A stretch of 64,000 nt of DNA, from contig NZ_CP085839.1 of assembly GCF_020715565.1 (NCBI RefSeq), positions 1,550,001 through 1,614,000 on the forward strand, written 5' to 3'. This document shows, one piece after another, positions 1-64,000 of this stretch (its first letter is position 1; each line of letters starts with the position of its first letter). This DNA comes from Nocardioides sp. Kera G14 (GTDB taxonomy: Bacteria; Actinomycetota; Actinomycetes; Propionibacteriales; Nocardioidaceae). The notes below the pieces were generated by a model, which worked only from the letters and a program-made list of their open reading frames with translations, ran no database searches and was not told where the DNA came from. The position numbers and the translations under genes are program-made.

Positions 1-1
1 G

Positions 2-1069
2 GACGAGCAGATGCTCGTCGACGTCGTCGCCGAGTTCGCCGAGGAGGTGCTGCGTCCCGCTGCCAACGAGGCCAACGAGGCGTGCGCCGCGCCGGACCCG
101 CTCCTCAAGTCCTCCCTCGAGATCGGCCTGCCGATCCTCGGCGTCCCTGAGGAGCTCGGCGGTGTGTACGAGGAGCGCTCCGCGACCGCCGGCGTGCTGG
201 TCGCCGAAGCACTCGCCAAGGGCGATATGGGCCTTGCCGTCGCCACCCTCGCGCCCGGTGCCGTGGCCACCGCCCTGAGCCTGTGGGGCACCGACGAGCA
301 GCAGCAGACCTACCTGCCCGCCTTCACGGGCACGGACGTGCCGGCCGCCTCGCTGGCGCTCAACGAGCCCACTGTCCTCTTCGACGTGCTGGCGCCCGCG
401 ACCACGGCCAGCCGCAGTGGCGCCAACCTCGTGCTCAACGGGGCCAAGTCGCTCGTCGCCCGCGGTGCCGACGCCGAACTCTTCATCGTCGGCGCCTCGC
501 TCGACGGCAAGCCCGTGCTGGTCCTCGTCGAGTCCGGCACCGAGGGCCTCACGGTCGAGGGCGACCCCGCCATGGGTGTCCGGGCCGCCGGCCTCACCAC
601 GCTGTCGCTGACCGACGTGATCGTCCCGGCCGAGAACATCCTCGGTGAGACCGACGGGTCGACGTACGTGGAGTGCGTGCGGCTCTCGCGCCTGGCCTGG
701 TGTGCACTCGCGATCGGAACGGCCCAGGCCGTACTCGACTACGTGACGCCGTACGTCAAGGAGCGCGAGGCGTTCGGTGAGCCGATCGCCCACCGCCAGG
801 CCGTCGCCTTCATGGTCGCCAACATCGCCATCGAGCTGCAGGCGATGCGGCTTGTCACCTGGAAGGCCGCCTCCCGCGTGGCCCAGGGAATCGACGCCAC
901 CCGTGAGATCGCGCTGGCCCGCAAACTCTGCGCCGACAAGGGCATGCAGATCGGCCTCGACGGCGTCCAGCTGCTCGGTGGTCACGGCTTCGTCAAGGAA
1001 CACCCCGTCGAGCGGTGGTACCGCGACCTGCGCGCCATCGGGATCATGGAAGGGACGGTGCTCGTCTGA
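2..1069 (+). CDS. acyl-CoA dehydrogenase family protein (5' partial)
   Basis: Flavoprotein of the acyl-CoA dehydrogenase (ACAD) fold, expected to oxidise an acyl-CoA at C2-C3 using FAD. The reading frame is open to the first base and the residues before the first Met (DEQ) look coding, so the true start lies outside the window. The C-terminal ACAD domain shows the usual R-x-x-FG-x-PI-x-x-x-Q segment, the LLGGHGF segment and a terminal MEGT, whose Glu sits where MCAD-type enzymes carry the catalytic base. The protein stops three residues after EGT, so the usual C-terminal helix (EIQR-x-x-IAR) is missing. The stop overlaps the next ACAD start by one base. This suggests a two-gene operon and perhaps a heteromeric enzyme. 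Substrate unknown. Confidence 0.88.
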   Translation, partial: DEQMLVDVVAEFAEEVLRPAANEANEACAAPDPLLKSSLEIGLPILGVPEELGGVYEERSATAGVLVAEALAKGDMGLAVATLAPGAVATALSLWGTDEQQQTYLPAFTGTDVPAASLALNEPTVLFDVLAPATTASRSGANLVLNGAKSLVARGADAELFIVGASLDGKPVLVLVESGTEGLTVEGDPAMGVRAAGLTTLSLTDVIVPAENILGETDGSTYVECVRLSRLAWCALAIGTAQAVLDYVTPYVKEREAFGEPIAHRQAVAFMVANIAIELQAMRLVTWKAASRVAQGIDATREIALARKLCADKGMQIGLDGVQLLGGHGFVKEHPVERWYRDLRAIGIMEGTVLV

Positions 1070-2283
1070 TGGCGATCAATCTGGAGGACCCGAAGAAGCT
1101 CCGGGGCATCCGCGACCAGGTGCACCAGGTCGCGATGAACATGCTGCGGCCGATCTCGCGCAAGTACGACCTCGCCGAGCACGAGTACCCCAAGGAGCTC
1201 GACATGCTCGCGGCCATGGCCGACGGGCTGGCCGAGTCCGGCGCGGGGGAGGGCGCGGGCGCCACGGGCGTACGCCGCTCTGCCGACGCCGACGACAAGA
1301 GCGTCAAGAACGGCTCCAACATGGCCTCGGTCATGACCGTGGCCGAGATGTGCTGGGGCGATACCGGCCTGACGCTCGGTATGCCGCGCCAGGGGCTGGG
1401 CAACTCCGCCATCGCGTCAGTCGCCAACGACGAGCAGCTCAAGCGATTCGAAGGCACGTGGGCCTCGATGGCGATCACCGAGCCGAGCTTCGGCTCCGAC
1501 TCGGCGCAGGTGTCGACGACCGCCGTCAAGGACGGCGACGAGTACGTCATCAACGGCGAGAAGATCTTCGTCACCTCCGGTGACCGCTCGGACTCGATCG
1601 TCGTCTGGGCGACGCTCGACAAGAGTCTCGGCCGCGCGGCGATCAAGTCGTTCCTCGTGCCCAAGTCGACGCCCGGCGTGAAGGTCGAGCGGCTGGAGCA
1701 CAAGCTCGGCATACGCGCCTCCGACACCGCTGTCATCACCTTCACCGACGCACGCGTGCCTGCGGCCAACCTCCTCGGCTCGCCCGAGATCAACACGGCC
1801 GAGGGCTTCGCGGGCGCCATGGCGACCTTCGACAACACCCGCCCGCTGGTCGCGGCGATGGCCGTGGGCTGCGCCCGCGCCTCCCTCGACCTCACCCGCG
1901 AACTGCTGGCGAAGGCCGGCGTCGAGGTCGACTACGACCGACCCGCCGCCGTACAGACGGCTGCCGCCTCGAAGTTCCTCCAGATGGAGGCCGACTGGGA
2001 GGGCGCCTACCTCCTCACCCTGCAGGCTGCGTGGATGGCCGACAACCGCAAGCCCAACTCGCTCGAGGCCTCGATGGCCAAGGCGAAGGCGGGTCGCGTC
2101 GGCTCCGACATCACGCTGTCGTGCGTCGAGTTGTGCGGCTCGGTCGGGTACGACGAGAACGAGCTGCTCGAGAAGTGGGCCCGCGACTCCAAGATCCTCG
2201 ACATCTTCGAGGGCACCCAGCAGATCCAGCAGCTGATCGTGGCCCGCCGCGTACTGGGCCTCTCCAGCGCCGAGCTCAAGTAG
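1069..2283 (+). CDS. acyl-CoA dehydrogenase
   Basis: Full-length ACAD of 404 residues. It has an N-terminal helical domain, a central beta domain with TEPSFGSD (flavin/substrate loop) and NGEK-x-F-x-TSG, and a C-terminal helical domain ending IFEGTQQIQQLIVARR with the catalytic-position Glu. The ATG overlaps the TGA of the upstream ACAD (TGATG), so translation is probably coupled. The pairing of a short and a full-length ACAD recalls the heterotetrameric steroid or side-chain FadE pairs of actinobacteria, but nothing here fixes the substrate. The start at MAINLEDPKK is preferred over an upstream in-frame Met that lies inside the preceding gene. Confidence 0.92.
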   Translation: MAINLEDPKKLRGIRDQVHQVAMNMLRPISRKYDLAEHEYPKELDMLAAMADGLAESGAGEGAGATGVRRSADADDKSVKNGSNMASVMTVAEMCWGDTGLTLGMPRQGLGNSAIASVANDEQLKRFEGTWASMAITEPSFGSDSAQVSTTAVKDGDEYVINGEKIFVTSGDRSDSIVVWATLDKSLGRAAIKSFLVPKSTPGVKVERLEHKLGIRASDTAVITFTDARVPAANLLGSPEINTAEGFAGAMATFDNTRPLVAAMAVGCARASLDLTRELLAKAGVEVDYDRPAAVQTAAASKFLQMEADWEGAYLLTLQAAWMADNRKPNSLEASMAKAKAGRVGSDITLSCVELCGSVGYDENELLEKWARDSKILDIFEGTQQIQQLIVARRVLGLSSAELK

Positions 2284-2288
2284 TCCAC

Positions 2289-2294
2289 TAGCCT
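2289..2294 (+). promoter_or_regulatory. -10 element for the nucleoside phosphorylase-like gene
   Basis: TAGCCT lies 8 nt before the GTG start and no ribosome-binding site is present. The spacing fits a leaderless transcript. Inferred from the pattern only. Confidence 0.4.
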
Positions 2295-2302
2295 CGGGCG
2301 TC

Positions 2303-2854
2303 GTGACTCTCCTTGTGGTGAGTGCGACGCCCGAGGAGGCGGCGCACGTCCCCTCCGCCTATCGCGTCCTGATCACCGGCGTCGGGAAGGTGCCGGCCGC
2401 CGCGGCGGTCGCCGCGACCCTGGCCGCCGACCCGTCGATCACCGAGGTGGTCAACATCGGCTCGGCGGGAGCGCTGCACGACCACCTCGAGGGCCTGCAC
2501 GTCGTCGGGTCGGTGCACAACCACGACCTCTCCGCCGACGCACTACGCAACTTCGGCTACGACCCGCAGGAGTGGCTGACCCTGTCGCCCGAGCCCATCC
2601 GGCTGGCGACCGGAGACCTGTTCGTCTCCGACCCGGTGGTCCGTGCACGCCTGGCCGACCTCGCCGACCTCGCCGACATGGAGGGGTACGCCGTCGCCTG
2701 GGCCGCCCGCCAGGCCGCAGTGCCCGTGACACTGGTCAAGCACGTGTCCGACCAGGCGGATGAGGGCGCCTTGGCGTGGGCCGAAGTGGTGGAGCGGTCG
2801 GCGCGCGACCTCGCGGACTGGCTCGTCACCCACCGTCCGGTGGACGAGAGCTAA
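2303..2854 (+). CDS. nucleoside phosphorylase / MTA-SAH nucleosidase-like protein
   Basis: 183-residue member of the PNP_UDP_1 fold. Visible marks are the GSAG turn after a hydrophobic strand (VVNIGSAGAL), the DMEGYAVAWAA segment that in MTAN/futalosine hydrolases carries the ribose-binding Met-Glu pair, and VSDQAD, matching the ISD-x-AD motif with the catalytic Asp. It is shorter than the usual 230-260 residues, lacking part of the N-terminal half, so the substrate cannot be named; MTA/SAH nucleosidase or futalosine hydrolase are options. The GTG start follows a TANNNT -10 by 8 nt. The 3' end overlaps the convergent LysR-domain gene by 4 bp. Confidence 0.75.
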   Translation: MTLLVVSATPEEAAHVPSAYRVLITGVGKVPAAAAVAATLAADPSITEVVNIGSAGALHDHLEGLHVVGSVHNHDLSADALRNFGYDPQEWLTLSPEPIRLATGDLFVSDPVVRARLADLADLADMEGYAVAWAARQAAVPVTLVKHVSDQADEGALAWAEVVERSARDLADWLVTHRPVDES

Positions 2855-3426
2855 CCGCGCGAGGAGTTGGCCGTCCTCCCGCGGACGATCCCGACGAACG
2901 CCTGGGTGCGCTCGTCGTCGCGCTCCTTCAACCACGCGAGACCGACCGTCGTGGGGTCCAAGTCGGTCACCGGGCGCTGGACGGTGTCCTTGCGGCGGAA
3001 GAGCCGGCCCACGGACATCGGCACCAGCACGACGCCGGTTCCCGCGGCGACGGTCTCGATCGCATCCTTCGGGCCCATCGGCGGCCAGGGAAGCTGCTCG
3101 GTCGACGGCTGCCAGCCCGAGGCGTGGGGGGCGACGAGTTGCTCACCGTCGAGGTCCGAGAGCGAGACCTCATCGGCGGCCGCGACGAAGTGCTCGACGC
3201 CGGCGACGACGACCGGCACCTCGTCGTACAGGCGGATGAGGTGGAGGCCGTCGGTGTCGAGGGGGAGACGGACCAGGGCCATGTCGACCTTCCCCTCGCG
3301 GATCGCGCTGAGCTGATCGGCCTCGTCAAGCGGAACCAGCTCCAGTGACTCCCGGGACCGGTCGCGCCAGGCGCGGGCCCACTTGTCCGGGGTCGCGCCG
3401 GTGACGTAGCCGAGACGGAAGGTCAT
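2851..3426 (-). CDS. LysR-type substrate-binding domain protein (no HTH)
   Basis: 191 residues that match only the effector-binding half of LysR regulators: beta-strand starts such as FRLGYVTGA, then a hinge followed by IREGKVDMALVRLP and, near the end, ETVAAGTGVVLVPMS, the typical second-lobe signature. No helix-turn-helix precedes it. Such stand-alone domains are common in actinobacteria and may bind small molecules or act on a partner; the role is unknown. The ATG is preceded by TACGGT 6 nt upstream (3433-3438 on this strand), consistent with a leaderless start. It ends tail to tail with the nucleoside phosphorylase-like gene. Confidence 0.8.
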   Translation of the reverse strand: MTFRLGYVTGATPDKWARAWRDRSRESLELVPLDEADQLSAIREGKVDMALVRLPLDTDGLHLIRLYDEVPVVVAGVEHFVAAADEVSLSDLDGEQLVAPHASGWQPSTEQLPWPPMGPKDAIETVAAGTGVVLVPMSVGRLFRRKDTVQRPVTDLDPTTVGLAWLKERDDERTQAFVGIVRGRTANSSRG

Positions 3427-3432
3427 GCCGCC

Positions 3433-3438
3433 ACCGTA
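3433..3438 (-). promoter_or_regulatory. -10 element for the LysR-domain gene
   Basis: TACGGT on the minus strand, 6 nt from the ATG at 3426. Fits a leaderless promoter. Pattern-based. Confidence 0.35.
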
Positions 3439-3468
3439 ACGGCGCCCGGCCCACCACGTTGAAGGGGC

Positions 3469-3765
3469 ATGATCGCAACCGTAGGCATCGACGTTCCGCA
3501 GGTCAGCCTGCGTGACGCGGCCTCGCTCGGTGCGGTACAGCGGCTGGCGTGGGCGATGGGGCGCCCGCCAGCCGCGCCCGCAGCACCCGCGCCTGCACCG
3601 TCGACGCCGGCCTCGACGGTCGCGTCCGTGGTCGTGCTCAAGGCTGCTCGGCGTGCGCGAGCCGCCGAGGCGCTCCGTCGGCTCGCCGCCGATCCGGCCG
3701 CCACACCGGCCGAGCGTGCGCTGGCCGCCGAGCGCGCCACGCAGTTCGGCCGCCGCTCCGCCTGA
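3469..3765 (+). CDS. hypothetical Ala-rich protein
   Basis: 98-residue protein that I do not recognise. It has an N-terminal segment MIATVGIDVPQVSLRDAASL, an Ala-Pro-rich linker at about residues 33-50, and a basic, Ala-rich, probably helical C-terminal half. No signal peptide or membrane segment. GAAGGGG precedes the ATG at a rather short distance. Codon use resembles neighbouring genes, but the compositional bias means a spurious frame cannot be excluded. Confidence 0.45.
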   Translation: MIATVGIDVPQVSLRDAASLGAVQRLAWAMGRPPAAPAAPAPAPSTPASTVASVVVLKAARRARAAEALRRLAADPAATPAERALAAERATQFGRRSA

Positions 3766-3806
3766 CGTCCCGCTCAGAACCGGGGCCTGGCGGCCGATGG
3801 TGAGGC

Positions 3807-4700
3807 GTGACCGATCACCTCATGGATGAGGGCGCGGCTCTGACGCAGGAAGCACAGGAGCCATGGCGGGGCCAGACGACGGTGCCTGCCGCAGACCCCG
3901 AGCCCGACGAAACGAATCAGATCCGCGCCGAGTTCGAATGGCGCCTGGAAGAGCGGACGAAGGCAGCGCGCTACCCGCACTCGCTGCGTCGGCTGACTTA
4001 CTCCGCGCGCGAGCTGAACACCATCAAGGCGATCGACCAGCAGGCCGCGGTCTGGATCCCCATCATCACCTTCGCCGTGACAGCGGTCTGCGCCGTCGGC
4101 GTCGTCCTTGTAGCCACACGAGTCGCGGACGACCCGGTCCACGGCCGACTCTCCGACGTGGTGGTCGTGCTCCTCACCTTGGGCCTGCTCGGCGCCGGTT
4201 TCGGTACCTTGAGCCGCTCGCAGGCGTGGTTTGACTCTCAACGGCCGCCAGGTCGCTCGGTGCGCACCGACCTGGCCGACGCCTACGAGACAGTGCGCGA
4301 GGGCGTGGCGGTCTTCCTGGAACTGGGAGTGCTGCCGGGTGCGCTCGGCCGGATCGCCGACCTCGTGCCACGGTCAGAACTTCTCCTGGACTTCCTCCTC
4401 GCGCACGAGGCGCGAGGCGGCACGGCGAAGGGACACCCCGCCTACGAGGAGTTGATCCGCATGGGCGCCGAAGTCACCGTCCTCACCGATATGGCCGAGG
4501 AGCGCCTTGGCCGGAGATCGGTCCGTCGCCGGGACCGGCGGGCGGACCCGGAGAGTGTTGCTCCCTCGCTCGATGACGTCACACCGTTCGCGACGTTGGC
4601 GGACTTGGTCGAGATGCTCGCGGTCGACATCCCGGCCCCACGACGCGCCGACACGTCGGCATCTGACGGAGCGTCTGACAAACCGGAGCGGAGCCTCTAG
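3807..4700 (+). CDS. hypothetical two-TM membrane protein
   Basis: 297 residues, family not recognised. About 75 hydrophilic residues precede two membrane helices (roughly residues 88-108 and 118-138). The C-terminal half is long, charged and helical, with RRSVRRRDRRAD near residue 240. The second helix is followed by LSRSQAWFDSQRPPGRS and a segment reading AYETVREGVAVFLELGVLPGALG. Likely a cytoplasmic-membrane protein with both ends inside. GTG start; an internal ATG (MDEGAAL) a few codons later is an alternative. It ends 47 bp before the solute-binding lipoprotein, which has its own promoter-like hexamer. Confidence 0.7.
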   Translation: MTDHLMDEGAALTQEAQEPWRGQTTVPAADPEPDETNQIRAEFEWRLEERTKAARYPHSLRRLTYSARELNTIKAIDQQAAVWIPIITFAVTAVCAVGVVLVATRVADDPVHGRLSDVVVVLLTLGLLGAGFGTLSRSQAWFDSQRPPGRSVRTDLADAYETVREGVAVFLELGVLPGALGRIADLVPRSELLLDFLLAHEARGGTAKGHPAYEELIRMGAEVTVLTDMAEERLGRRSVRRRDRRADPESVAPSLDDVTPFATLADLVEMLAVDIPAPRRADTSASDGASDKPERSL

Positions 4701-4702
4701 CC

Positions 4703-4708
4703 TAGTAT
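4703..4708 (+). promoter_or_regulatory. -10 element of the SBP-kinase-GT2 operon
   Basis: TAGTAT, followed by about 33 nt of leader and a strong ribosome-binding site AAGGAGGGT at 4738-4746, just before the GTG at 4748. This is a conventional leadered start, unlike many genes in the window. Confidence 0.4.
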
Positions 4709-4747
4709 CGGGACCTTCTCGGGGATGGACCGACTCAAGGAGGGTAC

Positions 4748-5665
4748 GTGCGACGACAACGGTGGATTCCGTTGCTGGTCGTGCCGATGGTGCTGGCGAT
4801 GGGCGGTTGTTCTACGTCCGGTGGCAAGGGTGAGACGACGTCGGGCGCCAAGGTGGCGCCGGTGAGCGGTCTGACCGGCTATGCCAAGCAGCTTGCGCAG
4901 AGCGGGCGGCTCCGGATCGGCGTGAAGTACGACGCACCAGGCATCGGTTACCTCGCCCCGGGGAAGACCACCCCAGCAGGCTTCGACGTGGAGATCGCCA
5001 AGATTCTTGCCGGCGGGCTCGGCATCCCGGCGGACAAGATCGAGTGGGTGCAGATGTTGAACTCCACTCGTGAGCAGGCCCTGACCAGCAATGCCGTGGA
5101 CCTCGTGGTCGCGTCCTACTCGATGTCCAGCGGTCGCGAAGCGCAGGTCGGGATGGCGGGACCGTACTACGTCACGGGCGCCCAACTCCTGGTGCGCGCG
5201 GCCGATCGGGCCCAGTTCAGCGCCATGCTCCCGGGCCCCAACGGCAATCCCCGGGTCCGCGCGCTTCCGCAGACCCTCGACGCCAAGACCTGCACGACGA
5301 GTGGCTCCACCGCGCAGGACGTCATCGCGCACGAGTTCAGGCAACGGCCGGTGGTCAAGGCCAGCTTCGCGGACTGCGTCGGCCTGCTCCAGCAGGGTGG
5401 CGTGAGCGCCGTCGTCGCCGACGGCGCTGTCGAGACGGGCTACGCACATGAGGCCGGGGGGGCCCTCGCCGTCGTGGGCGACCCGTTCACCGAGGAGAAG
5501 TACGGCGTCGGCTACCAGAAGGGCATGACCGGGATGTGCGACTACATCCAGAGGACCTTGCTCCGGGCCTACAAGGACGGCAGCTGGAGCCAAGCCTTTG
5601 CCGACACCCTCGGGAAGTCCGAGGAGGCGTCCTCACCCGAACCGCCCGCCTTCGATCCGTGTTGA
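4748..5665 (+). CDS. extracellular solute-binding lipoprotein (amino-acid type, SBP family 3)
   Basis: 305 residues. A lipoprotein signal peptide ends in the lipobox LAMGGC (Cys21). The rest resembles periplasmic glutamate/amino-acid binding proteins: LRIGVKYDAPGIGY, then GFDVEIAKILAGGLG, VDLVVASYSMSSGREAQVGMAGPY, and a second lobe with ADGAVETGYA. No ABC permease or ATPase gene follows. Instead the 3' end abuts a histidine kinase, so it may act as a sensor input rather than a transporter component; this is inference. The GTG start has a near-perfect AAGGAGG site. Confidence 0.88.
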   Translation: MRRQRWIPLLVVPMVLAMGGCSTSGGKGETTSGAKVAPVSGLTGYAKQLAQSGRLRIGVKYDAPGIGYLAPGKTTPAGFDVEIAKILAGGLGIPADKIEWVQMLNSTREQALTSNAVDLVVASYSMSSGREAQVGMAGPYYVTGAQLLVRAADRAQFSAMLPGPNGNPRVRALPQTLDAKTCTTSGSTAQDVIAHEFRQRPVVKASFADCVGLLQQGGVSAVVADGAVETGYAHEAGGALAVVGDPFTEEKYGVGYQKGMTGMCDYIQRTLLRAYKDGSWSQAFADTLGKSEEASSPEPPAFDPC

Positions 5666-5676
5666 GGCGCCTGGCG

Positions 5677-7338
5677 ATGGCCACCCCGACGAGCCGTGAT
5701 CGGATCGAGGCGTTCCCGGTCGCCCAGCTCCAGCTCCAGTTCACGCTCGCGACGGCCTTGGCGGTCACGGCCCTGCTGGTCTTCGGAGGAACCGGCCTCT
5801 CCCAGCGGATCGCGATCGCCGAGGGCATCACACTGATCGCCGTCGCCGGGCTCCTCGCGTTCGCCGTCTCCCGGTCCCCGAGTGCTCAGACCACGCTCCT
5901 TCTGGTGCCCGCACTCGACATGGTCGGCCTCGCGGTCATCATGCGCGAGGCGCCTTACGGCGGCCTGGAGACCCTGTTGGTCTTTCCTCTCATCTGGCTG
6001 GCGACCTCCTACCCAGGCCGGGTGCTCCTCGCCGGCTGCCTCCTCGCGGTCGTCCTGGTCTGGCTGGTCCGCCTTCCCGGAGTGTCGGTGGAGCCGGTCA
6101 CGGTCCGTTCCCTGCTCCAGGCGCTGAGCGCCTCATGCGCTCTTGCGCTCGCTGCGACGATGACGTGGTGGATGCGCCGGCGCTCCGACGCTCAGCACGT
6201 GCTGCTGCAACGGCAGACAGCCATTCTGGAGGGCGCCTTCGACAGGTCCAGCGCGGGTGAGGAGACGGTACGCCAAGTGCTGGATGCGGTGGCGTTCGCC
6301 GTCCTCGCCTTCGACGGCGCCGGTCGGCTCGTCACGGCGAACCGCGCGAGCGTTCAGTTGGTGCGCGCACTGGGGCTTCCACCGACCACCGACCTGATGA
6401 CACTGCCCTTCTATCGCGCGGACGGGTTCGAGCCCGTCGCGCCGGAGCAGTCGCCTGTGGCGCGCGCCATTCAGGGCGACGACGTCGACGACGAGCACTA
6501 CTGGCTCGGCCACCCGGGGGAGGCGCGCGCAGCGCTTTCGGTCTCGACGCGGATCCTGAGGGACCGTGGCGGAGCGACGACCAGCGTCGTGCTCGTCGCG
6601 AGTGACGTCACCGGTGAGTTCGAGGCCACCCAGGCGCGTGACGACCTCGCCGCATCGATCTCACACGAGCTCAGAACTCCTCTGAGCTCGATCATCGGTT
6701 ATGTCGACCTGGCGCTCGACGAGCCCGGGCTCAGCGAGCAGGTCCAGGCGCATCTCGAGGTCGTGGCCAAGAACGCCGACCGCATGCTGATCCTGGTGAA
6801 CGACCTCCTTGCTCATCGTGAACGCGAGGCCTCCGGCAGTCTCACCGTCTCGAAGGTCCCGATGGACCTGGTCCCCGTGGTCCGCGATTCGGTGTCGGCC
6901 GTGCTGCCGATGGCCCGTGACCGACTCATCGCCATCACGGTCGACATGCCGAACGAGCTTCGGGTCCTGGGCGATGCCCTTCGACTGCGCCAGGTCATCG
7001 ACAACCTGCTCTCCAATGCCATCAAGTACAACCGCGAAGGCGGGCAGGTCGAGGTGCTCGGTACGCAGCGCCACGACGAGGTGAAGGGCGACCTGGTCGA
7101 GATCGCCGTGAGCGACACCGGCCGCGGCATGACGCCCGAAGAGACCCGGCGCCTCTTCGAGCGCTTCTATCGCGCCCCGTCGGTCCGCCATACGGCGATA
7201 CGCGGCTCCGGCCTCGGTCTGAACATCTCCCGCCAACTCGTGGATCTCCACCGTGGCACCATCCGTGTGGCAAGCGTCCCCAACGTGGGCACCACCATGA
7301 CGGTCACCCTGCCCGCACTGGAGGTGGCGGCGGCATGA
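5677..7338 (+). CDS. membrane sensor histidine kinase
   Basis: 553 residues. About six membrane helices occupy residues 20-165, followed by a PAS-like region (about 190-315) and a HisKA/HATPase_c core. H330 lies in the H-box SISHELRTPL. The N-box is NLLSNAIKYN, the G1 box DTGRGM and the G2 box GSGLGL. It should autophosphorylate and pass phosphate to a response regulator, most likely the OmpR-type one encoded on the opposite strand at 10563-11555. Start: ATG at 5677 with GAGG 9 nt upstream; a GTG at 5659 overlapping the upstream gene is an alternative. The ATG of the next gene overlaps its stop by 4 bp. Confidence 0.92.
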   Translation: MATPTSRDRIEAFPVAQLQLQFTLATALAVTALLVFGGTGLSQRIAIAEGITLIAVAGLLAFAVSRSPSAQTTLLLVPALDMVGLAVIMREAPYGGLETLLVFPLIWLATSYPGRVLLAGCLLAVVLVWLVRLPGVSVEPVTVRSLLQALSASCALALAATMTWWMRRRSDAQHVLLQRQTAILEGAFDRSSAGEETVRQVLDAVAFAVLAFDGAGRLVTANRASVQLVRALGLPPTTDLMTLPFYRADGFEPVAPEQSPVARAIQGDDVDDEHYWLGHPGEARAALSVSTRILRDRGGATTSVVLVASDVTGEFEATQARDDLAASISHELRTPLSSIIGYVDLALDEPGLSEQVQAHLEVVAKNADRMLILVNDLLAHREREASGSLTVSKVPMDLVPVVRDSVSAVLPMARDRLIAITVDMPNELRVLGDALRLRQVIDNLLSNAIKYNREGGQVEVLGTQRHDEVKGDLVEIAVSDTGRGMTPEETRRLFERFYRAPSVRHTAIRGSGLGLNISRQLVDLHRGTIRVASVPNVGTTMTVTLPALEVAAA

Positions 7339-8444
7339 GCTTCGATCCTCTCACCATCGCGCTGTCTACCTCCGTGGCCGTCGGCGTGGTCGCGGTCGTC
7401 TACGGTCTCACCACGACGCAGCGCCACGACGACCGTCCCAACCGGCTGGCTGCCGCGTCCTTCCTCGCGACTTTTGTCGGCGCTGGTGTGGCTCCGACGA
7501 TCGGCACACTCGGCTCTCTGGCGTCGAGAAGCGACGCAGGCACCGTCTCGACGGTTCTCATGACGATGGGCGTGACTGCCGGCGCGGCGCTGCTGTGGAA
7601 CGCAAGCCAGTGCTTCGCCACGCGGCCCCCTCTCCTTGGCTTCACCGCCATGGCCGCGACGTTGGCATCCGCGGTCGCGCTCGTAGTCTCACTCACGGCT
7701 CCGCGATGGGATCTTCTTCCGGCGGCGGTGGTCGCAGGGCTCGTTCATGCGTTCGCAGCGGTCGAGCTCCGGCGAAGTCCCTCGGCCTCCAATCTCAACT
7801 CGATCCTTCTCGAGACGGTGATGTGGGCCGACTCGGGGGCCGGTGTGGTGCTGGCGGTCCTGAGCGGGGCCGATCGAATCGGACACGATGCGGCATGGGC
7901 CGCCTTCCTGACCGTGATCGCCGCCGGCTCACTGAGCGCGGCGCTCGCACTGACGGCACTACGCGTGGAGCGCTACGGCAACTGGTGGACGCTGGGCGAC
8001 GAACAGGACCGAATCGAGCTCGGCGTCCACGAGGCGAACGTCTTCGTCGAGGAGGCCGCCGACCGGCTGGAGAGGTGCCAGACGGCAGGCCAGCCGGTCC
8101 ATTTCATGACCGCAAGCCTCCCGGGGCTGGTGGAGTTGAACACGGCGTATGGCCATCTCGCCGGTGATGCGGCGCTGCGATGGGTGGCAGAGATCCTCCG
8201 TCGCCAGGCGCCGCCGTCGGCCGTGCTGGGACACCTGGGCGCTGGAAGGTTCGCCATCGTCACGTCCCGCGACCCCGAACTCATCGCCAACGCGGTGCAG
8301 ACGGGCATGATGCGGGTCCCTCCGCCCGCATCCCTTCCGGTTCGCCTCACGCCCGTGTTCTCCTGGGCGTCGAGTGATGAGGCAGGCTATGACCTGGATG
8401 TCATGCGCGTGACCGCGGAGGAGAGGTTGGCCAATGTCTCTTGA
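7335..8444 (+). CDS. multi-TM protein with degenerate GGDEF domain
   Basis: 369 residues. An N-terminal half with about seven membrane helices (residues 5-210) is followed by a cytoplasmic GGDEF-fold domain. The family landmark AYGHLAGDAALRWVAEIL is intact, but the signature loop reads GAGRF (302-306) in place of GGDEF, and no RxxD inhibitory site lies just upstream. It is therefore very unlikely to make c-di-GMP and lacks the classical I-site. It overlaps the kinase by 4 bp and the glycosyltransferase by 11 bp, so it is tightly coupled to both. A structural or signalling partner of the synthase is inferred, by loose analogy with PelD. Confidence 0.85.
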   Translation: MSFDPLTIALSTSVAVGVVAVVYGLTTTQRHDDRPNRLAAASFLATFVGAGVAPTIGTLGSLASRSDAGTVSTVLMTMGVTAGAALLWNASQCFATRPPLLGFTAMAATLASAVALVVSLTAPRWDLLPAAVVAGLVHAFAAVELRRSPSASNLNSILLETVMWADSGAGVVLAVLSGADRIGHDAAWAAFLTVIAAGSLSAALALTALRVERYGNWWTLGDEQDRIELGVHEANVFVEEAADRLERCQTAGQPVHFMTASLPGLVELNTAYGHLAGDAALRWVAEILRRQAPPSAVLGHLGAGRFAIVTSRDPELIANAVQTGMMRVPPPASLPVRLTPVFSWASSDEAGYDLDVMRVTAEERLANVS

Positions 8445-9828
8445 ACCTCAACCCGAGGCCCCGGCGCTCCTCGAACGACGTCGTCCGACGATCGGCTGCG
8501 TGGTGCCGGCCTACAACGAGGCGATGTCGATCGCTGGCGTCCTCGACTCCATGCTGTCGCAGACCTGCCGGCCTGATGCCATCCATGTCATCGTCAACAA
8601 CACCACGGACGACACAGCGAGAATCGCCGCGTGGTACGCCGGCGTCCACGAGATGGTCGTGAACGGCGAGCGGATGTTCACCGAGATCCACGTCCACGAC
8701 CTGGGCACGATGGATGACAAGAAGGTCGGCGCCTTGAACTACGGCTTCCGCCTGGTCGACGGCATGGACTACCTCCTGGGTATCGACGGCGACACCTCGG
8801 CCGACCCACGCGCGGTCGAGTACCTCGTCCAAGAGATGGAGACCGATCCGAGCATCGGTGGCATCTCGGCGATCTACAGCATCGATGACACCGCGATCGA
8901 CGGCCTGATGGCCAAGTTCCTGATCTGTGGCCAGCGGGCCCAGTTCTCGGCCTTCAACATGCGCAACCTGCTCAACGACCGCCAGATGGCGGTACTCGGG
9001 GGCCAGCTGTCCATCTTCTCCATGGAGGCGCTCCACGCCGTGGTGGCCGAGGGGCATCAGATCCAGCCGTGGCTCACGGTGAGCGAGGTCGAGGACTCGC
9101 TGCTGTCGCTGCAGATCCAGAGCGCGGGCTACAAGACGATGATCAGCAAGGATTCCCGCGCCAACGTGGGCGGAATGCTCACCATGAAGTCCCTGGACGC
9201 ACAGCAGGTGAAGTGGAACTACGGCTGCATCGATCTGATGTGGCCCGGCGTACGGAACGGGCACCGCGGCCAGCCCTTCCACCCGAATCTCCGCATCCGG
9301 TGGCTCGACAACTTCTCCATGCTGTTCAACGGCCTGACGCGGTTGGGTTTCTTCACACTGCTCACCTGCTCACTCCTGTTCCACGCCTTCGTGTTCACTG
9401 TGTGGTGGGCGATCCCGCCGGTCGCTGGCTGGCTTCTGAACATCCGCATCGCCCACACCATGGGCCGGCCACACCTGTCCGACTACCTCTTCGCGGGCCT
9501 CTTCCTGCCGGCCGAGCTCTATACATGGGTGCGCCTGGGCCACTTCGTGCGCGCCTGGTCGAAGTTCTTCTTCGCCCGAGCCGCGAACAACTGGGAACTG
9601 CAGGCTCAGGCGGAATCGGGCAGCGCCCGCAGCACTTACCTGGTGCCGTTCATGGTCGCCTGTCTCACCTACGTCGCAGGTGTGGTCGCATTCGATCAAC
9701 TGCTCTCGGTCCAGGCCAAGTCGGACGTCCTCTGGGTGTCATGGCGCGTACTCGGCGCCATCACCGTCTTCCAGACCTTCTGGATGGCGTTCCAGCTCCT
9801 GCGTCCATATAAGGGTTACAAGGCATGA
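8434..9828 (+). CDS. processive family 2 glycosyltransferase (membrane polysaccharide synthase)
   Basis: 464 residues. The GT-A domain of the cellulose/hyaluronan synthase type has VVPAYNEA for nucleotide binding, DGD at 118-120 (metal/UDP), ED at 220-221 (catalytic base region) and QQVKW at 257-261, the Q-x-x-x-W acceptor motif of processive enzymes. Four or five membrane helices follow from about residue 300. No PilZ domain is fused. The motif set predicts synthesis and export of a beta-linked glycan; the nearby GH6 enzyme hints at a beta-1,4-glucan, which is inference. GAGGAGAGG precedes the ATG, inside the upstream gene. Confidence 0.9.
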   Translation: MSLEPQPEAPALLERRRPTIGCVVPAYNEAMSIAGVLDSMLSQTCRPDAIHVIVNNTTDDTARIAAWYAGVHEMVVNGERMFTEIHVHDLGTMDDKKVGALNYGFRLVDGMDYLLGIDGDTSADPRAVEYLVQEMETDPSIGGISAIYSIDDTAIDGLMAKFLICGQRAQFSAFNMRNLLNDRQMAVLGGQLSIFSMEALHAVVAEGHQIQPWLTVSEVEDSLLSLQIQSAGYKTMISKDSRANVGGMLTMKSLDAQQVKWNYGCIDLMWPGVRNGHRGQPFHPNLRIRWLDNFSMLFNGLTRLGFFTLLTCSLLFHAFVFTVWWAIPPVAGWLLNIRIAHTMGRPHLSDYLFAGLFLPAELYTWVRLGHFVRAWSKFFFARAANNWELQAQAESGSARSTYLVPFMVACLTYVAGVVAFDQLLSVQAKSDVLWVSWRVLGAITVFQTFWMAFQLLRPYKGYKA

Positions 9829-10553
9829 CAATCTCCACACGGGCCGCCGCTGCACTCGTTGCCCTGGTGCTGCCCGCACTGACCGGTTGCCAGGCGTTCG
9901 GCTCGTCACGCCCGGAGACAACGGGGACCGACGAGGTCACCACGGCCGCCGATCCGTATCAGACCCACTCGAAGATCGACGAGGCCGAGTCGGCGTTCAC
10001 CCGTGACGGGACGTTCGAAACCCATACCGCCTCGACGGGGATCGACCTCGTGATGACGGTCTACCCCACCAAGGCAACGCCCCGCACCCACGAGTGGTAC
10101 CCCGGCGGGAACAAGTACTTCACCTTCACCTTCCAGGCCTACGACCTCGACGTCGCGATGCGCGACCCGTTCAAGAACAAGCGCAAGGTCTACCTCTCTC
10201 ACGTCGAGGTCACGTCGTCGTCCAACTCCGCCAGCGGGCTCGCGACCACGCCGTACACGCTCGACGCCGACCCGCTCGACGTCACACTCGACCCCGATCC
10301 CCTCAAGTCCGCCAAGTACGGCCAGCTCATCACCTCGCCCAAGGGGTCGCTGGAGGTGCGGAACCAGGTGATCGGGGAGCTGCCCGACGATACGACCGAG
10401 GTGACCCTGGACTTCAAGTTCAAGGTCTGGATCGAGAAGGCGGCCGGAAGCGGCCAGTACGTTCAGGACACGATTGAGGAGAAGATGCCGATCTTCATCT
10501 ACAAGAGTGACCTGCCGACGCGAGTGCTCCCCATCGCCATCGACGCCAACTGA
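9825..10553 (+). CDS. lipoprotein of the GT2 operon
   Basis: 242 residues, family not recognised. The signal peptide ends LTGC (Cys22), so it is predicted to be lipid-anchored outside the membrane. The mature part is rich in beta-strand-like stretches, e.g. YFTFTFQAYDLDVAMRDP and VYLSHVEVTSSS, suggesting one or two beta-sandwich domains. Its ATG overlaps the GT2 stop (ATGA), so the two are co-translated. A role in secreting or anchoring the polysaccharide is inferred from position only. Confidence 0.8.
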   Translation: MTISTRAAAALVALVLPALTGCQAFGSSRPETTGTDEVTTAADPYQTHSKIDEAESAFTRDGTFETHTASTGIDLVMTVYPTKATPRTHEWYPGGNKYFTFTFQAYDLDVAMRDPFKNKRKVYLSHVEVTSSSNSASGLATTPYTLDADPLDVTLDPDPLKSAKYGQLITSPKGSLEVRNQVIGELPDDTTEVTLDFKFKVWIEKAAGSGQYVQDTIEEKMPIFIYKSDLPTRVLPIAIDAN

Positions 10554-10562
10554 CCGCCGGCC

Positions 10563-11555
10563 TCATGGAGTCATGCGATAGCCGACGTTGTCGACCGTCT
10601 CGATCCAGCGTGAGGGCGTGCCCTCGTCTCGAAGCTTCCTGCGCAACGAGGCCACCTGCTGGTCGATGACGCGCTTGTCGTGCTCGGTGACGAAGTACGA
10701 GGTCACGTAGGACTCGCCGCGCGCGGACAGCACGAGGTCGGCCTTGCTCCGCACCCGCCGACCGCTGGACATCAGGGCCTTCAGGAGGCCGAACTCTTCG
10801 GGGGAGAGGGAGACGCCGGCGCCGTCCACAGTGACCTGGCCGCTCGCCGTGTGCAGCAGCAGTCCCCTGTGTGAGTAGAGACCCTGGTCGGTAGCCAAGG
10901 GATGACCGGCTGCCGGCGCTACCGCAGGGGTGTAGGGCATCGGTTCCGGCGAGGGCGACTCCGTCCAGGCCGGCACCGTCTGATGCACCTCGGGTGCGGG
11001 CTGAGGCGCTGGGTAAGGCGCGGGCTGGGGTGCAGGGTGGGCGACCGGCTGCCAGCCGGGCTCAGCCACGGGTGGGACCGCCGGTGGTGGCTGGACGGGC
11101 TCAGGGTGCGGCTGCTGAAGCGCTGTCTCTCGCCGCCAGAGCCCGTCATCGACCGGCTCCGGCACGTCTTCCCGTGAAACGCCGCGGGAGCGGCGAAGCA
11201 GGCTGCTGATTCGCGCTCGCAGCTCGCGGGGCCGGAAGGGCTTCGAGATGTACTCGTCCGCACCGGCGTTGAGGCCGGAGACCACATCGATCTCATCGTC
11301 CTGCGCGGTGATCATGATGATGTAGGTGTCGCTGAACTCGCGGATCGCTGCAGCTGCTGCGACCCCGTCCATGCCTGGCATCGAGACATCGAGCGTGGTG
11401 AGAACGGGGTTGTGGTACTTGACCGCAGCGACACCGTCCTCGCCGTTCGAGGTCAAGACGGGCTCGAAGCCACTCTGCGTGAGGACGGTGCGAAGGAGGT
11501 TGCGAACGTCGGGGTCGTCCTCGACGATCACGGCGATTTTCCGTCCGGTCTCCAT
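10563..11555 (-). CDS. OmpR-type response regulator with long Pro-rich linker
   Basis: 330 residues. The receiver domain (about 6-120) has the acidic pair VEDD, phosphoacceptor D56 in TLDVSMPGMDG and K105 in YISKPF. A Pro/Ala/Gln-rich linker of roughly 90 residues follows. The C-terminal winged helix of the Trans_reg_C type has LSPEEFGLLKALM and ends SLRRKL, IETVDNVGYRM. Likely partner of the histidine kinase at 5677-7338, with which it converges. The start METGRKIAVIVEDD is favoured because TAGGCT lies 8 nt before it; longer in-frame upstream starts would place the promoter inside the gene. Confidence 0.9.
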   Translation of the reverse strand: METGRKIAVIVEDDPDVRNLLRTVLTQSGFEPVLTSNGEDGVAAVKYHNPVLTTLDVSMPGMDGVAAAAAIREFSDTYIIMITAQDDEIDVVSGLNAGADEYISKPFRPRELRARISSLLRRSRGVSREDVPEPVDDGLWRRETALQQPHPEPVQPPPAVPPVAEPGWQPVAHPAPQPAPYPAPQPAPEVHQTVPAWTESPSPEPMPYTPAVAPAAGHPLATDQGLYSHRGLLLHTASGQVTVDGAGVSLSPEEFGLLKALMSSGRRVRSKADLVLSARGESYVTSYFVTEHDKRVIDQQVASLRRKLRDEGTPSRWIETVDNVGYRMTP

Positions 11556-11563
11556 AGGGCTGA

Positions 11564-11569
11564 AGCCTA
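11564..11569 (-). promoter_or_regulatory. -10 element for the response regulator
   Basis: TAGGCT on the minus strand, 8 nt from the ATG at 11555. Supports the short start and a leaderless mRNA. Confidence 0.45.
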
Positions 11570-12574
11570 GCCGGACCATCCTGCTGCCCGAGCGAGCGCC
11601 ACGGCTCGTGCGGGCCAGAAAGTGCCGGCGGCTGGTCCGCCGTTGCACGTACCGTCGCTCTCGCCGGGGGGCTTGATCCATAGGTGGGCGTCGAGCCCGG
11701 TGCCGTCCTGGACTGCCGCAGGCGACTCGCCCAGGGCCTGATCGGCGGGGTTACACCAGTCGCCACCCGTGGCACCGTGACCGTTGCGACTGGAGTCGAT
11801 CACGTAGTGGGCGCCGGGCAGCGCAGTCCGAAGTGTCTCTGCATAGGCGCGCTCGCCCGCGTCGCCGTCATAACCCGAGACGTTGACGGAGAAGCCACGC
11901 GTCCGTTCGATGCCGATGGTGGAAAGCATCTGGGCCATCTGCTCGGCCGGAACCCAGTCGGCATGCCCGGCGTCGACATAGATCGTCGCTGCGCTCGACA
12001 GGGCACCGATGGCACCATCGAGCAGTTCTTCACGCTGTTCGACGAGGTTGCACGCCAGCGCCGAGGCGAGGGCGTCGGGTTCCAGGATGACAACCGGGTC
12101 GCCGGAGAGCGCGCCGCCGATCGCCTGAACCCATGCGGAGTATCCCGACGGATCGAGCCCGCCGGAGGAATGTCCGCCTGAACAGTCCCGCGCCGGAATC
12201 CCGTAGATCACGAAGACCGGTAGCTGCGTGCCCGCCGCGGCGATGACCGACCGTACGAACGTCGCGACCTCGTCGGTGGGATGCTCCTCCGGTGTCAACC
12301 AGATCGCCGTGGGTGTCAGGGCGATGCGTTGCACCAGCGCCTGTTCTTCGCCGGTCAGGGCTGATGCCGCCGCCCCGGCCTTCTGTTCCGGCCACACGTA
12401 GAGCGGTCGCGACGCGAACGGATTGTCGCCGGAGGAGGGCGTGACCGTGACCATCGGAGGCAAGGAGGTGGATTCTGTCTGGGTGGCCGAGGGGGGCACC
12501 TTCTCGGATGCCCCGCACGCCGCGAGGAGCAGTGCTGCCGATGCTGCCACGACCAATGGGCTCAGCGCGCGCAT
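11567..12574 (-). CDS. GH6 family glucanase lipoprotein
   Basis: 335 residues. The lipoprotein signal peptide has lipobox LLAAC (Cys20), followed by a Ser/Thr/Pro linker and a glycoside hydrolase family 6 domain. Landmarks in order: VIYGIPARDCSGG (D130, the auxiliary Asp of the RDC motif), LEPDAL (D167, the proton donor position), IYVDAGHADW, GFSVNVSGY, YVIDSSRNG, DWCNP and LWIKPPGESDG. These fit an active endo- or exo-beta-1,4-glucanase. In Streptomyces a GH6 enzyme accompanies the cellulose-like synthase CslA, so this protein is probably an editing or release hydrolase for the GT2 product. GGGAGA lies before the ATG, and a TACTAT -10 precedes that. It follows closely upstream of the regulator gene on the same strand. 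Confidence 0.92.
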   Translation of the reverse strand: MRALSPLVVAASAALLLAACGASEKVPPSATQTESTSLPPMVTVTPSSGDNPFASRPLYVWPEQKAGAAASALTGEEQALVQRIALTPTAIWLTPEEHPTDEVATFVRSVIAAAGTQLPVFVIYGIPARDCSGGHSSGGLDPSGYSAWVQAIGGALSGDPVVILEPDALASALACNLVEQREELLDGAIGALSSAATIYVDAGHADWVPAEQMAQMLSTIGIERTRGFSVNVSGYDGDAGERAYAETLRTALPGAHYVIDSSRNGHGATGGDWCNPADQALGESPAAVQDGTGLDAHLWIKPPGESDGTCNGGPAAGTFWPARAVALARAAGWSG

Positions 12575-12591
12575 AGTTCTCCCACGGGGCC

Positions 12592-12597
12592 ATAGTA
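12592..12597 (-). promoter_or_regulatory. -10 element for the GH6 gene
   Basis: TACTAT on the minus strand, 17 nt from the ATG at 12574, leaving room for the GGGAGA ribosome-binding site. Divergent from the promoter at 12630. Confidence 0.35.
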
Positions 12598-12629
12598 CGG
12601 AAGACGCCGTTGAGCGGGCCTGCCACACG

Positions 12630-12635
12630 TAGAGT
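12630..12635 (+). promoter_or_regulatory. -10 element for the secreted CarboxypepD_reg-like gene
   Basis: TAGAGT, 7 nt before the ATG at 12643. Supports that start over the GTG at 12634, which overlaps the hexamer. Confidence 0.4.
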
Positions 12636-12642
12636 GACGCCC

Positions 12643-13668
12643 ATGGGATGGAGGAGGCCTGCCTGCTGCGCGGTCGCGATTCTCGCGCTGGCGTTCGGGC
12701 TGTTTCCTCGCTTGCCCCAGCCTGCAGCGCAGGCAGCAACCAGCTCCACCGTCTTCGGGGTCGTGACGACACACACGCACGTTCCCGTGCGGGTCAGCGT
12801 CGCCCTCTTCACCGTCGACTGGACGTATCTCGGAACGCGCATGTCCACGCGGGGCGGGGTCTTCCGCTTCAACCATCTTCCCGCAGGCACCTATCGCCTC
12901 CAGGCGACCGACGTCCGCCCGGCATGGAACGTGAAGAAGCTGGCACGCACCGATGCAACGGTCGCCGTGGGGAGCGGGGCGGCGGTCGAACGGGACATCG
13001 TGATGGGAAAGGGCGCCTTCGTCACCGGGACCGTGCGCGTCGGCAGGGGCCACGGTACGGCGGGCAGGCGCGCCACGATCGCGGTCGCCAGTGAGTACGG
13101 CGCGTCGTACACGACCGTCGCAGACAAGCGTGGGCGTTTCGCAGTGGCTGGCCTTCCTGGCGGACAGAGCTACTCGGTCTTCACGTGGGACAAGCGTGCA
13201 CGCTGGACCGGCCGCAGCATCTGGCTCGGGCGCCTCAAGGCGGGCAAAGGGCGAAACCTCCACGTGAGACTCAAGACAGCGTCCGGCTCCTACGCGGGGA
13301 TCCTGCGAGTGGGCGGCACACCGGCGAACGGCACGATCTGGGCAACGGTGGTGAGCCGAGCCAACGGCCAGTGGTGGACGGCGCCCATCGTGAACGGCGA
13401 CCTGTCCCGCTTCCGCGGGCTCTATCCGGGCGCCTATGTGCTCAAGCTTCCGCGGACCAGCCAGATGCCTGCGCAGGATCTTGCGTTGCCCGTCGTGCGC
13501 TCCGGGCGGACGACGCTCGCCCGGGTGGACGCGCGTCCCGCGCGCGCTCCTTCCGTGTCGCCCTCAGCATCGCCGTCAGCGTCGCCCTCTGTGTCGCCCT
13601 CCGTATCGCCGTCGGCCAGCGCGAGCGCGACGGCGAGTGCAACTGCGGAAGGGTCTCCGATCAGCTGA
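12643..13668 (+). CDS. secreted carboxypeptidase-regulatory-like protein
   Basis: 341 residues. A signal peptide with an ACCAVAILALAF core likely cleaves after AAQAA. At least two repeats of a beta-sandwich resembling the carboxypeptidase regulatory / Cna-B fold follow (FRFNHLPAGTYRLQA at about 80-95; RFAVAGLPGGQSYSV at about 165-180), plus a third weaker one (LYPGAYVLKL). The C-terminal tail is a low-complexity Ser-Pro-Ala stretch (about 297-341). No LPXTG. It diverges from the GH6 gene, so it may belong to the same surface-glycan system; function unknown. Confidence 0.8.
   Translation: MGWRRPACCAVAILALAFGLFPRLPQPAAQAATSSTVFGVVTTHTHVPVRVSVALFTVDWTYLGTRMSTRGGVFRFNHLPAGTYRLQATDVRPAWNVKKLARTDATVAVGSGAAVERDIVMGKGAFVTGTVRVGRGHGTAGRRATIAVASEYGASYTTVADKRGRFAVAGLPGGQSYSVFTWDKRARWTGRSIWLGRLKAGKGRNLHVRLKTASGSYAGILRVGGTPANGTIWATVVSRANGQWWTAPIVNGDLSRFRGLYPGAYVLKLPRTSQMPAQDLALPVVRSGRTTLARVDARPARAPSVSPSASPSASPSVSPSVSPSASASATASATAEGSPIS
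13556..13645 (+). repeat. Ser-Pro coding microsatellite-like repeat
   Basis: Imperfect tandem units of the type TCGCCCTCxG/TCGCCGTCxG encode the PS(A/V)SPS tail of the secreted protein. Length variation between strains is plausible. Confidence 0.6.
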
Positions 13669-14215
13669 GTCGGCGCCCGTAGTCGGGCAGGTCGAACTTC
13701 CGCTCGTAAAGACCACCGCGGAAGTCGCTCGGGAGATTGCCCACGGACGCGATGATCGTGAACCCCTTGGCGACGATCGCAGTCCGGCAGCGGACCTTGC
13801 TGTGCACGAGGCCCTCACCGTCCCCACGGCCGCAGATGCCGTTGACCGTGTAGCCGGCCCGACGGAGCTTCGGGCGCTGCGCCTTGGCGTCGGCCTGATG
13901 GCGCCCGGTCACGAAGAAGACCTTCACCCCGAGCTCGTGCGCGCGCTGCGCGAAGGCCAGCGTCTTTCGCACCGGTCGCGGCCAGGCGTAGTGCGTCGCC
14001 AGCGACGTGTTGTCGATGTCGAGCACGATCGCAAGGTGGTCACCGCCGCGCGCGACGCGCCTGTCCAGGTAGGGGATCGCGGGCTTCATCGCGACCGCCA
14101 CGTCGTGCAGCCACACCTTCTTGCTGGCCAACCCGGCCGCGTTGGCCGGGGACGCCGACAGGAAGGGCAGGAGGAGCAGGAGAGCGAGTCCGAGGAGCAT
14201 CCGAGAGGCACGCAT
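13661..14215 (-). CDS. secreted HAD-superfamily acid phosphatase-like protein
   Basis: 184 residues. An N-terminal signal peptide (LLGLALLLLLPFLSASPANA) is followed by a HAD core: LDIDNTSL supplies the DxDNT nucleophile motif I, VFFVTGRH is motif II and KVRCRTAIVAKGFTIIASVGNLPSDFRGG carries the motif III/IV region (the last Asp-rich turn reads GNLPSD). This matches the HAD class IIIB/C-like acid phosphatases. It should act outside the membrane. The ATG at 14215 is chosen; a GTG 24 bp upstream is an alternative. The 3' end overlaps the convergent upstream gene by 8 bp. Confidence 0.82.
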   Translation of the reverse strand: MRASRMLLGLALLLLLPFLSASPANAAGLASKKVWLHDVAVAMKPAIPYLDRRVARGGDHLAIVLDIDNTSLATHYAWPRPVRKTLAFAQRAHELGVKVFFVTGRHQADAKAQRPKLRRAGYTVNGICGRGDGEGLVHSKVRCRTAIVAKGFTIIASVGNLPSDFRGGLYERKFDLPDYGRRLS

Positions 14216-14259
14216 GGCTTCGACACTAATGGTTGGCACCCCAGCCGACAGGAATGCGA

Positions 14260-14288
14260 AAGGCCCCGGATCACTGATCCGGGGCCTT
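14260..14288 (-). terminator. hairpin terminator after tRNA-Leu
   Basis: Perfect 14-bp inverted repeat AAGGCCCCGGATCA / TGATCCGGGGCCTT with a one-base centre. It lies 10 bp past the tRNA 3' end and is followed on the minus strand by TTTCGCATT. It stands between the tRNA and the downstream HAD gene on the same strand. Confidence 0.8.
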
Positions 14289-14297
14289 GCAATCGCG

Positions 14298-14382
14298 TGC
14301 GCGAGGGGGGACTTGAACCCCCACCCACTATACGTGGACTAGCACCTCAAGCTAGCGCGTCTGCCTATTCCGCCACCCGCGC
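14298..14382 (-). tRNA. tRNA-Leu (anticodon GAG)
   Basis: 85-nt cloverleaf on the minus strand. Acceptor GCGCGGG pairs with CTCGCGC (one G-T pair), the discriminator is A, and the anticodon stem CTAGC/GCTAG encloses loop TTGAGGT with GAG at 14346-14348. A long variable arm (CCAC/GTGG) is typical of tRNA-Leu, and the T arm is GGGGG-TTCAAGT-CCCCC. CCA is not encoded. It reads CUC (and CUU) codons. Confidence 0.96.
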
Positions 14383-14435
14383 GAGTGCGGACAGAACGTT
14401 AGCAGTGTGGCCGCTGTGGCACTAATCGGGATCGA

Positions 14436-14441
14436 TACGGT
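14436..14441 (+). promoter_or_regulatory. -10 element for the M20 hydrolase
   Basis: TACGGT, 6 nt before the ATG at 14448; leaderless pattern. Divergent from the tRNA gene. Confidence 0.35.
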
Positions 14442-14447
14442 GGAGTC

Positions 14448-15767
14448 ATGGCCTTTGACGACCGTACCTACGACCCGGCTGGCGAGGTCGTCGACCTGTG
14501 CCGGGAGCTCATCCGCATCGACACGAGCAACTACGGCAACGAGCCCGGACCGGGGGAGAGGCCTGCGGCGGAGTACGTCGCCAGCCTGCTCGACGAGGTC
14601 GGGATCGAGGCGACTCTCCACGAGTCGACGCCCGGTCGCACCAACATGATCGCGCACTGGGGCGGCGACGGCTCTCGCGACGACGCGCTCCTCATCCACG
14701 GCCACCTCGACGTCGTACCGGCGGAGGCGAGCGACTGGCAGGTCGATCCGTTCTCCGGCGAGATCAAGGACGGCTACGTGTGGGGCCGCGGCGCGGTGGA
14801 CATGAAGGACTTCGACGCGATGGTCCTCAGCATCGTGCGGGCACGCCAGCGGGCCGGCGTACGTCCGAAGCGTCCTGTGGTGCTGGCCTTCACCGCGGAC
14901 GAGGAGGCGGGCGGCCACCACGGCGCCGAGCCCTTGGTGAAGGACCTGCGTGAGCACTTCGACGGTGTGACGGAGGCTGTGGGTGAGGTCGGTGGCTTCA
15001 GCACGACGATCCGAGGGAAGCGGCTCTACCTGATCGAGGCCGCGGAGAAGGGGATGGCGTGGATGCGCCTCACCGCTCGCGGCACAGCGGGCCACGGCTC
15101 GATGATCAACCGCGACAACGCCGTCAGCCGCCTGGCGGGCGCGGTGGCACGGATCGGTGCGCACGAGTGGCCAGTGACGCTGACGCCGACGATGGAGACG
15201 CTGCTGGCCGCCGTCGGTGAGATCGCCGGCGTGGAGGCGACACCGGACAACGCCGAGTCGCTCGTTGAGGAGTTCGGCCCTGCCGCGCGCATGATCGGCG
15301 CGACGCTGCGCAACGTCAGCAACCCGACGATGTTCGGCGCCGGCTACAAGGTCAACGTCATCCCCACCGAGGCGACGGCACACGTCGATGGCCGTTTCCT
15401 GCCCGGCTCGGACGACGGATTCTTCGAGACGATCTCGAAGCTCGTCGGTGACGGCATCGACATCGACTTCGTCTCCAACCAGAAGAGCTGGGAGATGCCG
15501 TACGCCGGCACGGCGATCTCCGACGCCATCGCGCAGTCGCTCCTCGCCGAGGACCCGGAGGCCCTCGTGGCGCCGTACCTCATGAGCGCCGGGACCGATG
15601 CCAAGCACTTCAGCACCCTCGGCATCCGGACCTACGGCTTCGCGCCGCTGCGACTGCCCGAGGACCTGGACTTCACCGGCCTCTTCCACGGCGTGGACGA
15701 GCGCGTCCCGGTCGACGCACTCGAGTTCGGGGCACGGGTCTTCGACCGGTTCCTCGACCTCTGCTGA
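14448..15767 (+). CDS. M20 family metallo-hydrolase (peptidase/deacylase)
   Basis: 439 residues of the DapE/ArgE/ACY1 superfamily. The di-zinc site is visible: LLIHGHLDVVP (H-x-D), GRGAVDMKDF (bridging Asp), TADEEAGG (catalytic Glu-Glu), and later AGTDAKHF with a metal-binding His. A dimerisation lid domain lies between about residues 200 and 310 (TARGTAGHGSM). It hydrolyses an amide bond in a peptide or N-acyl amino acid; the substrate is not deducible. Cytosolic, no signal peptide. Many actinobacterial homologues are annotated only as M20/M25/M40 hydrolases. Confidence 0.92.
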   Translation: MAFDDRTYDPAGEVVDLCRELIRIDTSNYGNEPGPGERPAAEYVASLLDEVGIEATLHESTPGRTNMIAHWGGDGSRDDALLIHGHLDVVPAEASDWQVDPFSGEIKDGYVWGRGAVDMKDFDAMVLSIVRARQRAGVRPKRPVVLAFTADEEAGGHHGAEPLVKDLREHFDGVTEAVGEVGGFSTTIRGKRLYLIEAAEKGMAWMRLTARGTAGHGSMINRDNAVSRLAGAVARIGAHEWPVTLTPTMETLLAAVGEIAGVEATPDNAESLVEEFGPAARMIGATLRNVSNPTMFGAGYKVNVIPTEATAHVDGRFLPGSDDGFFETISKLVGDGIDIDFVSNQKSWEMPYAGTAISDAIAQSLLAEDPEALVAPYLMSAGTDAKHFSTLGIRTYGFAPLRLPEDLDFTGLFHGVDERVPVDALEFGARVFDRFLDLC

Positions 15768-15778
15768 ACGCTGAGGGG

Positions 15779-15997
15779 TCAGGCCGTGCGGACGGCGCGG
15801 ATGATCTTGCGGCGCAGGATGATCCGGCGCTTGCCGTCGTTGCCGATCCGGACGCGGTCGAGCACCCAGCCACCCTGCTCCGCGCGCTCCACGAGGAAGC
15901 GGGTGACGGCGTTGCGGGACAGCGCGCGTTCCAGCACGACCGAGTCGAACTCCCATTCCACGCCGGGAGCTGGTGGGCGACGGTTGATGGCGGCCAT
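15779..15997 (-). CDS. DUF5703 family protein
   Basis: 72-residue basic protein. It matches my memory of the actinobacterial DUF5703 family: WEFDSVVLERALSRNAVTRF, then ERAEQGGWVLDRVRI and a C-terminal RRIILRRKIIR. Function unknown in the family. The start at MAAINRRPPAPG is preferred; a longer in-frame start at 16087 would run into the next gene. It lies between the M20 hydrolase (convergent, 11 bp) and an aldo/keto reductase on the same strand. Confidence 0.8.
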   Translation of the reverse strand: MAAINRRPPAPGVEWEFDSVVLERALSRNAVTRFLVERAEQGGWVLDRVRIGNDGKRRIILRRKIIRAVRTA

Positions 15998-16019
15998 GCG
16001 GATCCTTCCGGTCGGGTGA

Positions 16020-16961
16020 CTAGATGTCCGAGACGTCGTCCAGGGCGGCGGTGATCTCGGGAGGAAGATTCTTGTCGGCCACTCCAAGCAGGGCCTTCAG
16101 CTGTGCCGACGTACGGGCGCCGAGGATAGGCGCCGTGACCCCGGGACGGTCGCGGACCCAGGCGAGGGCGACCTCTGCAGGGGTCCACCCGAGGCCCTCG
16201 GCGGCACGTGCGACGGCGCCGACGATGCCCTGGCTGCGGTCGTCGAGATAGGTGTGCACGTGCTGGCCGTAGGTGGAGTCGGCGGCCCGGGAGTCCGAGG
16301 GCGTGCCGGTGCGGTACTTGCCCGTGAGCACTCCGCTGGCCAGCGGCGACCACGGCAGTACGCCGACACCCAATGCCGCAGCAGCGGGCAGGACCTCATC
16401 CTCGGAGTCGCGCGCCAGCAGGCTGTACTGCACCTGCGTGGAGACGATCGGGGCTGCCGAGCCCTCGAGCAGCGTCGCCGCGCGAGCGGTCTGCCAACCG
16501 TTGTAGTTGGAGATGCCGACGTAGTGCACCTTGCCCGACGTCACCGCCTGCTCGAGTGCGGCGAGCGTCTCCTCGAGCGGCGTCTGATCGGTCCAGACGT
16601 GCACCTGCCACAGGTCGATCCGCTCGGTGCGGAGACGACGCAGCGACGTGTCGAGGTCGTCGAGCAGCGTCCGACGGCTGGTGTCCAGCCGGCGCTCGCC
16701 CGTGCGCGACGTGATGCCGGCCTTGGTGGCGAGCACGACGTCGTCGCGCGCGCCGAGGTCGGCGATCAGGGCGCCGAGCATGGTCTCGGAGGCGCCCTCG
16801 TTGTAGACGTGCGCCGTGTCGACGAGGGTGCCGCCGGCGTCGAGGAACCGGGTGAGCTGCTCGCGCGCCTCGTGCTCGTCCGTGGTCCGGCCCCAGGTCA
16901 TCGTGCCGAGTCCGAGGGAGGAGACCTGGAGCCCGCTGACTCCGACCGGGCGCTGCTGCAT
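16020..16961 (-). CDS. aldo/keto reductase
   Basis: 313-residue NADPH-dependent oxidoreductase of the AKR TIM-barrel fold. Visible: LGLGTMTWGR at the start; FLDAGGTLVDTAHVYNEGASE with the catalytic Asp and Tyr; LATKAG with the catalytic Lys; IDLWQVHVWTDQTPLEE, where the usual catalytic-site His follows; YVGISNY; and GVLPWSPLASGVLTGKY. Probably reduces aldehydes or ketones; substrate unknown. TAGGGT 8 nt before the ATG marks the likely promoter. Confidence 0.93.
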   Translation of the reverse strand: MQQRPVGVSGLQVSSLGLGTMTWGRTTDEHEAREQLTRFLDAGGTLVDTAHVYNEGASETMLGALIADLGARDDVVLATKAGITSRTGERRLDTSRRTLLDDLDTSLRRLRTERIDLWQVHVWTDQTPLEETLAALEQAVTSGKVHYVGISNYNGWQTARAATLLEGSAAPIVSTQVQYSLLARDSEDEVLPAAAALGVGVLPWSPLASGVLTGKYRTGTPSDSRAADSTYGQHVHTYLDDRSQGIVGAVARAAEGLGWTPAEVALAWVRDRPGVTAPILGARTSAQLKALLGVADKNLPPEITAALDDVSDI

Positions 16962-16969
16962 GGACTCAG

Positions 16970-16975
16970 ACCCTA
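16970..16975 (-). promoter_or_regulatory. -10 element for the aldo/keto reductase
   Basis: TAGGGT on the minus strand, 8 nt from the ATG at 16961; leaderless pattern. Confidence 0.4.
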
Positions 16976-17011
16976 GTGCGCGGCGTTCATGAAACTGTCA
17001 CGCCACGCCCT

Positions 17012-17017
17012 TAGGCT
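17012..17017 (+). promoter_or_regulatory. -10 element for uppP
   Basis: TAGGCT, 8 nt before the GTG at 17026, no ribosome-binding site; leaderless pattern. Confidence 0.4.
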
Positions 17018-17025
17018 CACCACCC

Positions 17026-17853
17026 GTGAACTACCTCGAGTCCGTGATCCTCGGCGTCGTGGAGGGACTCACCGAGTTCCTGCCTGTCTCCAGCACCGGT
17101 CACCTGACGATCGCCGAGAAGATCCTCGGCCTCCCGATCGACGACGACGGCGTGACGGCGTACACCGCGGTCATCCAGATGGGTGCGATCGTCGCGGTCC
17201 TCGTCTACTTCGCGCGGGACATCCGCGACATCGTGGTCGGTTGGTTCACGGGGCTCGTCAAGCCGGAGAAGCGTGGCTCCATCGAGCACCGGATGGGGTG
17301 GTACGTCATCGTCGGGTCCATCCCGATCGGCATCATCGGTCTTGCGGCGAAGGACGTCATCTCCGGCCCGCTGCGCTCCCTGTGGTGGGTTGCAGGCGCA
17401 CTCATCCTCTGGAGCGTCGTGATGGTCGTCGCCGAGCGCGTCGGCCGCCAGGACCGCGGCGAGAAGCGCCTCACCATGCGCGACGCCATCGTCATCGGCC
17501 TCGCCCAGTGCATCGCCCTCATCCCCGGCGTCTCCCGCTCCGGAGCGACGATCTCGACCGGCTTGCTGCTCGGCCTCGACCGCGTCACCGCGACCCGCCT
17601 GTCGTTCTTCCTCTCCATCCCCGCCCTGCTGGCCGCCGGCCTCTACGAGCTCAAGGACGTCTCCGGCACCGGCATCAGCGCCGGCCAGACCATCGTCGGC
17701 ACCCTCGTCGCCTTCGTCGTCGCGTACGCCGCCGTCGCCTGGCTCCTCAGGTTCGTGGCGGGTCACACGATCGTCGCCTTCGTGCCCTACCGCGTCGTGC
17801 TCGGCGCGGTTCTGGTGGCCCTGCTCGCCACCAGCGCGATCAGCGCGACCTGA
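17026..17853 (+). CDS. uppP: undecaprenyl-diphosphatase UppP (BacA)
   Basis: 275-residue polytopic membrane enzyme that dephosphorylates undecaprenyl pyrophosphate to recycle the lipid carrier for peptidoglycan and polysaccharide export. Both family signatures are present: EGLTEFLPVSSTGH (with the catalytic Glu pair region) near residue 14 and PGVSRSGATIS near residue 168. About eight hydrophobic segments. Overproduction of this family gives bacitracin resistance. The GTG start follows a TANNNT hexamer and lacks a ribosome-binding site. Confidence 0.96.
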   Translation: MNYLESVILGVVEGLTEFLPVSSTGHLTIAEKILGLPIDDDGVTAYTAVIQMGAIVAVLVYFARDIRDIVVGWFTGLVKPEKRGSIEHRMGWYVIVGSIPIGIIGLAAKDVISGPLRSLWWVAGALILWSVVMVVAERVGRQDRGEKRLTMRDAIVIGLAQCIALIPGVSRSGATISTGLLLGLDRVTATRLSFFLSIPALLAAGLYELKDVSGTGISAGQTIVGTLVAFVVAYAAVAWLLRFVAGHTIVAFVPYRVVLGAVLVALLATSAISAT

Positions 17854-17898
17854 CGCACGCTTCTGTGCATGCCGGCGGCCGACGGTCCTCTGGGAGTC

Positions 17899-18876
17899 CT
17901 ACAGCCAGCCGGAGCGCTTGAAGAACCACCAGAGTCCACTGACGGAAGCGGCCATGATCAGTAGCGCCATGGGATAGCCGAGACTCCAGTCGAGCTCGGG
18001 CATGTGCTCGAAATTCATGCCATAGACCCCGGCGATGAAGGTGGGAACGACGACGAGGGCGGCACCGGCGGAGATCTTGCGCATGTCGTCGTTCTGCTGG
18101 ACGGAGATCTGCGCGAGGTGGGCCTCGAAGGCACTCGAGAGCATGGCCTCCAGCTGCTCGGCGGTTTCGGCGGCCTGGCCGATGTGGTCGAGGACGTCGC
18201 GGAAGAACGGCTGGATGTCGGGGTCGACGTGGGGAACAGCACCGGTCGCGAGGGCACGGATCGGCTCGCGCAGCGGATGCACCGCACGGCGCACCTCGGC
18301 CAGCTCGCGCTTGAGCGTATAGATCCGCGCGGCGTCGCTGGTCCGCGATGAGGAGAAGACCGACGACTCCACCTCGTCCACATCGATCTGCAGCTCGGCC
18401 AGGACCGAGAGATAGCCGTCGACCACGGTGTCGGCGACGCGCCAGATCACGGCGGAAGGGCCCTCGGACAGACGATCCGGGTCAGCCTCGAGCGAATGCC
18501 GGGTGTCATCGAGGCGGACGCCCCGGCCGTGACGGACGGTGATCACGAAGTTCGCGCCGACGAAGAGGTTGATCTCTCCGGTCTCGACCTGGTCGTCGGC
18601 GTCGACGTACCAAAGCGTCTTGAGGACCATGAAGAGGCTCTCACCGAAGCGCTCGAGCTTGGGCCGCTGGTGGGCGGTGACGGCGTCCTCGACGGCGAGT
18701 GGGTGGAGGTCGAAGGCTTCGGCCACCTCGGACAGCTCGGTGTGGCTCGGGGCATAGAGACCGAGCCAGATGAAGTCGCCGGGCTCCGCACGCTCCTGCA
18801 GGGCGGTGTACTCGTGCGGGTGGCAGTCCGTCTCCACCCGGCGGCCGTCCCGGTAGAGGGCGATGTCGACGATCAC
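17899..18876 (-). CDS. corA: CorA-type magnesium/cobalt channel
   Basis: 325 residues. A large acidic N-terminal cytosolic domain and a long coiled helix (about 150-270) lead into two C-terminal membrane helices. The selectivity signature YGMN occurs as AGVYGMNFEHMPELDW between the first helix and the loop, and the last helix ends in a basic tail. Mg2+ uptake is the expected role. Start: GTG at 18876 rather than 18882, because TAGCGT (18883-18888) sits directly against 18882 but 6 nt before 18876, the spacing seen at other genes here. Convergent with uppP; divergent from the histidine phosphatase. Confidence 0.93.
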   Translation of the reverse strand: MIVDIALYRDGRRVETDCHPHEYTALQERAEPGDFIWLGLYAPSHTELSEVAEAFDLHPLAVEDAVTAHQRPKLERFGESLFMVLKTLWYVDADDQVETGEINLFVGANFVITVRHGRGVRLDDTRHSLEADPDRLSEGPSAVIWRVADTVVDGYLSVLAELQIDVDEVESSVFSSSRTSDAARIYTLKRELAEVRRAVHPLREPIRALATGAVPHVDPDIQPFFRDVLDHIGQAAETAEQLEAMLSSAFEAHLAQISVQQNDDMRKISAGAALVVVPTFIAGVYGMNFEHMPELDWSLGYPMALLIMAASVSGLWWFFKRSGWL

Positions 18877-18882
18877 AACCAC

Positions 18883-18888
18883 ACGCTA
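18883..18888 (-). promoter_or_regulatory. -10 element for corA
   Basis: TAGCGT on the minus strand, 6 nt before the GTG at 18876. Decides the start codon if the mRNA is leaderless. Confidence 0.4.
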
Positions 18889-18908
18889 GGACACGAACGG
18901 CCACTCAC

Positions 18909-18914
18909 TAGGCT
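18909..18914 (+). promoter_or_regulatory. -10 element for the histidine phosphatase operon
   Basis: TAGGCT, 7 nt before the ATG at 18922; leaderless pattern. Probably also drives the DUF3090 and kinase-like genes. Confidence 0.4.
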
Positions 18915-18921
18915 GGCGCGC

Positions 18922-19599
18922 ATGGCGACCGTCATCCTCGTCCGGCACGGACGCACCACGGCGAACGCCTCCGGCGTGCTCGCCGGCCGGACGCCGGGCG
19001 TCGAGCTCGACGAGGTCGGTCTGAAGCAGGCCGCGACCGCGGGGGAGCGGATCGCCGCCGTCCCGGTGGCCGAGATCGTCACCAGCCCGCTCGAGCGCTG
19101 CCGCCAGACCGCCCAGGCCATCCGCAAGGCGCTGCCCGTGAAGCCGCCGCTGCGCAGCGAGAAGGGCCTCTCGGAGTGCGACTACGGCGAGTGGCAGGGC
19201 CGCACCCTGAAGGAGCTCGCCAAGGAGCCGCTGTGGAAGGTCGTGCAGACCCAGCCTTCCGCGGCCGTCTTCCCTGGCGGTGAGTCGATGGCCGCCATGC
19301 AGGCGAGAGTCGTGGCCGCCGTACGTCGACATGACGCTGCCGTGACCGCGGAGCACGGCAACGAGGCGGTGTGGGTGGCCGTCAGCCACGGCGACCTGAT
19401 CAAGGCGGTGCTCGCCGACGCGCTCGGCATGCACCTCGACCTCTTCCAGCGCCTGCACGTCGAGCCGGCGTCGGTCTCCGTCATCCGCTACGGCGAGGAC
19501 CGGCCCTTCGTGCTCGCCACCAACACCAATGCCGGCGACCTCGGCTGGGTCGCCACCAAGCCCGTCACGAAGGACGCACCGGTCGGAGGGGGAGCCTGA
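18922..19599 (+). CDS. histidine phosphatase (MSMEG_4193-type phosphomutase family)
   Basis: 225 residues of the phosphoglycerate-mutase-like fold. ILVRHGRTTANASG carries the catalytic RHG; SPLERCRQTAQAI is the second Arg region; ECDYGEWQGR has the conserved Glu; VAVSHGDLIKAVLAD contains the second catalytic His. The protein is followed 1 bp later by DUF3090 and then by a kinase-like gene, an arrangement I recall as common upstream of mshC in actinobacteria. Substrate unknown; a phosphorylated sugar or inositol is only a guess. Confidence 0.9.
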   Translation: MATVILVRHGRTTANASGVLAGRTPGVELDEVGLKQAATAGERIAAVPVAEIVTSPLERCRQTAQAIRKALPVKPPLRSEKGLSECDYGEWQGRTLKELAKEPLWKVVQTQPSAAVFPGGESMAAMQARVVAAVRRHDAAVTAEHGNEAVWVAVSHGDLIKAVLADALGMHLDLFQRLHVEPASVSVIRYGEDRPFVLATNTNAGDLGWVATKPVTKDAPVGGGA

Positions 19600-19600
19600 C

Positions 19601-20185
19601 ATGTCCGTCGTCCACCGCTTCGATCCGCCGGACCGCTTCGTCGCCGGTACCGTCGGCGAGCCCGGCGCCCGCACGTTCTTCCTCCAGGCCCGTGAGGGCC
19701 GGCGTCTCGTCAGCGTCTCGCTCGAGAAGGAGCAGGTCGCGCTGCTGGCCGAGCGCGTCGACGAGCTGCTCGACGAGGTCACGACGGCGACACCGACGCT
19801 GATCCCCGCGATGGCGCCGCTCGGCCTGGTCGACAACGACCCGCTCGACCAGCCGATCGAGGAGGAGTTCCGCGCCGGCACGATGACGCTCTCGTGGGAC
19901 TCGACGGACGAGCGGATCGTGATCGAGGTCTACCCCTTCGACGAGACGCTCGCCGCGACCGAGGACCTCACCGACGTGGCAGGCCTGCTGCAGGAGGCCG
20001 AGGAGACGCCTCCCGAGGAGCTCCTCGTCGTCCGGCTCGACTCCGGCCGCGCGCGGGCCTTCGCCAAGCGGGCGTTGCAGGTCGTCGGTGCCGGCCGGCC
20101 CACCTGCCCGTTCTGCGGCGGTCCGATCGACCCCGAGGGTCACCTCTGTCCACGGGCCAACGGGTTCAAGCGGCGTGATCCCTGA
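19601..20185 (+). CDS. DUF3090 family protein
   Basis: 194 residues matching the DUF3090 family: HRFDPPDRFVAGTVGEPGARTFFLQA at the start, an acidic middle, and a C-terminal zinc-ribbon-like end with CPFCGGPIDPEGHLCPRANG. Function not established. The conserved neighbourhood (phosphomutase before, SCO1664-like kinase fold after, then mshC) suggests one shared process. It overlaps the following gene by 11 bp. Confidence 0.88.
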   Translation: MSVVHRFDPPDRFVAGTVGEPGARTFFLQAREGRRLVSVSLEKEQVALLAERVDELLDEVTTATPTLIPAMAPLGLVDNDPLDQPIEEEFRAGTMTLSWDSTDERIVIEVYPFDETLAATEDLTDVAGLLQEAEETPPEELLVVRLDSGRARAFAKRALQVVGAGRPTCPFCGGPIDPEGHLCPRANGFKRRDP

Positions 20186-20948
20186 GCCCACCCTCGACCT
20201 GGTCTCCGGCGAGCTCGAGCTCGTCGGGCGCGTCACGTCGGCCTCCAACCACACCTACGTCGCCACCCTCGGCGAGCTCCAGGTCGCCTACAAACCGATC
20301 AGTGGCGAGAAGCCGCTGTGGGACTTCCCCGACGGCCGGCTGGCCTACCGCGAGGTCGCCGCACGACTCCTCTCCGAAGCGACCGGTTGGAACGTCGTGC
20401 CGCCGACGGTCCTGCGCGACGGCCCCCGTGGCGAGGGGATGGTGCAGCTCTGGTGCGAGCCCGACCCGGCGCAGGACGCCGTCACGATCGTCCCGGCCGG
20501 CCAGCACCGGGACGGCTTCCGCCACGTCTTCGACGGCGTCGGGTACGACGACCGCCCGGTGTCCCTCATCCACGAGGACAGCCAACCCCTCAGGCGGATG
20601 GCGATCTTCGACGTGCTCGCCAACAACGCCGACCGCAAGGGCGGCCACGTCCTGGAGATGCCCGACGGGCATCGCTTCGGGATCGACCACGGCATCTGCT
20701 TCCACTCCGAGCCCAAGCTGCGCACGGTCCTGTGGGGCTGGGCGGGGGAGCCGCTGACGGAGGACGAGCTCGTCGTCGTACGGCGGGTGCGGGCCGCGCT
20801 CGACGGGGAGCTCGGCGCCGAACTGTGCTTCTGGCTCTCGGCGTGGGATCTCGAGGCCCTCGTCGCACGCGCCGACCGGCTTCTCGGCACCGGCACGATG
20901 CCGGTGCCGGGAGTGGGTTGGCCGTCGATCCCATGGCCGCCGTTCTAG
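20175..20948 (+). CDS. SCO1664-type PI3/4-kinase-like protein
   Basis: 257 residues. The sequence keeps kinase-fold marks of the phosphatidylinositol 3/4-kinase type: VAYKPISGEKPLWDFP with the likely ATP Lys, FDVLANNADRKGGHVL as a catalytic-loop equivalent (D-x-x-x-N), and FGIDHGICFH as the metal-binding DxG. The family is annotated SCO1664; no activity is known to me. The GTG start overlaps DUF3090 by 11 bp, so translation is coupled. It lies 30 bp upstream of mshC, whose substrate is an inositol glycoside, which makes a link to inositol chemistry worth testing. Confidence 0.85.
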   Translation: MIPEPTLDLVSGELELVGRVTSASNHTYVATLGELQVAYKPISGEKPLWDFPDGRLAYREVAARLLSEATGWNVVPPTVLRDGPRGEGMVQLWCEPDPAQDAVTIVPAGQHRDGFRHVFDGVGYDDRPVSLIHEDSQPLRRMAIFDVLANNADRKGGHVLEMPDGHRFGIDHGICFHSEPKLRTVLWGWAGEPLTEDELVVVRRVRAALDGELGAELCFWLSAWDLEALVARADRLLGTGTMPVPGVGWPSIPWPPF

Positions 20949-20964
20949 GCAGGCCGCTCGCCCG

Positions 20965-20970
20965 TAGAAT
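20965..20970 (+). promoter_or_regulatory. -10 element for mshC
   Basis: TAGAAT, 8 nt before the ATG at 20979; leaderless pattern. Confidence 0.45.
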
Positions 20971-20978
20971 CCGGTGCC

Positions 20979-22217
20979 ATGCAGCCGTGGAGTGCCCCCG
21001 ACGTCCCCGCCCTGCCGGTCACGGCACCCGAGGTCGCCCTCCACGACACCGCGACGGGCGGCCTCGTTCCCGTCGCGCCTGAGGGCCCGGCCCGGCTCTA
21101 CGTCTGCGGCATCACGCCGTATGACGCCACCCACATGGGCCACGCCGCCACGTACGTCGGCTTCGACCTGCTCAACCGGGCCTGGCGCAACGCCGGCCAT
21201 GAGGTCGTCTACGCACAGAACGTCACCGACGTCGACGACCCGCTGCTCGAGCGGGCCACGAAGGTCGGCATCCCGTGGCAGGAGATCGCCGAGCGCGAGA
21301 CCGAGCTCTTCCGCCAGGACATGACCGCCCTGCGCGTCCTCCCGCCGGCCTTCTACACCGGCGCGGTCGAGTCGATCCCGCTCGTCATCGCGCTCATCGA
21401 GCGGCTCGAGGCGGCCGGTGCCGCCTACGAGGTCGAGGGCGACCTCTACTTCTCCGTCACCGCCGACCCGGCGTTCGGGGAGGAGTCCCACCTCTCCCGC
21501 GAGGAGATGCTGCGGATCTTCCCGCAGCGCGGCGGCGACCCCGACCGCCCGGGCAAGAAGGACCCGCTCGACCCGATCCTCTGGCTGGCCGAGCGCCCCG
21601 GTGAGCCCTCGTGGGAGTCGCCGTGGGGCAGGGGGCGCCCCGGCTGGCACATCGAGTGCGCGGCGATCGCGATGGAGCACCTCGGTGGCTCCTTCGACGT
21701 GCAGGGCGGTGGCTCCGACCTCGTCTTCCCACACCACGAGATGTGCGCCGGTCACGCCCAGGTCGCCGTCCCCGGCACGCCGTTCGCGAAGGTCTACGCG
21801 CACGCCGGCATGGTCGCGTACGACGGCGAGAAGATGTCGAAGTCGAAGGGCAATCTGGTCTTCGTCTCCTCGCTGCGCAACAGCGACATCGACCCGATGG
21901 CGATCCGGCTCACGCTGCTGCGTCACCACTACCGCTCGGACTGGGAGTGGACCAACGCCGAGCTCAACGAGTCGTTCAACATCCTCGACCAGTGGCGCAA
22001 GGCACTTGCCCTGGGTGCCGGTGCTCCCACCGGCCTCGTCGTCGAGGACGTCCTCGACGTGTTGGCCGCCGATCTCGACTCGCCCGCCGCCCTCGAGGTC
22101 ATCCAGGACTGGGTCGACGCCACCCTCGGCGTCGACGGCCTCGCCGACGCCAGCGAGGCCACCGCCGCCGCGACGATCAGTGACCTGCTCGACGCAGCGC
22201 TCGGGCTGAAGCTCTAA
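20979..22217 (+). CDS. mshC: cysteine--1-D-myo-inosityl 2-amino-2-deoxy-alpha-D-glucopyranoside ligase
   Basis: 412-residue MshC, which joins Cys to GlcN-inositol with ATP in mycothiol biosynthesis, the thiol buffer of actinobacteria. It is a class I cysteinyl-tRNA-synthetase relative: [16 protein letters not shown] is the HIGH region with the zinc-ligand Cys, [16 protein letters not shown] and [10 protein letters not shown] supply further zinc ligands, and KMSKSKGN is the KMSKS loop. No anticodon-binding domain, which together with the length separates it from CysS. The 3' end overlaps the convergent PAC2 gene by 4 bp. Confidence 0.96.
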
Positions 22218-23062
22218 CTCTCGTCGTTGCGGCGCTTGAGGTACTTCTCGAACTCCCGCGCGATCGCCTCGCCGGAGGCCTCGGGAAGATCGGCGGTGTC
22301 GCGCGTCTCCTCGAGCGCCCGGACGTAGTCGGCGACGTCCTCGTCCTCCTCGGCGAGCTCGTCGACACCGCGCTCCCACGCCTTGGCGTCGTCGGGCAGG
22401 TCGCCGAGGGCGATCGGGATCTCGAGGAGCTCCTCGAGCCGGTTGATCAGCGCGAGGGTGGCCTTGGGACACGGCGGCTGGGCGACGTAGTGCGGCACGG
22501 CGGCCCAGAACGAGACGGCCGCGATGTCCTCCTGCACACACGCGTCCTGGAAGACGCCGACGATCCCCGTCGGCCCCTCGTACGTCGAGACCTCGAGCTT
22601 CAACCGGTCGATGAGCTCCGGCTCTGTCGACGTACCTGAGACGGGGATGGGGCGGGTGTGCGGCGTGTCGGCGAGAAGCGCACCGAGCGTGACGACCATC
22701 GAGCCGCCGAGGTGGTCGACGACGTCGAGGAGCTCGTCGCAGAACTGGCGCCAGCGCATCGACGGCTCCAGGCCGCGGATGAGGATCACGTCGCGGTCGA
22801 GCTCCGGGGGAGAGGCGATGGCGATCCGGGTGGTCGGCCAGGTGATCGAGCGCATGCCCTCGGCGTCGGTGCCGACGTGCGGCCGGTTGACCTGGAAGTC
22901 GTAGAAGTCCTCGGGGTCGACCTCGCCGATGATCCGCGCGCTCCAGACGCTCATCAGGTGGTCGACCGCGTTGGAGGAGGCATCGGCGGCGTCGTTCCAC
23001 CCTTCGAAGGCCGCGATCACGACGGGGTTGTTCAACGCGTGAATGGATGCCAGCTCGATCAC
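22214..23062 (-). CDS. PAC2 family protein (proteasome-assembly-chaperone-like)
   Basis: 282 residues. It has the PAC2/DUF75 alpha-beta fold: [23 protein letters not shown] at the N terminus, then [17 protein letters not shown] and [16 protein letters not shown]. Archaeal and eukaryotic relatives help assemble proteasomes; in actinobacteria its role is unproven, though the genome has a proteasome. GTG start with TACCCT 6 nt upstream. The promoter shares bases with that of metH. The acidic C-terminal tail ([13 protein letters not shown]) may be a binding surface. Confidence 0.9.
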
Positions 23063-23068
23063 TCCACA

Positions 23069-23078
23069 AGGGTAGCCT
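23069..23078. promoter_or_regulatory. overlapping face-to-face -10 elements of the PAC2 gene and metH
   Basis: The ten bases AGGGTAGCCT hold TACCCT on the minus strand (23074-23069, 6 nt from the PAC2 GTG) and TAGCCT on the plus strand (23073-23078, 6 nt from the metH GTG). The two hexamers share the central TA. The start codons are only 22 bp apart, so both mRNAs would be leaderless and the promoters mutually exclusive. Confidence 0.5.
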
Positions 23079-23084
23079 TGCCCG

Positions 23085-26821
<3,737 letters not shown>

Positions 26822-26822
<1 letters not shown>

Positions 26823-27049
26823 TGGACCGGGACCAGTCCCGCTACGGCCAGCCCCGTCCGCCGATCGCCCTGGTGATCATGGGCCTCCTGATCGCCGTGG
26901 CGATGACGGTCGCCGGCGCCCTCTGGACCTTCCAGTGGGGCGCCGAGACGAAGAACAGCGCGGGGCAGAGCATCGGGCCGATCGTCGCCGGGCTCGGCGT
27001 CGCGTTGGGTTACGTCATCCTCCGTGGCCTGATCCGGAGTCGGCGCTAG
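26822..27049 (+). CDS. small hypothetical membrane protein
   Basis: 75 residues with two hydrophobic helices (about 15-37 and 51-67) and a basic C terminus (RGLIRSRR). Not recognised. Its ATG overlaps the metH TGA (TGATG), so it is translationally coupled to metH. A short hairpin, CCTGTGC/GCACAGG at 27059-27077, follows the stop and could end the transcript, without a T-run. Confidence 0.72.
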
Positions 27050-27115
27050 CCGTTCTGGCCTGTGCTGTGCGCACAGGAGCGTGGCCGGATCGCTGTGCGC
27101 GGCGCCCGTGGAAGA

Positions 27116-27131
27116 TGTGAGCCGCGTCACA
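27116..27131 (+). promoter_or_regulatory. CRP/FNR-type palindrome TGTGA-N6-TCACA
   Basis: A perfect TGTGAGCCGCGTCACA, with arms extendable to ATGTGA/TCACAT. This equals the consensus for CRP-family regulators, including the mycobacterial Crp. It abuts the TAGCGT hexamer at 27132 and so occupies the -35/spacer region of the DUF3556 promoter, a placement suited to repression. Confidence 0.6.
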
Positions 27132-27137
27132 TAGCGT
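27132..27137 (+). promoter_or_regulatory. -10 element for the DUF3556 gene
   Basis: TAGCGT, 6 nt before the ATG at 27144, immediately 3' of the CRP-like palindrome. Confidence 0.4.
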
Positions 27138-27143
27138 GCGGCC

Positions 27144-28925
27144 ATGGGGTTTCTCCAGCCGAACTCGCCGAAGGTTGACTACGCCATGTGGCGCGCAGGG
27201 TCGCGCCCGGAGCGGATGCGTCCGTTACTGCACCACCTCGCCGAGGCCGGCTTCGGCACGCCGGACGTGGTGATCGTCGGCTACCTGATGAAGATCCTCC
27301 TGTACGTCGCCGGGGGCATGCTCTTCGCGCTCTCCACCAGCGGCATCGACGGCTGGAGCTCGGTCGGGCAGTGGTGGCATGAGCCGGTGGTGTTCGAGAA
27401 GGTCGTGCTCTTCTCGATGCTCTTCGAGGTGCTCGGCCTCGGCTGCGGCTTCGGCCCGCTCAACCTGAGGTTCCTGCCGCCGCTGGGCTCCTTCCTCTAC
27501 TGGCTGCGCCCAGGCACGATCCGCCTGCCACCGTGGCCGGACCGGGTGCCGTTGACCCGTGGCGACCGGCGGGGCGTCCTCGACATCGCGCTCTACGCAG
27601 CGCTCCTGGTGCTGTTGGTCCGCGCCCTGCTCTCCGACGCCGTGCCCGGCACGGAGATCGCGGGCAGCAGTCTCGGCGTCCTCGCGCGCTCGGTCGTCGC
27701 TGCGCCGCTGGTGGTGCTCGTGATCCTCGGCCTGCGGGACAAGACGATCTTCCTCGCCGCCCGGTCGGAGGTCTACGGCACGCTCGCGGCCTGCACCCTC
27801 CTCCAGGGCGTCGACATGATCGTGGCCGCCAAGCTGGTCATGCTGGCGATCTGGTGGGGCGCCGCGACCTCGAAGCTCAACCGCCACTTCCCGTACGTCG
27901 TCGCCATGATGATGAGCAACAGCCCGGTGTGGCGACTGCCGGCGATTCGGCGTCGGTTCCACCGGCGCTTCTCCGACGACCTCCGTCCGTCGCGGCTGTC
28001 GGCCGCACTGGCCCACGGCGGCACCGCGGTGGAGTTCGGCGTCCCGCTGGTGCTGATCCTGTCGCACGGCGGCCTCGTGACCACGGTGGCGGCGATCGTG
28101 ATGATCGCCTTCCACCTCAACATCATCGTGTCGTTCCCGATGGGTGTGCCGCTGGAGTGGAACGTCTACATGATCTTCGGCATCGGCACCCTGTTCGTCG
28201 ACAAGGCGTCGTACGGCGTCGGCGACCTCGTCCACCCGATCCCGGTCATCCTGGGGATGCTCGTGGTCGTGGGGACGGTCATCCTCGGCAACCTGCGACC
28301 CGACAAGGTCTCCTTCCTGCCGGCGATGCGCTACTACGCGGGCAACTGGGACACCTCCCTGTGGTGCTTCACCGAATCCGCCGTGGAGAAGTTCGAGGCC
28401 GGCATCATCAAGGCCGCAGCCCTCCCGCACCTGCAGCTGGAGAAGATCCACGGCAAGGAGGACGCCGAGATCACGCTCGTCACCGGCTGGGCGTTCCGGG
28501 CCATGCACACCCACGGCCGCGCGCTCTTCGGCCTGGTGCCGCGCGCGGTCGCGGGCCGACCCGAGAGCGACTACGTGCTGCTCGACGGGGAGACCGTCGG
28601 CGGGGCGACGCTGGGCTGGAACTTCGGCGACGGGCACCTGCACGACGAGCAGCTGATCCGGGCCGTCCAGGACCGATGCCACCTCGCCCCCGGGGAGCTG
28701 CGGGTGATCATCCTCGAGGCCCAACCCATGCACCGCCAGACGCAGCGCTATCGCATCGTCGACGCAGCGTCCGGCTGTCGTGAGCGCGGCCGCGTCCGGG
28801 TGGCGGATCTCGCCGAACGCCAGCCCTGGGACACCGACATCCCGATCCAGGTCGAGTCTCCTGCCGACCTTGTTCCATCGCCGCGGCCTGCACCCGAGCA
28901 GCGCACCGCCCTGCATCACCCGTGA
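27144..28925 (+). CDS. DUF3556 transmembrane protein
   Basis: 593 residues. The N-terminal 400 residues hold about eight membrane helices and conserved-looking loops such as GFGPLNLRFLPPLGSFLYWLRP; the C-terminal 190 are soluble, with WAFRAMHTHGRALFGLVPRA and a later VIILEAQPMHRQTQRYRI. I recognise this as the actinobacterial DUF3556 family, function unknown. The arrangement recalls lipid- or vitamin-K-epoxide-type membrane enzymes only loosely. It is followed 15 bp later by an amidohydrolase, probably in one operon under the CRP-like site. Confidence 0.82.
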   Translation: MGFLQPNSPKVDYAMWRAGSRPERMRPLLHHLAEAGFGTPDVVIVGYLMKILLYVAGGMLFALSTSGIDGWSSVGQWWHEPVVFEKVVLFSMLFEVLGLGCGFGPLNLRFLPPLGSFLYWLRPGTIRLPPWPDRVPLTRGDRRGVLDIALYAALLVLLVRALLSDAVPGTEIAGSSLGVLARSVVAAPLVVLVILGLRDKTIFLAARSEVYGTLAACTLLQGVDMIVAAKLVMLAIWWGAATSKLNRHFPYVVAMMMSNSPVWRLPAIRRRFHRRFSDDLRPSRLSAALAHGGTAVEFGVPLVLILSHGGLVTTVAAIVMIAFHLNIIVSFPMGVPLEWNVYMIFGIGTLFVDKASYGVGDLVHPIPVILGMLVVVGTVILGNLRPDKVSFLPAMRYYAGNWDTSLWCFTESAVEKFEAGIIKAAALPHLQLEKIHGKEDAEITLVTGWAFRAMHTHGRALFGLVPRAVAGRPESDYVLLDGETVGGATLGWNFGDGHLHDEQLIRAVQDRCHLAPGELRVIILEAQPMHRQTQRYRIVDAASGCRERGRVRVADLAERQPWDTDIPIQVESPADLVPSPRPAPEQRTALHHP

Positions 28926-28940
28926 GAAAGAGGGACACCC

Positions 28941-30749
28941 ATGTCAGCGACCAACTCCACGGCCCCCTTCGAGGTCATCATCCGCAGCGGTCTCTACTTC
29001 GACGGTGACGGCTCACCCGCCGTCGTCCGCGACCTCGGCATCCGTGACGGCAGGGTCACCGCGGTCTCCGACGCTCCGCTCGATGCCACGGGCTGTCCTC
29101 AGGTCATCGATGCCACCGGGAAGTGGGTCCTGCCCGGCCTGGTCGACATCCACACCCACTACGACATCGAGGTGCTCGAGGGACCGGCTCTCGCCGAGTC
29201 GCTCCGCCACGGGGTCACGACGGTCCTGATGGGCTCGTGCTCGCTGTCGACGATCCACGTGGGCGGCATCGACGCAGGGGACCTCTTCGGCCGGGTGGAG
29301 GCGATCCCGCGGCTGCACGCCATCCGGGCGGTCGACAAGGCGAAGACGTGGACGACCGCTGATGAGTACGTGGCGGCACTCGAGGAGCTCGCGCTGGGCC
29401 CCAACCTGGCGGCGTTCATCGGGCACTCCGACATGCGGACCGCGGTGATGGGCCTCGACCGGGCGACCCGCAAGGAGCAGAAGCCGACCCGCGCAGAGAT
29501 GGCGCGGATGGAGGAGATGCTCACCGAGGCGATGGACGCCGGCTTCGTCGGGCTCTCGTCCCAGCAGCTCCTCTTCGACAAGATCGACGGTGATCGCTGT
29601 CGCTCGCGCACCCTGCCGTCGACGTACGCCAAGGCGAGCGAGCTGCGCCGGCTCAAGTCGATCCTGCGCAAGCGCCACCGGGCCCTGCAGTCCGGCCCGG
29701 ACATCCAGAACCCCTTCAACATCTTCTCCCAGGCGCTGACCTCGCTGGGTATCGGTCGGCCCAAGCTCAAGACCAGCCTGCTCTCGGCGGCCGACGTGAA
29801 GTCGAACCCGCAGGCGATGAGGATGTTCGCTCCGCTCGCCCGATTCATCAACAGCCTCGGCGGCGACTTCCGCTGGCAGCACCTGCCGGTCCCGTTCGAG
29901 GTCTACGCCGACGGCATCGACTTCGTCATCTTCGAGGAGTTCGGCTCCGGTGCCGCAGCGATGCACCTCGCCGAGGAGCTGGTCGCGCGGGAGGAGATGC
30001 TGCGCGACGAGGAGTACCGGCGCTGGTTCCGCAAGGACTATGACAAGAAGTTCGGCATCCGGGTATGGCACCGCGACTTCTTCGACGCCGACATCGTCGC
30101 CTGTCCCGACCCCTCGGTGGTCGGTAAGTCGTTCGGCCAGGTCGGCGTCGACCGCGGTGGCATCCACCCGGTCGACGCGTTCCTCGACCTCGTGCTCGAG
30201 CACGGCACCGCCCTCCGCTGGCGCACCACGATCTCCAACCACCGCCCCGAGCTGCTCAAGCAGTTGGCGGTGGACCCGGGCCTCCAGATCGGCTTCTCGG
30301 ACGCGGGCGCCCACCTGCGCAACATGGCCTTCTACAACAGTGGCCTGCGGCTGTTGCGCCACGTCCACCAGGCGGAGCGTGCCGGCACGCCCTTCATGAC
30401 GATGGAGCACGCGGTCCACCGACTGACCGGCGAGCTCGCCGACTGGTACGAGCTCGACGCCGGGCATCTCCGGGTCGGGGACCGGGCCGACCTGTTCCTG
30501 CTCGACCCCGAGTTCCTCGACGACTCGCTCGACGCGTACCACGAGGCGGCCATCCCCCAGTTCGACGACCTGCCGCGCATGGTCAACCGCAACGACGCGA
30601 CGGTCCCGGTGGTGATGGTCGGCGGCCGGACGGTGTGGTCTGACGGAGCGCCGACGGAGGTCCTCGGCAGTGAGCGCACCGGCCGCTTCCTCCGGGCGGG
30701 CGACGTCCAGCGTGAGCCTGTCCCGGCCCGCGCGGCTACGGTGTCGTGA
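28941..30749 (+). CDS. amidohydrolase, N-acyl-D-amino-acid deacylase-like
   Basis: 602 residues of the amidohydrolase_3 / D-aminoacylase family. The metal site begins with VDIHTHYD (H-x-H), HGVTTVLMGSCSLS is the hallmark second strand, SDAGAHLRN holds the catalytic Asp, and LRVGDRADLFLLDPE is the small beta-domain return. It hydrolyses an amide or cyclic-amide bond; the physiological substrate is unknown. AAAGAGGG precedes the ATG. Same operon as DUF3556 by spacing. Its last 14 bp overlap the convergent PucR gene. Confidence 0.88.
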   Translation: MSATNSTAPFEVIIRSGLYFDGDGSPAVVRDLGIRDGRVTAVSDAPLDATGCPQVIDATGKWVLPGLVDIHTHYDIEVLEGPALAESLRHGVTTVLMGSCSLSTIHVGGIDAGDLFGRVEAIPRLHAIRAVDKAKTWTTADEYVAALEELALGPNLAAFIGHSDMRTAVMGLDRATRKEQKPTRAEMARMEEMLTEAMDAGFVGLSSQQLLFDKIDGDRCRSRTLPSTYAKASELRRLKSILRKRHRALQSGPDIQNPFNIFSQALTSLGIGRPKLKTSLLSAADVKSNPQAMRMFAPLARFINSLGGDFRWQHLPVPFEVYADGIDFVIFEEFGSGAAAMHLAEELVAREEMLRDEEYRRWFRKDYDKKFGIRVWHRDFFDADIVACPDPSVVGKSFGQVGVDRGGIHPVDAFLDLVLEHGTALRWRTTISNHRPELLKQLAVDPGLQIGFSDAGAHLRNMAFYNSGLRLLRHVHQAERAGTPFMTMEHAVHRLTGELADWYELDAGHLRVGDRADLFLLDPEFLDDSLDAYHEAAIPQFDDLPRMVNRNDATVPVVMVGGRTVWSDGAPTEVLGSERTGRFLRAGDVQREPVPARAATVS

Positions 30750-31929
30750 GGACGGAGCGACCGAGCCAGTAGGCCACGCGGAGGGCCGTCTCGACCTCGA
30801 GCCGGTCCTCCCGCAGGCTCCGACCCAGGATCTCCTCGGCACGCCGGACGCGGTAGAGGACCGTATTGCGGTGCACTCCCAGCCGGTCAGCTGCCGTGGC
30901 GTAGCTTCCGCCCGCCTCGAGGAAGGCCCGCAGCGTGTCCCGGAACCGCGCATGGGTCACGTCGTCGAGGGCCAGAGCGCCCAGGGTCTGATGCACCCAC
31001 TGGGCAGCCGCCGCAGGATCCCGCGCCAGCAACAGCGGCAGGCGGGCGGCCCCTGCACGGGCCACGCGGGGCCGCGTCTCAGGTCGCATCGCCGCCACGA
31101 GCCCCTGCAGCCGGCGCGCCTGCCGATGACTCTCGACGAACCCGTCGGGACCGGCCGCGACGTCTCCCACGGCCACCCACCCCTCGGGCGCACCGTCCGG
31201 TGAGCCGAGCTCCTGCAGTCGTACGTCGTCGCCCGGCAGCCATGCCCAGACGGTCGTGCTGTCGACGGGCACGACGAGGGCTCCCGGCCGGCGCGTCAAC
31301 GTGGGGTGAGGCCGGTCGCCACCCCAGAGGACGAGGCCCACGTGGTCCTGGTCGAGCCGGTGCCCGAGCTCGCGGGCCGCGAGCTGCGCGCGTTCGGCGT
31401 GGTCGTCGAGAAGCGCCGCCACGAGCCCGCTGCCCCGTGCCGCGCCGACCGCCTCCCACCGAGCGCGCGCGTCCTCATGGGCTGCGACGACCCGCTCGGA
31501 GATGCCGTCCACGTAGTCGAACGCAACAGCCGACAGGGCCTGGCTCGCTGCGATCACGATGCTCGGGTCGGCACCGCTCGCGGCCAGGTTCGCCCCCACC
31601 GCCTCCTGGGCGCGGGCCTGGCCGATCCGATAGGCGCGCAGCAGGGCACTGGCCGGGATGCCGCGCTCGGCAAGACGCCGAGCGTAGGCGAGGGCGGCCT
31701 CGGGCACCGCCGTCCCGGGGTTGAGGTCACCCTGCGCGAGACGTCCCGTGGCCTCACGGAGGTTCGCGACGACGCTGTTGGCGAGGTCCTCGACCAGGAC
31801 GGGGTCGCCGGCCAGCTCCGGTACGTCGGCGGCGATCTGTTCCGCCAGTGCGGCACCGAGCTCGGCGGAGTGCTCCCACATCTCGGCGGCCGAGTTGCGC
31901 ACGAGCGCGACCATCTCAGCCTGCGGCAT
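30736..31929 (-). CDS. PucR-family transcriptional regulator
   Basis: 397 residues. A C-terminal PucR-type HTH (about 335-385) contains GGSYATAADRLGVHRNTVLYRVRRAEEI. Ahead of it is a GGDEF-like/CdaR central domain, and an N-terminal all-helical RsbR-like or histidine-kinase-like region (residues 10-140, RRLAERGIPASALLRAYRIGQ). Such proteins control catabolic genes in answer to purines or aromatic compounds. Overlap with the amidohydrolase makes that operon a natural target. TACAGT 6 nt upstream of the ATG; divergent from the phosphatase gene. Confidence 0.92.
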   Translation of the reverse strand: MPQAEMVALVRNSAAEMWEHSAELGAALAEQIAADVPELAGDPVLVEDLANSVVANLREATGRLAQGDLNPGTAVPEAALAYARRLAERGIPASALLRAYRIGQARAQEAVGANLAASGADPSIVIAASQALSAVAFDYVDGISERVVAAHEDARARWEAVGAARGSGLVAALLDDHAERAQLAARELGHRLDQDHVGLVLWGGDRPHPTLTRRPGALVVPVDSTTVWAWLPGDDVRLQELGSPDGAPEGWVAVGDVAAGPDGFVESHRQARRLQGLVAAMRPETRPRVARAGAARLPLLLARDPAAAAQWVHQTLGALALDDVTHARFRDTLRAFLEAGGSYATAADRLGVHRNTVLYRVRRAEEILGRSLREDRLEVETALRVAYWLGRSVLTTP

Positions 31930-31935
31930 GGCGAA

Positions 31936-31941
31936 ACTGTA
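31936..31941 (-). promoter_or_regulatory. -10 element for the PucR gene
   Basis: TACAGT on the minus strand, 6 nt before the ATG at 31929; leaderless pattern. Confidence 0.4.
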
Positions 31942-31953
31942 ACGTGTTCCTGC

Positions 31954-31959
31954 TACGGT
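31954..31959 (+). promoter_or_regulatory. -10 element for the tyrosine phosphatase-like gene
   Basis: TACGGT, 7 nt before the GTG at 31967. It overlaps the alternative GTG at 31958, which it therefore argues against. Confidence 0.4.
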
Positions 31960-31966
31960 GCGCCGC

Positions 31967-32674
31967 GTGAGGCTTGAGGTCGACGGTACCTACAACTTCC
32001 GCGAAGTGGCGCCCGGCGTGCTGGTGCCGGGCGTGCTCTACCGTTCGGACTCCCTGGATCGGCTGGGTGACGCGGGGCGCCGGATGCTCGCCGAGCTGGG
32101 GATCGGTCTGGTGATCGACCTGCGCAGCGACCTGGACCTCCACGTGAGTGGTCCGGACCTGCTCGACGGCACCGGCATCGAGTACGTCCGCCACCAGATC
32201 CTCAGTGCGGGCGTGAACCTCGACCCGGCGAACCTCGACCTGCGCCTGATCTATCGCGAGATCCTGCAGGCGCACGGCCCGGAACTGGCTCTGGCGATCC
32301 GCGCGATCGCCGACCACCACGGCGCAGTCCTCGTGCACTGCACGGCCGGGAAGGACCGGACCGGTCTCCTGGTGGCACTCATCCTGCTCGCGCTCGGTGT
32401 CGCCTACGAGGCGGTGGTGGACGACTACGTCGCCACGACGGCGAACCTCGCGGGCCCGTGGAGCGACGCCCTCTTCGCCAAGCTCGCCGCCTACGACGTC
32501 GAGCGGACCGACACACTGGTCGAGGTGATGGCCCATGCCCCCGAGCCCGTCCTGAAGGACGTCCTCGATTGGGTGGAGACGGAGTACGGCGGCGTGGCCG
32601 CCTACCTGTCGAGCATCGGAGTCGACGACGCCGTTCTCCTGCGCCTGCGTTCAAGACTCCTCGCCGAGCTCTGA
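31967..32674 (+). CDS. tyrosine/dual-specificity protein phosphatase
   Basis: 235 residues of the bacterial Y_phosphatase3 group (PtpB/lipid phosphatase-like). Order: NFREVAPGVLVPGVLYRSDSL near the start, LVIDLRSDLDL, then the P-loop VHCTAGKDRTGLLVAL with catalytic Cys and Arg. The Lys-Asp within the loop is typical of PtpB-like enzymes with broad protein or phosphoinositide activity. Cytosolic. Start chosen at GTG 31967 from the -10 position; GTG 31958 in frame would add three residues. Confidence 0.9.
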   Translation: MRLEVDGTYNFREVAPGVLVPGVLYRSDSLDRLGDAGRRMLAELGIGLVIDLRSDLDLHVSGPDLLDGTGIEYVRHQILSAGVNLDPANLDLRLIYREILQAHGPELALAIRAIADHHGAVLVHCTAGKDRTGLLVALILLALGVAYEAVVDDYVATTANLAGPWSDALFAKLAAYDVERTDTLVEVMAHAPEPVLKDVLDWVETEYGGVAAYLSSIGVDDAVLLRLRSRLLAEL

Positions 32675-32707
32675 ATCGACGCACGCAAATGGGGGTAAAC
32701 CACCGCC

Positions 32708-33181
32708 ATGCGTCGTCGTGTGGTCCTCTGCTCCCTCGCATGCGGCGCAGTGCTGGTGGGGCCCTTGAGCGCGTGCGCGCCGGGAACGCCGGACAAGGAC
32801 TCCTGGCGCACTGACGCCGTTCGCGCCGTCGACTCGGTCGCTTCGTCCGTGGCGACCATGCAGTTGGCGCTCGAGCAGCATGACGGCCAGTTCTATCCCT
32901 ATCTGCGGGTCGTCGCGGTCAACGCGGAGGAGGGAGCCAGCAGCGCGTCGGACAGGCTCGCCTCGCGGCAGCCGCCGTCGGCGTACGAGAAGAGCTACGA
33001 CTCCACCACGAGCGCTCTCGATGACGCCGAGTCGCTGCTGAGCGACACGCGGATCGCCGTCGTCGGGCACGAGGAGAGGGAGTTCCCCTCGCTGGTGCAG
33101 CAGCTCTCCGATACGAGCGAACAGCTGCAACAGCTCGAGAACCGACTTCGGGCCGTCCCCGACGACTGGAGGAAGCCGTGA
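32708..33181 (+). CDS. small lipoprotein next to the NRAMP gene
   Basis: 157 residues. The signal peptide ends in lipobox LSAC (Cys23). The mature part is helical and acidic, with long heptad-like stretches (SVATMQLALEQHDGQFYPYL; ALDDAESLLSD; QQLSDTSEQLQQLENRLRAV), so a helical bundle or coiled coil is likely. Not recognised. It overlaps the GTG of the transporter gene (GTGA), implying a joint function outside the membrane. Confidence 0.78.
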   Translation: MRRRVVLCSLACGAVLVGPLSACAPGTPDKDSWRTDAVRAVDSVASSVATMQLALEQHDGQFYPYLRVVAVNAEEGASSASDRLASRQPPSAYEKSYDSTTSALDDAESLLSDTRIAVVGHEEREFPSLVQQLSDTSEQLQQLENRLRAVPDDWRKP

Positions 33182-34407
33182 AGAAGGTCCTCGGTCTCCT
33201 TCTCGGCGTCCTCACGGCGATCGGGGGGTTCGTCGACATCGGCGACCTGGTGACCAACACCCAGGTCGGTGCGCGTTTCGGCATGTCCTTGGCCTGGGCC
33301 ACGATCCTGGCCGTCATCGGCATCTGCGTCTTCTCGGAGATGTCCGGCCGGATCGCGGCGATCAGCGGCCGCGCGACCTTCGACCTGGTCCGCGAACGGC
33401 TCGGACCGGCCATGGGCATGGTCAACCTGCTCGGCTCCATGGGCGTCACCCTCCTGACCTTCGTCGCCGAGATCGGCGGCGTGGCACTCGCGGTGCAGCT
33501 GATCACGAGCGTGGACTATCTGCTGCTCTTCCCGTTCATCGGCCTGACGATCTGGCTGATCCTCTGGCGGGCGAAGTTCTCCTTCATCGAGAACGCCTTC
33601 GGCCTCCTCGGACTCGGACTCCTCGTCTTCGTCGCGGCCGTCTTCCACCTCGGGCCGGACTGGTCGACCCTCGGCCACTCGGCGATCTCCTTCAGCAAGC
33701 CGGCCGAGGAGCACTGGGCGACCTGGTGGTACTACGCCATCGCCCTGCTGGGCTCGGGCATGACGCCGTACGAGGTCTTCTTCTTCTCCTCGGGAGGCGT
33801 CGAGGAGCACTGGTCACCCAAGGACCTCCCCGAGATGCGGGCCAACGTCCTGATCGGGTTCCCGCTGGGCGGCGTGTTGGCGCTCGCGCTCACGGCCTGC
33901 GCGATGATCGTGCTCGGGCCGCTCGGCATCTCGGTCGACAGCCTGAGCCAGGTCGGGCTTCCCGTGGCCCTGACGTTCGGCAAGCTCGGGCTCGCCATCG
34001 CCCTGCTCGGCTTCGTCGCTGCCACCTTCGGCGCCGCCTGCGAGACCGGCCTCTCCGTCGGCTACTCGCTGGGCCAGTACTTCGGGTGGCAGTGGGGCAA
34101 GTACGTGCGCTCCGACGTCGCGGCCCGTTTCCACGTGGTGCTCTTCCTTGCCACCTTGGTGGCGATGGGCGTCCTGGCCACCACCATCGATCCGATCAAG
34201 GTGACCGAGATGTCGGTGGTGTTCTCCGCGGTGGCCCTGCCGCTGACGTACTTCCCGATCCTCGTGGTGGCCAACGATCGCGACTACATGGGCGAACACG
34301 CCAACGGCCGATTCGCCAACGTGTTGGCGACGATCTTCCTGATCATCGTGACGGTGGCGGCGATCGCCGCCATCCCGCTGATGATCTGGACACGGATGGG
34401 GGCGTGA
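33178..34407 (+). CDS. NRAMP-like divalent metal transporter (non-canonical)
   Basis: 409 residues, about 11 membrane helices in the LeuT/NRAMP fold. In helix 1 the canonical DPGN reads DIGD (20-23). In helix 6 the canonical MPH region reads MTPYEVFFFSSG, so the thioether Met and the His of manganese/iron transporters are replaced. This resembles NRAMP-related magnesium transporters more than MntH; a Mg2+ role is inferred. It overlaps the upstream lipoprotein by 4 bp and the downstream PRC-like gene by 1 bp. Confidence 0.85.
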   Translation: MKKVLGLLLGVLTAIGGFVDIGDLVTNTQVGARFGMSLAWATILAVIGICVFSEMSGRIAAISGRATFDLVRERLGPAMGMVNLLGSMGVTLLTFVAEIGGVALAVQLITSVDYLLLFPFIGLTIWLILWRAKFSFIENAFGLLGLGLLVFVAAVFHLGPDWSTLGHSAISFSKPAEEHWATWWYYAIALLGSGMTPYEVFFFSSGGVEEHWSPKDLPEMRANVLIGFPLGGVLALALTACAMIVLGPLGISVDSLSQVGLPVALTFGKLGLAIALLGFVAATFGAACETGLSVGYSLGQYFGWQWGKYVRSDVAARFHVVLFLATLVAMGVLATTIDPIKVTEMSVVFSAVALPLTYFPILVVANDRDYMGEHANGRFANVLATIFLIIVTVAAIAAIPLMIWTRMGA

Positions 34408-35054
34408 TGGAAGACAGGTTCTCCGGCCCGTACGACGCCGCCCTGCACCTGCTCGACCGGCAGGTCGTCGACTGCGACGGCCTCCTGGTCTGCAAGGTCG
34501 ATGACCTCGAGCTCGAGGAGCGCCCTGGCGGTCTCTACGCGACCGGCATCCTCGTCGGACGCACCGCCCTTATCCCGAGGCTGACCGGCGCCCTGGGTCA
34601 GCGAAGCCTGCACTTCTGGCGGCGTATGGGTGACGAGCAGGGGGACCGCACCGACCCGTACCGGATCGCGTTCGAGGACGTCACCGAGGTCACCACGATC
34701 GTGCGGCTTCGCCGCCCACGGCATGCCCTGCTCGAGCGCACCCGGCCCGCGCGGCGCATGCGCGAGCTGTTGGAGCTCGACGTCCGCAACGGCAGGGGAG
34801 AGAACCGCGGCAGCGTCCTGGACGTCCGCCTCGACGGCGATCATCGGGTGACGGGCTTCATCATCGGCTCGGGCCGACCCGGTTCCCTGTTGGGCTACGA
34901 CCGCGACAGCGAGCGCGGGCCGTGGCTGGTCGCCGTCGTCGTACGGTGGCTGCACCGGCACGCCGGCTTCGTGCCCATCGATGAGGCCGAGGTGGCCTGG
35001 GAGACCGGACAGCTCATCATCGACGGCGACCTCGAGCCGCTGCGGCCCGCCTGA
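34407..35054 (+). CDS. PRC-barrel-like protein coupled to the NRAMP transporter
   Basis: 215 residues. Two regions resemble PRC-barrel beta folds: LHLLDRQVVDCDGLLVCKVDDLEL near the N terminus and RGSVLDVRLDGDHRVTGFII at about 135-155. The middle is basic and the C terminus reads PIDEAEVAWETGQLIIDG. Soluble, cytosolic. Proteins with such domains sit next to NRAMP/MgtE-type transporters in actinobacteria and may gate or sense metal. The ATG overlaps the transporter TGA, so coupling is strong. Confidence 0.72.
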   Translation: MEDRFSGPYDAALHLLDRQVVDCDGLLVCKVDDLELEERPGGLYATGILVGRTALIPRLTGALGQRSLHFWRRMGDEQGDRTDPYRIAFEDVTEVTTIVRLRRPRHALLERTRPARRMRELLELDVRNGRGENRGSVLDVRLDGDHRVTGFIIGSGRPGSLLGYDRDSERGPWLVAVVVRWLHRHAGFVPIDEAEVAWETGQLIIDGDLEPLRPA

Positions 35055-35058
35055 CCGA

Positions 35059-35490
35059 TCAGCGGCGGGCGTAGGTGTAGGCGATGTGGAGGTCGCACTG
35101 CGCCTTGCGGGCGACCTCGGTGGCGATGCTCCCCAGGATCCGTGCAGCACCCTGCACCCGCTTGTTGCCGACCACGATCATCTCGGCGTCGACGCTCGCT
35201 GCGACCTCGAGGAGCGCCTCAGCCGGCTTGCCCCCAGCGGCCTGGGCGGAGGCGGTCAGGCTGGGGTAGGCGTTGCGCAGGCGACCGATGGTCTGCTCGG
35301 CCACCTCGGTGGCGGGCTCGACGCTCGTGAAGACGAGGTCCCGGTCATCCCGGACCCGCTCCACCTCATAGTCGCCATAGGCGCACACCACCCGCAGCTC
35401 CGAGCCGAGGCCGACGGCCAACCGGGCGGCGGTCAGTGCGGCCTGCGTGGCCGGCTCGCTTCCGTCGACTCCGACGACGATGACGCCCAT
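35059..35490 (-). CDS. universal stress protein (UspA family)
   Basis: 143-residue single Usp domain. It begins VIVVGVDGSEPATQAALTAA with the Asp that contacts adenine, and ends with the ATP-loop region VVGNKRVQGAARILGSIATEV. The G-x2-G-x9-G-[ST] motif is only partly conserved (GNKR), so ATP binding is uncertain. GAGGAG precedes the ATG. Convergent with the PRC-like gene; no separate partner. Confidence 0.9.
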   Translation of the reverse strand: MGVIVVGVDGSEPATQAALTAARLAVGLGSELRVVCAYGDYEVERVRDDRDLVFTSVEPATEVAEQTIGRLRNAYPSLTASAQAAGGKPAEALLEVAASVDAEMIVVGNKRVQGAARILGSIATEVARKAQCDLHIAYTYARR

Positions 35491-35540
35491 GCTGTGCTCC
35501 TCAGTGAGTCAGGGGATGAACGCCACGAGCCTAGTGCGGG

Positions 35541-36236
35541 TCAGTTTCTCTGGCTTCGCCCGTTGGCGCCGCTCACCAGATCCTCGGCGACATCGCGGAG
35601 TTTGATGTTGCCGGCTGAGGAAGCCCGGACCATGAACTGGAAGGCGCGATCCTCATCGATGCCGTAGCGCTCCATCAGGATGCCGATGGCCTGACCGATC
35701 ACCTTACGGCTCGTGAGGGCCTGGTTGAGGTTCTCCTCGTGCTGGGCCCGCCCCAGCGCGATGGCCGCATGGGTGGCGAACAGCTGAGCTGCGTGCACGG
35801 CGTCGTCGTCGATCTCCTCCGACACCGTCGAGTAGAGGTTGAGCCCGCCCAGGCGCTCGTCGTCGGAGAACAGCTGGACCGCCAACTGGGCGCGCAATCC
35901 GCGCTGGACCGCCTCGGGAACGTAGCGGGGCCACCGCTGGTCATGTCGGAGGTGGGGCACCGCCACCACGGGAGCGGCCCGGATCGCATCCACGCAGGGG
36001 CCTTCGTCCAGCCGGTACTGGACGTTGTCGAGATCCCAGACCAGCTCGCTGGTGCCCGCCATCGTCTCGATACGGCCGTCGCGGTGTCGGATGGAGATGC
36101 CGACATGGTCGAACCCGGGCACGGAGATGCGGGTCGCGCGAGCGATCGCTTCCAGCGTGTCGGAGAGGGTCTCAGCTGCGTTGATCGCCTCTGCTGCTGC
36201 AGCCAGTGACGACGCCAGCTCAGAGGGGTTGCCCAT
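35541..36236 (-). CDS. GAF-ANTAR RNA-binding regulator
   Basis: 231 residues. A GAF domain (about 20-160; LDEGPCVDAIRAAPVVAVPHL is the typical strand-turn) is followed by an ANTAR domain (about 165-225), with the expected residues in ALTSRKVIGQAIGILMERYG, FQFMVRASSAGNIKLRDVAEDLV. ANTAR proteins bind tandem hexanucleotide hairpins in mRNA leaders and act as antiterminators. GAAGG stands 6-8 nt before the ATG at 36236, favouring it over a GTG at 36281. It diverges from the STAS gene, so both could belong to a general stress unit. Confidence 0.92.
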   Translation of the reverse strand: MGNPSELASSLAAAAEAINAAETLSDTLEAIARATRISVPGFDHVGISIRHRDGRIETMAGTSELVWDLDNVQYRLDEGPCVDAIRAAPVVAVPHLRHDQRWPRYVPEAVQRGLRAQLAVQLFSDDERLGGLNLYSTVSEEIDDDAVHAAQLFATHAAIALGRAQHEENLNQALTSRKVIGQAIGILMERYGIDEDRAFQFMVRASSAGNIKLRDVAEDLVSGANGRSQRN

Positions 36237-36470
36237 GAACACCTTCGATCGGTCCTGCCCAGACGCAACGCCGATCGGCACGCGACGACTGAAAGATCTA
36301 CGGAGCCGTTGGTCTACAGCCCCTCCTCGCGGACCCTACAGGCTGTCAGGGTCCGTCCGTCTCGTCATTGGCCTATCCGTTTCCGTATCCGTGCCGTAGC
36401 CTGCTGATGACGCGGGAGCTCAGCAGGTGGCTCACCTCGGGCGTCTTTCTGTTGCGCAGGTGATGGGGCT

Positions 36471-36863
36471 ATGTCCTCGACCGGTGTTCTTCTTCAGGCC
36501 CCACGTGCGTGGGTGATTCTCCATGGCGAGTACGACGTCGCCTCACGTGATGAGTTGGAGTGCCGTTTCTCGACCGTGGAGAGGTGGAGCTGCGACGAGC
36601 TCTACGTCGATGTCGGGCAGGTGACCTTCATCGACTGTGCCGCCTTGGGCGTGATCGTCGGCGCCAGGCGCCGGTTGGTCCCGGCCGGTGGCTCGATGAC
36701 GGTGATCGGAGCAACGTCGCGCTTCGAACGGATCTGTCGCCTGAGCGGCTACCTCGAGCTCCTGCGGGCTCGCCCCGATGGCCAGCCCGAGTGTTCTGGA
36801 GGGCATGCTGTGCGCCGCGATTTCTCGAGGACCTGCAGGTCAGCACGGAGAAGGCCAGCCTGA
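36471..36863 (+). CDS. STAS-domain protein (anti-sigma antagonist-like)
   Basis: 130 residues. The STAS fold is seen in WVILHGEYDVASRDELE and LYVDVGQVTFIDCAALGVIVGARRRL. The serine phosphorylated in SpoIIAA-type antagonists (DSSG) is replaced: the motif reads DCAALG with Cys56. It may act without phosphorylation control. The last 30 residues are basic and probably extend beyond the domain. No anti-sigma kinase is adjacent; a GAF-ANTAR gene diverges from it. Confidence 0.78.
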   Translation: MSSTGVLLQAPRAWVILHGEYDVASRDELECRFSTVERWSCDELYVDVGQVTFIDCAALGVIVGARRRLVPAGGSMTVIGATSRFERICRLSGYLELLRARPDGQPECSGGHAVRRDFSRTCRSARRRPA

Positions 36864-37189
36864 GCCCTCCGCGGCCTTCCCCCGGGGCATGCCAGGCCGA
36901 GCGTCGCGGGGGCGACGTCACATGGAACCAGCGGGCCGCCCACGTGCCGCCGAGGCACCACGACGACGGAAAGCGGTGGCTGGCGTCTGGAAACCCTCCA
37001 AGGCGAACAGCTGGCGAGTAGTCGCCACGGGGAACGATTGACCCCTGCAGCGGCGCGTGACGAAACTCACAGTGCGCATCGACTCGATCGAACGAGCCAC
37101 CCGACGACTTCGCCGGGGCGGTCGAGGCGGTGCCGCCCCTGCATCGTCAGCACGCCGCGCGACCGCGGCTGAAACCGAAGGAAGTCGTC
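36864..37189. other. intergenic stretch between STAS and GH106-like genes
   Basis: 326 bp without a convincing gene. The open frames here are GC-bias shadows. I see a TTGACC at 37038 but no well-placed TANNNT after it, and a ribosome-binding site (GAAGGAAG) only at its far end. No terminator is evident downstream of the STAS gene. Confidence 0.5.
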
Positions 37190-40100
37190 GTGGGAAATTC
37201 TCGAAATCGGGTCAGGCGGACAGCTCCGGTCGCCGCGATGCTGACCGCGTTGGCAGTGCTCATCGCACCCGGAGCGTCCGAAGCAGCCGGGGGCGCAACA
37301 GACACCGGCTCGACGTCCAGCTCTGAGACCGACTCGATCCTGGCCGGTTTCGAGAATCCCTCGACCGATGCGAAGCCGATGGCCCGGCTGTGGTTCCCGG
37401 ACGCTGGCGCAGGCAAGGACGCCGAGAGCCTCAAGCTGGTGAGCAAGCAGATCGAGGACATGGCCGCCGGGGGTTTCGGCGGTGCCGAGATCGCCTTCCT
37501 CGCCGACAGCAAGAGTTTCGGCGGCTCGTCGCGCATGACGAACGACGAACTCGCGAGCTACGGCTTCGGGTCGCGGAACTGGAAGAACATCGTCACCCAG
37601 CTGCTGACCACGGCCAACTCGATCGAAGGCGGTTTCAAGATCGACTTCACGATCACGTCACACTGGCCGCCGATCGTCAACACGATCGACCCCAACGACA
37701 AGGCGCAGCAGAAGGAGGCCAGTCAGGCCTACACCAAGATCACCGCGGCCGATCTTTCCGAAGGCAAGGCCGATCTGCCTCTTCCGACCACCCGAACCAA
37801 GGACTTCTCCAACACAACCAATCTCATCGCCGATTTCGTCTTCACCGATGACTTCTCCTCGGCCGACGTGGCCAAGGTGACCTCGTTGAACGACGACGGA
37901 ACGCCGGTGCTCGAGTACGCCTCCCTCGAGGACGTGACCGGCGCGACCTCCAAGAAGAAGGTCACCGCCGCCGAGGCTTCGGCGGGAGTCTCCTCCAAGG
38001 TGGTGAACGGTGTCCGGTACGCCGGGTCGGCCGCGGGCGTCCCCGATCAGGACTACGCCACCGCTCACGGTCTGGACTACCAGGACACTCTCGACAAGTT
38101 CGGCCCGGAGCCGGCCGATCCGAACTTCACCGGCAAGATCGACGCCGACGGCAATCGCAAGCGGATGGCCGACTGGCAATACAACTACCAGGTCGCGCTG
38201 TCGAGCGTCAGCGCGCTCGACGGCTACACCCCCAGCGAGGGCGACGCGCTCGCCGTCGGCGACTACGTGCTGATCGGGAACTACTACCGGGGCACCGGCC
38301 AGATCATGTCGGGCGGCTCCACGGTCACCCAGCACAACCGCACCTACGCGACCGACTACTTCAGCTCCGCCGGCGTGCAGAAGCTCTTCGATTTCTGGGA
38401 CGCCAACATCCTCGACGACAACGTGATTGCGCTGCTCAAGGAGAACGGCAAGCAGGGCACGTCGATCTTCGAGGACTCGATCGAGATCCACGCCGACACG
38501 CCCCTGTGGACCTACGACCTGCCCGACGAGTTCGCCTCCTACATGGGGCGTGAGCTCGGTTCGGACGAGGCCGTGCTGGCGGCATCCGACACGTCGCTGT
38601 TCGACGACAGCGATGCGGTCACCCGGACGCGGGAGGACTACAACCTCGTGCTGGGCCACCTCTACCAGACCGAGCACGCCGCGCTGATCAAGAAGTGGGC
38701 GGCAAGCTTCGGCTACACCTACCGTGCTCAGGCCTATACCCTCAGCGGGCTGGACATCGACGCCGCCGCTTCGGCCGTGGACATTCCCGAGGGTGACAAC
38801 TCCTCGGCCGGCGACGGATTGCGGGAGCTCTCAGGCGCGGTGAATCTGACCGGCAAGCAGATGCTCTCCATGGAGTCGTGCACCTTCGCGTGCAGCACCA
38901 ACTCCACCTGGGAGGAGATCCTGAAGGTGGTGAACTCCGACGCGTCGGACGGCGTCAGCCGGGCCATCCTGCACGGCTCGTCCTTCGCCCGAACCTTCGA
39001 CCTCACGGATTCGACGTGGCCGGGTTGGAACTTCCTCAACTTCATGGCCAACAACGGACGCCAGATCTACTGGAGTCAGGAGAACGACTTCAGCGACTAC
39101 GTCGCGCGCAACCAGGCCGTCCTGCAGGCCGGCACGGCCAAGGTGGACGTGGCCGTCCTGGTTGGTTCCGACGCGGGCTACCAGCTGCAGTCGGGCGACT
39201 CGTTGAGGTCGCTGATGAACAAGGGCTTCTCCTACAACCTGATCACCGAGTCGCTGCTGTCCGCGGACAACGCGACCGTGTCCAACGGAGTGCTGGATGC
39301 CGACGGACCGGCGTACAAGGCGATCGTGGTGAAGCAGGCGACCAGGCTGTCGGTCGCGTCGGTGGACAAGCTCATCGCTTTCGCCAAGGCCGGCCTGCCG
39401 GTCCTCCTCTACGACGTGGACATCGACCGGGTGTACGGCACGAGCCATGACAGCAACACCGATTCGGCGCTGGCAGCGGCGCTGACCGAACTCGAGTCAC
39501 TCGACAACGTGTCCTCGGCCCCGTCGGACGCTGAGGTGGGCAAGCTGCTGAAGGCCGAGGACGTGTCACCGGCGGTGTCCTACTCGATCGCGAACCTACA
39601 GGTCAACCACCGACACGGCAGCGATGGTGAGTTCTACTCCCTGTACAACGATTCGACGACCGACACGGTCTCGGGAGAGGTGACGCTGTCAGGGTCCGGA
39701 AATCCGTACGTGCTGGACGCCTCGACTGGAGCGATCACGCCCGTTGGCAGGTACACCCGCAGTGGAGACACAGTGACCGTGGACGTTTCCCTCCTCCCGG
39801 AGAACAGCACCATCCTCGCTGTGGCCAGTGGCGACGCCTTCCCGAAGGCGGCGTCGGTGTGGGCGACGAGTGCGGACGGCACGGTGGCAGTGGATGCCAA
39901 GGGGAAGATCTCTCTCGTTGAGGAGAAGGCCGGCTCCTACGCGGTCACGTTGTCCGACGGCACGACCAAGACGGTCACCGTCGATGCGATGCCTGACACC
40001 GTCGATCTGTCGGACGACTGGGCTCTGTCACTGGAGAGCTGGGGACCGGATGCGGAGGCGAACACGACCGACCCGACGGTCTCGGCAAAGACCACGATCG

Positions 40101-41083
40101 ACTTCGCTGACACGGGGCTGAAGTCGTGGTCCGAATTGGCCGCGACGTCTGACCAGCTGTCGACAATGGGCGTGGACTCGATGGCCAAGGTGTCCGGAAT
40201 CGGCACCTACAGCCGTTCCTTCACCCTGCCCGACACCTGGACGTCCGCCGACGGGGCGACCCTCAACCTGGCCCACGGCTCCGACATGATCACCGGCGTC
40301 ACGGTCAACGGCACCACGTTCGACGAGATCAACCAGTTCACCGACTCGGTCGACATCGGCTCGGCATTGAAGTCCGGCGCGAACACCATCACGATCACCG
40401 AGGCATCCACGCTCGCCAACCGCGCCTCCAGCGCAGGCGCGGCCTACGGGCTGACCGGTGTCTCGATCGTGCCGAACGTGTCCGTCCCGTTGACTGACAA
40501 GGCGGCCAGTGCGACGACCCTGAGCGCGCCGGCGCAGGTCGCGTTCGGACAAGCCGCCAGGGCGACGGTGCGCGTGACCGGTACGGACGGCGCCGCTGCG
40601 ACGGGTGGTGTTGAACTCGCCATCGGCGACACGACGCTGACGGCGACGCTGCATGGCGGCAAGGCGACCTTCGCCCTGCCGCGGACACTGCGAGTGGGTA
40701 CGGCCACCCTGACCGCGACCTACGTCGGCGACGACGACGTGCAGTCGTCGACCGCGACCGCAAGACTGGTCGTGGTGAAGGCGAGCGTGAAGCCGTCGCT
40801 GACGCTCACGAAGAAGCCGACCTCGAAGCGGACCGGGTCGGCCATCGTGAAGCTCAGATCTGCCGTCGGTGGCCCGACCGCACCGGGAGGCTCGGTAACC
40901 GTCAGGTTCACGAAGGGCAAGTCGAAGAAGTCGGTCACTCGGACCCTGGTTTCTGGGGCCGCCAAGGTCGTGGTGCCGAAACTCGCCAAGGGGACCTGGA
41001 AGGTGTTCGTCAAGTACGCCGGAGATACCGGCTACAAGCCCCTCGGCCAGACCAAGGTCCGTACCGTCAAGGTCACCAAGTAG
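37190..41083 (+). CDS. secreted GH106-like glycoside hydrolase (alpha-L-rhamnosidase family)
   Basis: 1297 residues. A signal peptide (RRTAPVAAMLTALAVLIAPGASEA) precedes a long catalytic region: FENPSTDAKPMARLWFPD and MAAGGFGGAEIAFL match the start of GH106-type barrels, and the segment from MESCTFACS to YVARNQAVLQAG, including GVSRAILHGS and WPGWNF, resembles their later conserved part. Then comes a jelly-roll carbohydrate-binding-like domain (about 955-1100), then one or two bacterial Ig-like domains to the end. Predicted to attack rhamnosides or a similar polysaccharide outside the cell. GTG start with GAAGGAAG at 37177-37184. Sampled lines have about 60% GC against about 70% around. Catalytic residues not assigned. 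Confidence 0.8.
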   Translation: MGNSRNRVRRTAPVAAMLTALAVLIAPGASEAAGGATDTGSTSSSETDSILAGFENPSTDAKPMARLWFPDAGAGKDAESLKLVSKQIEDMAAGGFGGAEIAFLADSKSFGGSSRMTNDELASYGFGSRNWKNIVTQLLTTANSIEGGFKIDFTITSHWPPIVNTIDPNDKAQQKEASQAYTKITAADLSEGKADLPLPTTRTKDFSNTTNLIADFVFTDDFSSADVAKVTSLNDDGTPVLEYASLEDVTGATSKKKVTAAEASAGVSSKVVNGVRYAGSAAGVPDQDYATAHGLDYQDTLDKFGPEPADPNFTGKIDADGNRKRMADWQYNYQVALSSVSALDGYTPSEGDALAVGDYVLIGNYYRGTGQIMSGGSTVTQHNRTYATDYFSSAGVQKLFDFWDANILDDNVIALLKENGKQGTSIFEDSIEIHADTPLWTYDLPDEFASYMGRELGSDEAVLAASDTSLFDDSDAVTRTREDYNLVLGHLYQTEHAALIKKWAASFGYTYRAQAYTLSGLDIDAAASAVDIPEGDNSSAGDGLRELSGAVNLTGKQMLSMESCTFACSTNSTWEEILKVVNSDASDGVSRAILHGSSFARTFDLTDSTWPGWNFLNFMANNGRQIYWSQENDFSDYVARNQAVLQAGTAKVDVAVLVGSDAGYQLQSGDSLRSLMNKGFSYNLITESLLSADNATVSNGVLDADGPAYKAIVVKQATRLSVASVDKLIAFAKAGLPVLLYDVDIDRVYGTSHDSNTDSALAAALTELESLDNVSSAPSDAEVGKLLKAEDVSPAVSYSIANLQVNHRHGSDGEFYSLYNDSTTDTVSGEVTLSGSGNPYVLDASTGAITPVGRYTRSGDTVTVDVSLLPENSTILAVASGDAFPKAASVWATSADGTVAVDAKGKISLVEEKAGSYAVTLSDGTTKTVTVDAMPDTVDLSDDWALSLESWGPDAEANTTDPTVSAKTTIDFADTGLKSWSELAATSDQLSTMGVDSMAKVSGIGTYSRSFTLPDTWTSADGATLNLAHGSDMITGVTVNGTTFDEINQFTDSVDIGSALKSGANTITITEASTLANRASSAGAAYGLTGVSIVPNVSVPLTDKAASATTLSAPAQVAFGQAARATVRVTGTDGAAATGGVELAIGDTTLTATLHGGKATFALPRTLRVGTATLTATYVGDDDVQSSTATARLVVVKASVKPSLTLTKKPTSKRTGSAIVKLRSAVGGPTAPGGSVTVRFTKGKSKKSVTRTLVSGAAKVVVPKLAKGTWKVFVKYAGDTGYKPLGQTKVRTVKVTK

Positions 41084-41093
41084 GCGATGGCCT

Positions 41094-41126
41094 TCCGGAG
41101 GGGCGGCGTAACGCCGCCCCTCCGGA
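41094..41126. terminator. strong hairpin after the GH106-like gene
   Basis: Perfect 16-bp inverted repeat TCCGGAGGGGCGGCGT / ACGCCGCCCCTCCGGA separated by one A. It begins 11 bp after the stop codon. No T-run follows, as is common for high-GC intrinsic terminators. Confidence 0.7.
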
Positions 41127-41165
41127 CGCGCCGGGACCCATGCCGAGTGCTCGGCACCCGCCACT

Positions 41166-41171
41166 TAGGGT
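41166..41171 (+). promoter_or_regulatory. -10 element for the HAD gene
   Basis: TAGGGT. A transcript starting about 41179 would carry a leader with GGAGG at 41206-41210, placed 5 nt before the CTG at 41216. Confidence 0.35.
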
Positions 41172-41215
41172 GAGACGTCGCATGAAACGTCGCATGGAGT
41201 TCTTCGGAGGGCATT

Positions 41216-41929
41216 CTGAGTACCGACTTTTCTGGTGTTCCTGCAGGTCAGGCACCAGATGGACCCTCCCGGCTGCCGGCGGCCGTCCTGTGGGACATGG
41301 ACGGCACGTTGTGCGACACCGAGCCGTACTGGATGGAGACCGAGCACGAGCTCGCCCGGCGGTTCGGCGGCGAGTGGACGCATGACGACGCCATGCAACT
41401 GGTCGGCAACGACCTGCTCACCTCGGGGGAGTACCTCCGCACCCGCTGGGGGCTGCACGACAGGAGCGCACGCGACATGGTCGACCTGCTCCACGAGGGC
41501 GTCGTCGGGCGGGTCACCGGTGGCGCGGAGATCCCATGGCTGCCGGGCGCGCTCGACCTGCTCGAGGCGCTCAACGACGCCGGCGTTCCCTGCGCGCTGG
41601 TGACGATGTCGTGGGAGGTCTTCGCCCATCCGATCGTCGAGCGCCTGCCCCGCGGGCGCTTCGACGCGGTCATCACCGGTGACCGGGTGAAGCGCGGCAA
41701 GCCGTTCCCGGACCCCTACCTGGCCGGGGCGGCGGCCCTCGGCGTCGACGCCGCGGAGTGCATCGCGATCGAGGACTCCAACACCGGGGCGACGTCGGCG
41801 CAGACGGCAGGCTGTACGGTTATCACCGTCGAGAACCATGTGAAGCTCGACGACGGTCCCCGGCGCATCGCTCGGCCGAGTCTTGAAGGGCTCACGCCCC
41901 TCGCTCTGGGTGACCTGCTCCTGCGTTGA
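41216..41929 (+). CDS. HAD-superfamily phosphatase/phosphomutase, apparent CTG start
   Basis: 237 residues if translation starts at CTG 41216. The first ATG in frame (41297) falls inside motif I, WDMDGTLCDTEP, and would lose the catalytic Asp27 just before it. Upstream in-frame codons back to the stop at 41183 contain no ATG, GTG or TTG. GGAGG lies 5 nt before the CTG; an ATT at 41213 is less well placed. Other motifs: VTMSW (motif II), GDRVKRGKPFPDPYL (Lys, motif III) and IEDSNTGATSA (motif IV). A beta-phosphoglucomutase-like or phosphoglycolate phosphatase-like enzyme. Sequencing error or frameshift is an alternative. Confidence 0.8.
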   Translation: MSTDFSGVPAGQAPDGPSRLPAAVLWDMDGTLCDTEPYWMETEHELARRFGGEWTHDDAMQLVGNDLLTSGEYLRTRWGLHDRSARDMVDLLHEGVVGRVTGGAEIPWLPGALDLLEALNDAGVPCALVTMSWEVFAHPIVERLPRGRFDAVITGDRVKRGKPFPDPYLAGAAALGVDAAECIAIEDSNTGATSAQTAGCTVITVENHVKLDDGPRRIARPSLEGLTPLALGDLLLR

Positions 41930-41960
41930 GTCGACGCGGAGTTCTGGATGAGGAGTTCTG

Positions 41961-44099
41961 TTGGCCGCACAGGGTCAGCGCCGGTCGGGGTCGTCCCGGT
42001 CCGGCCAGGGGCGCGCACGACGTACCCGTGACGAGGAGGGGATCATCCCCGTCCTCGCCCGTGCCGTGCGCGAGGTCGAGATGAGCGTCCGCAAGGGCCG
42101 CCCGGAGGGTGCGCGCTTCCAGGCCGTCGCCTCGCTCGTCCGTGACGAGCGCGCCCGGATCAACGCCGCCGAGCTGACCGACGCCGCACGTGCGGCCGAG
42201 CTGAAGCGCCTCGACGGCGTCGCGACGATCCTCGCCCAGACCGCTGCCCAGCAGCCCTCGCTCTTCCAGCTCCTCACCGACGACGCCGAGCTCTCCGAGG
42301 CCGCTCGCGCCGTGCGCCGGCAGCTGCAGACCGCTGCGGGCCTGGAGCCGGACCCGGAGCGTACGCCGACAGCCCGCTCCTCCGGCGGTGGCGGCTCCTC
42401 TGAGCGCCAGGCCGAGCCGCCCTCGATCGCCCGTGCCCGGCTGATGCCGGCCTTCGTCGCTCCGGACTTCAGTGCCGTCCCACAGCAGCCCGCCACGCGG
42501 CGGCTGGTCGGGTGGGACCTGATCGGACCGATGCTCAGCTCCTTCGAGCACCCCACGCCCGGTGTGACATCGTGCATGGCCCTGCCCGAGCCGCGGCCCC
42601 TGCTCAAGCCGCTCCCGGTTGGGCTGGACCTGATGGACCACCAGGCGCGGCTGCTCGCCGCGGTCGCGGAGGGTCACCGCACGTTCCTGCTCGCCGACGA
42701 GCCGGGTCTTGGAAAGACGGCCCAGTCGCTCCTCGCGGCACAGACCGCGGACGCCTATCCGCTTCTGGTCGTCGTACCGAACGTCGTGAAGCCCAACTGG
42801 GCCCGCGAGGCCGGCCGCTGGACGCCCGACCGCACCGTGAGCGTCGTGCACGGCAACGGGGACGACGTCGACGGCATGGCCGACATCATCATCCTCAACT
42901 ACGAGATCCTCGACCGGCACGTCGGCTGGATCGGCGAGCACGGCTTCCGCGGCGTCATCGTCGACGAGGCCCACTTCATCAAGAACCGCTCTTCGCAGCG
43001 CTCGCAGAACGTGCTCGAGATCGCCGACCGCGTCCGCTCACGCGTGGCGCGGCCGCTGATGATGGCGCTCACCGGAACCCCGCTGATCAACGACGTCGAG
43101 GACTTCCTGACGCTTTGGCAGTTCCTCGGCTGGATCACCGAGACCTCAGCGCGGCCGGCACTCATGGCCAAGCTCGAGGCCACCGGGCTGACCCCGGCCG
43201 ACCACGGTTTCTATCCCGCCGCCCGCCAGGCCGTGATCGACATGGGCATCGTGCGTCGCCGCAAGGTCGACGTCGCCGCCGACATCCCCGCCCGCCGCGT
43301 CGCCGACCTGCCCGTCGAGCTGGACCCGGCTGTCGGTCGCTCCATCCACGCCGCCGAGCGCGAGCTCGCGCTCCGCCTGGTCAAGCGCTACGACTCGGCC
43401 ATCGAGGCCCGTCGCGAGCACCGCGCCCGCAGTGGTGAGCACAGTGAGGTGGACGGGATCGATCTCGAGCTCGTCCGCCGGGTCGCCGGCTGGGAGCTCT
43501 CCGACGGCGACGACTCGACCACGGGCGACAACGTCTTCACGATGGTGCGTCGGATCGGGCAGGCCAAGGCCGGCCTCGCCGCCGACTACGCCGCGCAGCT
43601 CGTCCGCAGCGCCGGCAAGGTCGTCTTCTTCGCCAAGCACCTCGACGTCATGGACACGGCCGGTGAGGTCTTCGCGAAGCGCGACATCCGCTACACCGAG
43701 ATCCGTGGCGACCAGAGCGCCACCGCGCGCGCAAAGGCGATCGACGCGTTCATCAACGACCCGGACGTCGGCGTCATCGTCTGCTCGCTCACCGCGGCAG
43801 GTGTCGGCCTCAACCTCCAGGTCGCCTCCGACGTCGTCCTCGCCGAGCTCTCGTGGACGGACGCCGAGCAGACCCAGGCGATCGACCGCGTCCACCGCAT
43901 CGGCCAGACCGAGCCGGTCACGGCCTGGCGCGTGATCGCCGCCCAGACGATCGATGCCCGTATCGCCGAGCTGATCGACGCGAAGGCCGGTCTCGCCGGT
44001 GTGGCGCTCGACGGTGCGACCGAGGAGCAGGCCGAGACCACGGACGTCCGCCTCGAGGCGCTTGTCTCGATGCTGACCGAGGCGCTATCCGCCCGGTAG
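41961..44099 (+). CDS. SNF2-family DEAD/DEAH-box helicase
   Basis: 712 residues. A basic, Arg-Ser-rich N terminus is followed by a two-lobe SNF2 ATPase: Walker A ADEPGLGKTAQS near 245, VVVPNVVKPNW, DEAH in VDEAHFIKNRSSQ near 335, TGTPLIND, and in the second lobe VVFFAKHLDVMD, CSLTAAGVGLNL and motif VI QTQAIDRVHRIGQT. SMARCAL1-like bacterial members remodel or anneal DNA. TTG start with AGGAG 5 nt upstream. The stop overlaps the convergent RecB-like gene by 15 bp; together they may form a DNA-repair pair. Confidence 0.92.
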   Translation: MAAQGQRRSGSSRSGQGRARRTRDEEGIIPVLARAVREVEMSVRKGRPEGARFQAVASLVRDERARINAAELTDAARAAELKRLDGVATILAQTAAQQPSLFQLLTDDAELSEAARAVRRQLQTAAGLEPDPERTPTARSSGGGGSSERQAEPPSIARARLMPAFVAPDFSAVPQQPATRRLVGWDLIGPMLSSFEHPTPGVTSCMALPEPRPLLKPLPVGLDLMDHQARLLAAVAEGHRTFLLADEPGLGKTAQSLLAAQTADAYPLLVVVPNVVKPNWAREAGRWTPDRTVSVVHGNGDDVDGMADIIILNYEILDRHVGWIGEHGFRGVIVDEAHFIKNRSSQRSQNVLEIADRVRSRVARPLMMALTGTPLINDVEDFLTLWQFLGWITETSARPALMAKLEATGLTPADHGFYPAARQAVIDMGIVRRRKVDVAADIPARRVADLPVELDPAVGRSIHAAERELALRLVKRYDSAIEARREHRARSGEHSEVDGIDLELVRRVAGWELSDGDDSTTGDNVFTMVRRIGQAKAGLAADYAAQLVRSAGKVVFFAKHLDVMDTAGEVFAKRDIRYTEIRGDQSATARAKAIDAFINDPDVGVIVCSLTAAGVGLNLQVASDVVLAELSWTDAEQTQAIDRVHRIGQTEPVTAWRVIAAQTIDARIAELIDAKAGLAGVALDGATEEQAETTDVRLEALVSMLTEALSAR

Positions 44100-44930
44100 G
44101 GGCGGTGTGGTGCCGCCGTACTCCGGGCAGAGCGCCTGGAAGGAGCACCAGCTGCACAGGCGCGACTTCCTCGCCTGCCAGTTGCCGGTCTCCTGGGCGG
44201 TGCGGATCGCAGTCCAGATGGCGTTGACCTTCCGCTCGGTCGCGAGGAGGTCGGCCTCTGTCGGGTCGTAGTGGATGACGTGGCCGCTGCCGAGGTAGAC
44301 GAGCTGGAGCCGGGCCGGGATCACGTCGCGGGTTCGCCACAGCGCCAGCGCATAGATCTTCAGCTGGAAGAAGGCCTTCATCTCGTAGCCCTCGCCGCTG
44401 GCGCGGCCCGTTTTGTAATCGACCACTCGGATCTGCCCACCCGGTGCGATGTCGAGCCGGTCGACGAAGCCGCGGAGCAGGAGCTTCGAGTCGAGCACCG
44501 TCTCGACGTACAGCTCTCGCTCGGCCGGCTCCAGCCGCGTCGGGTCCTCGAGGGTGAAGTAGGTGGCGAGCGCACGCCGGCTCTCGCCGAGCCACTTCGT
44601 GAAGGCGACGGGGTCGGCCTCGTCGTCGAAGAGCTCTTCGAGCGTCGGGTCGGCGGCGAGGAGCTCGGCCCAGGCCGGGCCGAGCATCAGCTCGGCGCGC
44701 TCGGGACGCCGCTCGGCCGCGGGCAGGTCGAAGAGCTGCTCGAGCACCTTGTGGACGAGCGTCCCGCGGACCGCCGCCGGGGAGGTCGGCTCGGGGAGCC
44801 GGTCGATCGTCCGGAAGCGGTAGAGCAGCGGGCAGGTCAGGAAGTCGCCGGCGCGACTGGGGGAGAGCGAGCCCAGCACCTCGACCCCGTCCGCCGGCGT
44901 CGAGAGTGCTTCCGCCGGCGAGGTGACCAT
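44085..44930 (-). CDS. RecB-family PD-(D/E)XK exonuclease with Fe-S cysteines
   Basis: 281 residues. Nuclease core: RGTLVHKVLEQLF (active-site His region), GFVDRLDIAPGGQIRVVDYKTGRA (D and D-x-K motifs) and FQLKIYALAL. Cysteines for an iron-sulphur staple of the AddB/Cas4 type: FLTCPLLYRF at the N terminus plus LCSWCSFQALC at the C terminus. No helicase domain. The short start at 44930 is chosen because TAGGGT lies 7 nt upstream; longer in-frame starts lie within the neighbouring S2P gene. Divergent from that gene. Confidence 0.92.
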   Translation of the reverse strand: MVTSPAEALSTPADGVEVLGSLSPSRAGDFLTCPLLYRFRTIDRLPEPTSPAAVRGTLVHKVLEQLFDLPAAERRPERAELMLGPAWAELLAADPTLEELFDDEADPVAFTKWLGESRRALATYFTLEDPTRLEPAERELYVETVLDSKLLLRGFVDRLDIAPGGQIRVVDYKTGRASGEGYEMKAFFQLKIYALALWRTRDVIPARLQLVYLGSGHVIHYDPTEADLLATERKVNAIWTAIRTAQETGNWQARKSRLCSWCSFQALCPEYGGTTPPLPGG

Positions 44931-44937
44931 GCGTGTC

Positions 44938-44960
44938 ACCCTAAAGGCAGCGACGGACAG
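44938..44960 (-). promoter_or_regulatory. promoter of the RecB-like nuclease, loosely PafBC-like
   Basis: On the minus strand: CTGTCCGTC, then 8 nt, then TAGGGT (44943-44938), 7 nt before the ATG. The known RecA-independent DNA-damage promoter (TTGTCRGTG-N8-TANNNT, PafBC-dependent) agrees at 6 of 9 upstream bases, the spacer and the -10. Confidence 0.3.
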
Positions 44961-44966
44961 GACCGG

Positions 44967-44972
44967 TACTCT
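44967..44972 (+). promoter_or_regulatory. -10 element for the site-2 protease gene
   Basis: TACTCT, 7 nt before the GTG at 44980; leaderless pattern. Divergent from the nuclease promoter. Confidence 0.4.
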
Positions 44973-44979
44973 CGGCCGT

Positions 44980-46116
44980 GTGTCCGACCCCGACCCACGA
45001 CCTGCCCCTCGGGCGCCCGGAACCTTCAGGGTCGGAAGCCTGGCCGGGGCGGATGTGCTGGTCTCGAGCTCGTGGTTCCTCGTCGCGGTCATGATCGCCG
45101 TGCTGGTGGCGCCCCGCGTCGAGCAGGTCACGCCGGGCCTCGGCCCGTGGAAGTACGTCGCCGGGCTGGCGTTCGCCGTCATCCTCTACGGCTCCGTGCT
45201 GCTCCATGAGGCGTCCCACGCCCTGGTGGCACGCCACTACGGCTACGGCGTCGGGTCGATCACGCTCACCTTCCTCGGCGGCTTCACCCAGATCGACGGC
45301 GAAGCGCGGCGACCCAAGGAGGAGTTCTGGATCGCGGTCGTCGGCCCGGTCACGTCGATCGTGGTCGGCCTTGTCGGGCTCGCGCTCCTCGCCCTCAACC
45401 CCGACGGCCTGATCCTGATGGCGATCGAGGGGCTCGCCTCCGCCAACCTGTTCGTCGGCGCGCTCAACCTGGTGCCCGGGCTGCCGCTCGACGGTGGCCG
45501 CGTGCTCAAGGCGGGAGTGTGGGGCCTGACCCGCAACATGCACCGCGGCACCATCGTCGCCGGATGGGTGGGTCGGGCTGTCGCGGTCCTCACGGTCGTG
45601 GGTGTGGTCGCAGCCTCCTTCGGTGGCCGCGTCGACCCCTACAACTCCCTCATCTTCCTGGTCCTCGCGCTCTTCCTCTGGAGCGGCGCGACCGCGGCGA
45701 TCTCCTCGGCCCGGCTGCGCAGCCGTCTGCCCAGCCTCGTCGGGCGATCGCTGGCCCGACGTACGCTCACCGTGCCCGCCGACCTGCCGCTGGCCGAGGC
45801 CGTGCGCCAGGCCCAGGAGGTGCAGGCCGGAAGCATCGTCACCGTCACCACCGACGGCACGCCGGTCGGCGTCGTCAACGAGTCCGCCGTCCTGGCGACG
45901 CCCACCGATCGGCGCCCCTGGGTGGCGACGTCCACCGTGGCGCGCACCCTCGAACCCGGCCTGCAGCTTCCCGCCGACATCGCCGGCGAGGAGCTGATCA
46001 AGGCGATCACGCGCACGCCCGCCGCGGAATACCTGCTCGTCGAGCCGGACGGCCGGGTCTTCGGCGTGCTCGCGACCGCCGACGTGGATGCGGCCTTCCG
46101 GAGCTCGGGTCGATAA
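44980..46116 (+). CDS. site-2 protease-type membrane metalloprotease with CBS-like tail
   Basis: 378 residues. Membrane-embedded M50/S2P protease with zinc motif HEASH (76-80) in a helix and NLVPGLPLDGGRVLKAG supplying the third ligand Asp. About six membrane helices up to residue 245, then a cytosolic part (about 260-378) with two CBS-like repeats (AEAVRQAQEVQAGSIVTVTTD; AEYLLVEPDGRVFGVLATADV). Family members cut membrane-bound regulators; substrate unknown. CBS domains often bind adenosine nucleotides. GTG start. Confidence 0.92.
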   Translation: MSDPDPRPAPRAPGTFRVGSLAGADVLVSSSWFLVAVMIAVLVAPRVEQVTPGLGPWKYVAGLAFAVILYGSVLLHEASHALVARHYGYGVGSITLTFLGGFTQIDGEARRPKEEFWIAVVGPVTSIVVGLVGLALLALNPDGLILMAIEGLASANLFVGALNLVPGLPLDGGRVLKAGVWGLTRNMHRGTIVAGWVGRAVAVLTVVGVVAASFGGRVDPYNSLIFLVLALFLWSGATAAISSARLRSRLPSLVGRSLARRTLTVPADLPLAEAVRQAQEVQAGSIVTVTTDGTPVGVVNESAVLATPTDRRPWVATSTVARTLEPGLQLPADIAGEELIKAITRTPAAEYLLVEPDGRVFGVLATADVDAAFRSSGR

Positions 46117-46119
46117 ATT
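46114..46119 (+). promoter_or_regulatory. -10 element for trmI
   Basis: TAAATT, 9 nt before the ATG at 46129, overlapping the stop of the site-2 protease gene. Confidence 0.35.
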
Positions 46120-46128
46120 CGGCGGGTT

Positions 46129-47109
46129 ATGGATGACCAGAGTGAGCAGGCGGCGTTGACCGAGCAGACCCCCGACGTACCCGCCGAGGCCTGGTCCGGC
46201 GTCCACCGCGGCGTCCTGCGCGAGGGGGAGTGGATCCGCCTCACCGATGCCAAGGGCCGCCGGCACAACTTCGAGCTGGTCGCCGGCAAGAGGTTCTTCT
46301 CCAATAAGGGCTCGATCGACCACGACGACCTGATCGGGCGTGAGGAGGGCTTCACCATCGCCTCCACGTCCGGCGGCGAGTACCTCGTCTTCCGTCCGCT
46401 GCTGAGCGAGTTCGTGGTCTCGATGCCGCGCGGTGCCGCCGTCGTCTATCCCAAGGACTCTGCGCAGATCGTCGCGCTCGCCGACATCTTCCCCGGCGCC
46501 GACGTGGTCGAGGCAGGTGTCGGCTCCGGTGCCCTCACCTGCTCGCTGCTGCGCGCCGTCGGCCCGCACGGCAGGGTCCGCTCCTTCGAGCGACGCGAGG
46601 AGTTCGCTGACGTCGCCCGCGCGAACGTCACCCAGTTCTTCGGCGCCCATCCGCCCGCATGGGAGCTCACCCTCGGGGACCTCGCCGAGGAGCTGCCCGC
46701 CTCCGGCACGCGTGCGGACCGGATCATCCTCGACATGCTCGCGCCCTGGGAGTGCGTCGACGCCGCCGCCGACGCCCTGCGCCCCGGCGGCATCATCTGC
46801 GCGTACGTCGCCACCACCACGCAGCTCTCGCGGTTCGTCGAGACCGTCCGGGTCCACGGCGGCTTCACCGAGCCGTCCGCCTGGGAGTCGCTGGTCCGCG
46901 ACTGGCACGTGGAGGGCCTCGCGGTCCGGCCCGGGCACAAGATGATCGGCCACACCGCCTTCCTCGTCACCGCCCGCCGCCTCGCGCCCGGCGCGACGGC
47001 GCTGCGCAAGACGAGGCGACCCGCCCCCGGCGCCTACGGACCCGACTACACCGGGCCCCGCCCGGCCGACGTGGAACCGGTAGAAAGCCAGACCGAGACA
47101 GGATCGTGA
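46129..47109 (+). CDS. trmI: tRNA (adenine-N1)-methyltransferase TrmI
   Basis: 326 residues. It has the N-terminal beta domain typical of TrmI (GVLREGEWIRLTDAKGRRHNF) and a Rossmann SAM-binding domain: VVEAGVGSGALTCSLLRAVG is motif I, VRSFERREEF motif II, ILDMLAPWE the motif IV region. It methylates A58 (and A57) in the tRNA T loop. In actinobacteria it lies just upstream of arc/mpa, as here. The C-terminal 40 residues are basic and Pro-rich. Confidence 0.95.
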   Translation: MDDQSEQAALTEQTPDVPAEAWSGVHRGVLREGEWIRLTDAKGRRHNFELVAGKRFFSNKGSIDHDDLIGREEGFTIASTSGGEYLVFRPLLSEFVVSMPRGAAVVYPKDSAQIVALADIFPGADVVEAGVGSGALTCSLLRAVGPHGRVRSFERREEFADVARANVTQFFGAHPPAWELTLGDLAEELPASGTRADRIILDMLAPWECVDAAADALRPGGIICAYVATTTQLSRFVETVRVHGGFTEPSAWESLVRDWHVEGLAVRPGHKMIGHTAFLVTARRLAPGATALRKTRRPAPGAYGPDYTGPRPADVEPVESQTETGS

Positions 47110-47152
47110 CCACCCGCTGGAAATGAGCCCTTCCCTCGCCCGTTCGTGCGGG

Positions 47153-47158
47153 TAGGGT
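47153..47158 (+). promoter_or_regulatory. -10 element for arc
   Basis: TAGGGT, followed by a leader of about 32 nt that carries GGAAGGTGG upstream of the ATG at 47197. A leadered start, in contrast to dop, pup and pafA. Confidence 0.4.
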
Positions 47159-47196
47159 CGAGGAGCACAGGCCAGTGCATTGGAAGGTGGTCGGCA

Positions 47197-48864
47197 ATGA
47201 CTGACGGATTCACGATTCCTGACGGACCTGGGCGCGAGCGCGGTCTTGAGCTGCGACTGGCAGACGCCCAGCGCTCACTCGCGGCCGTGACGTCGCAGAA
47301 CGAGCGACTCGCCTCGACACTGCGCGAGGCACGGGACCAGATCGTCACCCTCAAGGAGGAGGTCGACCGGCTGGCGCAGCCGCCGGCAGGTTTCGGCACC
47401 TTCCTCGCGAAGAACGACGACGACACCGTCGACATCGTCACCGGGGGCCGCAAGCTCCGCGTCACGGTCTCGCCGGCGGTCGACGTCGACGCGCTCGAGA
47501 AGGGCCAGGAGGTCCTCCTCAACGAGGCCATGAACGTCGTCACAGCACTCGCGTTCGAGCGTGTCGGCGAGGTCGTCATGCTCAAGGAGCTCCTCGCCGA
47601 CGGCGAGCGCGCCCTCGTGATCGCCAACGCCGACGAAGAGCGGGTGGTTCGGCTCTCGGATCCCCTGATCGCCGACAAGCTCCGGGCGGGTGACTCGGTC
47701 CTGATCGACTCCCGAACCGGCTACGCCTACGAGAAGGTGCCGAAGTCGGAGGTCGAGGAGCTCGTCCTCGAGGAGGTGCCCGACATCTCCTACGAGGCCA
47801 TCGGTGGCCTGGGCAACCAGATCGAGCAGATCACCGACGCCGTCGAGCTGCCCTACCTCCACCCCGACCTCTTCCTCGAGCACAAGCTCCGCCCGCCGAA
47901 GGGCATCCTGCTCTACGGACCTCCCGGCTGTGGCAAGACGCTGATCGCCAAGGCGGTGGCAAACTCGCTCGCCAAGAAGGTCGCGGCCAAGACCGGAGCG
48001 GAGGGGAAGAGCTACTTCCTCAACATCAAGGGCCCCGAGCTGCTCAACAAGTACGTCGGCGAGACCGAGCGGCACATCCGGTTGGTCTTCCAGCGGGCCC
48101 GTGAGAAGGCGAGCGCCGGCACGCCGGTCATCGTCTTCTTCGACGAGATGGACTCCCTGTTCCGCACCCGCGGTACGGGCGTCTCCTCCGACGTGGAGAA
48201 CACCATCGTCCCGCAGCTCCTCAGTGAGATCGACGGTGTCGAGACGCTGGAGAACGTGCTCGTCATCGGCGCCTCCAACCGTGAGGACATGATCGACCCG
48301 GCGATCCTGCGTCCCGGCCGCCTCGACGTGAAGATCAAGATCGAGCGGCCCGACGCGCAGGGCGCGCAGGACATCTTCAGCAAGTACCTCACCGCCGACC
48401 TGCCCCTGCACGCGGACGACCTCACCGAGTTCCACGGCGACCGGCAGGCCACCGTGGACGGCATGATCCGCGCCACGGTCGAGCGGATGTACACCGAGTC
48501 CGAGGAGAACCGCTTCATCGAGGTCACCTACGCCAACGGCGACAAGGAGATCCTCTACTTCAAGGACTTCAACTCCGGCGCGATGATCCAGAACATCGTC
48601 GACCGCGCGAAGAAGATGGCGATCAAGGATCTCCTCGACCAGAACCAGAAGGGCCTGCGCGTCTCGCACCTCCTGCAGGCCTGCGTGGACGAGTTCAAGG
48701 AGAACGAGGACCTGCCCAACACCACGAACCCCGACGACTGGGCGAAGATCTCCGGTCGCAAGGGCGAGCGGATCGTCTTCATGCGCACCCTCATCACGGG
48801 CAAGCAGGGGACCGAGCCGGGCCGGTCGATCGAGACGACCTCCTCGACGGGCCAGTACCTCTGA
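47197..48864 (+). CDS. arc: proteasomal ATPase ARC/Mpa
   Basis: 555 residues. An N-terminal coiled coil (about 20-60) captures Pup on substrates, an OB-fold region follows (about 75-220), and an AAA+ module has Walker A GPPGCGKT, Walker [13 protein letters not shown] and [21 protein letters not shown]. The protein ends GQYL, the C-terminal Tyr-containing tail that docks in the 20S core and opens its gate. It unfolds pupylated proteins for the PrcAB core. Separated from dop by the MscS-like gene and a hairpin. Confidence 0.97.
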
Positions 48865-48887
48865 GGTCTCTCGACCTGTAGAGAACC

Positions 48888-48917
48888 AGCATGGGCGGGT
48901 ACCCACCCGCCCATGCT
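48888..48917 (+). terminator. hairpin between arc and the MscS gene
   Basis: Stem AGCATGGGCGGGT / ACCCGCCCATGCT (13 bp) with loop ACCC, 23 bp after the arc stop. The right arm contains the ATG at 48913, which can start the MscS gene. Either a terminator or attenuator for arc, or a structure masking that start. Confidence 0.6.
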
Positions 48918-50061
48918 GAGAACCGTGACCTGGATGGACTTCTTCCAGGCCCTGGTGGCCGCGTTCGCGACCGCGGCCGTCGTCGGCCTGCTCGGATATC
49001 TCCTGTTCCGGTGGCTCTGCCGGCACTGGACGGGAGGCCCGCGGCTGAACGAAGCGGCGCGACATCCCTATCGCGCTCTGCTGGTCACCGTCGCCGCCGT
49101 CGTCGCCGCCCGTACCGCTCCGGCCGACACCGCCGCGTGGTGGCCGCTACTGCAGCGGGGCCTGCGCATCGCACTCATCCTGGTGCTGGCATGGTTCGTC
49201 GCCGCCGTCCTGGTCTACCTCGAGGACGGCAGCCTCAACCGCCATCGCACCGACATCCCCGACAATCTTGCGGCCCGGCGGATGCGCACCCAGGTCCTCC
49301 TGCTCCGCCGGCTCACCGTCGCCGTCGTCGTGATCGTCGCGATCTGCTCGATCCTGATGACCTTCCCGGCGGTGCGTTCCGTCGGCGCCAGCCTCTTCGC
49401 CTCGGCCGGCATCCTCTCTGTCATCGTCGGTCTCGCCGCCCAGTCCACGCTGAGCAACGTCTTCGCCGGCATCACCCTCGCCTTCAGCGACGCCCTGCGG
49501 ATCGACGACGCAGTCATCGTCGAGGACGAGTGGGGCTGGATCGAGGAGGTCACGCTGACGTACGTCGTCGTACGGCTGTGGGACGACCGGCGACTGATCC
49601 TCCCGTCGACGTACTTCTCCCAGAACCCCTTCCAGAACTGGACCCGCCACACCTCCGAACTCCTCGGCTCCGTCGAGTTCGACGTGGACTGGCGCGTCGA
49701 CACCGACGGGATGCGCCTGGAGCTCTCGCGGGTCCTGGCCGGCACCGACCTCTGGGACGGTCGCGTCCAGGTCCTCCAGGTCACCGACACCATCGGCGCG
49801 ATGGTCCGCATCCGGATCCTGGTCACCGCCCATGACGCCCCGACGCTCTTCGACCTGCGCTGCCTGGTCCGCGAGCGGATGGTCTCCTGGATGCAGCGGC
49901 ACAACCCTGACGGCCTCCCGCGCTCCCGGATGGAGCTCGTGGAGTCCGAGGCCCGCGTCTATCGCAGGCTCACGACCGAGACCGAGGGACTGTTCACGGG
50001 CGGCCCCGAGGCCGAGAGCCGCGCGGCGCGGGCCGGGGGCAGCGAGCCGCCCCCGGACTAG
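48913..50061 (+). CDS. MscS-family mechanosensitive channel
   Basis: 382 residues from the first ATG. N-terminal membrane helices at about 8-30, 55-68, 82-104 and 127-150. The pore helix and Sm-like beta domain are typical of MscS: VRSVGASLFASAGILSVIVGLAAQSTLSNVFAGI, then RIDDAVIVEDEWGWIEEVTLTYV and NPFQNWTRHT. It would release solutes under hypo-osmotic stress. The ATG at 48913 lies in a hairpin arm; GTG 48925 or ATG 48934 are possible true starts. Placement within the proteasome cluster is unusual. The stop overlaps the dop -10 hexamer. Confidence 0.9.
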   Translation: MLRTVTWMDFFQALVAAFATAAVVGLLGYLLFRWLCRHWTGGPRLNEAARHPYRALLVTVAAVVAARTAPADTAAWWPLLQRGLRIALILVLAWFVAAVLVYLEDGSLNRHRTDIPDNLAARRMRTQVLLLRRLTVAVVVIVAICSILMTFPAVRSVGASLFASAGILSVIVGLAAQSTLSNVFAGITLAFSDALRIDDAVIVEDEWGWIEEVTLTYVVVRLWDDRRLILPSTYFSQNPFQNWTRHTSELLGSVEFDVDWRVDTDGMRLELSRVLAGTDLWDGRVQVLQVTDTIGAMVRIRILVTAHDAPTLFDLRCLVRERMVSWMQRHNPDGLPRSRMELVESEARVYRRLTTETEGLFTGGPEAESRAARAGGSEPPPD

Positions 50062-50064
50062 GCT
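50059..50064 (+). promoter_or_regulatory. -10 element for dop
   Basis: TAGGCT, 6 nt before the ATG at 50071. It overlaps the stop codon of the MscS gene. Confidence 0.45.
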
Positions 50065-50070
50065 GGAGGC

Positions 50071-51588
50071 ATGAGCGTGATCCGGGTCATGGGCACCGAG
50101 GTGGAGTACGGCATCTCGGTCGCCGGCAACCCCCATGCCAACCCGATGGTGGCCTCCTCCCAGATCGTCAACGCCTATGCCACCGCGGCCCTCGAGGCCC
50201 GTCGGGCGCGCTGGGACTTCGAGGAGGAGTCGCCGCTGCGCGACGCCCGCGGCTTCGACATGTCCCGCCAGGTCGCCGACCCGAGCCAGCTCACCGACGA
50301 GGACCTCGGCCTCGCCAACGTGATCCTCACCAACGGTGCCCGGCTGTACGTCGACCACGCCCACCCGGAGTACTCCACGCCGGAGGTCACGACACCGCTG
50401 GACGTCGTCCGCTTCGACACGGCGGGGGAGCGGGTGATGCGCCGTGCCATGACGCTGGCGGCGCAGCTGCCGGGCAGCCCGCGGATCGCGCTCTACAAGA
50501 ACAACACCGACAACAAGGGCGCCTCCTACGGCGCCCACGAGAACTACCTGATGCGGCGCTCGACCCCGTTCGCCAGCATCGTGAAGCACCTGACGCCGTT
50601 CTTCGTGAGCCGTCAGGTCGTCACCGGCGCAGGGCGCGTCGGCATCGGGCAGGACGGCCGCACGCACGGCTTCCAGCTCAGCCAGCGCGCGGACTTCTTC
50701 GAGGTGGAGGTCGGACTCGAGACAACGCTCAAGCGGCCGATCATCAACACCCGCGACGAGCCGCACGCCGATCCGGAGCGCTGGCGCCGGCTGCACGTGA
50801 TCATCGGCGACGCCAATCTCGCCGAGGTGTCGACGTACCTCAAGGTGGGGACCACGTCGTTGGTGCTGGCCATGATCGAGGACGACTTCCTCACGCGCGA
50901 CCTTGCCGTCGAGGGCCCGGTCGCGGCGCTGCGTGCCGTCTCCCACGACTCGACGCTGCGTGAGCTGATCACGCTCCAGGACGGTCGGACGATGACGGCC
51001 GTCCAGCTCCAGATGGAGTACCTGGACCTCGCGCGCAAGTACGTCGACGACCGGTACGGCGCCGACGCGGACGACCAGACCCGCGACGTGCTCGCGCGCT
51101 GGGAGTCGGTGCTCACGCGCCTGGAGCGGGACCCCATGGAGTGCGCCGCCGAGCTGGACTGGGTGGCGAAACTCAAGCTGTTGCAGGGCTATCGCGACCG
51201 GGACGGGCTCGACTGGGACGACGCCAAGCTGCACCTCATCGACCTGCAGTACAGCGACATCAGGCCGGAGAAGGGCCTCTACCACCGGCTGGTGAAGGCC
51301 GGACGGATCGAGCGCCTCCTCGACGACGCCACGGTCGACGCTGCGGTCCACGAGCCGCCCACCGAGACGCGGGCCTACTTCCGCGGCCAGTGCCTGACGC
51401 GTTTCCCGCGCGAGGTGGCGGCGGCCTCCTGGGACTCCGTGATCTTCGACCTCCCGGGCAGGGACTCACTCCAGCGGATCCCCACCACCGACCCGCTGCG
51501 CGGCACGAAGGCCCACGTCGGTGAGCTGATGGAGCGTGTCGGGTCCGCAGCGGAGCTGTTCGCTGCGCTCACTGGCTCTACGGGCTAG
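50071..51588 (+). CDS. dop: deamidase/depupylase Dop
   Basis: 505 residues of the Pup-ligase/Dop fold (glutamine-synthetase-like). [11 protein letters not shown] provides the nucleotide/metal Glu residues at the start; [40 protein letters not shown] and the [22 protein letters not shown] block are shared with PafA. It converts the C-terminal Gln of Pup to Glu and removes Pup from substrates. The extra segment near residues 40-80 ([20 protein letters not shown]) is the Dop loop absent from PafA. Confidence 0.97.
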
Positions 51589-51591
51589 GTT
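51586..51591 (+). promoter_or_regulatory. -10 element for pup
   Basis: TAGGTT, 7 nt before the ATG at 51599, overlapping the dop stop; leaderless pattern. Gives pup-prcB-prcA a promoter of their own. Confidence 0.4.
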
Positions 51592-51598
51592 GGGTCAC

Positions 51599-51796
51599 AT
51601 GGCACAGGAGCAGAAGCAGCCTTCGAAGTCCGACCAGGAGATCGAAGAGGTCCAGGACGCGCCGGAGACCGATCTTGCCGAGCGCAAGGAGTCCCTGGAC
51701 GCCGACGTCGACGACATCCTCGACGAGATCGACGACGTGCTCGAGACCAACGCCGAGGACTTCGTGAAGTCGTTCATCCAGAAGGGTGGGCAGTGA
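51599..51796 (+). CDS. pup: prokaryotic ubiquitin-like protein Pup
   Basis: 65 residues, intrinsically disordered and acidic, ending in GGQ. The C-terminal Gln must be deamidated by Dop before PafA attaches it to target lysines. The helical segment VDDILDEIDDVLETNAEDFVK binds the ARC coiled coil. Start at MAQEQKQPSK; ends 3 bp before prcB. Confidence 0.97.
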   Translation: MAQEQKQPSKSDQEIEEVQDAPETDLAERKESLDADVDDILDEIDDVLETNAEDFVKSFIQKGGQ

Positions 51797-51799
51797 CAG

Positions 51800-52639
51800 T
51801 TGTCGGACGCACGAATCCCCAGCGCCTACATGGCGCCGGGCACCTCCTCCTTCGCCGACTTCCTCTCCTCCCACGCCCCTGAGCTCGTGCCCGGACGCCG
51901 CGACCTGCCGGCGACGAGCGGTGCCGACCTGGCGCCGCACGGCACGACGATCGTCGCCGCCACCTTCGCCGGCGGCGTCGTGCTCGCCGGCGACCGCCGG
52001 GCCACGATGGGCAACCTGATCGCGCAGCGCGACATCCAGAAGGTCTTCCCCGCCGATGAGTTCTCCGCCGTCGGCATCGCCGGCACTGCGGGTCTCGCCG
52101 TCGAGATGGTGAAGCTCTTCCAGGTCGAGCTCGAGCACTACGAGAAGATCGAGGGCTCCGTCCTCAGTCTCGACGGCAAGGCGAACCGCCTCGCCGCCCT
52201 GATCCGCAACAACCTCGGGATGGCCATGCAGGGCCTCGCCGTGGTGCCGCTCTTCGCCGGGTTCGACCTGGAGCGTCACGTCGGCCGGATCTTCTCCTAC
52301 GACGTCACGGGCGGCCGTTACGAGGAGCACGGCTTCCACTCGGTCGGCTCCGGCTCGCTCTTCGCCCGCGGAGCGCTGAAGAAGCTCTACCGCGAGGACC
52401 TCGACGAGGCCGGTGCGGTGGAAGCGGTCGTGCAGGCGTTGTACGACGCCGCCGACGACGACTCCGCCACCGGTGGTCCCGACCTGACCCGTCGGATCTT
52501 CCCGGTCATCCAGGTCATCACGGGTGAGGGCGGCCGTCGCCTGTCCGACGCCGAGGTCGGCGAGGTCGCCGACCGGGTGGTGGGCGGTCGGATGTCGGAG
52601 CCCAACGGTCCCAAGGCTTCGCTGGGAGGTGAGCTCTGA
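51800..52639 (+). CDS. prcB: proteasome subunit beta
   Basis: 279 residues. A propeptide of 48 residues is cut before Thr49 in APHGTTIVA, giving the catalytic N-terminal threonine. Downstream [21 protein letters not shown] contains the Asp/Lys of the active site, and [12 protein letters not shown] the conserved Ser region. Forms the inner rings of the 20S core. TTG start, 3 bp after the pup stop, with GGTGGG in the end of pup serving as ribosome-binding site. Confidence 0.97.
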
Positions 52640-53331
52640 TGGCCACTCCGTTCTACGTCGGTCCCGAGCAGCAGATGAAGGACCGCGCGGACTTCGCGCG
52701 GAAGGGCATCAGCCGCGGTCGCTCGGTCGTCGCCGTGCACTACGCCGACGGCATCCTCTTCGCCTCGGAGAACCCGTCCGCGGCGCTGCACAAGGTCTCC
52801 GAGCTCTACGACCGGATCGCCTTCGCGGCGGTCGGTCGCTACAACGAGTTCGAGAACCTGCGCATCGCCGGAGTGCGGCTCGCCGACATGCGCGGTTACT
52901 CCTACGACCGCAGTGACGTGACCGGCCGCGGCCTGGCGAACGCCTACGCCCAGACGTTGGGCGCGATCTTCTCCAGCGGCGCCGAGAAGCCCTACGAGGT
53001 CGAGCTCTTCGTCGGCGAGATCGGAACCACCGCGGCCGGCGACCAGCTCTACCGCCTCACCTACGACGGGCAGGTGGCCGACGAGCAGGGCTACGCCGTC
53101 ATGGGCGGTGCGGCCGACGTGGTGGGTGACTACCTCAAGGAGCGCTTCACCGAGGGCCTCGACCTCGGCAGCGCCCTCAAGCTCGCCGTGGCGGCCCTGG
53201 GTCACACCGAGTCCGAGGACCGCTCCATCGCGCATGCCGACCTGGAGGTCGCCGTGCTCGACAGGACCAGGGTCCAGCAACGGAAGTTCGTCCGGCTCAC
53301 GCCGAGCCGACTCGTTGGCCTGCTGGCGTAA
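52639..53331 (+). CDS. prcA: proteasome subunit alpha
   Basis: 230 residues, outer ring of the 20S proteasome. Starts [24 protein letters not shown], the N-terminal gate region; no propeptide or catalytic Thr. Conserved features: [17 protein letters not shown] and [19 protein letters not shown]. The ATG overlaps the prcB stop (TGATG). Confidence 0.97.
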
Positions 53332-53342
53332 CAGGTCCGGAG

Positions 53343-53348
53343 TAGGGT
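53343..53348 (+). promoter_or_regulatory. -10 element for pafA
   Basis: TAGGGT, 6 nt before the ATG at 53355, no ribosome-binding site; leaderless pattern. Suggests that pafA is transcribed apart from prcBA. Confidence 0.45.
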
Positions 53349-53354
53349 CACGAC

Positions 53355-54716
53355 ATGGAGCGCCGGATCTTCGGGATCGAGAACGAGTACGGCGTCACGT
53401 GCACGTTCCGGGGCCAGCGTCGGCTCAGTCCCGACGAGGTCGCCCGCTACCTCTTCCGCAAGGTCGTGAGCTGGGGCCGCTCGAGCAACGTCTTCCTCCG
53501 CAACGGGGCCCGGCTCTACCTCGACGTTGGCTCGCACCCGGAGTACGCGACGCCGGAGTGTGACGACGTCGTCGAGCTCGTCACGCACGACAAGGCGGGG
53601 GAGCGGACCCTCGAGGGGCTGCTCCTCGACGCCGAGCAGCGGCTGCACGACGAGGGGATCCAGGGAGAGATCTACCTCTTCAAGAACAACACCGACTCGG
53701 CCGGGAACTCCTACGGCTGCCACGAGAACTACCTGGTCAGCCGCAGTGGCGAGTTCTCCCGCCTCGCGGACATCCTCATCCCGTTCCTGGTGACCCGGCA
53801 GATCCTCGTCGGTGCGGGCAAGGTGACGCAGACACCGCGGGGGGCGTCGTACTCGGTGAGCCAGCGCGCCGAGCACATCTGGGAGGGCGTCTCGTCGGCC
53901 ACCACGAGGTCGCGGCCCATCATCAACACCCGGGACGAACCCCACGCCGACGCGGAGAAGTACCGCCGGCTCCACGTCATCGTCGGCGACTCGAACATGT
54001 CCGAGACGACGACGATGCTCAAGGTGGCCTCGGCCGACCTCGTGCTGCGGATGATCGAGGAGGGCGTGGTGATGCGCGACCTCACGATGGAGAACCCGAT
54101 CCGCGCCATCCGCGAGATCGCCCACGACATGACCGGGCGTCGGAAGATCCGGCTCGCCAACGGTCGCGAGGCCAGCGCGCTGGAGATCCAGGCGGAGTAC
54201 CTCTCCAAGGCGCGCGACTTCGTCGACCGCCGCCAACTCTCGACCCCGGTCATCGAGCAGGCGCTCGACCTCTGGGAGCGTGGGCTCAAGGCGATCGAGT
54301 CGGACGATCTCAGCCTCGTCGAGCGCGAGATCGACTGGGTGATCAAGTGGAAGCTGATCGAGCGCTACCGGGCGAAGCACGGCCTCCCGCTCAGCCACCC
54401 GCGCGTCGCACAGCTCGACCTCGCCTACCACGACATCCACCGCGGTCGCGGTCTCTACTACCTGCTGGAGAAGAAGGGTGCGGTCGCCCGGGTCACCAAT
54501 GACCTCGCCATCTTCGAGGCCAAGTCGGTACCGCCGCAGAACACCCGCGCCCGTCTCCGGGGCGAGTTCATCCGCCGCGCCCAGGAGCGCCGCCGCGACT
54601 TCACCGTCGACTGGGTGCACCTCAAGCTCAACGACCAGGCCCAGCGGACGGTCCTGTGCAAGGACCCGTTCAAGGCGTACGACGAGCGCGTGCAGCGACT
54701 GATCGACTCCATGTGA
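53355..54716 (+). CDS. pafA: Pup--protein ligase PafA
   Basis: 453 residues, Dop paralogue that uses ATP to join the C-terminal Glu of Pup to target lysines. Start [18 protein letters not shown] carries the metal-binding Glu residues; [42 protein letters not shown] and [22 protein letters not shown] are the shared blocks. No Dop loop. The C-terminal domain contains [22 protein letters not shown]. Confidence 0.97.
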
Positions 54717-54736
54717 GTTCTTTCAGGAACGCCCGT

Positions 54737-54742
54737 TACTGT
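54737..54742 (+). promoter_or_regulatory. -10 element for the FKBP lipoprotein gene
   Basis: TACTGT, 7 nt before GTG 54750. It covers the alternative GTG at 54741, so it argues for the shorter protein. Confidence 0.4.
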
Positions 54743-54749
54743 GACCCGC

Positions 54750-55739
54750 GTGTTTCACGCCAAGCGCCTCGCCGCACTCCTTGTCCCGCTCGCCTTCGTC
54801 GCCTCCGCCTGTGGCAGTGAGAAGTCCGTCGGGCTGGGCGACAAGACCATCGACGGCTGGGACGCCGTGAGCATCTCCGGAACCCCCGGTACCGCCCCCA
54901 CGGTGAAGTGGAAGGGCCAGATGTCGACGGTGGAGTCCACCGACACCAAGACCCTCACCGAGGGTTCGGGTGACGTCGTCAAGAAGGGTGAGTCCGTCAA
55001 CGCCTACATCTGGCTCGGTGACGGCTACAGCAAGAAGCAGTCCTACAGCGACTACGACAACAAGGCCTCCGAGGTGCTGACCGCGGACTCGAAGTCCCTC
55101 TCCGAGGTGTTCGAGAAGCTTCTCGTCGGCTCCAAGATCGGTAGCCGGCAGGCCGCGATCGCCAGCGCGTCGGACGTCTTCGGTGACGCCGGTAACACGG
55201 ACCTCGGCATCGCCAACGAGGACCCGCTCCTGATCATCGTCGACGTCATCTCCAAGGCGGTCACGAAGCCCACCGACACGACGCCGGACAAGGTGCCGTC
55301 CGTCGTGCAGAAGAAGGGCAAGGTCACCGGCCTCGACTTCACGGGTCTCACCAAGCCCGACCCGACCAGCGGCCCGTTCCTCCGGGCGACGATCAAGCAG
55401 GGCTCGGGTGCGACCGTCACCGCCGACGACACGGTCAAGGTCAACTACCTCGGCATGGTCTACGGCGCGAAGAAGCCGTTCGACGAGTCCTACACGAAGA
55501 CCCCGGCGGAGTTCGCCCTCAGCAGCGTCGTGAAGGGCTGGACCTACGGCCTCACCGGCGTGAAGGTCGGCAGCCGCATCGTCCTGCAGATCCCGCCGGT
55601 CCTGGGCTACGGCGGCGACACGTCCAACGCCGCCATTCCGGCCAACAGCACGCTCTACTTCGTCATCGACGTCCTGAGCGCCACGCCGGCCGCCTCCGCC
55701 TCCGCGTCGCCCTCGGCGGACGCCACGACCGGACAGTGA
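54750..55739 (+). CDS. FKBP-type peptidyl-prolyl isomerase lipoprotein
   Basis: 329 residues from GTG 54750. The lipobox ASAC (Cys21) anchors it outside the membrane. Two FKBP-fold regions: a divergent first one (about 55-195) and a C-terminal one (about 210-312) with VKVNYLGMVY, VVKGWTYGLTGVKVGSRIVLQIPPVLGYG and STLYFVIDVL, close to active FKBPs. The tail is Ala/Ser-rich. Probable extracytoplasmic folding factor. Its place between pafA and pafB is, as far as I recall, common in actinobacteria. GTG 54741 is the alternative start. Confidence 0.9.
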   Translation: MFHAKRLAALLVPLAFVASACGSEKSVGLGDKTIDGWDAVSISGTPGTAPTVKWKGQMSTVESTDTKTLTEGSGDVVKKGESVNAYIWLGDGYSKKQSYSDYDNKASEVLTADSKSLSEVFEKLLVGSKIGSRQAAIASASDVFGDAGNTDLGIANEDPLLIIVDVISKAVTKPTDTTPDKVPSVVQKKGKVTGLDFTGLTKPDPTSGPFLRATIKQGSGATVTADDTVKVNYLGMVYGAKKPFDESYTKTPAEFALSSVVKGWTYGLTGVKVGSRIVLQIPPVLGYGGDTSNAAIPANSTLYFVIDVLSATPAASASASPSADATTGQ

Positions 55740-55752
55740 CCGGGACGTAGTC

Positions 55753-56721
55753 ATGTCCGCCGCCAAGTCCGAGCGCCTGATGAACCTGCTCATCATGCTG
55801 CTCGTGCAGAAGCGGTACGTCGGCAAGGAGAAGATCCGCGCCGCGCTCTATCCCGACACCTCCGACGAGGCGTTCGAGAAGATGTTCGAGCGCGACAAGG
55901 AGGAGCTCCGTAGCCTCGGAGTGCCGGTCGAGGTCGGCACCGACGACGCCTTCTTCGACGACGAGCCCGGCTACCGGATCCCGCCGGACCAGTTCCAGCT
56001 TCCGGAGGTGAACCTCGACGCTGACGAGGCGGCGGTGGTCTCCGTCGCCACGCGGGTCTGGGACCACGCCGGGCTCGCCCAGGCGGCGGGGCAGGCGGGA
56101 CGCAAGCTCGCCGCGGACGGCCCCGACAGCACCGACGACTCGGTCGACCTGGGAGCGCTCGACCTCGTCCTGCCGCGGCTGGGCGCCGACGAGCCGTCGT
56201 ACGAGGCCTTCATCGACGCGGCGTGGACCCGCACTCCGGTGGCGTTCGACTACCGCCGCATCGGCCAGGAGCCGGTCGAGCGACACCTCGAGCCGTGGGG
56301 CGTCGTCCGTTCCTCCGGCCGCTGGTACGTCGTCGGACTGGACACCGACCGGGGCGAGGAGCGTGTCTTCCGACTCTCGCGCGTGATCGGCGAACCGCGT
56401 CCCACGGGCGAGCCGGGCAGCTACGCCCGGCCCGCGGGTGTCGACGCCGGTGACATCGTCCGCCGGCTGGCGCCGCCCGTCGCGCCGATCGAGGCCACGC
56501 TGTTGGTCCGCCGTGGCACCGGGCACGCGCTGCGCCGCCACGCCCAGGTCACCGAGGGCGTCGACGGCCCGACCGACGACCGCTGGGACCGCGTCGTCCT
56601 CAGCCAGACCAGCAACGACCTCGCCGCCGAGGTGCTCTCCCACGGTCCGGACGTCCTCGTGGTCGAGCCCGCAGAGCTGCGGGATGAGGTTGTGCGACGA
56701 CTGACGGAGGCCGCCCCATGA
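55753..56721 (+). CDS. pafB: WYL-domain regulator PafB
   Basis: 322 residues. N-terminal winged HTH (KSERLMNLLIMLLVQKRYVGKEKIRAAL), a WYL domain in the middle (VAFDYRRIGQEPVERHLEPWGVV, RWYVVGLD) and a WCX C-terminal part. Together with PafC it forms the activator of the RecA-independent DNA-damage response in mycobacteria. The pafC ATG overlaps its end by 4 bp. Confidence 0.95.
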   Translation: MSAAKSERLMNLLIMLLVQKRYVGKEKIRAALYPDTSDEAFEKMFERDKEELRSLGVPVEVGTDDAFFDDEPGYRIPPDQFQLPEVNLDADEAAVVSVATRVWDHAGLAQAAGQAGRKLAADGPDSTDDSVDLGALDLVLPRLGADEPSYEAFIDAAWTRTPVAFDYRRIGQEPVERHLEPWGVVRSSGRWYVVGLDTDRGEERVFRLSRVIGEPRPTGEPGSYARPAGVDAGDIVRRLAPPVAPIEATLLVRRGTGHALRRHAQVTEGVDGPTDDRWDRVVLSQTSNDLAAEVLSHGPDVLVVEPAELRDEVVRRLTEAAP

Positions 56722-57704
56722 CCGGCATGACGACGTCGTACGGCTCGAAGGACCAGATCGCGCGCCTGCTGGCGCTGGTGCCCTACCTCCACTCCCACCA
56801 GGAGGTGCGGCTGTCCGAGGCCGCGCGGATGCTCGGCGTCACCGAGCGGCAGCTGACCAAGGACCTCAAGGTGCTGTGGATGTGCGGGTTGCCAGGCGGT
56901 CTGCCCGACGACCTGATCGACGTCGACATGGACGCCCTCGAGGAGCCCGGCGGCGACCGGATCATCCGGATCGACAACGCCGACTACCTCGCCCGACCGC
57001 TCAAGCTCACGCCCACCGAGGCGACGGCGCTCATCGTGGCGCTCCGCGCCCTGCGCGAGAGCGCCGGTGAGGAGACCCGGGAGGTCGTGGACCGCGCGCT
57101 CGCCAAGCTCGAGCAGGCGGCCGCCGCGGAGTCCGCGCCCATCGTTCACCCGGGCCAGGCGCCCGACGCCGAGCTCGCGAAGCTCGAGCTGACGCTCGCC
57201 CAGGCGATCCGGAACGGCCGCCAGGTGCAGCTGACCTACCACGTGCCCTCACGTGACGAGGAGTCGGTGCGGATCGTCGACCCGCACCGGCTCAGCCGCG
57301 CCCACGAGGCGGTCTACCTCGACGCCTGGTGCCACTCGGCCGAGGCACCACGCTGGTTCCGGATCGACCGGATCCGCGAGGCGCACGTGCTGGAGGAGCC
57401 GATCAGCTCCGAGGCGCCGGTACGTGACCTCGTCGACGACCTCCTCGGCTCCGAAGCGACCGTCGCCACCGTCGAGCTGGCTCCCGAGGCCCGCTGGATC
57501 ACCGAGTACTACCCGACGGGCGAGGTCCGTGAGCTCGGCGACGGCCGCGTCGAGGCCGACCTCCCGGTGGCCGAGCCGCGCTGGCTCGTCCGGCTCGCGC
57601 TGCGTGCCGCGCCGCACGTGCGGATCATCGAGCCGGCGGCGTACGACCAGATGTATCGAGAAGCACTCACCCGTACCCGCGCGCTCTACGCCGACCGGCA
57701 GTAG
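56718..57704 (+). CDS. pafC: WYL-domain regulator PafC
   Basis: 328 residues. HTH region LSEAARMLGVTERQLTKDLKVLWMCGLPG, then a WYL domain (VQLTYHVPSRDEESVRIVDPHRL; AVYLDAWCHSAEAPRWFRIDRI) and a C-terminal extension. Partner of PafB; in some actinobacteria the two are fused, here separate but overlapping by 4 bp. Confidence 0.95.
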   Translation: MTGMTTSYGSKDQIARLLALVPYLHSHQEVRLSEAARMLGVTERQLTKDLKVLWMCGLPGGLPDDLIDVDMDALEEPGGDRIIRIDNADYLARPLKLTPTEATALIVALRALRESAGEETREVVDRALAKLEQAAAAESAPIVHPGQAPDAELAKLELTLAQAIRNGRQVQLTYHVPSRDEESVRIVDPHRLSRAHEAVYLDAWCHSAEAPRWFRIDRIREAHVLEEPISSEAPVRDLVDDLLGSEATVATVELAPEARWITEYYPTGEVRELGDGRVEADLPVAEPRWLVRLALRAAPHVRIIEPAAYDQMYREALTRTRALYADRQ

Positions 57705-57739
57705 AGTTATCCAGACGTCCACATACGCAGGAGCTACTC

Positions 57740-58009
57740 ATGACCCCGCTCATCGCCGGCCTCGGCACCCAGGAGCTCATCCTCATCCTCCTGGTGCTCG
57801 TGCTGCTCTTCGGCGCCACCAAGCTGCCGGAGCTGGCACGTGGCACCGGACGCGCCCTGCGCATCTTCAAGGCCGAGACCAAGGGCCTCACCGACGACGA
57901 CGATGACGACGTCGCGCCGCTCGAGGTGCAGCAGAAGAAGGCGGAGCTCGACGCGAAGCAGGCCGAGCTCGACGCCGAGCGCGCCAAGCTCAACGACACC
58001 GCCAACTGA
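57740..58009 (+). CDS. tatA: twin-arginine translocase subunit TatA
   Basis: 89 residues. One N-terminal membrane helix (IAGLGTQELILILLVLVLLFGA), the conserved FG hinge, amphipathic helix TKLPELARGTGRALRIFK, and an acidic run DDDDDD followed by a coiled tail. Oligomerises to let folded proteins through. AGGAG precedes the ATG; tatC follows 15 bp later. Confidence 0.95.
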   Translation: MTPLIAGLGTQELILILLVLVLLFGATKLPELARGTGRALRIFKAETKGLTDDDDDDVAPLEVQQKKAELDAKQAELDAERAKLNDTAN

Positions 58010-58024
58010 CGCAGGGTCTCATTC

Positions 58025-58879
58025 GTGTCGGTCGGTCGCACGATCGGCGGCATCGTCGAGCTCCTGCGAGGCACCCCTCACCACCCGGTGGGGGCGGACG
58101 GCCGGATGGCCCTCTCCGACCACCTCCGTGAGCTGCGCGCCCGCCTGATCCGTTCGGTCCTGATCTGGATCGTCCTCTTCATCGTCGCACTCTTCTTCTA
58201 CAACCGCCTGCTGGACGTCATCGCGCACCCCTACGAGGTGGCGATGGACCACCTCGGCGAGAAGGTCTCCAGCGAGCTCGTCTTCACCGGCGTTACGGCG
58301 CCGCTGGCCATCCAGCTCAAGCTCTGCGGCGTCACGGCGCTGATCGCCGCCAGCCCGTGGTGGCTCATGGAGATCTGGCGCTTCCTCCTGCCCGGCCTGC
58401 ACAAGAGCGAGCGGAAGTGGAGCCGGATCTTCGCCGCGATCGCCGGGCCGCTCTTCCTGCTCGGTGTCGCCGTCGGCTACTGGGTGCTGCCGAAGGGCAT
58501 CCAGGTGCTCGTCGGATTCACGCCGCTCAAGGCGACCAACCTCGTCGAGTTCGGTGACTTCTTCAGCTTCATCGTGCGGATGCTCCTCGTCTTCGGCATC
58601 GCGTTCGAGATCCCGCTCTTCGTCATCCTGCTCAACCTCGCCGGCATCGTCTCGGGCAGGCGGCTGGCGAAGTCACGCCCGTGGATCGTGATGGGCACGA
58701 TGATCTTCGCCGCCGTCGCGACGCCCTCGACGGACCCGTTCTCGATGCTGATGCTCGCGATCCCGATGCTCGTGCTCTTCGGCATCGCCGAGGTGATCGC
58801 CCACCTCGTCGACCGGACCAAGGGACGCCGCAAGGACGCCACCGACCAGTGGGCCGACGACGAGCTCTCGCCGCTGTGA
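58025..58879 (+). CDS. tatC: twin-arginine translocase subunit TatC
   Basis: 284 residues, six membrane helices. Signatures: MALSDHLRELRARLIRSVLIW near the start (the signal-peptide receptor Glu region) and SPWWLMEIWRFLLPGLHKSERKW; VFGIAFEIPLFVILL and GTMIFAAVATPSTDPFSMLMLAIPM come later. Recognises the twin-Arg signal. GTG start; stop overlaps the next gene by 4 bp (GTGA). Confidence 0.96.
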   Translation: MSVGRTIGGIVELLRGTPHHPVGADGRMALSDHLRELRARLIRSVLIWIVLFIVALFFYNRLLDVIAHPYEVAMDHLGEKVSSELVFTGVTAPLAIQLKLCGVTALIAASPWWLMEIWRFLLPGLHKSERKWSRIFAAIAGPLFLLGVAVGYWVLPKGIQVLVGFTPLKATNLVEFGDFFSFIVRMLLVFGIAFEIPLFVILLNLAGIVSGRRLAKSRPWIVMGTMIFAAVATPSTDPFSMLMLAIPMLVLFGIAEVIAHLVDRTKGRRKDATDQWADDELSPL

Positions 58880-59757
58880 GGTACCTGCTCCTCCCCGGCC
58901 CACGTTCGGGCCGCGGCCGCAGCGCGGACGTGCTCGCCGGAGTGCGTGACCGGCTCGCCCGCTCGGGTGCCACTGTGCAGGTGGTCCATGGGGAGACACC
59001 GGAGGCCACCGCCGCTGGTCTGCGCACTGCACTCGACGTTGGACGGGGCTCGATCGCCGGCGTGATCGTGCTCGGCGGGGACGGCATGGTCCACCTCGCC
59101 GTCCAGGCGCTCGGGGGCACCGTCGTACCGCTGGGCATCATCCCGCTCGGGAGCGGCAACGACTCCGCGCGGGCGCTCGGTCTGCCGCTCACCGACGCCG
59201 CCGCAGCGACCGACGTGATCCTGGCCGGGTCGACGCGGCGGGTCGACCTCGCCCGTGCGGGCGACCGATGGTTCCTCACCATCCTGGCGACCGGCTTCGA
59301 CGCGGTCGTCACCGAGCGGGGCAACGGGCTGGCGTGGCCTCGGAACAACCTGCGCTACACCGCCGCAGTCCTGCTGGAGCTCCCGCGCTTCACTCCCATC
59401 CGCTACACACTGTCGCTCGACGGCGTGGAGCAGACCCGCGAGGCCATGTTCGTCTCGGTCGCCAACACCGACTACTTCGGTGGCGGGATGCGGATCGCGG
59501 CCGGCGCCTCCTTCGACGACGGGATGCTCGACGTCTGCCTCGTCAAGCCGGTCTCGCGGCTCACGCTGCTGCGCTTCTTCCCGACCGTCAACGACGGCTC
59601 GCACGTCGACAACCCGATCTTCGAACGGGTCCGGGCCAGGTCGGTCACGATCTCGGCGACCCCCTCGGTGACGACGTACGCCGACGGCGAGCGGTTCGGG
59701 GAGCTGCCGATGACCATCGAGGCGGTCCCCGCCGCGCTCTCGGTCTACGTGCCCTGA
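58876..59757 (+). CDS. diacylglycerol/lipid kinase-like protein
   Basis: 293 residues of the DAGK catalytic fold. The nucleotide loop is VIVLGGDGMVHLAVQ, a GGDGT variant with Met for Thr, and the next landmark PLGIIPLGSGNDSARALGLP is intact. C-terminal beta-sandwich with YADGERFGELPMTIEAVP. Predicted to phosphorylate diacylglycerol, sphingoid base or another membrane lipid using ATP. It is coupled to tatC by a 4-bp overlap. Confidence 0.9.
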   Translation: MRYLLLPGPRSGRGRSADVLAGVRDRLARSGATVQVVHGETPEATAAGLRTALDVGRGSIAGVIVLGGDGMVHLAVQALGGTVVPLGIIPLGSGNDSARALGLPLTDAAAATDVILAGSTRRVDLARAGDRWFLTILATGFDAVVTERGNGLAWPRNNLRYTAAVLLELPRFTPIRYTLSLDGVEQTREAMFVSVANTDYFGGGMRIAAGASFDDGMLDVCLVKPVSRLTLLRFFPTVNDGSHVDNPIFERVRARSVTISATPSVTTYADGERFGELPMTIEAVPAALSVYVP

Positions 59758-59773
59758 CCTGCGCACACCCGGG

Positions 59774-59779
59774 TAGGTT
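59774..59779 (+). promoter_or_regulatory. -10 element for the Ski2-like helicase
   Basis: TAGGTT, 7 nt before the ATG at 59787; leaderless pattern. Confidence 0.4.
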
Positions 59780-59786
59780 GGTGCCC

Positions 59787-62603
59787 ATGAGCACGGACGC
59801 AGCGGACGAGCTCTCGCCGGCCGAGCGGTACGCGGCCTTCAGGCGGGAGAAGGGGCATCCGGTCTTCAAGGACTTCGCGTCGGCGTACAACTTCAAGCTC
59901 GACGACTTCCAGATCCGGGCGTGCCACGAGATCGAGGAGGGCCGGGGCGTCCTCGTCGCCGCGCCGACCGGCTCGGGCAAGACGATCGTGGGGGAGTTCG
60001 CGATCCACCTCGCCCTCGCGACCGGACGCAAGGCGTTCTACACGACGCCGATCAAGGCGCTCTCGAACCAGAAGTACCACGACCTCGTCTCCCGTTACGG
60101 CCCGGACAAGGTCGGTCTGCTCACCGGCGACAACACGATCAACGGCGAGGCGCCGATCGTCGTGATGACGACCGAGGTCCTGCGCAACATGCTCTACGCC
60201 GGGTCCGGCACCCTGATGGGCCTCGGCTTCGTCGTGATGGACGAGGTGCACTACCTCGCCGACCGCTCCCGCGGTGCCGTGTGGGAGGAGGTCATCATCC
60301 ACCTGCCCGAGTCGGTGACCGTGGTCTCCCTGTCGGCGACGGTGAGCAACGCCGAGGAGTTCGGCGAGTGGCTCGGCACGGTCCGGGGCGAGACGACGAC
60401 GATCCTCGAGGAGCGCCGGCCGGTCCCGCTCTACCAGCACGTCATGGTCGGCAAGCGGATCATGGACCTCTTCGCCTCCTCCGACGTCGACGCGTCGGCC
60501 GGCTTCGTGAAGGAGGGCGCGCCGGTCAACGGTGAGTTGCTCCGCGTCGCCCGCGACGACTGGGCCTCCAGCCGGATCAGGGACCGCCGCAGCCCACGCG
60601 ACAAGCGCCCCGGCCAGGGTGGCAGGCAGGTCGGCAACGGCCGCCGCGTGTGGATCCCCAGCCGGGTCGACGTGATCGACCAGCTCGAGAGGATGCGGCT
60701 GCTCCCCGCCATCGTCTTCATCTTCAGCCGGGTCGGCTGCGACGCGGCCGTCACCCAGTGCCTGGCCGCGAACGTGAAGCTCACCAATGCCGATGAGCGC
60801 GACGCCATCTTCGAGTTCGTCGAGGAGGCCTGCGCGGACCTGCCCGACGAGGACCGGCACGTGCTCGGCTACCACGACTGGCTCGACGCCCTCACCCGCG
60901 GCATCGCCGCCCACCACGCCGGCATGCTCCCCGCCTTCAAGCAGGTCGTGGAGGAGCTCTACGTCCGCGGGCTGCTCAAAGTCGTCTTCGCGACCGAGAC
61001 CCTCGCCCTCGGCATCAACATGCCCGCCCGCACCGTCGTCATCGAGAAGCTGACCAAGTGGAACGGCGAGACCCACGCCGACCTGACGCCGGGGGAGTAC
61101 ACCCAGCTCACCGGCCGCGCCGGGCGGCGAGGCCTCGACACCGAGGGCCACGGCGTCGTCCTGTGGCAGCCGGGGATGAACCCGGCAGAGGTCGCTGGTC
61201 TTGCCTCCACCCGCACCTACCCGCTCCGGAGCAGCTTCCGGCCGTCGTACAACATGGCGGTCAACCTGGTCCGGCAGTTCGGCCGGGTGCGCTCACGTGA
61301 GCTGCTCGAGCAGAGCTTCGCCCAGTTCCAGGCCGACAAGGCCGTCGTCGGGCTGGCGCGCCAGCTGACCAAGGCCGAGAACGCGCTCGAGGGCTACAAG
61401 GAGGCGGCGACGTGCGACCAGGGCGACTTCATGGAGTACGCCGCCCTGCGTCGGAGGATCTCCGAGGTGGAGAAGAGTGCGTCACGTGCCCGGCGCCTCG
61501 ACCAGCGTGAGGACATCGTCGCCTCGCTCGGGAAGCTGAAGCCGGGCGACGTCATCGATGTGCCCAACGGGAAGTTCGCCGGCTTCGCCGTCGTCATCGA
61601 CCCCGGCTTCGAGCCCGACAACCCACGTCCGTACGTCGTCACCCTGGACCGGCAGGCCCGGCGGCTCGCCATGATGGACTTCCAGACGCCTGTCGCCGCG
61701 CTGACCCGGCTGCGTGTGCCGAAGAGCTTCAACGGCCGCAACCCGCAGGCACGGCGTGACCTCGCGGCCCAACTCCGGGAACGCACCGGCGGCCTGCCGC
61801 GCGGCGGCCACACTCCCGCCGGTCGAGCGAAGGCGTCGGTGCCGGCCGGCGTCGAGGCCGAGATCGCCTCGCTCCGGACGAAGCTCAAGGCGCACCCGTG
61901 TCACAGCTGCCCGGACCGTGAGGACCACGCCCGCTGGGCGGAGCGCTGGTTCAAGCTCCACCGCGATGCCGAGACGCTCGAGCGCCGTGTCGAGTCACGC
62001 ACCAACACCGTGGCCCGCCAGTTCGACCGGGTCTGCGACGTGCTCACCGCACTGGGCTACCTGACCGAGCGGACGGAGTCCGGCGACCAGGAGGTCACCG
62101 AGCTCGGCATGCCGCTGATGCGGCTCTACTCCGAGCTCGACCTCGTCGCCGCCGAGGCGCTCCGCCACGGGCTCCTCGACGGGCTGCGACCCTCCGAGCT
62201 CGCCGCCGTGCTGTCGATCCTCGTCTTCGAGGCCCGTCGTGCCGACGATGCCTCGTCGCCGCGCCTGCCCGGTGGACGGGCCAAGGACGCCATCGCCGCG
62301 CTCGTGAAGGTGTGGGCGGAGCTCGACGCGCTCGAGCGCGAGCACAAGCTCGACTTCCTCCGCCCACCCGACCTCGGGTTCGCGTACGCCGCCTTCCGCT
62401 GGGCCGAGGGTGACGACCTCGACGAGGTGCTCGGTGAGATCGAGCTCGCCGCCGGTGACTTCGTCCGTTGGATGAAGCAGCTCATCGATCTCTGCGGCCA
62501 GGTCGCCAACGCGACGGTGGACAGCACCATCCGCCGCAACGCACGCGACGCGGTCGACCTGCTCAAGCGCGGGGTCGTGGCCTACAGCGGCCTCGAGGAC
62601 TGA
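59787..62603 (+). CDS. Ski2/Mtr4-like DExH-box RNA helicase
   Basis: 938 residues. Helicase core: AAPTGSGKTIVGEF (Walker A, about residue 58), MDEVHYLADRSRGAVWEE (DEVH), VSLSATVSN, then HHAGMLPAFKQVVEELYVRG and QLTGRAGRRGLDTEGHGVV. The C-terminal half with the DSHCT domain (about 760-938) is characteristic. The mycobacterial relative is called HelY. Presumed role in RNA turnover or ribosome-associated RNA work. The nearby tat genes are a conserved neighbourhood. Convergent with marR; the stops are 3 bp apart. Confidence 0.92.
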   Translation: MSTDAADELSPAERYAAFRREKGHPVFKDFASAYNFKLDDFQIRACHEIEEGRGVLVAAPTGSGKTIVGEFAIHLALATGRKAFYTTPIKALSNQKYHDLVSRYGPDKVGLLTGDNTINGEAPIVVMTTEVLRNMLYAGSGTLMGLGFVVMDEVHYLADRSRGAVWEEVIIHLPESVTVVSLSATVSNAEEFGEWLGTVRGETTTILEERRPVPLYQHVMVGKRIMDLFASSDVDASAGFVKEGAPVNGELLRVARDDWASSRIRDRRSPRDKRPGQGGRQVGNGRRVWIPSRVDVIDQLERMRLLPAIVFIFSRVGCDAAVTQCLAANVKLTNADERDAIFEFVEEACADLPDEDRHVLGYHDWLDALTRGIAAHHAGMLPAFKQVVEELYVRGLLKVVFATETLALGINMPARTVVIEKLTKWNGETHADLTPGEYTQLTGRAGRRGLDTEGHGVVLWQPGMNPAEVAGLASTRTYPLRSSFRPSYNMAVNLVRQFGRVRSRELLEQSFAQFQADKAVVGLARQLTKAENALEGYKEAATCDQGDFMEYAALRRRISEVEKSASRARRLDQREDIVASLGKLKPGDVIDVPNGKFAGFAVVIDPGFEPDNPRPYVVTLDRQARRLAMMDFQTPVAALTRLRVPKSFNGRNPQARRDLAAQLRERTGGLPRGGHTPAGRAKASVPAGVEAEIASLRTKLKAHPCHSCPDREDHARWAERWFKLHRDAETLERRVESRTNTVARQFDRVCDVLTALGYLTERTESGDQEVTELGMPLMRLYSELDLVAAEALRHGLLDGLRPSELAAVLSILVFEARRADDASSPRLPGGRAKDAIAALVKVWAELDALEREHKLDFLRPPDLGFAYAAFRWAEGDDLDEVLGEIELAAGDFVRWMKQLIDLCGQVANATVDSTIRRNARDAVDLLKRGVVAYSGLED

Positions 62604-62606
62604 CTG

Positions 62607-63062
62607 TCAGTCGAAGAGGTGCGGGATCAGCCGGAGCTCTGCGGCCAGCGCCTCGTAGCGCTCGTGACCGAGGCCGTCCGCAAGGGCCGTCTCGATCGAC
62701 TGCTCGACCTCGCTCAGGCGCCGGGCGAGGCTCGCACCTCGCGGTGACAACGCGGCGACGACGCGGCGCTTGTCGTCGGGGTCGATCCGCCGGACGACGA
62801 TGGCGCGCTCGACGAGCTTGTCCATATGGCGGGTGAGGGTCGCGGGAGGCACGACGGCCGCGTCGGCGATCTCGCTCATCCGCAGCCCGGGACGCGCCAA
62901 AAGCACGGCCATGATCTGCCACTGTTCGAGCAGGAGACCCTCGCCGTCGAGCGTGGCCTGGAGGCGTCGGTGCAGGGCGTCCTCGGAGCGCTTGAGCAGC
63001 AGTGTCAGGCTCGCCGGCTCGCCGGTCGTGACCCCGACGTCGCTGACCGTGCTCTCACTCAT
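62607..63062 (-). CDS. MarR-family transcriptional regulator
   Basis: 151 residues. Winged-helix MarR domain: LLKRSEDALHRRLQATLDGEGLLLEQWQIMAVL, RMSEIADAAVVPPATLTRHMDKLVERAIVVRR with the recognition helix, and DKRRVVAALSPRG for the wing. Likely a repressor of itself and of the divergent receptor gene (gap 150 bp). GGGAGG lies 7 nt before the ATG. Confidence 0.92.
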   Translation of the reverse strand: MSESTVSDVGVTTGEPASLTLLLKRSEDALHRRLQATLDGEGLLLEQWQIMAVLLARPGLRMSEIADAAVVPPATLTRHMDKLVERAIVVRRIDPDDKRRVVAALSPRGASLARRLSEVEQSIETALADGLGHERYEALAAELRLIPHLFD

Positions 63063-63212
63063 GAGTTCGCCTCCCAAGCGGCGGATTACGCCGGTGTTTC
63101 GGTCATGTTCCAACCAGAATTGATGCTCCCACTCGGAACTAATGCAGCCTAAGCTCGGTGCACCCACCGATTCAAGGCCGAGTTTTCGGCCCGTCCAGCA
63201 GGGGAGGTGCCG

Positions 63213-64000
63213 ATGCCGGAGACGCTGCCGATCGCGTTCGTCGTGCCGCTCCAGGGGCCGACCGGCATCTACGGTCCCTCGTGCCTGGCCTGCGGCGAGC
63301 TCGCGGTCGAACAGCTCAATTCCGCGTCCGGGATCCTGGGGAAGCGGGTCGAGCTCGTCGTCGTCGACGGCGGGCGCGAGCCCGACGTCGTCGCCGCCGA
63401 GGTCGGCGCGCTGGTCGACTCGGGGCGCGTCCACGCCGTCGCCGGCTGGCACATCTCGGCGGTGCGGCAGGCGATCACACGGCGGATCGGCGGAAAGGTC
63501 GTCTACGCCTACGCGGCGATGCACGAGGGCCGCGACGACACCCCCGGTGTCTTCATGCTCGGGGAACGGCCGATCAATCAACTGCTCCCGGCGGCGCACT
63601 GGATGCGCGAGCAGCTCGGCGTGGGACGCTGGGCCGTCGTCGGCAACGACTACGTCTTCCCGCGGGTCACCGGCGCGACCGCGAGGGTCGCCCTCCAGGA
63701 CGGCCCGTCCAGCGTGGTGAGCGAGACCTACGTCCCGCTCGGCACCACGAACTTCTCGCGGGTGCTCACCGAGCTCGATTCCGCCGGCGCCGACGGCGTC
63801 ATCATGCTGCTGATGGGCCAGGACGCCGTGCACTTCAACCGGCAGTTCTCCCGCTTCGGGCTCTCCGACCGCCTGGCCCGCCTCAGTCCCGCTGTCGAGG
63901 AGAACACCCTGCTCGGCGGTGGTGCCGGCGCCCACGAGAACCTCTACGCCGCCGCGGCCTACTTCGACGGTCTCGACACGGTCGAGAGCAGCGCGCTGTC
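63213..64000 (+). CDS. AmiC/UrtA-type receptor, cytosolic (3' partial)
   Basis: At least 262 residues, cut by the window end. Periplasmic-binding-protein type 1 fold of the Leu/Ile/Val-amide group: IAFVVPLQGPTGIYGPSCLACGELAVEQLN, ILGKRVELVVVDGG, VHAVAGWHISAVRQAI, then MLGERPINQLLPAAHWMREQLG. It starts MPETLPIAF with no signal peptide, so it is probably cytosolic, like AmiC of Pseudomonas, which controls an antiterminator. GGGGAGG 5 nt before the ATG. Divergent from marR. Confidence 0.85.
   Translation, partial: MPETLPIAFVVPLQGPTGIYGPSCLACGELAVEQLNSASGILGKRVELVVVDGGREPDVVAAEVGALVDSGRVHAVAGWHISAVRQAITRRIGGKVVYAYAAMHEGRDDTPGVFMLGERPINQLLPAAHWMREQLGVGRWAVVGNDYVFPRVTGATARVALQDGPSSVVSETYVPLGTTNFSRVLTELDSAGADGVIMLLMGQDAVHFNRQFSRFGLSDRLARLSPAVEENTLLGGGAGAHENLYAAAAYFDGLDTVESSAL

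Follow-up and report, generated by a model that had tools for sequence, protein, structure and literature searches.

A recurring actinobacterial gene module with a probable role in making, trimming and controlling a cell-surface sugar polymer

The gene cluster described here, located in a 64,000-nucleotide stretch of the Nocardioides sp. Kera G14 genome (the window), probably makes, trims and controls a cell-surface sugar polymer. Its neighbourhood exceeds chance and recurs across loci from two actinobacterial families of soil and plants. The explanation covering the whole cluster, for which a probability of roughly 60% is estimated, is that of an actinobacterial module for a synthase-dependent surface glycan, in which a step can be proposed for each part. 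The genes are as follows:

3807-4700, plus strand: two-helix membrane protein P0001, upstream of the solute-binding protein (SBP) and outside the conserved module
4748-5665, plus strand: SBP_bac_3 lipoprotein (the SBP), outside the conserved module and local to the lineage
5677-7338, plus strand: membrane histidine kinase with helices, PAS, HisKA and HATPase_c
7335-8444, plus strand: membrane protein with a dead GGDEF domain (GAGRF; without an RxxD I-site)
8434-9828, plus strand: processive-type GT2 glycan synthase (DGD, ED, QQVKW)
9825-10553, plus strand: small lipoprotein (lipobox LTGC), predicted beta-sandwich, without a Pfam family
10563-11555, minus strand: OmpR-type response regulator with a long Pro/Ala-rich linker
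11567-12574, minus strand: GH6 glucanase lipoprotein (Glyco_hydro_6, lipobox LAAC)
12643-13668, plus strand: secreted CarboxypepD_reg-like protein

A previous sequence-only reading had assigned seven genes, from the SBP to the GH6 gene, to stated families; all seven exist and the families match, with Pfam domains found for the SBP (SBP_bac_3, 67 bits), the kinase (HisKA and HATPase_c), the GGDEF protein (GGDEF, 35 bits), the synthase (three GT2 models), the regulator (Response_reg and Trans_reg_C) and the glucanase (Glyco_hydro_6, PF01341, 175.7 bits against a cut-off of 27, which places it in family 6). The overlaps of 4 to 11 bp that it described are present between kinase and GGDEF genes (4 bp, 7335-7338), GGDEF and GT2 genes (11 bp, 8434-8444) and GT2 and lipoprotein genes (4 bp, 9825-9828), but probably not between SBP and kinase genes: the kinase ORF opens at 5536 and its most likely start is the ATG at 5677, leaving a gap of 11 bp after the SBP stop. 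Start-site corrections were based on start codons and third-position GC. With ATG starts at 12574 for GH6 and 11555 for the regulator, these two genes form a minus-strand pair. The CarboxypepD_reg-like gene, divergent from GH6 with 68 bp between them, had been missed; it lies beyond the coordinates of the sequence-only reading. A tRNA-Glu called by ARAGORN at 11626-11719, within the GH6 frame, had no Rfam match at the gathering score.

To assess conservation, 80 named loci with the same GT2, 59 of them with full flanks, and a further set of 16 loci were used, the locus profiles being built from the same loci as were counted. Across these actinobacterial loci a lack of conserved co-occurrence, which the sequence-only reading had named as refuting its proposal, is clearly not observed, the small lipoprotein and the OmpR-type regulator being present in 59/59 full-flank loci and GH6 in 57/59. 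The 59 loci support the proposal that the regulator, the kinase and the dead GGDEF protein belong to a conserved module for a surface glycan. Two of these genes, those for kinase and GGDEF protein, are optional, with relatives in 29 and 28 of the 59 loci respectively (28 also for both together) against 59/59 for the regulator. The two occur in Aeromicrobium, in most sampled Microbacteriaceae, in the window's genome and in one other of its genus, and their joint presence is in line with the GT2 tree, requiring 9 changes compared with 27.9 in shuffles. Relatives of the CarboxypepD_reg-like protein were found in 16/80 named and 6/16 further loci. The gene set persists across inversions and moves (L066, L070, L196, L202 and L207), and in genome G002 a single GT2 gene is surrounded by two regulators and three GH6 genes. 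GT2 itself is present in 68/215 genomes of the window's genus and 22/394 of its class. The GT2 relatives in L193 and L194 have no module partner within 18 kb, and that in L195 has a weak lipoprotein match as the only one. The distant locus L194 carries a GH8 in the place of GH6, which is in favour of the surface-glycan reading.

The GT2 protein carries the motifs of processive enzymes (DxD, ED and QxxRW type), and DGD, ED and QQVKW are invariant in 81/81 aligned rows; the last has Lys where Arg is usual in the QxxRW-type motif. The C-terminal PilZ domain typical of BcsA is absent from the protein, as is PilZ from the whole genome. The GH6 motif reads ILEPDAL in the window and EPD is found in at least 60 of 64 GH6 rows, its Asp being the catalytic residue; the nearest solved structure is a Cel6 cellulase. 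The role of this Asp agrees with that of Asp120 in CslZ, the Streptomyces GH6 lipoprotein, as given in the available text of PMC9040799. No Pfam or NCBIfam family was found for the small lipoprotein, and its Microbacteriaceae form is related by remote homology (hhalign 98.2%).

It is possible, though rather doubtful, that the GT2 product is another polymer, either PNAG-like or a heteropolymer containing uronic acid, with GH6 opening the peptidoglycan or wall for its passage. The best NCBIfam model of GT2, PgaC_IcaA (TIGR03937), points that way but scores 43.8 bits, far under its cut-off of 422.3, and a Pfam scan of 19 window ORFs, covering every gene found between 3807 and 15767, revealed no deacetylase. 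The best full-length Foldseek match, obtained with a poor structure model (pLDDT 60), is a hyaluronan synthase, and a UDP-glucose dehydrogenase gene adjoins the distant GT2 relative in L194. CslZ together with LpmP is also reported to degrade peptidoglycan (PMC9040799, available text), so that GH6 need not imply a beta-1,4-glucan product; the retention of GH6 in nearly all full-flank loci nevertheless argues against such a different polymer.

The GGDEF protein does not have the features of a diguanylate cyclase. Its active-site position reads GAGRF, GG(D/E)EF is found in 0/30 aligned proteins, and at the I-site the RxxD motif of PssE/PelD-type receptors is likewise found in 0/30, with Pro at the Arg position in 28/30. 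Among the 16 GGDEF domains of the genome 15 are intact, the module protein being the only one without GG(D/E)EF, and the genome's second match to the GGDEF profile has an intact GGEEF. No GAF domain was found in the protein with Pfam. In the genus, the profile matched 41/215 genomes at E <= 1e-20 and the match adjoins GT2 only in G000 and G002. The best reading of the dead GGDEF protein is a non-enzymatic subunit. An unlikely alternative is that it still serves as a receptor for c-di-GMP or GTP through a non-canonical site, activating GT2 in the manner of PssE and PelD with c-di-GMP. This would fit its position adjoining the synthase, as described for PssE (PMC4125290) and PelD (PMC7112168) in the available parts of these papers, and the 15 intact GGDEF and 8 EAL matches in a genome without PilZ; moreover, 9/80 loci include a neighbouring gene from a family of which the sampled member is a GGDEF-EAL protein. 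On the other hand, the loss of both motifs in all aligned rows, the Pro at the Arg position and the absence of any c-di-GMP riboswitch in 3300-15000 speak against a nucleotide receptor.

Kinase and regulator have the features of an OmpR-type pair, with the phospho-acceptor His kept in 39/39 kinase rows, the phospho-acceptor Asp in 65/65 regulator rows and a wHTH output, and their partnership is putative. The regulator linker contains 28 Pro in 102 residues. Since 30/59 full-flank loci keep the regulator without the kinase, another kinase may serve it there. A profile of the kinase sensor region matched 109/215 genus genomes and its matches fade into general PAS matches; consequently, no partner kinase can be named for the kinase-less Nocardioides loci. 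It is improbable that the pair is a mere neighbour controlling other genes while the glycan genes are expressed independently: two-component genes are common and no DNA motif shared by the regions upstream of GH6 was found, but the regulator stays linked in every full-flank locus, even where gene order or strand is altered.

The SBP had been proposed as a member of the module that relays a signal from outside the cell to the kinase and thence to glycan synthesis. Its gene lies on the kinase strand just ahead of the kinase start, and the closest GT2 relatives (P0013-P0015, 76-79% identical), which the SBP counts leave out, could share it. However, SBP relatives were found in 0/80 named and 0/16 further loci, which rules it out as a core part, and in a simple hydropathy scan the membrane helices of the kinase are clustered and its PAS domain is cytoplasmic, with no large outside domain. 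Such signalling is thus very unlikely. Relatives of the upstream P0001 were found in 0/80 named loci; P0001 occurs in 6/215 genus genomes, including that of the window, and in all five others the SBP is absent within about 1.5 kb of it.

The likeness to Streptomyces cslA/GH6 loci that the sequence-only reading had drawn is apt according to the available text of PMC9040799, in which cslA-glxA-cslZ (with lpmP) also combines a membrane GT2 synthase, an opposite-strand GH6 lipoprotein and a surface beta-1,4-glycan, and CslZ is required with LpmP to deposit the CslA glycan. As there, a GH6 lipoprotein gene (11567-12574, minus strand) faces the synthase operon; the likeness to CslA is one of gene layout and description. 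In contrast, no GlxA-type copper radical oxidase, galactose-oxidase-like or LPMO gene was found among the Pfam-scanned window ORFs, and the module adds the small lipoprotein, regulator, kinase, dead GGDEF protein and CarboxypepD_reg-like protein. In Listeria pssA-E, too, a single operon encodes a GT2 together with a membrane protein whose GGDEF domain is dead, but PssE retains the RxxD I-site and binds c-di-GMP whereas the module protein has lost this site in 30/30 rows, and neither a two-component pair nor GH6 is described in the available portion of PMC4125290. The Gram-positive pel operon (pelDEADAFG) also encodes a polysaccharide synthase with a dead GGDEF membrane protein, PelD, whose GAF domain and intact I-site (PMC7112168, in part) are both lacking here. 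The clostridial ccsZABHI, also a synthase operon of Gram-positive bacteria, carries a cellulase of its own, from the unrelated family GH5 (PMC7710045, accessible text); the module differs by its GH6 cellulase and the regulators inside the locus, and no clostridial O-acetylation genes were seen among the window ORFs scanned. The module would work like Streptomyces CslA/CslZ with a Pss/Pel-type regulator and corresponds to the full definition of none of these systems.

Under the surface-glycan reading, GT2 would use a UDP-sugar to polymerise a glycan, beta-1,4-linked or similar, and move it across the membrane, where the small lipoprotein would receive or guide it, the GH6 lipoprotein would cut or release it, and the secreted CarboxypepD_reg-like protein may bind or organise it. 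The kinase would sense through its membrane or PAS part and phosphorylate the regulator, which would in turn control the operon of the synthase together with the promoters of the GH6/regulator pair and of the secreted-protein gene. Having neither active site nor I-site, the dead GGDEF protein would not make c-di-GMP but would serve the synthase as an adaptor in the membrane. More tentatively, and with less than even odds, these loci may form a separate actinobacterial class of synthase-dependent glycan systems. Their GGDEF protein, having lost both its active site and its c-di-GMP I-site, would have turned into a synthase subunit dedicated to a structural or signal-relay role, and a hard-wired kinase/regulator pair would take the place of c-di-GMP.

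To our knowledge, little is known about regulated surface-glycan synthesis in non-filamentous actinobacteria. The module resembles the known Streptomyces tip-glycan cluster and its own set of control genes sets it apart; it provides a defined, recurring gene set comprising a likely enzyme, a hydrolase, a helper lipoprotein and a dedicated regulator. Control of the synthase by the dead GGDEF protein without c-di-GMP would, if it occurs, be a new use of the GGDEF domain in polysaccharide synthesis.

The window occupies 1550001-1614000 of a single contig of 3,469,009 bases, on which the genes surrounding the candidate surface-glycan synthase (GT2) are arranged as follows.

3807-4700, + strand, two-helix membrane protein (leftmost gene described)
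4748-5665, + strand, family-3 solute-binding lipoprotein
5677-7338 (likely), + strand, histidine kinase
7335-8444, + strand, membrane protein with dead GGDEF domain
8434-9828, + strand, GT2
9825-10553, + strand, small lipoprotein
10563-11555, - strand, OmpR-type regulator
11567-12574, - strand, GH6 lipoprotein
12643-13668, + strand, secreted CarboxypepD_reg-like protein, divergent from GH6
13661-14239, - strand, HAD-family acid-phosphatase-like gene, adjoining the preceding gene
14297-14382, - strand, tRNA-Leu
14448-15767, + strand, M20 peptidase

A tRNA-Glu called by ARAGORN at 11626-11719, on the opposite strand within the GH6 frame, had no Rfam match at gathering score and is probably a false call.

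In the protein search, 8000 candidates were scored and 1254 of them counted as GT2 relatives (E <= 0.001); scanning 84,980 species genomes yielded 372 stretches, 331 of them relatives. The best 80, retained with up to 10 kb per side, belong mainly to Nocardioides, Aeromicrobium and Microbacteriaceae genera (Cryobacterium, Agreia, Glaciihabitans, Herbiconiux and others), with one Sanguibacter. Full flanks, that is at least 4.5 kb upstream and at least 6.5 kb downstream of GT2, were available for 59 of the 80 loci. Using profiles built from first-round matches, the small lipoprotein and the regulator were detected in 59/59 of these and GH6 in 57/59 (no match in L088 and L090), the trio being complete in 57, counts which express linkage and not an independent discovery rate since the profiles derive from the same loci. 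The kinase was found in 29/59, the GGDEF protein in 28/59 and both in 28/59. When the window proteins alone served as queries, the first-round matches gave the same picture, except for the Microbacteriaceae lipoprotein, whose gene lies on the opposite strand between the GGDEF and GT2 genes and was matched by profile comparison (hhalign 98.2%, E 5.9e-14, 23% identity). The five-gene order plus regulator and GH6 put forward by the sequence-only reading recurs in part: the trio is linked to GT2 in nearly all of the full-flank loci, and the kinase and GGDEF genes are an optional pair.

GT2 was found in 22 of 394 genomes of the window's class and in 68 of 215 of its genus. Sixteen further regions were analysed, consisting of 15 of the 23 places found in the class search and of G002, another genome of the genus; one of them, L204, is on a contig equal in length to that of L076 and is probably the same locus. 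The regulator was present in 13 of them, GH6 in 12, kinase and GGDEF in 11 and the lipoprotein in 14, including a weak match as sole partner in L195, and no module partner was found in L193 and L194. At L194 (6304-11758), a UDP-glucose dehydrogenase gene stands upstream of the GT2 relative and a GH8 downstream, in the place of GH6. In G002 (L201, 2145-16416) one GT2 is flanked by two regulators and three GH6 genes, and L208 contains two kinase-GGDEF pairs, two regulators and a third, weaker kinase match. A carboxyl transferase gene adjoins GT2 in many Nocardioides (L071, 7282-9489, and similar loci).

Relatives of the secreted CarboxypepD_reg-like protein occur in 16/80 loci at E <= 1e-3, divergent next to GH6 in seven (L020, L022, L023, L025, L026, L034, L076) and just upstream of GT2 in nine (L024, L045, L048, L050, L051, L064, L066, L069, L088), as well as in 6/16 further loci. 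This recurrence beside GH6 or GT2 ties it to the module.

Neither the solute-binding protein, initially counted in the system, nor the two-helix membrane protein had a relative in the 80 or the 16 further loci, and both were rejected as members.

The kinase-GGDEF pair was found in Aeromicrobium and in most Microbacteriaceae loci with sufficient upstream DNA, and was not beside GT2 in sampled Nocardioides. In the genus search, the GGDEF protein adjoins GT2 only in the window's own genome and G002, no other genome being common to the GT2 and GGDEF-profile lists. In a quick GT2 tree (83 rows) the window fell within a starred set of ten, mostly Aeromicrobium, with the pair in 9/10, its exact place being unsure because its branch is very long (1.47). 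The pair required 9 changes on this tree vs a mean of 27.9 in shuffles.

For the GGDEF protein, 30 rows were set against an intact GGDEF domain: the window's own and 29 taken from the 37 loci with a match. GG(D/E)EF was present in 0/30 rows, 20 of which end in GRF; read by eye, RxxD at the I-site was likewise found in none, with Pro at the Arg position in 28. PssE and PelD, known dead-GGDEF synthase partners, bind c-di-GMP via an intact RxxD. The module's protein should not bind it through that route. The window genome has 16 GGDEF matches, 15 with GG(D/E)EF and the module's protein as the exception, together with 8 EAL matches and no PilZ match. The same genome encodes, at about 2361419, a paralogue that matches the family profile over its full length, membrane part included, with GGEEF intact, suggesting that the dead form probably descended from a working cyclase. 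At nine loci, including L029 (3921-6338), there is a neighbour gene of one family whose sampled member is a GGDEF-EAL protein, hinting at a c-di-GMP link there.

The GT2 motifs DGD, ED and QQVKW are invariant in 81/81 rows, and the nearest NCBIfam model, PgaC/IcaA, scored far below cut-off. The closest solved structures to GH6 are Cel6/CelA1, and its catalytic motifs are kept; as the window genome has four GH6 matches in total, GH6 by itself is unremarkable and its linkage is what is notable. Module membership, linkage and conserved motifs are demonstrated by sequence comparison. In the proposed mechanism, GT2 would synthesise a polymer that GH6 would cut, the kinase/regulator pair would control transcription and the dead GGDEF protein would serve as adaptor. 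The closest worked-out case is Streptomyces cslA-glxA-cslZ, where a GH6 lipoprotein likewise faces the synthase (PMC9040799), bearing out the likeness drawn from the sequence, and is required together with LpmP for glycan deposition. Action on peptidoglycan is also reported there, and by analogy GH6 may open the cell wall instead of trimming the polymer. The literature search returned nothing recognisable as this cluster, though it may have been published before. We describe the system as a synthase-dependent glycan cluster with GH6, to which a two-component pair and a GGDEF protein lacking the I-site are added.
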